IMG/VR virus record: IMGVR_UViG_3300025853_008353
Span: 1 to 25,263 of that record
Length of the DNA stretch: 25,263 bases
Reading direction: 5' to 3' (one strand)
Origin: a virus
Part shown: piece after piece, positions 1-25,263 of the stretch
Layout of the letters: each line of letters begins with the position of its first letter
Numbering within the stretch: position 1 is the first letter of the stretch
Notes under the pieces: model-generated
The model's input: only the letters and a program-made list of their open reading frames with translations
Told to the model about the DNA's origin: nothing
The model's database searches: none
Position numbers and translations under genes: made by a program

Positions 1-1
1 A

Positions 2-112
2 AAACGTATGGCAGCACAAGACACTGAAAAATCAGCAGAGCTACCAAAAGCACAAGAACCAAAAAAACCAGGCGCACTAGATAGATTAAAATCGTTAGCC
101 GGTTTAAGTTAA
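2..112 (+). CDS. C-terminal end of an unknown phage protein (5' truncated)
   Basis: An open frame enters from the left edge and ends with TAA at 110-112. The visible tail is hydrophilic, with a Lys/Pro-rich segment followed by a short amphipathic end (GALDRLKSLAGLS). An in-frame ATG at 8 exists, but no ribosome site can be judged because the window starts there, so this is probably the end of a longer gene. Its stop codon lies inside the loop side of an intrinsic terminator, so it is the last gene of its transcription unit. I do not recognise the family. Confidence 0.5.
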   Translation, partial: KRMAAQDTEKSAELPKAQEPKKPGALDRLKSLAGLS

Positions 113-126
113 TCGGCTAACTTTTT
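94..126 (+). terminator. Intrinsic terminator overlapping the stop codon
   Basis: GTTAGCCG (94-101) pairs with CGGCTAAC (114-121). Three further inner pairs (one of them G-T) leave a 6-nt loop, and a run of five T follows at 122-126. It overlaps the preceding stop codon and separates the upstream unit from the gp32 promoter. Confidence 0.85.
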
Positions 127-148
127 AATATTATTGTCAAAAAAACAC

Positions 149-177
149 TTGACAATGATAAATAGATTGTGTAGTAT
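149..177 (+). promoter_or_regulatory. Sigma70-like promoter for gp32
   Basis: TTGACA at 149-154 is a full -35 match. After exactly 17 nt comes TAGTAT (172-177) as a -10 box; an overlapping TATAAC starts at 175. Transcription would start near 184, giving a leader of about 54 nt before the gp32 ATG. It follows directly after the terminator at 94-126. Confidence 0.65.
157..164 (+). promoter_or_regulatory. T4-type late promoter-like box GATAAATA
   Basis: GATAAATA matches the T4 late promoter consensus TATAAATA at 7 of 8 positions. It lies between the -35 and -10 of the sigma70-like promoter, so gp32 may be served by host polymerase early and by the phage late sigma later. The same octamer occurs at 8401 and 21404, also in gaps between genes. 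Confidence 0.5.
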
Positions 178-237
178 AACTATTATGTGCTACACACTTA
201 GGCACAAATGCATAGGCAATTATAAGGAGGCATAACT

Positions 238-1218
238 ATGGCATCATTAGCTGAAATTAGAGCAAAACTAAAAGAACAAGAGAACCGTGCATCAGGCACA
301 AGTTCAAGCGGCGGCGACAACGCAATTTACCCATTTTGGAATATGAAAGAAGGCGACACTGCAACGTTGCGTTTCTTGCCTGATGGCGATGCATCAAACA
401 CTTTCTTCTGGAAAGAACGTTTGATGATCAAACTTCCATTTGCGGGTGTAAAAGGCGATACAAGTTCACGCCCAGTTCAAGTGCAAGTTCCATGTATGGA
501 AATGTATGGTGAATCTTGCCCAATCCTACAAGAGGTGCGTGGTTGGTTCAAAGATCCAAGTCTTGAAGACATGGGTCGTAAGTATTGGAAAAAGCGTTCT
601 TACATCTTCCAAGGTTTTGTTGTAGATGATCCATTAAAAGAAGATTCTCAACCAGAGAATCCCATTCGTAGATTCATCATTGGTCCACAAATTTTCCAAT
701 TAATCAAAGCAGCACTAATGGATCCTGATATGGAAGAACTACCAACAGATTATACTGCTGGTGTAGATTTCCGTTTGTCAAAAGGAACCAAAGGCGGTTA
801 TGCAGATTATGGCGCAAGTAATTGGGCACGTAGAGAGCGTCCACTAGGTGATGCAGAGATGGCAGCAGTAAACACACACGGTCTGTTTAATCTAAACGAC
901 TTCCTTCCTAAAAAACCAGGCGAAGTTGAGCTTAAAGTTCTTACTGAAATGTTTGAAGCAAGTGTAGACGGTGAAGTATATGATCCAGATCGTTGGAGCA
1001 ATTATTTCCGTCCTAGCGGAATGGCTGCACGAACAGGTGACCCAGTAGCACAAGCACCAGCAGCACCAACACCTTCTCCAGTAGAAGATGACATTCCTTT
1101 TAAGTCAACTGAAGAAGCAGCAGCAGAAGCAGCACCTGCTCCAGCAGCAGCACCTGCTGAATCTGCAGGCGGCGCAAGCGACATTCTTGCAATGATCAGA
1201 GCACGTCAAAATCAGTAA
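238..1218 (+). CDS. 32: gp32 single-stranded DNA-binding protein
   Basis: Coats single-stranded DNA during T4-type replication, recombination and repair. At 326 aa it is close to the T4 family length. The basic N-terminus (MASLAEIRAKLKEQENR) is followed by the core. VPCMEMYGESCP carries Cys86 and Cys94, part of the zinc-binding region of this family; the full T4 ligand set is not obvious by eye. The C-terminal tail is a low-complexity Ala/Pro/Glu linker (about 265-312) ending in a short DILAMIRARQNQ helix, where T4 gp32 has its protein-interaction domain. The start is fixed by AAGGAGG at 224-230. It has its own promoter and leader, and uvsX follows after a strong hairpin. T4 gp32 represses its own translation through leader RNA; a possible small pseudoknot in this leader is listed as a finding. 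Confidence 0.93.
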   Translation: MASLAEIRAKLKEQENRASGTSSSGGDNAIYPFWNMKEGDTATLRFLPDGDASNTFFWKERLMIKLPFAGVKGDTSSRPVQVQVPCMEMYGESCPILQEVRGWFKDPSLEDMGRKYWKKRSYIFQGFVVDDPLKEDSQPENPIRRFIIGPQIFQLIKAALMDPDMEELPTDYTAGVDFRLSKGTKGGYADYGASNWARRERPLGDAEMAAVNTHGLFNLNDFLPKKPGEVELKVLTEMFEASVDGEVYDPDRWSNYFRPSGMAARTGDPVAQAPAAPTPSPVEDDIPFKSTEEAAAEAAPAPAAAPAESAGGASDILAMIRARQNQ

Positions 1219-1225
1219 AAACAAC

Positions 1226-1261
1226 GCTGTAGGCTTGTTTTTTAGTAAACAAGTCTACAGC
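1226..1261 (+). terminator. Long hairpin between gp32 and uvsX (partial terminator or RNA stabiliser)
   Basis: GCTGTAG-G-CTTGTTT (1226-1240) pairs with AAACAAG-T-CTACAGC (1247-1261), giving a 15-bp stem with one G-T pair and a 6-nt loop. It is followed by CTTTACGCTTTTT rather than an immediate T run, so termination is probably incomplete. It may instead mark a processing site or protect the gp32 mRNA 3' end. The uvsX ribosome site begins about 14 nt downstream. Confidence 0.65.
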
Positions 1262-1285
1262 CTTTACGCTTTTTAGGAGGTATGT

Positions 1286-2374
1286 ATGGCTACAAAATCT
1301 TTTGATCCTAGTAAGTTTAGGACACAACTTACAAAGAGTATCACTGGTATGAGTGCAGGCTTTAATGATCCAACAGATTGGATCAGCACAGGTTCTTATG
1401 CACTTAACTATTTAATTAGTGGAGACTTTAAAAAAGGTATTCCACTAGGTAAAGTGTCTGTTTTTGCAGGAGAAAGTGGCGCAGGTAAAAGTTACTTTTG
1501 TTCTGGAAATATTGTAAAACATGCACAAGATCAAGGTATTTTTGTTGTTCTTATTGACAGCGAAAATGCATTAGACGAAGCATGGTTGCAAGCTCTTGAT
1601 GTAGATACATCTGAGAGCAAACTACTTAAACTAAACATGTCAATGATCGATGACGTTGCTAAAACAGTATCAACATTTATGGCAGATTACAAAAGCATGG
1701 ATGAAGACGATCGTCCTAAAGTATTATTTGTTATTGATAGTTTAGGTATGTTGTTGACACCTACTGATGTTGATCAGTTTAGCAAAGGTGACATGAAAGG
1801 TGACATGGGTAGAAAGCCCAAGGCACTTACTGCATTGGTCCGTAATTGTGTAAACATGTTTGGTTCACACAACGTTGGACTAGTTGCAACTAACCATACA
1901 TATGCATCGCAAGATATGTTTGATCCGGATGATAAGATTTCAGGCGGTCAAGGCTTTATCTATGCTTCTAGTATTGTTGTTGCCATGAAGAAGCTAAAAT
2001 TAAAAGAAGATGCAGATGGTAATAAAACTAGCACAGTCAACGGTATTCGTGCAGGGTGTAAAGTTATGAAAACACGTTACGCTAAACCGTTTGAAGGTGT
2101 GCAAGTAAAAATTCCTTATGAAACAGGAATGGATCCATATAGTGGACTTTTTGATTTGTTTGAAGCAAAAGGTCTATTAGAAAAACAAGGTAATCGCTAC
2201 AAGTATATTGATAGCGCCGGAGAAGAAACACTAGAATATCGCAAGAACTGGACAGGTGAACTACTCGAAATGGTCATGGCAGATATGCCGCAAAAAGAAG
2301 CACAGATGGTAAATACCGACAATGCAATCGAAGAAGTTGTAGACCATGACGAGGAGCCTGTAGTCAATGAATGA
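1286..2374 (+). CDS. uvsX: UvsX RecA-like recombinase
   Basis: ATP-dependent strand-exchange protein of T4-type phages that loads on gp32-coated DNA. Walker A is GESGAGKS (residues 62-69) and Walker B is KVLFVIDS (145-152). The RecA-type loop VATNHTYAS lies near 200-208 and ISGGQGFIYASS, in the DNA-binding L2 area, near 218-229. The C-terminus is acidic, as is usual for UvsX. At 362 aa it is slightly shorter than T4 UvsX. AGGAGG at 1275-1280 fixes the ATG. It lies directly after gp32, its functional partner, and overlaps the next gene by 8 nt. Confidence 0.95.
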   Translation: MATKSFDPSKFRTQLTKSITGMSAGFNDPTDWISTGSYALNYLISGDFKKGIPLGKVSVFAGESGAGKSYFCSGNIVKHAQDQGIFVVLIDSENALDEAWLQALDVDTSESKLLKLNMSMIDDVAKTVSTFMADYKSMDEDDRPKVLFVIDSLGMLLTPTDVDQFSKGDMKGDMGRKPKALTALVRNCVNMFGSHNVGLVATNHTYASQDMFDPDDKISGGQGFIYASSIVVAMKKLKLKEDADGNKTSTVNGIRAGCKVMKTRYAKPFEGVQVKIPYETGMDPYSGLFDLFEAKGLLEKQGNRYKYIDSAGEETLEYRKNWTGELLEMVMADMPQKEAQMVNTDNAIEEVVDHDEEPVVNE

Positions 2375-2600
2375 AGATCAAATAGTTGATGTTTGGAACT
2401 TGTTTAAAAATTATTTAGACAAAAAACAAATCGATATTGTAGCAGAAAAATTTATTGATATGTTAGCAGACTATGGTGTTGATGATTTAACATTAAAAGA
2501 ATGCTTAGGCACAGATAAAATTTTAGATGCCGCAATACAATACTATTTAGAAGATGACAGCGATGTTGACTACGATGATGACTACGAATGGGATGAATAA
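2367..2600 (+). CDS. Small acidic phage protein, unknown function
   Basis: 77 aa with a very acidic C-terminus (DDSDVDYDDDYEWDE). It overlaps the end of uvsX by 8 nt and the start of the next gene by one base (TAATG), so it is translationally coupled on both sides. Small genes in this position are common in marine T4-like phages, but I cannot name a function. The acidic tail could bind a basic protein partner or mimic DNA; that is inference. No membrane segment or metal motif is seen. Confidence 0.75.
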   Translation: MNEDQIVDVWNLFKNYLDKKQIDIVAEKFIDMLADYGVDDLTLKECLGTDKILDAAIQYYLEDDSDVDYDDDYEWDE

Positions 2601-3055
2601 TGGGATGGTATTCTGAAGTATCAAGAAACATTGGCAAAATTCCTTCTGCAATACAACACTTTGAAACTGAATTAGATTTAGCAAGAAAAGAATGTAAGTT
2701 AGTAGGTAATGTTGAAAAAGCAGCAGCTGAAATGCCAGGTATTGTTGAACATCGTTTCAATCAACTTCAAGAAATTGAAGCAATTCTAAACTATTTAAAT
2801 ATAGAGCTACGCAGATTGCGTAGCTCTTATTTTAAAAAATATCTTGAAAACTATCAACGTGCATTAAGCAGTCGCGATGTAGAACGCTACGTAGACGGAG
2901 AAGCTGACGTTGTTGATTATGAAAAGATTATAAACGAATTTGCATTATTACGTAACAAATGGTTAGGCGTTTTAAAAGCTCTCGATCAAAAGCAATGGCA
3001 GATAACTAATGTTGTAAAATTACGTGTAGCAGGAATGGAAGACGCGACATTATAA
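2600..3055 (+). CDS. Conserved phage protein of the uvsX cluster
   Basis: 151 aa, mostly helical and charged, with no signal peptide or membrane segment. The C-terminal half alternates Arg/Lys and hydrophobic residues (RDVERYVDGEADVVDYEKII, then RNKWLGVLKALDQKQWQIT). The spacing of these blocks is reminiscent of the C-terminus of the UvsY recombination mediator, but the similarity is weak and I do not assign it. The start codon overlaps the previous stop (TAATG) without a Shine-Dalgarno sequence, so it is read by coupling. A strong hairpin followed by T-rich DNA lies inside the coding sequence at 2803-2833. Confidence 0.8.
   Translation: MGWYSEVSRNIGKIPSAIQHFETELDLARKECKLVGNVEKAAAEMPGIVEHRFNQLQEIEAILNYLNIELRRLRSSYFKKYLENYQRALSSRDVERYVDGEADVVDYEKIINEFALLRNKWLGVLKALDQKQWQITNVVKLRVAGMEDATL
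2803..2833 (+). terminator. Terminator-like hairpin inside a coding sequence
   Basis: AGAGCTACGCA (2803-2813) and TGCGTAGCTCT (2817-2827) form a perfect 11-bp inverted repeat with a 3-nt loop (GAT), followed by TATTTT. In form it is an intrinsic terminator or a strong pause site, but it lies mid-gene in the 2600-3055 frame. It would reduce transcription from the recombination block into the sugar block. Confidence 0.55.
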
Positions 3056-3597
3056 TGGCACATAGTAAAGAATATTTAAAAGAACTTGAAAAGTTACATA
3101 GTAAGTCTGCATTTGGAAGTGGTAAAGAAATACCAAAACCTGTTGTAGAATTACTTGACTCAGGCGAAATACAAAGTATGTTAGACTTTGGTAGTGGTAA
3201 AGGTCTAACATCATTAACAATAAAAGAAAAATATCCACATATTAAATTATACACATATGATCCAGTAACAAGTCCTATACAGTTGCCAGATCAAGTTGAT
3301 TTAATATATAGTAGCGATGTTTTAGAGCATATAGAACCCGACTTATTAGAAGCTACATTAAAAGATCTTTTTGCAAGAGCACAAAAATATCAATATCATC
3401 TAATTGCTTGTCATCCAGCTAAGAAGAAATTAAGTGATGGTAGAAATGCACACTTAATTATTGAAGAACCTACATGGTGGAAACATAAACTTTCTGAGTA
3501 TAAATGGAATACACAGTATGAAAAAACTACAAAGAAAAAACTTGTAGAAAAATTTGGAATCTATGTTCAAAAGTATATTACAGTGTTAAAAAAATGA
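3055..3597 (+). CDS. Class I SAM-dependent methyltransferase
   Basis: 180 aa. The S-adenosylmethionine-binding loop is LDFGSGKG (residues 43-50), with the acidic Asp of motif II at about 69 (YTYDP) and motif IV-like DVLEHIE at 88-94. This is the pattern of small methyltransferases of the Methyltransf_11/25 type. The substrate cannot be read from the sequence. The position, immediately before an FkbM-type methyltransferase and sugar-nucleotide genes, suggests a saccharide or surface metabolite. Start and stop overlap the neighbours (TAATG upstream, ATGA downstream). Confidence 0.82.
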   Translation: MAHSKEYLKELEKLHSKSAFGSGKEIPKPVVELLDSGEIQSMLDFGSGKGLTSLTIKEKYPHIKLYTYDPVTSPIQLPDQVDLIYSSDVLEHIEPDLLEATLKDLFARAQKYQYHLIACHPAKKKLSDGRNAHLIIEEPTWWKHKLSEYKWNTQYEKTTKKKLVEKFGIYVQKYITVLKK

Positions 3598-4217
3598 AAT
3601 TAGTTTATAACTATTGGATGCCTAATTCAGATAATCATTTCGAACGCTTGATTGCAAAGCGTATCAAAAAAGGTGGGCCGCCTGAATATCAAGACGATGT
3701 AAGAGATGTAGCGTATAGATACGTTGATGATTTTAGTTTAGCAATTGATGTTGGCGCAAATGTAGGCTTATGGGCAAAACCTTTAACTAGAAAATTTGAT
3801 CGTGTAATTGCATTTGAACCACTCGAACAAGTATATACTTGTCTTGAGCGTAATGTAAACGGATTGCCAGTCGATATCAATAGATTTGCATTAGGCAGTG
3901 TAAACAGCACAGTTGAAATGGTATACGATGCAGAAAACACAGGTGGTAGTTTTGTAAGTGAAGTTGGCACTGGTAGTATACAAATAAAAAGATTAGACGA
4001 TTTAAATCTGCCAAAATTTGGATTACTTAAAATAGATTGTGAACGACATGAACTTGAAGTTTTAAAAGGTGCAATGAACACAATACTTAAATACAAACCA
4101 ATTATAGTTTGTGAACAACAAGCCGACACAAATGAATGTGCAGGTATGTTTTTAAAATCATATGGTGCATACGAAATTACCAATGTCAGAAAAGACTATA
4201 TCTTTGGGTGGCGTTGA
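3594..4217 (+). CDS. FkbM-family methyltransferase
   Basis: 207 aa. IDVGANVGLW (51-60) is the FkbM-type SAM-binding motif, FEP at 74-76 the acidic end of strand beta-2, and LLKIDCERHELEVLKGA (about 144-160) the family signature, usually KIDVEGHE; the Gly is here Arg. FkbM enzymes O-methylate sugars and polyketides. In phage sugar clusters they probably methylate a glycan, which is inference. It overlaps the previous gene by 4 nt. Confidence 0.85.
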   Translation: MKLVYNYWMPNSDNHFERLIAKRIKKGGPPEYQDDVRDVAYRYVDDFSLAIDVGANVGLWAKPLTRKFDRVIAFEPLEQVYTCLERNVNGLPVDINRFALGSVNSTVEMVYDAENTGGSFVSEVGTGSIQIKRLDDLNLPKFGLLKIDCERHELEVLKGAMNTILKYKPIIVCEQQADTNECAGMFLKSYGAYEITNVRKDYIFGWR

Positions 4218-4224
4218 TTAAATA
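4217..4224 (+). promoter_or_regulatory. Weak late-promoter-like box before the nucleotidyltransferase-cupin gene
   Basis: ATTAAATA matches the T4 late consensus TATAAATA at 6 of 8 positions and lies 6 nt before the ATG at 4230, in one of the few gaps in this block. There is no Shine-Dalgarno sequence before that ATG. In AT-rich DNA the match is weak evidence. Confidence 0.25.
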
Positions 4225-4229
4225 TCTTT

Positions 4230-4994
4230 ATGACAACAGTATTTGTATCTGGCGGATTTGATCCACTTCATAGCGGACATATTGAATATTTTAAAGCAGC
4301 AAAACAATTAGGAGACACTCTCGTAGTTGGAGTGAATAGCGATCCATGGTTGGTTCGTAAAAAAGGGCAAGCATTTATGCCCTTTGAAGAACGTGCTAAA
4401 ATTATTGAAAATTTAGAAATGGTTGACAACGTAATGCTAGTTTCTGACGATGATACAGGAGGAACTAGCAAAGCTATTGGATATTTACTACAAACAACTA
4501 CTGGAAAAATAATTGTTGCTAACGGTGGAGATAGAATCAACGGAGACATACCGGAACAAAAAGTATACGGTAATCATCCTGATGTTGAGTTTGTTTTTGG
4601 TGTAGGTGGAGAAGATAAAAAGAACAGCAGTAGTTGGATTCTAAAAAACTGGGACAAGCCTATAACTAAACGTGCTTGGGGTGAATACAAGGTATTAGAT
4701 CGCAACGGCGAATGGCAAGTCAAAGAACTTACATTTTACCAGGGCAAATCTCTTAGCGATCAACGACACTTTAAACGCAGTGAACACTGGCACGTTGTAG
4801 ACGGTGTTATTAATATGTTTTTACAAGACAAACGAGGTAACAAAACTAGCACCTTGCTAGTCCCAGGAGACAGTATTGATATACCTGTAGGTTGGTGGCA
4901 TAAAGCAGTAAACATAGATAACAAAGATGCTAAAGTAATTGAAGTTTGGCTAGGCAAAGAGCTGACTGAAGATGATATAGAAAGAAGAGATTAA
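4230..4994 (+). CDS. Nucleotidyltransferase-cupin fusion (sugar-nucleotide enzyme)
   Basis: 254 aa with two domains. Residues 1-140 form a cytidylyltransferase-like domain: VSGGFDPLHSGHIEYF contains the HxGH motif at 14-17, and SSSWILK lies near 133-139 where the family has its second nucleotide-binding motif. Residues 143-250 form a cupin like the C-terminal phosphomannose-isomerase part of type II ManC/ManA: KRAWGEYKVL, then QRHFKRSEHWHVVDG and PVGWWHKAVN, with candidate metal ligands H180, E185, H186 and H224. It may couple sugar isomerisation to nucleotide activation. The exact sugar is unknown. No Shine-Dalgarno sequence precedes the ATG. Confidence 0.85.
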   Translation: MTTVFVSGGFDPLHSGHIEYFKAAKQLGDTLVVGVNSDPWLVRKKGQAFMPFEERAKIIENLEMVDNVMLVSDDDTGGTSKAIGYLLQTTTGKIIVANGGDRINGDIPEQKVYGNHPDVEFVFGVGGEDKKNSSSWILKNWDKPITKRAWGEYKVLDRNGEWQVKELTFYQGKSLSDQRHFKRSEHWHVVDGVINMFLQDKRGNKTSTLLVPGDSIDIPVGWWHKAVNIDNKDAKVIEVWLGKELTEDDIERRD

Positions 4995-6667
4995 TGAAAG
5001 TATTTGTAGGCTGGGACAGCAGAGAAGATATTGCTTATCAAGTTGCAAAGCAAACTATTATTGAAAAGTCTAGCATTCCGGTAGACATACAACCATTAAA
5101 ACAAAAAGATTTGAGGAAAGCCGGCATATACACTAGACCTGTAGACGCACTTGCATCTACAGAATTTACCTTTACAAGATTTTTAATACCAGAACTGTGT
5201 AATTTTAAAGGTTGGGCACTTTTTATAGATTGTGATTTTGTGTTTTTAGATGATATAAAAAAGTTATACGACCAAAGAGACGACAAGTATGCTATAATGT
5301 GTGCCCAGCACGATTATACACCTAAGGAAGGTGTTAAAATGGACGGAAAGCAACAAACACAATATCCAAGAAAAAATTGGTCAAGCATGATGCTAATTAA
5401 TTGTGAACATCCAGCAAATGCTGTTGTGACAAAAGATTTTGTAAATGACGAACGTAAAACTGGTGCGTTTTTACATAGATTTAGTTGGTTAAAGGACGAA
5501 GAAATTGGAGAAATTAGTCACGAATGGAATTGGCTTGTTGGTTGGTATAAGGAACCAGAAGACGGCACTCCAAAAGCATTGCACTACACCGAAGGCGGTC
5601 CGTGGTTTGAAGAATATCAAGACTGTGAATACGCAAAAGAATGGTATAAAGGAAAAGCAAACTATCTAGAATACGAACTAGAGGAATCAAAAAAAAAATT
5701 AGAAGCTAATATAAACAAAGTAATTACTGTTAATGATTTAAGTTATCCTCCTCATATCATAAATTACTTTAAAGCAAAAGTAAACAGTTGGATTGATCCT
5801 AGTGAAAACTATTTTAAATCTAAGGAAGAAATTAAAACATTTGAGGAAAATAAAATGGGAATCAAAGTTGCAGGCATAGCACCAACACAGGGCGAATTTA
5901 ATTACGAAAAGAAAGGATTAGAATATGATCCTTATATTAGCGATTTTATAATCGGTGCCGGCGGTTATATCAGTGAATTTACTAGAGAAAAAGGAACTGA
6001 TAATACATTAATTATTAGAGGACTAGGCGGGGGTGGCCAAAAAGCACTGAAATATTGTATTGAAAACAATAGAGATTATTATGCTATCGATACAGGATAT
6101 TATCAACCTACAACAAAAAAAGAATATCATCGTATAACTAAAAATGCTTTACAACAGCAAGGCGAAATCATTTCTCGTCCACACGACAGAATATCAAAAT
6201 GGCGTTATAAAGTTCCAAAATACAGAGAAGGCGAATACATTTTAGTATGTCCTCCGAGCGAAAAAGTAATGAAGTTTTACGGAGAAAGTTTAGAAGACTG
6301 GATTAGAATAACTACTGCCCAGATTAGAGCCCACACTGATAGACAAATAGTTATTAGAAAAAAACCTGATCGTAGTGTAAGAGTTACAACAGACACAATT
6401 TGGAAAGCACTTGATAAAGCATACTGTTTAATTACATACAATAGTATAGCTGCTACAGAAGCAATACTTGCAAACAGACCAGCTATTGCTTTAGCACCTA
6501 ATGCTGCAACAGTATTGTGTAACACAAAAATCAGTGAACTCAACAAGCTGAATATACACGATCCTGATCAAATATATGCTTACGCAGCTCACTTAGCATA
6601 TTGCCAATTCACGGCACAAGAAATGCGTAACGGAACAGCATGGCGTATTTTAAATGAAAGTCGTTAG
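4994..6667 (+). CDS. Two-domain glycosyltransferase (GT-A plus GT-B-like)
   Basis: 557 aa. Residues 1-215 form a GT-A fold: MKVFVGWDSREDIAYQVA, then LFIDCDFVFLDD with the DxD metal motif at 79-81. A charged, helical linker spans roughly 215-285. Residues 288-557 are GT-B-like, related to the proteins at 6654 and 8424: GEYILVCPP, RQIVIRKKPD and LITYNSIAATEAILANRPA, the last resembling the donor-binding end of KpsC/KpsS-type capsule transferases. An internal GAGGA (5843-5847) and ATG (5855) sit exactly at the domain border, so the second domain could also be made alone. The start overlaps the previous stop (TTAATGA). The sugar specificity cannot be read. Confidence 0.82.
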   Translation: MKVFVGWDSREDIAYQVAKQTIIEKSSIPVDIQPLKQKDLRKAGIYTRPVDALASTEFTFTRFLIPELCNFKGWALFIDCDFVFLDDIKKLYDQRDDKYAIMCAQHDYTPKEGVKMDGKQQTQYPRKNWSSMMLINCEHPANAVVTKDFVNDERKTGAFLHRFSWLKDEEIGEISHEWNWLVGWYKEPEDGTPKALHYTEGGPWFEEYQDCEYAKEWYKGKANYLEYELEESKKKLEANINKVITVNDLSYPPHIINYFKAKVNSWIDPSENYFKSKEEIKTFEENKMGIKVAGIAPTQGEFNYEKKGLEYDPYISDFIIGAGGYISEFTREKGTDNTLIIRGLGGGGQKALKYCIENNRDYYAIDTGYYQPTTKKEYHRITKNALQQQGEIISRPHDRISKWRYKVPKYREGEYILVCPPSEKVMKFYGESLEDWIRITTAQIRAHTDRQIVIRKKPDRSVRVTTDTIWKALDKAYCLITYNSIAATEAILANRPAIALAPNAATVLCNTKISELNKLNIHDPDQIYAYAAHLAYCQFTAQEMRNGTAWRILNESR

Positions 6668-7580
6668 TTATTACAATGTTGTTCCTACAATAAACAACAA
6701 CAAAGAAAAATATTTACTTTTAGAAAAGTTTGTAAATGGCGTAAATTCAGCTGGTGATATAGGCATCTTACACAAAAGTAATAATTTAATCGATTGTGAT
6801 GTTGGAGTTATACAAGGCTGGCAGCACGAAGTAGGAAAAAATGCACCACATTTAAAATTACGTCAAAGTGTAATTGACAGAACACAAAACAAACATGTCA
6901 TTACAGCAGACAGCAATTTGTTTTTATATCATACAAAAACAAATCAACCACATTGTTATTTGAGATATAGCTTTGATGGCGTATTTCCAAACACAGGAAA
7001 TTATTGCGATACTAACCCTGATCCAAAACGTTGGCAACAAATACAAAATGATTTAGGAATTAGATTAGAAGATCCTAAAAGAGGTAGACATATTGTATTG
7101 TGTTGTCAGCGTAATAAAGGATGGAGCATGGGAGGATATGATGTTGTGTCTTGGATTCAAAATGTTGTAAAAGAAATAAGGAAACACAGTCCAAGACATA
7201 TTATTGTAAGAGCACATCCAGGTGATAAGAAAGCTGGAGTTTATTTACACCCTCATAACTCTCCAATTGCAAAAATGCCAAATGTAAGTATCAGCAGACA
7301 AGGCACTCCATTAGAAGCTGATCTAGTGCAATGCTATGCCGTAGTTAATCATAATAGCAGCAGTATTGTAGGACCAATTATAAAAGGGTATCCAGCGTTT
7401 ATCACTGATCCAAGTAAAAGTCAATGCGCAGAAGTTGCACATCACGGATTTGAAAACTTAGAGTCACCTAAAGAATTTGATAGAGAACGTTGGCTAGAAC
7501 GGATTAGTATGTTTCATTGGAGTTTACGGGAATTAGAAGACGGTAGTTGTTGGCGTCATATGCGTCAGTTTGTCCAATAA
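6654..7580 (+). CDS. GT-B-like glycosyltransferase, KpsC-like (paralogue 2)
   Basis: 308 aa. It shares the blocks of the C-terminal half of the preceding protein and of the protein at 8424: GRHIVLCCQRNKGW, IIVRAHPGD (about 180-190) and AVVNHNSSSIVGPIIKGYPA (about 235-255), then a Trp-rich C-terminus. In KpsC-type Kdo transferases such His-Pro and Ser-Ser-Ile-Gly-type blocks line the active site. This assignment rests on motif pattern only. The ATG lies 14 nt inside the end of the previous gene. Its 3' end overlaps the converging gene at 7565 by 16 nt, and no terminator is visible between them. Confidence 0.75.
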   Translation: MKVVSYYNVVPTINNNKEKYLLLEKFVNGVNSAGDIGILHKSNNLIDCDVGVIQGWQHEVGKNAPHLKLRQSVIDRTQNKHVITADSNLFLYHTKTNQPHCYLRYSFDGVFPNTGNYCDTNPDPKRWQQIQNDLGIRLEDPKRGRHIVLCCQRNKGWSMGGYDVVSWIQNVVKEIRKHSPRHIIVRAHPGDKKAGVYLHPHNSPIAKMPNVSISRQGTPLEADLVQCYAVVNHNSSSIVGPIIKGYPAFITDPSKSQCAEVAHHGFENLESPKEFDRERWLERISMFHWSLRELEDGSCWRHMRQFVQ

Positions 7581-8389
7581 CTTTCTTGACGGTTTACTAT
7601 TAAATCTCTAGGCTTGTTGCTTTTACCAATTTGTTTTCTATCGCCCTTAAGATGATCAAGATATGCACCTAGTTCACTGTTAATAATAGGATGACCTTCA
7701 CCATTAACTAGATTACCACTGATATTATTGATGATGCCGTTTGGGTGTTTTCTTTTTATTTTCTTTAAAACTTCGTCAAACACATAACTATCGTGCCATT
7801 CTTCCATACGGAAAATACCATATTCAGCATGTTCATATACGTGTTCGAATTCTTGTAAAAATTCAAGACCAATTTCATTACGCAAGTTTATTCCATAAAA
7901 CCCGCACTCTGGCCATTTTTTACCTCTGCCCATATAAGCTAACCATGCTCTGTCTGGTAACAAATTTTTAAATGCTTTGTAAGGAAATGGACTATGCACA
8001 AAAGTATCAGCATCCATCCACACAATCCAATTTGTGTTACAACGTTCAGCAGCATCAAAAACAGCATATACCTTATTTGCAAAACGTATTGCATCCCATT
8101 TAAATTCTTTGTGCCAGTCTTTAGGTCTACGTGCTTTTATTTCAGGCGGACATTTTCCGTTTGCTTTAGGTTCATTTTTCCAACGTTCTTTAAAGGCAAC
8201 TAGTTTTGGCAAACTTTGTTTTTGATCTAATATTTGTATACGAGAGTCTTTGATTTTAGGATCGCAATCTTCTGCGTATAGGATTAGATTTATATCTTTG
8301 TCAATGTTTTGACTAAAACTTTCTAAAAATCTTTTTCCGTATAATTCATAAACTGGTTGATGAAATGTTGAAACCACTGTAATTGACAT
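7565..8389 (-). CDS. GT-A glycosyltransferase on the opposite strand
   Basis: 274 aa from the ATG at 8389, chosen because AAGGA lies 6 nt upstream of it on this strand; a TTG two codons earlier is less likely. The fold starts with ITVVSTFHQPVYELYGKRFL. The donor/metal motif is WIVWMDADTFV, with DAD as the DxD, preceded by the conserved FKWDAIRFANKVYAVFDA. It is a distant paralogue of the protein at 12815, which has IIWVDADIFF in the same context. It is one of only two leftward genes in the window and lies between two rightward GT-B paralogues, suggesting an inserted or inverted cassette. It starts 34 nt from the divergent gene at 8424. Confidence 0.82.
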   Translation of the reverse strand: MSITVVSTFHQPVYELYGKRFLESFSQNIDKDINLILYAEDCDPKIKDSRIQILDQKQSLPKLVAFKERWKNEPKANGKCPPEIKARRPKDWHKEFKWDAIRFANKVYAVFDAAERCNTNWIVWMDADTFVHSPFPYKAFKNLLPDRAWLAYMGRGKKWPECGFYGINLRNEIGLEFLQEFEHVYEHAEYGIFRMEEWHDSYVFDEVLKKIKRKHPNGIINNISGNLVNGEGHPIINSELGAYLDHLKGDRKQIGKSNKPRDLIVNRQESYWTN

Positions 8390-8417
8390 TGACAATCCTT
8401 GATAAATATGCTACTAT
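8383..8417 (+). promoter_or_regulatory. Promoter with tandem TTGACA, probably producing a leaderless mRNA
   Basis: TTGACATTGACA (8383-8394) gives two overlapping -35 boxes. The second is followed by 17 nt and then TACTAT (8412-8417) as the -10. The ATG at 8424 lies 6 nt after the -10, where transcription would be expected to start, and no Shine-Dalgarno sequence precedes it. The -35 region overlaps the first codons of the divergent gene. Confidence 0.5.
8401..8408 (+). promoter_or_regulatory. T4-type late promoter-like box GATAAATA
   Basis: A 7/8 match to the T4 late consensus, inside the spacer of the sigma70-like promoter, the same arrangement as at the gp32 promoter. A transcript from it would start around 8414, giving about 10 nt of leader for the gene at 8424. 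Confidence 0.5.
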
Positions 8418-8423
8418 TTAACT

Positions 8424-9281
8424 ATGAAATTTAGATTATGGACAGAATACGGTGCACTTAATTCCAAAGATATTTTTCGGGCTTTTGGCGATTCTATTGT
8501 TCGCAATGGCTGGAGTATTAGCAACAGTGATAATCTTGGGCATGCCGATGTTCATGTTATTTGGAGCGTTCTTTTTCATGGCAGAATGGCTAGGAACCAA
8601 AGTGTTTGGTCCTATTGTGTTTCCCATAACAGACCGATTATCGTCCTTGAAGTCGGAGGAATCAAAAGAGGCAAAACGTGGAAGGTTGGAATCAATGGAA
8701 TCAACCGTGATGCCTACTTCGGTGATAGAGGAAATGATGAGTCGAGAGCAAAAGCGTTAGGACTTGAATTACAGCCTTGGCGTAGAAATGGCGAATATAT
8801 TCTTATATGCGGACAGCATGATAAAAGTCTACAATGGCAAGGCATGCCACGCATGAGCAATTGGTTCTTAAATACATATGACGAAATACGCAAGTATACT
8901 GACCGTCCTATTTTGTTTAGACCACATCCACGTTGTAGGCTAGAACACATAGAACGTGGATTGCGTTATGTTGAAAGACAGGAGCCAAGACATATTGCAG
9001 GCACTTATGATGATTTTGATATGGGGTTTAGTAATATATTTGCTACTGTTAGTTACAGTAGCAATCCTGGGTGTCATAGTATCATCCAAGGCGTTCCTGC
9101 TTTTGTTAGTCCTTCTTCTCTTGCTTATGATGTAGGCAATGATATAGATTTTTTACATGATATTGAAAATCCTTTGATGCCTGATAGAACACAATGGTTA
9201 AATGATTATGCTTGGACAGAATACACAGTAGATGAAATAGCTGCTGGTATGCCATTGAAAAGATTGACTAAATGTTTATAA
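8424..9281 (+). CDS. GT-B-like glycosyltransferase, KpsC-like (paralogue 3)
   Basis: 285 aa. Conserved blocks with the two other paralogues are GEYILICGQHDKSLQW, RPILFRPHPRCR and FATVSYSSNPGCHSIIQGVPA, followed by the aspartate-containing MPDRTQWLNDYAW at the C-terminus. The N-terminus (MKFRLWTEYGALNSKD) resembles the N-terminal strand of GT-B proteins. Like the others it is probably a saccharide transferase acting in the host cytoplasm; donor and acceptor are unknown. The promoter at 8383-8417 seems to place the mRNA start at the ATG. A 102-codon overlapping frame (8452-8760) was considered and rejected. Confidence 0.75.
   Translation: MKFRLWTEYGALNSKDIFRAFGDSIVRNGWSISNSDNLGHADVHVIWSVLFHGRMARNQSVWSYCVSHNRPIIVLEVGGIKRGKTWKVGINGINRDAYFGDRGNDESRAKALGLELQPWRRNGEYILICGQHDKSLQWQGMPRMSNWFLNTYDEIRKYTDRPILFRPHPRCRLEHIERGLRYVERQEPRHIAGTYDDFDMGFSNIFATVSYSSNPGCHSIIQGVPAFVSPSSLAYDVGNDIDFLHDIENPLMPDRTQWLNDYAWTEYTVDEIAAGMPLKRLTKCL
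9040..9064 (+). repeat. Perfect inverted repeat inside the third GT-B gene
   Basis: TTGCTACTGT (9040-9049) and ACAGTAGCAA (9055-9064) form a 10-bp stem with a 5-nt loop. No T run follows, so it is not a terminator. It encodes the conserved ATVSYSSN block, so part of the pairing may be coincidental. Confidence 0.4.
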
Positions 9282-9292
9282 AGTGTTATAGT
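9264..9292 (+). promoter_or_regulatory. Promoter for the 402-aa gene, probably producing a leaderless mRNA
   Basis: TTGACT (9264-9269; 5/6) is followed by 17 nt and then TATAGT (9287-9292; 5/6). The ATG at 9298 lies 5 nt after the -10, so the transcript would begin at or next to the start codon. No Shine-Dalgarno sequence is present. The -35 box lies in the end of the previous gene. Confidence 0.5.
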
Positions 9293-9297
9293 ATATT

Positions 9298-10506
9298 ATG
9301 AATACAAAATTAGAAACTATCGAAGATTGTTTAGAAATAATTACTGGCTTAGTGCGGACTCATGCTCTATGCAAATTTAATATAGACAGTGATGATAAAA
9401 CTATTATAAACAGTATTGCCCGACAAGTTTTTAAAGGTAAAGCATTAACAGACAGACAATTTTCATTGATGCAAACCAAACTATCTATGTATGAATCACA
9501 GTTTGTTGGTAACGGATATAACAATTTTCAACCAGCAATTTCTAGTTTACGTATGCCACTACGTAAAATTGACCGTAGCAAATATGTAAAAATTATTGAA
9601 GGTTCTCCCAAACCAGATTCACAAGGAGAATGGATCAAAATTAGATTTCCTTTTAGCAAAAAAGATATTTTAAAAATTGATGCTGTAGCAACCAAAAACC
9701 GTAAACAATATTGGCATGAAAAAGGTTCACATGAACACTATTTTAAATTAAATGAATCTACAGTATTTGATGTGTGTGAAATATTTGTCAAAAAAGATTT
9801 TGAAATAGATAAAAAACTAATAGAATATTACAAACAAATTTTAGAAATAAAACAAGAACCTGGCAAACACATTGCAGGACTATGGAATAATCAACTAAAA
9901 AATATTCCAAAAAAAGGTATAAACTTTATTGACAAAAAAGAAAGATTACATCTGTTAGACAGAAAAAGACAGTATGGATTAAATTATATAACATGCGATA
10001 AAGATGCAACACTTGCTAACTATATTGCGCATCGTAGTAAGACAGCAATTTGTATAGATCCTAAAAACCACACAATTGACAGTATTGTAGAAAGTTTACT
10101 GGTGTTAGAAAGATTTCCTATTCTTTGTTTATTAGACAAAGAAGAAGAATATGATCAACTGGTTACATTACATACTGCATTTAGAAATATAGTAGAAAAC
10201 AAAAATCAATCAGTATTATATAGAAAAGAAAACACAAGAGAAAAAGATAAAAATTTTAACGAATATATTCACAAGAAAAAACTTAACAATTGGGTTGACA
10301 AATCAACAAAAATTGTATATATAAGTAAGTCTAAACTTCCAAAACTATTACTTACTGTAGACTGGAAGCCACAATGTGTATTGTCATTATCAAGCACAAG
10401 AATGATGACTCAGTTAGGAATATACGTTAATGATGTTTGTGATTTACATATATATCATGATGATAGTCCTAGCTATTTTCCAACTTATGCAGGAGTATTT
10501 AGCTAG
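9298..10506 (+). CDS. Unknown 402-aa protein coupled to UvsW
   Basis: I do not recognise this protein. It is Lys-rich and probably cytoplasmic, with no Walker A, zinc site or membrane segment. Residues 100-160 (EWIKIRFPFSKKDILKIDAV, then KQYWHEKG) look like a small mixed beta/alpha domain. Residues 230-380 alternate hydrophobic strands and helices (TAICIDPK, PILCLLDKEE, KIVYISKSKLPKLLL, CVLSLSS) as in a degenerate helicase-like or Rossmann core. Its stop and the UvsW GTG start share a base (TAGTG), which is strong evidence of a common operon and perhaps a complex with UvsW. A role in branched-DNA processing or origin control is inference. Confidence 0.8.
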   Translation: MNTKLETIEDCLEIITGLVRTHALCKFNIDSDDKTIINSIARQVFKGKALTDRQFSLMQTKLSMYESQFVGNGYNNFQPAISSLRMPLRKIDRSKYVKIIEGSPKPDSQGEWIKIRFPFSKKDILKIDAVATKNRKQYWHEKGSHEHYFKLNESTVFDVCEIFVKKDFEIDKKLIEYYKQILEIKQEPGKHIAGLWNNQLKNIPKKGINFIDKKERLHLLDRKRQYGLNYITCDKDATLANYIAHRSKTAICIDPKNHTIDSIVESLLVLERFPILCLLDKEEEYDQLVTLHTAFRNIVENKNQSVLYRKENTREKDKNFNEYIHKKKLNNWVDKSTKIVYISKSKLPKLLLTVDWKPQCVLSLSSTRMMTQLGIYVNDVCDLHIYHDDSPSYFPTYAGVFS

Positions 10507-11969
10507 TGGCTAGTTGCAAATTAATTATAGAAGACGAAGTTAATATTAAACTAGAAGGACTAGACGTAGATGTCAGACGAAAGCTCTCCAATGCTCTTAA
10601 ATTTGAAGTGCCTTATGCTCGATACATGCCCCAGTATAAATTGGGACGATGGGACGGTAAAGTTGCTTTCTTTGGTATTGGCGGCACAGGCTACGTTAAT
10701 CATCTTGATGTTATTACTTCTGTATTGGAAAAAAATCGTGTCCAAATTGTTGACATTGAAGACCGACGACATCCAATAAAATTAAATTTTCCACAAGTTA
10801 CAGAACGTTACTGGGCTGATCAAGGTGTGCGTTGGCCCAAAGGGCATCCTGCAGAAGGTGAAGAAATCATTCTGCGTGACTATCAAGTAGAAGCAATCAA
10901 CAACTTTGCAAACAATCCCCAGAGCTTGCAACAGATTGCAACTGGCGCAGGTAAAACTATTACAACTGCTACACTATCACATATGAGTGAAAAGTATGGA
11001 CGCAGTTTAGTTATTGTGCCTAACAAGTCACTTGTAACACAAACAGAAGAAGACTATATAAATTGCGGACTTGATGTTGGCGTTTATTTTGGAGACAGAA
11101 AAGAGTTAGGTAAGACTCACACCATCTGCACTTGGCAGTCATTAAACATACTGGACAAGAAGCACAAGGACGGATCAGCAGTATTATCACTAGCAGAGTT
11201 CTTAGATGGTGTGAGCACAATTATTGTAGACGAAGTTCACCAAGCAAAAGCAGAAGTGTTGAAAAACTTGCTTACACGCAACTTAAAAAATGCTCCAATA
11301 CGTTGGGGACTAACAGGAACTATTCCTAAAGAGAAGTTTGAGTTTGAATCAATACATGCAAGTTTAGGTCCAGTTATTGGTGAGATTACAGCAAAAGAAT
11401 TACAAGACAAAGGTGTGCTATCACAGTGTCACGTAAACATTGTGCAACTTATTGATACAGTGGCACATAGAGGCTATCAAGAAGAATTAAAATATCTAGT
11501 TACAAATCAAGACAGAATAAATTACTTAGGCAAATTATTAAACACAGTAAAAGAATCAGGCAACACTCTAATACTTGTAGATAGAATTAGTGCAGGCGAA
11601 ATGCTACAAGAACTTATTCCAGGATCAGTCTTTGTAAAAGGAGACGTAAAACTAAAGGATAGAAAAGATGCGTATGACGAAATCAACGAAGGAACTAATC
11701 ACGTGGTTATTGCCACTTATGGTGTCGCTGCTGTTGGTATTAATATTCCTCGCATTTTTAACCTTGTTCTTATTGAGCCCGGAAAAAGTTTTGTTAGAGT
11801 TATTCAAAGTATAGGTAGAGGCGTTAGAAAGGCAAAGGACAAAGACTTCGTGCAAATATGGGATCTTACAAGCACTTGTAAGTTTGCGAAGCGGCACCTT
11901 ACCCAACGTAAAAAGTTTTATAAGGAAGCAGAATACCCATTCACAATTGAGAAAGTGGATTGGAAATAA
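10506..11969 (+). CDS. uvsW: UvsW-type SF2 DNA/RNA helicase
   Basis: 487 aa, near the length of T4 UvsW, which unwinds R-loops and branched DNA and shifts replication from origin-dependent to recombination-dependent. The N-terminal domain has the UvsW signature YMPQYKLGRWDGKVAFF (about 40-56). The helicase core contains a Q-motif-like LRDYQVEA (123-130), Walker A ATGAGKT (145-151), DEVH box (242-245), LTGT (269-272) and motif VI QSIGRGVRK (434-442). The start is GTG, read by coupling to the previous gene. The next gene begins directly after the stop (TAAATG). Confidence 0.94.
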   Translation: MASCKLIIEDEVNIKLEGLDVDVRRKLSNALKFEVPYARYMPQYKLGRWDGKVAFFGIGGTGYVNHLDVITSVLEKNRVQIVDIEDRRHPIKLNFPQVTERYWADQGVRWPKGHPAEGEEIILRDYQVEAINNFANNPQSLQQIATGAGKTITTATLSHMSEKYGRSLVIVPNKSLVTQTEEDYINCGLDVGVYFGDRKELGKTHTICTWQSLNILDKKHKDGSAVLSLAEFLDGVSTIIVDEVHQAKAEVLKNLLTRNLKNAPIRWGLTGTIPKEKFEFESIHASLGPVIGEITAKELQDKGVLSQCHVNIVQLIDTVAHRGYQEELKYLVTNQDRINYLGKLLNTVKESGNTLILVDRISAGEMLQELIPGSVFVKGDVKLKDRKDAYDEINEGTNHVVIATYGVAAVGINIPRIFNLVLIEPGKSFVRVIQSIGRGVRKAKDKDFVQIWDLTSTCKFAKRHLTQRKKFYKEAEYPFTIEKVDWK

Positions 11970-12476
11970 ATGAGAATATTAACACTTGAAAACCATAGTT
12001 TTTCATTAAATTCATTACCAGAAGTGATTGAAGATGATTTAAGATTTTCGGTATTGGATAATAGTAATCCTGAAGATCCTGATTTCTTTTTTAATCCTTT
12101 GATTTTTTTAGAATCATTTAATGCACCTGCTGTAGTTTTGAATATAGCAGGAAATGAAATCACAATGCCATTAGATTGGTGTGTTGCTGTAGGTTGTAGC
12201 GAATCAGGTAGTGACTTAGAAGTTTTGCCTTTAACTAGTTTAAACGAAAGAGGATTTGAAGCATTTTTATTTAATCCTTTAACTGGAACACATCCAAGAT
12301 TTGCTAAAATTGAAATAACAAACTTTTACAATGACGTAAAATGGTATTTTCCTAAGATGCGTAATGGACATTTGTTATGTGTTCCAATTACAGATAGTAA
12401 GAATCCAGACTGTGTGTATTTTGTAAAAGATATCAATAGGCAAAGTGAAATTATAGACTTTGGTCTACTATTATAA
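11970..12476 (+). CDS. Conserved phage protein, unknown function
   Basis: 168 aa, following UvsW without a gap (TAAATG). It is acidic, beta-rich and probably soluble. Conspicuous segments are PLDWCVAVGCSESG, PLTSLNERGFEAFLFNP and YFPKMRNGHLLCVPI, with the final VYFVKDINRQSEIIDFG. The pattern is one I associate with conserved hypothetical proteins of marine T4-like phages, but no function is known to me. Its lasting neighbourhood with uvsW would argue for a role in replication or late-transcription control; that cannot be shown here. Confidence 0.8.
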   Translation: MRILTLENHSFSLNSLPEVIEDDLRFSVLDNSNPEDPDFFFNPLIFLESFNAPAVVLNIAGNEITMPLDWCVAVGCSESGSDLEVLPLTSLNERGFEAFLFNPLTGTHPRFAKIEITNFYNDVKWYFPKMRNGHLLCVPITDSKNPDCVYFVKDINRQSEIIDFGLLL

Positions 12477-12486
12477 GGAGAGTAAA

Positions 12487-12831
12487 ATGATTGCAGGTAA
12501 AGTTTGGGGACAAACTGAACTTATTCACGCCAACGGTGTGTTAGAGTTTCACCGAATTGAGTTCAAAGGCGGCTACAAGTGTAGTGAGCATGAACATAGA
12601 TTTAAATGGAATGGATTTTTTGTAGAGTCCGGCAAAATGCTTGTTCGTGTATGGCAAAAAGATTATAATTTAATTGATGAAACTATTTTAGGTCCAGGCG
12701 ATTTTACACAGGTAAAGCCGGGTGTTATTCATCAGTTTGAAGGACTAGAAGACGGTGTAGCTTTTGAATTATACTGGGCAGAATTTAATCACAATGATAT
12801 TGTGAGACGAACAGTTGGTTCAGAAATTTAA
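12487..12831 (+). CDS. Small cupin protein
   Basis: 114 aa from the ATG at 12487, fixed by AAGGAGAG at 12475-12482; an in-frame ATG at 12460 lies in the previous gene and lacks such a site. It is a single cupin barrel: SEHEHRFKWNGFFVESGKM holds the HxH...E motif 1, and GPGDFTQVKPGVIHQFEG holds motif 2 with the last His ligand. Single-domain cupins of this type act as sugar isomerases, epimerases or small-molecule binders. It resembles in outline the cupin half of the fusion at 4230. Its place in the second sugar block suggests nucleotide-sugar processing. Confidence 0.82.
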   Translation: MIAGKVWGQTELIHANGVLEFHRIEFKGGYKCSEHEHRFKWNGFFVESGKMLVRVWQKDYNLIDETILGPGDFTQVKPGVIHQFEGLEDGVAFELYWAEFNHNDIVRRTVGSEI

Positions 12832-13591
12832 AAAACGAAGTTTACCAATTGAACTAAAAGGTAATAATCCAAGACTCAAATGTGAATTTGTGTCTACTAT
12901 GGACCAATACTATTTTGATAGGTTTGGTTGTTTTATGATTGACAGTTTTTTAAAAAATACACCTGACAATTTTGTGTTACATTTATATGCTGAAAAAATA
13001 AACTCAAAGTTTACAAAAACAGACAAACTAAAAGTATATGACTGGAATCATGTATGCTTAAAAAATTGGAAAGATTTTTGCAACAAAACAGAAAATAAAA
13101 AAGAAGTCAAATTTGCAAAAAAAGGTTTTGCTTTTTTACATGCATTAGAAAATATAAAAGGCGATTATATTATCTGGGTAGATGCTGATATATTTTTTAA
13201 ACAAAAAATTGATACTAGTTTTTTAAATTATGCTTGTTCAAAAAAACATCTAATAGGATTGTTTAGTCACGATTATTTAAATTTAGGTATAAGTGCAGAA
13301 TCTGGGTTTGTTGTAGTAAACCAGAATCATGTAGATTACAAAGAGTTTGTTAAACAATATAAGGTATCATATGAACAAAAACCAAAAGAAATTGAAAGAT
13401 GGTATGACGGACAAGTATGCATGTATGCAGCAAAAAAATTTAAAAATGTAAATGATTTATCATTTACAATGTATGATGTAGACACACATACTCCTTTAAA
13501 TCATTGTCCAATGAATGAATTTTTAACACACGAAAAAGGTCCAACTAAAAAAAATTTAGTGTCAGGGTATTTTGAAAGGTTAATTGAATGA
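12815..13591 (+). CDS. GT-A glycosyltransferase (paralogue of the 7565 gene)
   Basis: About 258 aa. The core begins at KCEFVSTMDQYYFDRFGCFM, which aligns with ITVVSTFHQPVYELYGKRFL of the leftward gene. The donor/metal motif is YIIWVDADIFF (DAD), preceded by KFAKKGFAFLHALENIKG. The first in-frame ATG (12899) would cut the first beta-strand, so a TTG at 12815, inside the end of the cupin gene and with a modest GAGA upstream, is the best start visible; this choice is uncertain. Very Lys-rich and AT-rich. Substrate unknown. Confidence 0.78.
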   Translation: MVQKFKKRSLPIELKGNNPRLKCEFVSTMDQYYFDRFGCFMIDSFLKNTPDNFVLHLYAEKINSKFTKTDKLKVYDWNHVCLKNWKDFCNKTENKKEVKFAKKGFAFLHALENIKGDYIIWVDADIFFKQKIDTSFLNYACSKKHLIGLFSHDYLNLGISAESGFVVVNQNHVDYKEFVKQYKVSYEQKPKEIERWYDGQVCMYAAKKFKNVNDLSFTMYDVDTHTPLNHCPMNEFLTHEKGPTKKNLVSGYFERLIE

Positions 13592-14274
13592 TAGGAATAT
13601 ACGGAGATAGTTATGCAGAGCCAGGTGATTCGTGGGTTGATTATATAAACAGTGATTTTCGTTGTTTTAATAAAGGCGGCAGTAGTATTGATTATTCCTA
13701 TTATAAATTTTTAGAAACACACAAACAGTTTGACAAAATTATTTTTATTGTTAGTAGTTTTCACAGAGGCAGTATTTTTACTTTAGAAAATAATAAATCT
13801 GTGCATATAGCTTTTTACCAAGATGCAGATATAGAAGATATAAAATTTTCAAATATAGATAAAATGGACAGAACAGAATTAAAAAGTTTTAAAAAATACA
13901 ATAAAAAAATCTGGCCTTTTATAGAAAACGAAATTAACAAAATAAAAAATTATGATAGTAATATTGTATATCATAACGCTTATATAGATAGTATATTATA
14001 TCGTCGGCCTGATGCGCATATAGTATATGCATTTCCTTTTCCTAATCGTAGTGATGTAGGAATGATAAACATTAGTAGACTTGATTGGAATCATCTAAAA
14101 TTATCAGAACACAATGACTTTAGATGTTGCCATATGAGTGATACTCAAAACAGAGAATTTGCTAATTATATGATACAGCATATGAATGGAAATATTGACA
14201 TCCACCATACATTCAAAAATGCAAAAGATCATTATACTATTAGTCAAACATTAGAAGAGGCAAATTGGGTATGA
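13588..14274 (+). CDS. SGNH-hydrolase-like protein
   Basis: 228 aa. The N-terminus MIGIYGDSYAEPGDSWVDYI has the GDS(Y) block I of SGNH/GDSL hydrolases, with Ser8 as the likely nucleophile. KIIFIVSSFHRG lies where block III (usually GxND) is expected but lacks the canonical Asn-Asp. NDFRCCHMSDTQNREFANYM near residues 175-195 resembles block V (D..H). SGNH-like proteins in glycan clusters often add or remove acetyl groups on sugars. With a degenerate block III, activity is not certain. ATGA overlap with the previous gene. Confidence 0.65.
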   Translation: MIGIYGDSYAEPGDSWVDYINSDFRCFNKGGSSIDYSYYKFLETHKQFDKIIFIVSSFHRGSIFTLENNKSVHIAFYQDADIEDIKFSNIDKMDRTELKSFKKYNKKIWPFIENEINKIKNYDSNIVYHNAYIDSILYRRPDAHIVYAFPFPNRSDVGMINISRLDWNHLKLSEHNDFRCCHMSDTQNREFANYMIQHMNGNIDIHHTFKNAKDHYTISQTLEEANWV

Positions 14275-15134
14275 AAATATTAGTCACCGGACATAAAGGA
14301 TTCATAGGCAGTCATTATTACAACTATGTAAAGGATACATATGATGTAATTGGTTACGATCAAAAAGATGGTTTTGAAAGTGATTTAAAATGTTCTGACG
14401 TGGCTAACCAATTGCCTGACACTGATGTAGTTGTTCATCTAGCAGCAACCAACGGCACTAAATTATTCTATCAACATCCAACAGATGTTTGTATCAACAA
14501 CACACTGCCAACTATAAACTTAATAAAACGCTATCACAGCACAAAAACTAAGTTCATATTTGCCAGCACTTGTGAAATATTCAACAGCACAATTGACAAC
14601 GGATACTATCATGTGCCCACAGACGAATCAGTGCCTGTGATGTATAATGACATTACAAACCCACGTTGGAGTTATAGCATTCCGAAAGCTCTAGGTGAAA
14701 ATTTGGTAGCAAACAGTGGTTTAGAATATCTCATCATACGCTACTTTAACGTGTATGGACCAGGACAGATTGATCACTTTGTAAATGAATTTGTAGAACG
14801 CTGTAAGCAAGGCGAGTATTACATCAACGGCAATGACACAAGAAGTTTTTGTTATGTAGATGATGCTGTGCGTATGACAGACGTGTTAATTAAAACAGGA
14901 AGTAATCAAACTGTGAATGTAGGCAACGACAACGAAATCAGTATTTCGGTAGTTGCAAAAATGATAATGGGTTATATAGGCATTAATCCAGACAGGTTAG
15001 AAATATTGCCTGGACCAAAAGGCAGTGCTACTCGTAGATGTCCTGACACAACACTAGTGCAAACACTTACAGGATTTACAGATTATACGCCTTTGGAAGT
15101 AGGGCTTAAAAAGACAGTGGAAAGTTTATTATGA
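14271..15134 (+). CDS. NAD(P)-dependent sugar epimerase/dehydratase (extended SDR)
   Basis: 287 aa from the ATG at 14271, preceded by AGAAGAGG; an in-frame TTG at 14265 is less likely. The Rossmann motif is GHKGFIG (7-13), VVVHLAAT lies at 53-60, the catalytic Ser/Thr area is FIFASTCEIF, and YSIPK (135-139) is the YxxxK pair. YFNVYGPGQ and RSFCYVDDAV are typical of GalE-type and dTDP-glucose-dehydratase-type enzymes acting on nucleotide sugars. It is followed at once by a UDP-sugar dehydrogenase (ATGA overlap), so both probably act on one nucleotide-sugar pathway. The exact reaction is open. Confidence 0.88.
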   Translation: MKILVTGHKGFIGSHYYNYVKDTYDVIGYDQKDGFESDLKCSDVANQLPDTDVVVHLAATNGTKLFYQHPTDVCINNTLPTINLIKRYHSTKTKFIFASTCEIFNSTIDNGYYHVPTDESVPVMYNDITNPRWSYSIPKALGENLVANSGLEYLIIRYFNVYGPGQIDHFVNEFVERCKQGEYYINGNDTRSFCYVDDAVRMTDVLIKTGSNQTVNVGNDNEISISVVAKMIMGYIGINPDRLEILPGPKGSATRRCPDTTLVQTLTGFTDYTPLEVGLKKTVESLL

Positions 15135-15922
15135 AACTAGGTATTATTGGAATGGGCGTTGTAGGAAACGCAAACGCAACAGGCTTTAGATTGTTAGAGC
15201 ATGATGTTGTTGAACACGACATCAAGTTTGATACTGAGATAAAAGACCTAGCAGATACAGAAGTGGTGTTCTTGTGCTTGCCTACTCCAGAGGCAAACGG
15301 TGCTTGTGATACTACGGTAATTGAAAGTGTGCTACAAGATCTGATACAAATCAACTATGGTGGTGTTGTGTGTATTCGCAGCACAGTTGAGCCAGGGTTT
15401 ACAGAACGCATGATTGATGAATATCCGTCACTAACAATCTGTTGTGCTCCAGAGTTTTTGCGTGAAAGAGCAGCAGCAGATGACTTTATCAACAATCACG
15501 AATTATTAGCAATTGGAACAGATGATCCGTATGTGTATAAAAAAATTGTAGAAGCACACGGACACCTACCCAAAGCAGTTAAACAACTAGCACCAACAGA
15601 AGCTGAAATATTAAAATACTTCAACAACTCTTATGCGGCATTGCGTATTGTGTTTGCCAATGTGTTTTACGAATTGTGTGAAAAGTTTGATTGTGATTAT
15701 TCACAAGTCAAAGATGCGTATGTTCAAACAGGCAAAACCAAAAACATATACTTGGATGTAAACAATAGATTGCGTGGCTACGGAGGAATGTGCTTGCCCA
15801 AAGATGTAGCAGCACTGGCGCACACTCTAAAACAAAACGGACTTGAATTTGATCTTATTGACAGCATCAAGAATGACAACGAAAAATTAAAAACCACAAC
15901 ATTTTCAGGTATGCGCAAATGA
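15131..15922 (+). CDS. Short UDP-glucose/GDP-mannose dehydrogenase-like protein
   Basis: 263 aa. The NAD-binding motif is GIIGMGVVGNA (4-14). CLPTPEANGACD (49-60), RSTVEPGF (83-90) and APEFLRE (106-112) are diagnostic of the family. K162 and N165-N166 lie in the helix EILKYFNNSYAAL, and the catalytic Cys is C221 in GGMCLPKD. This enzyme class oxidises the C6 hydroxyl of a nucleotide sugar to a carboxylate. Cellular forms are about 400-450 aa and have a third, C-terminal UDP-binding domain that is absent here; the gene ends normally, so this is a compact form rather than a break. Overlaps both neighbours by 4 nt. Confidence 0.88.
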   Translation: MKLGIIGMGVVGNANATGFRLLEHDVVEHDIKFDTEIKDLADTEVVFLCLPTPEANGACDTTVIESVLQDLIQINYGGVVCIRSTVEPGFTERMIDEYPSLTICCAPEFLRERAAADDFINNHELLAIGTDDPYVYKKIVEAHGHLPKAVKQLAPTEAEILKYFNNSYAALRIVFANVFYELCEKFDCDYSQVKDAYVQTGKTKNIYLDVNNRLRGYGGMCLPKDVAALAHTLKQNGLEFDLIDSIKNDNEKLKTTTFSGMRK

Positions 15923-16203
15923 TAATAGAATGTCCGCCCAAACAAGATCTAGCACACGAAAGTTTAATATACGAACGTGCCAATGGTGTTGTATATGCTA
16001 GATTTAGAGACGAGCCCAAAAAGACCACATACAACGGGCGTTGGGTAATAGGCGGAGATCCAGAAGCAGTAAACGAGGCTCTAGGCATAGTAAGTTATGA
16101 TCAATGGAAACATTTATTTGCTTTAGCAGATGAATATCCTACACTAAGAAAACAACTTGACAAAACATTAAATCTCTATTATATTATAAAGGATGGAGAC
16201 TAA
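15919..16203 (+). CDS. Unknown 94-aa phage protein
   Basis: 94 aa, soluble and of mixed charge. Notable segments are NGVVYARFRDEPKKTTYNGR, RWVIGGDPEAVNEALGIVSYDQW and a C-terminal helix ending LNLYYIIKDGD. I do not recognise a family. It lies between the UDP-sugar dehydrogenase (4-nt overlap) and kdsA, whose ATG lies 2 nt downstream, so it is part of the same operon. The protein is probably real given the tight packing, but its role in sugar metabolism is not established. Confidence 0.7.
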   Translation: MIIECPPKQDLAHESLIYERANGVVYARFRDEPKKTTYNGRWVIGGDPEAVNEALGIVSYDQWKHLFALADEYPTLRKQLDKTLNLYYIIKDGD

Positions 16204-16204
16204 C

Positions 16205-16975
16205 ATGAGAATTATTGCTGGACCGTGTCAACACGAGTCACTAGAACAAAGTTTAGAAATTGCCACAGAGTGTAAACGTGTATGTGATTTGTTTGATATT
16301 GAATATTATTTCAAAGCAAGTTATGACAAAGCAAATCGCACCAGTATGTCTGGTAAGCGTGGTGTAGGTATTGATGACACACTGCCTGACTTTCAAAAGA
16401 TTAGAGACGCTGGTTTTAAAATATTAACCGATGTTCACACTGTAGGACAAATAAGTAGATGTAAAGGCGTAGTAGATGTATTACAGATACCTGCTTTCTT
16501 GTGTAGACAAACTGATTTAATTGTAGAAGCATGTAAGTCCAATTGTATTGTCAACATTAAAAAAGGACAATTCCTAGCACCTTGGGATGTCAAAGGCATA
16601 CTAAGTAAAACTGAAGGCGCTCGAGAAGTTTGGATCACAGAGAGAGGAACTAGTTTTGGATATAATACTTTGGTCACTGATTTTACTGGCATCCAGTATA
16701 TGCGTGACAATTTTCCTGTTCCTGTGGTATTTGACGTCACACACTCAGTCCAGAAGCCAGGAGGCCAAGGTGACAGTAGTGGTGGGAATAGGGATTATGT
16801 TCCAGCTCTTGCTCGTGCTGCTGCTGGCATGGGCGTTGATAACTTTTTCTTAGAAGTTCATCCTGATCCAGATAACGCACCTAGTGATGGACCTAACATG
16901 CTACGACTAGAAGACTTTGCCGAAACAGTTCGTCAACTATATCAAATAAATCTAACTGTAAGGAGTTTTCGGTGA
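16205..16975 (+). CDS. kdsA: Kdo-8-phosphate synthase, metal-dependent type
   Basis: Condenses phosphoenolpyruvate with arabinose-5-phosphate to Kdo-8-phosphate. 256 aa from the ATG at 16205, chosen because GGAG at 16195-16198 has the right spacing; an ATG at 16193 does not. Family motifs in order: IAGPCQHES (4-12), FKASYDKANRTS, TDVH, LQIPAFLCRQTDL, VNIKKGQFLAPWD, ERGTSFGYNTLVTD, VVFDVTHSVQKPGG and LEVHPDPDNAPSDGPN. Cys8 in AGPC marks the metal-dependent class (as in Aquifex aeolicus) rather than the E. coli class with Asn. The enzyme looks complete and active. It forms a pair with the CMP-Kdo synthetase that follows. Confidence 0.95.
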   Translation: MRIIAGPCQHESLEQSLEIATECKRVCDLFDIEYYFKASYDKANRTSMSGKRGVGIDDTLPDFQKIRDAGFKILTDVHTVGQISRCKGVVDVLQIPAFLCRQTDLIVEACKSNCIVNIKKGQFLAPWDVKGILSKTEGAREVWITERGTSFGYNTLVTDFTGIQYMRDNFPVPVVFDVTHSVQKPGGQGDSSGGNRDYVPALARAAAGMGVDNFFLEVHPDPDNAPSDGPNMLRLEDFAETVRQLYQINLTVRSFR

Positions 16976-17640
16976 CCACAGCAATACTAATACCCGCTAG
17001 ACTTAATGCCACAAGATTACCACGTAAAATGCTTTGCCCACTCAACGGTGTGCCATTGATTCAACGGGTGTATGACAGATGTGTTGAGACTGGATTGGAT
17101 ACATATGTATTGGCTGACAGCGAAGAAGTAATGGCATTGTTTGGTGATCGTGCTATAATGACAGACTACAGACTGGCAAATGGCACCGACAGGTGTATGA
17201 GTGTTATTGATGAAGTTTTACAATATGATAGATATATAAATGTGCAAGGCGATATGCCTGACATTACACCTGAAATTATCCGTGCTGTAGAAGGCGCATT
17301 ACAGCACAGCGATGTAGCAACTGCTTATACACCAATGGATTTTAACTTGCGAAATGATCCAAACAGTGTTAAAATGATACACAGCAGAGGTAGAGCGCAT
17401 TGGTTCTTACGTGCTAGTTTAGAATATGGAGATCATCATTTGGGTGTATACGGATATAACAGAGAGTCAAAGATTGTTTATACAACAAGCACAAAGTTTC
17501 CAGAAGAAGATATTGAAAAACTAGAACAATTGCGTTGGATACAAAACGGACAAAAAATTGGTGTAGTAGAAGTAGAGTTTGATGGCATCGAAATCAACTC
17601 TCCAGAAGATGTAGTGAAGTGGCACAAACAAAATGCCTAA
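16972..17640 (+). CDS. kdsB: CMP-Kdo synthetase-like cytidylyltransferase
   Basis: Activates Kdo (or a related 2-keto sugar acid) with CTP to the CMP-sugar used by Kdo transferases. 222 aa, slightly short against about 250 in E. coli. IPARLNATRLPRKML (about 6-20) is the nucleotide-binding motif, NGTDRCMSVI the sugar-binding block, and NVQGDMPDITPEII the metal-binding strand; cellular enzymes have QGDEP, so the Glu is Met here. EINSPEDVVKW near the end replaces the usual VDTPEDL. The start is GTG at 16972 with AAGGAG at 16960-16965, overlapping the kdsA stop. The replaced residues could mean altered specificity. Confidence 0.87.
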   Translation: MTTAILIPARLNATRLPRKMLCPLNGVPLIQRVYDRCVETGLDTYVLADSEEVMALFGDRAIMTDYRLANGTDRCMSVIDEVLQYDRYINVQGDMPDITPEIIRAVEGALQHSDVATAYTPMDFNLRNDPNSVKMIHSRGRAHWFLRASLEYGDHHLGVYGYNRESKIVYTTSTKFPEEDIEKLEQLRWIQNGQKIGVVEVEFDGIEINSPEDVVKWHKQNA

Positions 17641-18103
17641 CAAAGAATTAGACTTATTCAAAGAACTTATCCCAAGCATTGACATGGGCTTCAAAGAACT
17701 GTATGATGCTGCCGGCGAAGATGGCAAGAAAGATATCAAAGGCGATTTGTGGAATCTCAATCGTTATATCAGCAGTGTTAAAGGCAACTATGAAAAAACT
17801 GCACTTGCAGTGTTTAAGATTAATGAATACTACAATAAAAATTGGAATGTGCTAGGCGGCACCAATCATGTTAAACTGCAATGGCAACTATTATGTGTTG
17901 CTGGCAAAACAGGAAAGAAACAATTCCATCCTTGGATAGGGTTGAAGAAAAAGAAAGACGACAGCAGTAAAGCCGTAAAACTGTTGGCACAAATATATCC
18001 AGAAATGAAAATGGATGAGGTAGAAACACTTGCTAGAATATCTACAAAAAAAGAAATCAAAGAGCTTGCTGAGCAACATGGATTTGACAAAGTCGACATC
18101 TAA
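17633..18103 (+). CDS. 62: gp62-like clamp-loader small subunit
   Basis: 156 aa. The order of features fits T4 gp62, the partner of gp44 in loading the sliding clamp: an N-terminal LFKELIPSI, NLNRYISSV where phage gp62 proteins have a VNRALS-like block, then KTGKKQFHPWIGLKKKK corresponding to RGKRYGKWAKL of T4, and a C-terminal SSKAVKLLAQIYPEM helix. The assignment rests on remembered motif order, not an alignment. No gp44 or gp45 gene is nearby; in T4 these genes are adjacent. The ATG overlaps the kdsB stop by 8 nt, so this replication gene is read from the sugar operon. Confidence 0.6.
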   Translation: MPNKELDLFKELIPSIDMGFKELYDAAGEDGKKDIKGDLWNLNRYISSVKGNYEKTALAVFKINEYYNKNWNVLGGTNHVKLQWQLLCVAGKTGKKQFHPWIGLKKKKDDSSKAVKLLAQIYPEMKMDEVETLARISTKKEIKELAEQHGFDKVDI

Positions 18104-18773
18104 ACACACATGCGAATACTGTGGAAAAAGTTATGTAAAAGAAAGCACACTGTTAGCTCACGTATGTGAGCCTAAGAGACGTTGGCTGCAAAAAGATGAA
18201 AAACCAACACAGGTAGGTTTTTATGCATTCCAAAGATTTTATAAATTAAGTGCAGGACACAAAAATGAAAAAACATATGAAGACTTTGTTAAATCATCCT
18301 TCTACAATGCCTTTGTTAAGTTTGGTAGTTTTGTTAATAATGTGCGTCCTCTGTATCCTGACAAGTATATTGATTACGTAGTTACAAGTAATGTTAAACT
18401 CGATCACTGGTGTCGAAACGAGTTGTATGAATCTTATGCAATAAATTTAATACGCAAAGAAGGAGTTGAAACAGCACTAGAACGTAGTATTAGCACAATG
18501 GAATCTTGGGCTAAAGAAAAGTCAAGTGTATACAATCATTATTTTTCATATGTAAGTAGTAATAGATTAACATGGGATATTAAAGATGGAAAAATATCAC
18601 CGTGGCTTGTTTTAAATTGTAAAAGCGGAAAACAAGCACTTTCTAATTTAAATGAAGAACAATTAACCATGCTTGGAAGTGTGTTAGATCCAAGTCATTG
18701 GGCTATGCGTTTTAAAAGACAATCTAAAGATGTAGAACTTGTAAAAACAATAGCTGCGAAGGCACAGCTATGA
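18078..18773 (+). CDS. Zinc-finger phage protein
   Basis: 231 aa from the ATG at 18078, chosen because the zinc finger begins just after it; an upstream in-frame ATG at 18030 lies deep in the previous gene. The finger has C12, C15, H28 and C30 in KHTCEYCGKSYVKESTLLAH. It continues with a basic segment (EPKRRW), then FYAFQRFYKLSAGH, FVKSSFYNAFVKFGSFV and a C-terminal KISPWLVLNCKSGKQAL. This layout matches a conserved unknown family of marine T4-like phages as I remember it. DNA or RNA binding is inferred from the finger. It overlaps the gp62-like gene by 26 nt. Confidence 0.78.
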   Translation: MDLTKSTSKHTCEYCGKSYVKESTLLAHVCEPKRRWLQKDEKPTQVGFYAFQRFYKLSAGHKNEKTYEDFVKSSFYNAFVKFGSFVNNVRPLYPDKYIDYVVTSNVKLDHWCRNELYESYAINLIRKEGVETALERSISTMESWAKEKSSVYNHYFSYVSSNRLTWDIKDGKISPWLVLNCKSGKQALSNLNEEQLTMLGSVLDPSHWAMRFKRQSKDVELVKTIAAKAQL

Positions 18774-19372
18774 ATTTACCTATCACAACTCGTCAAGAAA
18801 TATTAGAAGCTAAAAAACAAATTTGGTTTAATTTTTACAGAATAAGCTCATACAATTTTTATAAAAAGTTTCATCATTTAGTAGTTCAAAATAGATGGAA
18901 CAATCTGATCGAAAAAACCTTTAATAACACAGATGCAATTATTGTAGATACCCATCACAAGTCTTGGGTTGATTTATTTTTGATGCTTTACGTAGATAAA
19001 AAAATAGAGGATCCTATATGTTTGTTTAGAAAAGAAAATTATATGCAACTGGAACCTGGAATAAAAAGACTATTATGTATTCCTTATATGCCAGAACAAA
19101 AACTTAATTACGTTATTTTTAAAGACAACAGAGTAGAAAATCAACTGTTATGGTTAAGCTATGATGTGGAATTGCAAATATTAGTAAATGAAAATATACC
19201 AGCGCATTTTAAAAACAAATACTATGCATCTCGTTGTCAAAGTTTGTATGAAAATAAAAGTGTTCGTGTTGAAAAAATAAAAGACGGTGTATATATAAAT
19301 GGTCGAAAAACTTTTGCTTTAATACAAGATCAATGGAAAATATGTTTGCCTAACTTGATGGAGGAAAAATGA
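18770..19372 (+). CDS. Unknown 200-aa protein
   Basis: I do not recognise it. 200 aa, rich in aromatic residues and Lys. The N-terminal helix region contains FNFYRISSYNFYKKFHHLVV, followed by a strand-like AIIVDTHHKSWVDLFLMLYV. The C-terminus has short beta-hairpin-like segments (VRVEKIKDGVYINGRK). The DTHHKSW block with its Asp and two His might bind a metal, but no known motif fits. ATGA overlap with the zinc-finger gene; the next gene follows with a 4-nt overlap. Confidence 0.68.
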   Translation: MNLPITTRQEILEAKKQIWFNFYRISSYNFYKKFHHLVVQNRWNNLIEKTFNNTDAIIVDTHHKSWVDLFLMLYVDKKIEDPICLFRKENYMQLEPGIKRLLCIPYMPEQKLNYVIFKDNRVENQLLWLSYDVELQILVNENIPAHFKNKYYASRCQSLYENKSVRVEKIKDGVYINGRKTFALIQDQWKICLPNLMEEK

Positions 19373-19794
19373 AAATATTAGTTTTTGGTTTACCAGGGAG
19401 TGGTAAAACTACCCTTGCTAAACCGTTTGCAGAACTTATAGGCGGTGTGCATATCAATGCCGATGAAATACGCAGTCATTATGCAGACTGGGATTTTACA
19501 CCAGAAGGACGGATGCGCCAAGCGTGGCGTATGCGTTACCTAGCAGACGGTGTTGTGCGGGCAGGAAAGATTGCTGTTGCTGATTTTGTTGCGCCCACAG
19601 ATCAAGCACGTATGGAATTCAATGCTGACTTTACTGTATGGATGGACACAATCAAAGAAGGTAGATTTGAAGATACAAACAAAATGTTTGTAGCACCTGC
19701 TCATTGTGATTATCACGTAGAAGATTGGTTTAACGATACACACGAACAACTTTTGCCTGTTGTGAAAAGATGGATGGAAAGAAATAATGTTTGA
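19369..19794 (+). CDS. Adenylylsulfate-kinase-like P-loop protein
   Basis: 141 aa. Walker A is GLPGSGKT (7-14). NADEIRSHYADWDFTPEGR (31-49) corresponds to the APS-binding DGDNVR block of CysC, and GKIAVADFVAPTDQARMEF (about 67-85) to the IVAFISPYREDR block. APS kinase phosphorylates adenylylsulfate to PAPS, the sulfate donor. This protein is shorter than CysC (about 200 aa) and could phosphorylate another small substrate. GGAGG about 6 nt before the ATG supports the start. It overlaps a nucleotidyltransferase gene by 8 nt, and the pair likely acts together. Confidence 0.78.
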   Translation: MKILVFGLPGSGKTTLAKPFAELIGGVHINADEIRSHYADWDFTPEGRMRQAWRMRYLADGVVRAGKIAVADFVAPTDQARMEFNADFTVWMDTIKEGRFEDTNKMFVAPAHCDYHVEDWFNDTHEQLLPVVKRWMERNNV

Positions 19795-20194
19795 TAGATT
19801 TAAACCTACTACACAAATGCTTGGACGTTGGCAACCTTGGCATCCAGGTCATACAGAACTATTCAAACGTGCTCTAGCAGAAACAGGACAAGTTTGTATT
19901 ATGATTAGAACTGTTCCACAAGATCAAGATGCCTCAGGTGGACGAACTATGATACAAGACGATAACCCATTTATTGTTACAGATGTCGAAGAAAATATCA
20001 AAAAAGAATTACAAAAAGAGGGCTTTACATACGGCAAAGAATATGTTATTATGATAGTGCCCAATATTGTTGATATCAGTTATGGTAGAGGTGTTGGTTA
20101 TACTTTTACCGAACATAACTTAGGCCAAGAAATACACAACATAAGTGCAACAAAAATCCGTGCAGAAATGAGGCGCAATGGAGAATTGGATTAA
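19787..20194 (+). CDS. Nucleotidyltransferase of the HxGH (cytidylyl/adenylyl) family
   Basis: 135 aa. GRWQPWHPGHTELFKRAL (13-30) holds the HxGH motif at 19-22. HNISATKIRAEMRRNG near the C-terminus is the second motif (ISxTKIR). This pattern is shared by adenylyl- and cytidylyltransferases such as NMN adenylyltransferase, FAD synthetase and glycerol-phosphate cytidylyltransferase. Next to an APS-kinase-like protein it could form a small activated-nucleotide pathway. It is only distantly related to the HxGH domain at 4230. ATG overlaps the previous gene by 8 nt and the next by 17 nt. Confidence 0.8.
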   Translation: MFDRFKPTTQMLGRWQPWHPGHTELFKRALAETGQVCIMIRTVPQDQDASGGRTMIQDDNPFIVTDVEENIKKELQKEGFTYGKEYVIMIVPNIVDISYGRGVGYTFTEHNLGQEIHNISATKIRAEMRRNGELD

Positions 20195-20468
20195 ATATAT
20201 TGTAAACTTTTGTAAAGAAAGTTATAGACTATCACCTGTTGCATTTTATTGTGAAATGGCAGAAACAACAATATTAATTGCAGCAAGTGCTGTTTTAACA
20301 TTTACAGTTTTAGATCCTGCTACTGAGATTTTTATTCCAATGTATTTGTTAGGAAGTATACTTGGAGTTATTAGCACTGTGATTCGTAAAGCAGCATTTG
20401 CAATAGTATTGTGTGCTTGGTTTGTTGTTATGAACAGTATTGCAATGATACAGTTATTTTTAATTTAG
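20178..20468 (+). CDS. Small membrane protein, unknown
   Basis: 96 aa with two or three membrane segments: about 30-48 (TTILIAASAVLTFTVL), 52-69 (FIPMYLLGSILGVISTVI) and 73-95. The N-terminus is polar with a few Lys residues. It probably inserts in the host inner membrane. The function is not known. It starts inside the end of the nucleotidyltransferase gene and ends 7 nt before the mini-DnaE gene. Confidence 0.7.
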   Translation: MENWIKYIVNFCKESYRLSPVAFYCEMAETTILIAASAVLTFTVLDPATEIFIPMYLLGSILGVISTVIRKAAFAIVLCAWFVVMNSIAMIQLFLI

Positions 20469-20475
20469 GAATGAT

Positions 20476-21036
20476 ATGCCAGATATTGATATAGACTTTG
20501 CTGATCGCAGTGTTATATTAGAAAAAATACCTCATCGTGTAGCAAAACTAGATACAGGTAAAAAACACAACACTGGTGTATATGTCACAGAGTGTCCTCA
20601 TAATCCTGTGGACAATTTAGCTACTATTGATTACAAAACAGCAGAAGACAGAGGCTATTTCAAACTTGACTTTTTGAATGTAAGTATCTACAATGATGTT
20701 AAAGATGAACAACACCTAACCAAACTAATGGAAAAGGAACCACAATGGGACTTACTGGAGCACGACGATTTTACCAACTTGCTGTTTCACGTCAGCGGAC
20801 ATGGGGAGATACTAAGAAAGCTCAAGCCGATATCGGTGGAACAACTAGCAGCAGTGTTAGCGATAATACGGCCTGCGAAGAGGCATCTTGTCAACGAAAC
20901 ATGGCAAACGATCGAAACAGAAGTATGGAAAAAGCCAGAGGATAATAGTTACTACTTTAAAAAAGCACATGCAGTTGCATATGCTGTAAGTGTTGTAGTT
21001 CATATGAATTTAATTTGTGAACAATTTACTGCTTAA
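20476..21036 (+). CDS. Miniature DnaE-like protein (C-family polymerase palm fragment)
   Basis: 186 aa. It starts at the first catalytic motif of bacterial DNA polymerase III alpha: PDIDIDFADR (2-11), with the Asp pair. KHNTGVYVTECPHNPVDNLA (30-49) matches KHAGGVVIAPTKITDFAPL of E. coli DnaE. GYFKLDFLNV (60-69) matches LVKFDFLGL, carrying the third catalytic Asp (D65). HGEILRKLKPISVEQLAAVL followed by IIRPAKRHL (109-138) matches [20 protein letters not shown] followed by LFRPGP. YYFKKAHAVAYAVS (159-172) matches GFNKSHSAAYALVS. Lacking are the PHP domain, the stretch between the first and second motifs, most of the fingers, and the C-terminal clamp- and tau-binding regions. The ATG has AGGA 6 nt upstream, and the frame is intact. 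Confidence 0.75.
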   Translation: MPDIDIDFADRSVILEKIPHRVAKLDTGKKHNTGVYVTECPHNPVDNLATIDYKTAEDRGYFKLDFLNVSIYNDVKDEQHLTKLMEKEPQWDLLEHDDFTNLLFHVSGHGEILRKLKPISVEQLAAVLAIIRPAKRHLVNETWQTIETEVWKKPEDNSYYFKKAHAVAYAVSVVVHMNLICEQFTA

Positions 21037-21400
21037 CAGTTTTTTTAATTAGTTGCACACTTTTACGTTTTATTCTTTTTATTGCTAAATTGTTTACATT
21101 TACACATGGTCCAATAACAATTTTAACATTTTTACTGTTCATAGTTAATAAAGAATAATTTAAGTTTTCAATTTCTTTTTTCAAAAATATATTAATTGGA
21201 ATCATTCTGTTGGATTCCCACCACCAGACATCACCTAAATCTAAAAGTAATTTTTTATCATACTCAGTTTTTAAAACTGTATATACAAACATACTTGTAA
21301 CAAATTGATCTTGATTTGAAATTATGCCCACGTATTCTTGTCCGCCATATGCGACTACACTAATATACGGATACTGATCTTCTATTTCTTTTAATAACAT
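21026..21400 (-). CDS. Conserved phage protein with WWWESN motif, leftward
   Basis: 124 aa. It opens with MLLKEIEDQYPYISVVAYGG and contains LLLDLGDVWWWESNRMIPI, then a basic C-terminus (IKRIKRKSVQLIKKTVK). The LGDVWWWESNR-IPINIF block resembles a conserved hypothetical protein of marine T4-like phages as I remember it; the function is unknown. It converges on the mini-DnaE gene with an 11-nt overlap and is divergent from the virion-type gene at 21434. No Shine-Dalgarno sequence is evident before its ATG. Confidence 0.72.
   Translation of the reverse strand: MLLKEIEDQYPYISVVAYGGQEYVGIISNQDQFVTSMFVYTVLKTEYDKKLLLDLGDVWWWESNRMIPINIFLKKEIENLNYSLLTMNSKNVKIVIGPCVNVNNLAIKRIKRKSVQLIKKTVKQ
21028..21046 (+). 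terminator. Possible weak terminator between converging genes
   Basis: ACTG (21028-21031), loop CTTAA, CAGT (21037-21040) and six T (21041-21046), at the end of the mini-DnaE gene and overlapping the end of the leftward gene. The 4-bp stem is short, so this is tentative. Confidence 0.3.
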
Positions 21401-21403
21401 GCC

Positions 21404-21411
21404 GATAAATA
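21404..21411 (+). promoter_or_regulatory. T4-type late promoter-like box GATAAATA
   Basis: The third copy of GATAAATA (7/8 to the T4 late consensus). It lies 22 nt before the ATG of a probable virion gene, where a late promoter is expected, and has no sigma70-like -35 box at the right distance. Confidence 0.6.
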
Positions 21412-21433
21412 CTTATACAAAAAAGGATCCCCA

Positions 21434-22222
21434 ATGCAACTTATTCCTAGATATTTAGTCGAAAACAAAGTAGATGTAATCGCTAACGATTCTGGGTTCA
21501 CCGTGGAGTATAGACCAGTGTATAGTAGACAATTAAAAATTTATAGAGGTATAGATAATACAATTCAGTTTAGATATTTAAACGCAGACCAAAAACCAGT
21601 AAGAGTAACCAACACACCATATATTGTAGTGTTTGATGAAAACAATAGCAAAATATTAGAACGTGCTTGCACAATTCAAGACGATGGAAGCTCTGCCAGT
21701 TTAAAAGGAATGTTTGCTATAACTATTACTGAAAATGATTTATTAAATTTGAATCAACAATATCTACATTACAACATCTATATGTCAGACGGAACAACAA
21801 ACACAGTTACATACGCTGATAGAAATTTTGAAAGTGCTGGAATAATTTATCTTGACGGTGCTGCATATCCTGGCCCTAAGAGTAGTATTGAAATTACTAA
21901 TTTCTACGAAGAAAATAGTGCTTGGTATGCGGGCAGCGATGATGTTAACAAAATTGATGCACAACCAGGATTAAACGGAAATGATGCTTTACATACAATT
22001 GCTGTATACACTAATGCATATATAGGCGATATTGAAATACAAGGCACGTTAGATAACCAAATCACAGGTAATAATAATTGGACAACATTGAATACATTAA
22101 CATTTACAGGCACTGAAACTCAACCTGTTCCTGCTAATCTAAACGGTGTGTTCAGTTACCTACGTCTAAAAGCAACAGCAGATCCTACAAACAAAGTCAC
22201 TAAGGTGCTAATTAGAAATTAA
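21434..22222 (+). CDS. Probable virion structural protein (beta-rich)
   Basis: 262 aa, acidic and rich in Asn/Thr, without Cys-rich or enzymatic motifs. The N-terminal half (RGIDNTIQFRYLNADQKPVR, then IVVFDENN and a KGMFAITITENDLL block) resembles the N-terminal domain of upper-baseplate BppU-like proteins. The C-terminal half (about 175-262) is a separate beta-sandwich (IGDIEIQGTLDNQ, SYLRLKATAD) that recurs in the next protein. AAGGA before the ATG and the late box at 21404 fit a late gene. Whether it belongs to baseplate, neck or fibre cannot be read. Confidence 0.65.
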   Translation: MQLIPRYLVENKVDVIANDSGFTVEYRPVYSRQLKIYRGIDNTIQFRYLNADQKPVRVTNTPYIVVFDENNSKILERACTIQDDGSSASLKGMFAITITENDLLNLNQQYLHYNIYMSDGTTNTVTYADRNFESAGIIYLDGAAYPGPKSSIEITNFYEENSAWYAGSDDVNKIDAQPGLNGNDALHTIAVYTNAYIGDIEIQGTLDNQITGNNNWTTLNTLTFTGTETQPVPANLNGVFSYLRLKATADPTNKVTKVLIRN

Positions 22223-22234
22223 GGTAAATACAGT

Positions 22235-22603
22235 ATGGCCGCAAATAGTGAAACAATATTATCTTTACAATCTCATCCAGGCGACAGCAGTGCGCAAACA
22301 GTGACCGGTGACAAATACAAAGGCGATGGATATTACAGTAGAGCAGATGGGTTGCACACAATACAATACAATCTAAGTGGCGACGGTAAGAGCAATACTT
22401 TTAGAGGCCGTATTGTAATTCAAGCAAGTTTGGCAACCACTCCAGATACAGGTGACTGGTTTGATGTAAGTGCCACGGACCAAACATATACCGGTAGCAG
22501 TGGCAGTTTTATCTATAACTTTACAGGTAATTACGTTTGGGTAAGAGCTTATGTAGAAAATTGGACTGACGGCAATATCGCAAGTATAAAACTTAATCAT
22601 TGA
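22235..22603 (+). CDS. Small beta-sandwich protein related to the preceding C-terminal domain
   Basis: 122 aa. GRIVIQASLATTPDTGDWFD and YVWVRAYVENWTDGNIASIK align in order with DIEIQGTLDNQ...NNWTT and SYLRLKATAD...VTKVLI of the preceding protein, so it is a free-standing copy of that domain. Probably a virion decoration or tail component; this is inference. It is separated by 12 nt, with AAGG at 22221-22224 as a possible ribosome site, and a GGTAAATA (6/8 late-box match) at 22223-22230. Confidence 0.65.
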   Translation: MAANSETILSLQSHPGDSSAQTVTGDKYKGDGYYSRADGLHTIQYNLSGDGKSNTFRGRIVIQASLATTPDTGDWFDVSATDQTYTGSSGSFIYNFTGNYVWVRAYVENWTDGNIASIKLNH

Positions 22604-22628
22604 CATTGTAATTACATGATGCTATAAT
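22600..22628 (+). promoter_or_regulatory. Perfect-consensus promoter for primase, probably producing a leaderless mRNA
   Basis: TTGACA (22600-22605), 17-nt spacer, TATAAT (22623-22628): both hexamers and the spacing are full consensus. The ATG at 22635 lies 6 nt after the -10, where transcription should start, and no Shine-Dalgarno sequence is present. Confidence 0.8.
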
Positions 22629-22634
22629 TATATT

Positions 22635-23627
22635 ATGAGCATCGTATCTGACACCTTGACTTTATATCTGCCTGCAAAGCGCAAAACAACACCCAGTGGG
22701 TGGACTAGTTTTAATGCGCCTTGTTGTGTGCATAACAATGAAAATGCAGACACAAGAGGACGTGGCGGTGTAATATATGAAGGTGACTTGGTAAGTTATC
22801 ATTGCTTCAACTGTGGCTTCAAAGCAAGTTGGCAACCAGGACGTAATCTAAGTTACAAGTTTAAGAAACTGTTAGAATGGTTAAACGCACCTGATGCTGA
22901 TATTACAAAACTAGCACTAGATGTTATGCGTGAAAACGAAGGTGTAGAAGTCCAGCAGCACAGAGTTGAACTACCTGAATTTGCTACAACACAACTACCA
23001 GAAGGTGCAGAGCCATTGTCCAAACACATGTGGGCAGAGGCTGGTCATTTAGATGAAAGAATCGCACGTTGCTTTCAGTATATGTTAGAACGTGATTTAA
23101 ATATTGAGGACATAGATTATCACTGGTCGCCAACACTTGCTTATAGAGATAGACTTATTATACCCTTCTACTACGAGGGGCGTGTAGTGGGTTATACAGC
23201 CCGCACAGTAGGGGATAATAGAGTAAAGTATCTTACTGACTCACAGCCAGGTTTTGTGTTTAATTTAGACGAACAAGGGCACAACAAGGTGTTTACTATA
23301 CTATGCGAAGGTCCTATTGATGCGCTACATGTTGACGGTTGCGCACTTACAGGCAGTGATATAAATGATGCTCAAGCACTGCTACTCAACAGACTGGGCA
23401 AGGATATATATGTTGTGCCCGACAGAGATCGTGCCGGTGCTAAACTAGTTGAACAAGCTATTGATCGAGGTTGGCATGTTAGTATGCCAGATTGGGATAT
23501 AGGAATAAATGACATAGGTGATGCAGTAGCAAAATATGGAAGGCTATATACATTATACAGTATTGCGAATTCAGCAGAGAGTTCGCCACTTAAAATTAGA
23601 TTGAGAGCTAAAAAATGGTTTACTTAA
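22635..23627 (+). CDS. 61: gp61-type DNA primase
   Basis: Makes RNA primers for lagging-strand synthesis together with the gp41 helicase. 330 aa, near the length of T4 gp61 (342). The N-terminal zinc ribbon has C30/C31, H33, C57 and C60 (APCCVH, then YHCFNCGF). The Toprim core has LCEGPIDALH (E225, D229) and VVPDRDRAG (D263, D265). The final part is basic (RLRAKKW). It has its own strong promoter, consistent with early expression. Its 3' end overlaps the next small gene by 13 nt. Confidence 0.93.
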   Translation: MSIVSDTLTLYLPAKRKTTPSGWTSFNAPCCVHNNENADTRGRGGVIYEGDLVSYHCFNCGFKASWQPGRNLSYKFKKLLEWLNAPDADITKLALDVMRENEGVEVQQHRVELPEFATTQLPEGAEPLSKHMWAEAGHLDERIARCFQYMLERDLNIEDIDYHWSPTLAYRDRLIIPFYYEGRVVGYTARTVGDNRVKYLTDSQPGFVFNLDEQGHNKVFTILCEGPIDALHVDGCALTGSDINDAQALLLNRLGKDIYVVPDRDRAGAKLVEQAIDRGWHVSMPDWDIGINDIGDAVAKYGRLYTLYSIANSAESSPLKIRLRAKKWFT

Positions 23628-23737
23628 AGAAAATTTGGCAAATACTTATTTGGCCTTATACAAAAATACAAGAAGAACGTAGATATAGAAAACGTCTAAA
23701 AGAATTAAGAAAAAGAGATCCGTTTATTTACAAATGA
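23615..23737 (+). CDS. Small basic protein, 40 aa
   Basis: ATG at 23615 inside the primase end, TGA at 23735-23737. The product begins with a short hydrophobic, Trp-containing helix (YLKKIWQILIWPY), followed by a very basic tail (RRYRKRLKELRKRD). No Shine-Dalgarno sequence is clear; translation may be coupled. It overlaps the next gene by 4 nt (ATGA). Its form suggests a membrane-attached basic peptide. It is supported by continuous packing only. Confidence 0.5.
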   Translation: MVYLKKIWQILIWPYTKIQEERRYRKRLKELRKRDPFIYK

Positions 23738-23949
23738 GTGAATTTACAAGGTCATATCAAGCACTAAAAGGCACACTGTTACGCACTATAGTATACACAA
23801 TAGGACACTTTCTTATTGCTGCTGGATGTGTTATGTATTTTACAGGTGCACCTTTTTATATTGCATTAACAGATGCAGTAGTAGAACCTTTGTTAAATGC
23901 TGTATGGTTTTTTGTATTGGATAGGTTATGGATATCAAAAAACGCATAA
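23734..23949 (+). CDS. DUF2061-like small membrane protein
   Basis: 71 aa. ALKGTLLRTIVYTIGHFLIA, then a second hydrophobic segment AVVEPLLNAVWFFVLDRLW, matches the layout of the DUF2061 family (an Arg-Thr start to the first helix, Glu-Pro/Leu-x-x-Ala in the second, and an aromatic-rich end followed by a charged W). Two membrane helices are likely. The function of the family is unknown. ATGA overlap with the previous gene and a one-base overlap with the next (TAATG). Confidence 0.65.
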   Translation: MSEFTRSYQALKGTLLRTIVYTIGHFLIAAGCVMYFTGAPFYIALTDAVVEPLLNAVWFFVLDRLWISKNA

Positions 23950-24107
23950 TGGATACAAAGTTATTTTGGCGATTATATTTCTGGTGGGGTATACGTCAAG
24001 CACGTAAACGTAGAATAGCACATGAAGCTGAAATAGCAAAACGTCCACTGATGACAAATGACGAGTATTGGGAGAAAGTTCACAATGACAGAACTAATAA
24101 TCTATAA
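23949..24107 (+). CDS. Small basic protein, 52 aa
   Basis: ATG at 23949 shares its A with the stop of the previous gene; TAA at 24105-24107. The product has an aromatic N-terminus (LFWRLYFWWGIRQARKRR) and then a charged helix, resembling in form the 40-aa protein at 23615. Unknown function. It overlaps the next small gene by 23 nt. Confidence 0.5.
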   Translation: MDTKLFWRLYFWWGIRQARKRRIAHEAEIAKRPLMTNDEYWEKVHNDRTNNL

Positions 24108-24186
24108 CATTCTATTCTGGGTGCCATATATTTGGTTATGTAGTTTACCAGAAAAATTAATGCAGATGGCAATAGACAGGAGTTGA
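24085..24186 (+). CDS. Very small single-membrane-segment protein, 33 aa
   Basis: ATG at 24085 with GGGAGA about 9 nt upstream; TGA at 24184-24186. One hydrophobic segment (LIIYNILFWVPYIWLCSL) and a short polar tail. The ribosome site and position support it, but a frame this short is not proof. Confidence 0.4.
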   Translation: MTELIIYNILFWVPYIWLCSLPEKLMQMAIDRS

Positions 24187-24187
24187 T

Positions 24188-24493
24188 ATGAAAGCACTAC
24201 CTACAAACGGGGCACCGTTTAATGTGCAACAACAAATACAAGCACAACTATACGGACATCAACAAGTTTACGCAAACAGCGAAAACATTACACCTCCTAT
24301 AGAAAAAGATCGTAGACGTGTAGTTGAAGCAGCAAGCAGGACAGAAGTAAAACTAGCTTGGCAAAAAGCAATAGAAGATCGTATGCAAGAAATTGCTGAT
24401 CTTAGACAGCAGGCCGCTCTTAGATACAACAGAGATCTAAGCACAGTCAGCGAATTAGAAGTCCAAGGACAAATTATAGATATAGAAGTATGA
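24188..24493 (+). CDS. Unknown 101-aa helical protein
   Basis: 101 aa, Gln-rich at the N-terminus (FNVQQQIQAQLYGHQQ), then a predicted coiled helix (EVKLAWQKAIEDRMQEIADL). AGGAG precedes the ATG at good spacing. ATGA overlap with the carbamoyltransferase. No function recognised. Confidence 0.65.
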   Translation: MKALPTNGAPFNVQQQIQAQLYGHQQVYANSENITPPIEKDRRRVVEAASRTEVKLAWQKAIEDRMQEIADLRQQAALRYNRDLSTVSELEVQGQIIDIEV

Positions 24494-25263
24494 TTGAATG
24501 GGGTATTAGTGCTAACAGCCATGATGCTGCTTTAGCTGTATTTACAAAAGACGGATTAGAATTTGCCAGCCACAGCGAACGCTTCAGTGGTGTAAAGAAT
24601 GATGCGCATTTGAACAGTCAATTAATTGACTATGCTAAACGTTGGGGTGAACCAGACCGTGTGTATTGGTATGAACGTCCACTGGTGAAAACATGGAGAC
24701 AATTTAGAGCAGGGCAAGGAATTAATCTACGTGAAAACAATATCAAGAGGTATTTGAAAAATTATGGAATTGTTTGTCCTATTACTTATATTGATCATCA
24801 TCTCAGCCACGCTGCTGCCGGCTACTATACTAGCGATTTTAATGATGCTACTGTTATTTGTATTGATAGCATAGGAGAATTTGACACACTTACTATGTGG
24901 CATGGCAAGGGTGATAAATTAGAAAAGAAATATTCACAAACCTATCCACACAGTGTAGGATTATGGTATAGTGCTATGACACAGCGTATTGGCTTAAAGC
25001 CACAGGAAGACGAATATATTCTCATGGGTATGGCAGCCTATGGTGACCCTGATAGATTATACGCCGGAATAAAAGAAGATTTTATCAACGTCAACGGCGA
25101 CCCTATAACATTCAAAGACAATTTACATAGAGGGTGTATGTGGTGGCGACCTGATCTAACTACAGAGCAGGACTATTTTGACATTGCTGCTGCTACCCAG
25201 AAGCTGTATGAAGAACTATTTTGCGGTATTTTACACTGGGCCAAAAGTCAAGGTTGGAGTTCT
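24490..25263 (+). CDS. Carbamoyltransferase (NodU/TobZ family), 3' truncated by the window
   Basis: Transfers a carbamoyl group from carbamoyl phosphate through a carbamoyl-adenylate, usually to a sugar hydroxyl. 258 codons are visible, about the first half of a usual 500-600 aa enzyme. GISANSHDAALAVF (5-18) and the conserved IDHHLSHAAAGYY with its metal-binding histidines lie in order, followed by TVICIDSIGEFDTLTMWHG and ILMGMAAYGDPDRL, as in the ASKHA-fold half. It overlaps the previous gene by 4 nt. With the methyltransferases and sugar genes it fits glycan decoration. Confidence 0.9.
   Translation, partial: MIEWGISANSHDAALAVFTKDGLEFASHSERFSGVKNDAHLNSQLIDYAKRWGEPDRVYWYERPLVKTWRQFRAGQGINLRENNIKRYLKNYGIVCPITYIDHHLSHAAAGYYTSDFNDATVICIDSIGEFDTLTMWHGKGDKLEKKYSQTYPHSVGLWYSAMTQRIGLKPQEDEYILMGMAAYGDPDRLYAGIKEDFINVNGDPITFKDNLHRGCMWWRPDLTTEQDYFDIAAATQKLYEELFCGILHWAKSQGWSS

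Follow-up and report, generated by a model that had tools for sequence, protein, structure and literature searches.

The window, by which is meant the whole 25,263-nucleotide stretch of viral DNA analysed here, carries on its plus strand, at 20476..21036, an open reading frame that starts with ATG, encodes 186 residues and is confirmed as a real gene. Its product belongs to phrog_11778 and is called the C-chain below, as the probable C-terminal chain of a split minimal C-family (DnaE-like) polymerase. The sequence AGGA at 20467-20470 (plus strand), identified by eye 5 nt before the ATG, is likely to be the ribosome-binding site. The open frame around the gene spans only 190 codons, so that the start can hardly be elsewhere and a longer ORF is ruled out.

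The first-pass annotation described this protein as a 186-residue miniature of bacterial DnaE, and the motifs that it named are all found, aligned with E. coli DnaE and in the same order, on the plus strand. The chain begins with PDIDIDF (residues 2-8, 20479..20499), in which the metal-binding D3 and D5 correspond to E. coli D401 and D403. This is followed by KHNTG (residues 30-34, 20563..20577), aligned with E. coli KHAGG 510-514 and its H511; by KLDFL (residues 63-67, 20662..20676), with K63 and the third catalytic aspartate D65 (E. coli K553 and D555); by LKP...RP (residues 116-133, 20821..20874), a remnant of the fingers at about E. coli 623-640, its RP matching R639; and by FKKAHAVAYA (residues 161-170, 20956..20985), the counterpart of FNKSHSAAYA at E. 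coli 756-765, with K758 and H760. The same annotation had the PHP domain, most of the fingers and all C-terminal modules missing, and this agrees with what we find: the 186-residue chain gives no PHP match in Pfam, the thumb, the RRAMGKK fingers and the C-terminal modules are gaps in its alignment with DnaE, and nothing is matched past about E. coli residue 781. The GRGS motif is also absent from the window protein, and sits in a separate protein of its relatives, the N-chain. This points away from a self-contained miniature DnaE, as first proposed, and towards the C-terminal chain of a two-gene enzyme.

The C-chain of the window begins at the catalytic strand (MPDIDIDF), and in the best 80 C-chain loci from IMG/VR the start is PDIDIDF or a close variant, with ORF lengths of 185-228 residues. 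About 12 of these 80 have a possible earlier start, an in-frame TTG, GTG or ATG 1-37 codons 5' of PDIDIDF, and in the C-chains of cultured phages as many as about 18 residues come before the DxDxD motif; not every member, then, begins at the motif.

The 3' end of the gene overlaps by 11 nt a small convergent gene on the minus strand (21026..21400, 124 residues, phrog_11637). This neighbour is conserved: among the 71 of the 80 C-chain loci that were counted, a convergent minus-strand gene lies downstream in 70, overlapping in 45 of these 70, and all six named phages viewed likewise have a gene on the minus strand that runs into the end of the C-chain gene. The rest of the window bears out the T4-like setting that had been suggested, with a replication and recombination module encoding SSB, a UvsX-like recombinase and a UvsY-like mediator (238..3055), a DNA helicase (10506..11969, phrog_16) and a DNA primase (22635..23627, phrog_47), all on the plus strand; the B-family polymerase that belongs to this setting is found in relatives. 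The helicase is probably of the UvsW type, a name suggested by the gene order as annotated for 121Q and CBB, the PHROG itself being DNA helicase. In 121Q, Paride, Phosso and CBB the annotation runs from the C-chain through the convergent small gene and a virion-structural or hypothetical gene to primase and helicase, and Atu_ph07 has the same run of genes with the primase unnamed. The neighbourhood is common to Rak2-like phages and environmental contigs.

Some other genes of the window are worth recording. There are two cysteine-dioxygenase-like matches (phrog_7851), at 4230-4994 and 12460-12831, the former fused to a nucleotidyltransferase-like part (phrog_7878). Sugar-nucleotide genes (an epimerase and a UDP-glucose dehydrogenase-like gene) lie within the replication module at 14265-15922. 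At 19369-20194, the ORF of a P-loop kinase lies next to that of a nucleotidylyltransferase-like protein, and each matches a different half of phrog_10255 (positions 2-116 and 124-228 of 230), so that there are two chains here and apparently one elsewhere.

The relationship to DnaE, which had been read from the motifs alone, is upheld by profile searches. The window protein matches phrog_11778 with E = 3.9e-63, and its weaker PHROG matches include the full-length phage DnaE family phrog_405 (1.8e-7). Single-sequence searches of Pfam and NCBIfam give Pol III alpha only, in weak matches to PF17657 (DNA_pol3_finger; 0.12, below the cut-off) and NF005377 (7.9e-4). A profile of 79 C-chains searched against the PDB gives Pol III alpha in all nine matches listed at E <= 10, the best with E 0.0015.

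Conservation was analysed on alignments of distinct chains, with identical proteins removed and the partial locus L210 omitted. The first two cover 69 of the 80 C-chain loci (A1, in which the window stands in for the identical locus L002) and 55 of 80 N-chain loci (A2). The 79 C-chains of alignment A3 comprise 64 of the 69 in A1 and 15 of 23 further distinct C-chains, and the 61 N-chains of A4 comprise 51 of the 55 in A2 and 10 of 11 further ones. The 79 aligned C-chains are down to 36% identical and share 31 invariant positions. The three catalytic aspartates, which the first-pass annotation had as retained, are among these: D3, D5, D65, K63, H31, R132, K162, K163 and H165 are invariant in 79/79, the window included. 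The codons of the catalytic aspartates vary synonymously; of 69 sequences, all with Asp at position 65, 37 use GAC there and 32 use GAT. For pairs with dS between 0.1 and 1.5, the median dN/dS (Nei-Gojobori) is 0.149 for the C-chain (590 of 2346 pairs) and 0.208 for the N-chain (1314 of 1485 pairs). The C-chain is conserved and under purifying selection.

Homologues, for which a search had been proposed, are found well beyond the window, both in cultured phages and in environmental sequence. The window C-chain is 69-89% identical to the other members of A1 and about 34-51% identical to the homologues of cultured phages. In tblastn the window protein matches 77 phage records at E <= 0.01, of which 14 are Streptomyces phages; the rows inspected among these carry annotated DnaE-like Pol III alpha genes. 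The homologue from Phosso matches 63 records, and the 60 listed come from phages of Klebsiella, Salmonella, Escherichia, Erwinia, Pseudomonas, Agrobacterium, Sinorhizobium, Vibrio, Salicola and other hosts; with seven RefSeq/GenBank twins and many close relatives among them, these 60 are not independent. One phage with the family, Slicko01, has a length of 141 kb, under the usual jumbo size. A scan of IMG/VR found at least 554 stretches that encode C-chain relatives, a count that may include ordinary DnaE genes because the search pattern was MPDIDIDF; the best 80 loci are all separate half-size chains. Megablast of the window against phages gave no match. A 97.8-kb environmental contig (G001, locus L002) is 99.99% identical to the window over 10,788 bases, and is evidently the same phage.

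The second half of the polymerase was recognised in Pectobacterium phage CBB, which has a homologue of the window gene (gp287) and a protein of 172 residues, gp328, whose sequence stops where the window protein starts. A report on that phage (PMC5259590) describes gp328 (CBB_328) as a truncated Pol III alpha, in passages that do not link it to the C-chain gene; here it is identified as the N-chain of the pair. It belongs to phrog_11127 (1.7e-87) and matches PF07733 at profile positions 20-95 of 260. The N-chain, of about 172-187 residues, carries the GRGS motif and the part of the palm that precedes the catalytic strand. Relatives occur in environmental contigs G002 (185 residues) and G003, and a scan of IMG/VR with the G002 protein found 488 stretches that encode relatives. 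In the best 80 of these loci the N-chain is a separate half-size chain of 173-187 residues, ending in ...LDWREFLR, in the variants HEFLR, QEFLR or REFMR, or one Asp later. GRGS is invariant in 61/61 aligned N-chains, and the position of E. coli R390 (of FERF) is taken by an invariant glutamate (E182). In a profile search of the PDB, nine of the 14 matches listed for the N-chain are Pol III alpha (E 0.014-0.026), and the remaining five are unrelated proteins with worse E-values.

A natural single-chain fusion of the two halves was looked for among the 80 C-chain and 80 N-chain loci examined, and there is none; nor were inteins that might join the halves seen by eye at the chain ends. In GenBank entries (CBB, GAP32, 121Q and others) the N-chain is named as Pol III alpha, and the C-chain is often called hypothetical or a putative membrane protein; for CBB the C-chain is a putative membrane protein in GenBank and a DNA polymerase in RefSeq.

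The two halves are found together in nearly all of the listed phage records. Tblastn (N-chain, 60 of 87 records listed; C-chain, 60 of the 63 found) places an N-chain in 58 of the 60 listed C-chain records, and a profile search adds Slicko01 (E 2.3e-13), giving 59 of 60 overall. The sole C-chain record of the 60 without an N-chain match is PP728206, of 109.5 kb, where its relatives have about 350 kb. Two phages are in the N-chain list only, namely Stenotrophomonas phage CM1, which yet has a C-chain match by the other tblastn, and Bacteroides phage BS-TP1. In IMG/VR, 12 of the 13 contigs with an N-chain of the CBB type are also C-chain contigs, and the remaining one is of 41 kb. A search of 17 records with both profiles found both halves in eight (G002, G003, G014 and five named phages), the C-chain only in five (G001, G004, G005, G006 and G007) and the N-chain only in four (G013, G015, G016 and G017), all nine of which may be incomplete contigs. 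The named phages with both families include 121Q, CBB, Atu_ph07, Paride and Phosso. The case that fits strict pairing least is G004, the largest C-chain-only contig at 261.8 kb. PF00136, the B-family polymerase, is present in all eight records with both halves, in three of the four with the N-chain only and in none of the five with the C-chain only; it is also present in Slicko01 and a Vibrio phage, both of which have both halves, which makes 10/10 of the two-half records checked. The sequenced part of the window's own phage (G001, incomplete) has neither N-chain nor B-family polymerase. The genes for the two chains are 11-224 kb apart, by record coordinates in 12 genomes.

AlphaFold2 predicts the C-chain well (79 sequences, pLDDT 87.4, pTM 0.74), with D3 just before the strand of residues 4-8, D5 within it, and D65 in the strand of residues 63-68. 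The prediction for the N-chain is weak (61 sequences, pLDDT 70.8), being confident at about residues 81-140 and low before residue 65 and around GRGS (pLDDT about 52 there). In Foldseek, the top 16 of 123 matches of the C-chain are DNA polymerase chains, one of them alone at E <= 0.001, and the top 11 of the N-chain are Pol III alpha in the PDB, none at E <= 0.001. Comparison by VIA is clearer. The first-pass annotation asked whether the three aspartates come together in a palm; what the comparison shows is that the C-chain model matches DnaE/PolC structures over its whole length, in 14 entries with Z 6.3-9.6 (next, unrelated row Z 3.5). The N-chain model matches 15 entries with Z 6.6-10.4 (next row 2.1). 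These entries are Pol III alpha or PolC, counting three titled only 'DNA polymerase' as PolC by inference. The Z values are modest, but well above those of the unrelated rows.

The whole C-chain model (1-186) is placed on E. coli 401-781 (2hnh, Z 9.2), M. tuberculosis 419-808 (5lew, Z 9.6) and Taq 461-838 (3e0d, Z 9.6), with 178-184 residues aligned and rmsd 3.7-4.1. The N-chain model, through its residues 63-185 or 67-185, is placed on E. coli 271-393 (2hnh, Z 8.8), M. tuberculosis 304-413 (5lew, Z 10.4, rmsd 2.6, 102 residues aligned) and Taq 290-455 (2hpi, Z 7.2). The predicted folds of the two chains tile the same DnaE structures without overlap, on E. coli as 271-393 and about 401-781. 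Sequence profiles, in weak matches, give the same limits: up to E. coli 392 for the N-chain (E 0.015) and from MPDIDIDF of the M. tuberculosis chain for the C-chain (whole-sequence E 0.0015). Between them the two chains have counterparts for E. coli R362-S364, D401, D403, H511, K553, D555, R639, K758 and H760. By the usual borders of the DnaE domains, what is missing is the PHP domain, the thumb between D403 and H511, the LRRAMGKK stretch (706-715, with R709/R710) and everything after about 781. In DnaE, R390 and R709/R710 contact the nucleotide; since the LRRAMGKK stretch is absent and R390 is replaced by Glu, nucleotide binding must differ from that of DnaE. Pol III alpha binds the clamp and tau through its C-terminal domains, and we take these modules to be among the parts lost after residue 781.

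It is worth adding that the window's phage also encodes a second polymerase of the same family, a compact single-chain DnaE of 548 residues without a PHP domain (P0007). It lies on contig G001 about 2.4 kb past the window end (L091:130-1776, minus strand; L263:3001-4644), just after a helicase that by eye looks DnaB-like. It matches PF07733 (E 6.9e-42) and PF17657 (E 9.1e-16), for palm and fingers, and has its own GRGS-like, DxD and D motifs. The C-family palm and fingers are common to this protein and the C-chain; unlike the split pair, it is a single chain that keeps a thumb-length stretch and an RRAFAKK motif, and with them both the R390 and the finger-arginine features that the pair has lost. 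It is present in six of 22 contigs tested, which include L014, too short to reach its position, and L112, brought in by its N-chain. In IMG/VR, 235 stretches encode relatives, and the contigs of the 80 loci examined are no longer than about 101 kb. A homologue 38% identical to the compact DnaE occurs, with PF00136 matches, in an uncultured 484-kb phage (LR756508), which gives no C-chain match. Phages with the split pair may hold up to three polymerase designs, namely B-family, compact DnaE and split DnaE.

Bacteroides phage BS-TP1 has a different arrangement. Here a protein of 577 residues (L343:4825-6558) is the N-terminal part of a PHP-DnaE, ends near the end point of the N-chain and has an intein-like tail; the Pfam model Intein_splicing matches a 235-residue piece at 0.0062, below the cut-off, and is not among the matches of the whole protein. 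A second DnaE piece (361-1077) lies elsewhere. Possibly a split intein has broken a DnaE gene here at almost the position where the minimal enzyme is divided, which would offer a lead on how that enzyme became split.

Taken together, these results make it quite probable that a minimal C-family DNA polymerase is made up of two chains, of which the window protein is the C-terminal one. The chains would most likely assemble non-covalently into a composite palm without PHP domain or thumb. The C-chain would supply the metal-binding D3, D5 and D65, K63 and a shortened template/finger module, and the N-chain (phrog_11127; 185 residues in G002) the beginning of the palm with its GRGS loop, so that both would fold into one palm with a composite active site and no covalent joining. 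We infer that an N-chain is present in the window's own phage. Lacking PHP domain, thumb, R-R-A-M-G-K-K motif and all parts after 781, the pair would probably be non-processive and work alongside the B-family replicase of the phage; the filling of short gaps, repair and synthesis coupled to recombination are examples of such a role. The loss of thumb and finger arginines favours a slow, distributive or specialised reaction.

The loss of the finger motif also makes polymerase activity of the pair uncertain. With the metal site and GRGS kept and the thumb and finger arginines gone, the composite two-chain site may catalyse some other nucleotidyl transfer (priming, end addition or a step of DNA modification); we regard this as possible but not likely. 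Also rather improbable is a non-catalytic replisome factor or decoy, in which the halves keep a DnaE surface for binding primer-template or the Pol III partners of the host. Such a role would suit the loss of thumb, PHP, RRAMGKK and everything past about E. coli 781, the invariant Glu at R390 in the N-chain and the B-family polymerase that relatives own. However, a decoy needs no metal aspartates, no K63 and no GRGS, and these are invariant in 79/79 and 61/61 sequences; moreover, the C-terminal domains that bind clamp and tau are among the missing parts. A decoy is thus less likely than a reconstituted active site. The co-occurrence of the halves and the selection on them could also reflect two separate functions.

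Two further explanations seem very improbable. If the C-chain were a stand-alone miniature nucleotidyltransferase, functionally unrelated to the N-chain, this would be in keeping with its confident prediction as a single chain (pLDDT 87.4) and its full set of three aspartates; but the GRGS part of the palm is not in this chain and is encoded by a second gene in 59/60 listed records, and the matches of the two chains to the same DnaE chains do not overlap. The lone mini-DnaE was rejected once the N-chain had been found in relatives. Hardly more credible is that, in the window's phage, the C-chain serves the 548-residue compact DnaE in place of an N-chain, for example as an accessory palm. The near-identical G001 does encode the compact DnaE and shows no N-chain; yet that DnaE comes with GRGS-like, DxD and D motifs of its own and is found in only 6/22 contigs, and G002, whose C-chain is 80% identical to that of the window, has an N-chain and no compact DnaE. 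Finally, a decaying fragment of a captured host dnaE, which the strong truncation might suggest and which the first-pass annotation already doubted, can be set aside almost entirely, as it is contradicted by the selection test (median dN/dS 0.149), the 31 invariant positions in 79 sequences, the recurrent start and the shared neighbourhood.

If the two-chain polymerase is active, it would to our knowledge be the smallest C-family polymerase core. It would also mean that a Pol-beta-type palm can be split into nucleotide-binding and metal-binding halves that work in trans, and would explain why phages with a B-family replicase keep genes of a bacterial-type polymerase. Both gene families are common in viral contigs (at least 554 stretches for the C-chain and 488 for the N-chain).

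Our literature search found no functional measurement and no bench test for the split pair. By phrase search a single paper treats it; in the passages found by term, two reviews (PMC8775771, and PMC12926913 on bacteria) make no mention of it. That paper (Iyer et al., 2021, Viruses 13:63, PMC7824862) reports a split minimal Pol III alpha in group 2.2 jumbo phages, and suggests that the halves reconstitute an enzyme that cooperates with the B-family enzyme or acts in repair. The arrangement is the same as in the relatives studied here: two proteins from distantly located genes, beside a B-family replicase, one with the N-terminal nucleotide-binding and the other with the C-terminal Mg2+/template-binding part. 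Like CBB_328, gp316 of Atu_ph07 (PMC6102473) is probably a truncated Pol III alpha of this kind. Compared with bacterial DnaE (E. coli, Taq, M. tuberculosis) and PolC, the pair has the same palm motifs, the same order of KxDFL, KH..G, LKP...RP and FxKxHAxxYA, and a matching fold (Z up to 9.6 for the C-chain and 10.4 for the N-chain), and differs in being cut just before PDxDxDF and in lacking PHP, thumb, RRAMGKK and the parts after 781. Given this prior report (Iyer et al., 2021), the window is a further, environmental member of the split Pol III alpha group (PMC7824862), distinguished by a phage that also has a compact DnaE. What is added here is the exact limits of the split, the selection on both halves, and the separate compact DnaE of 548 residues in the same phage.
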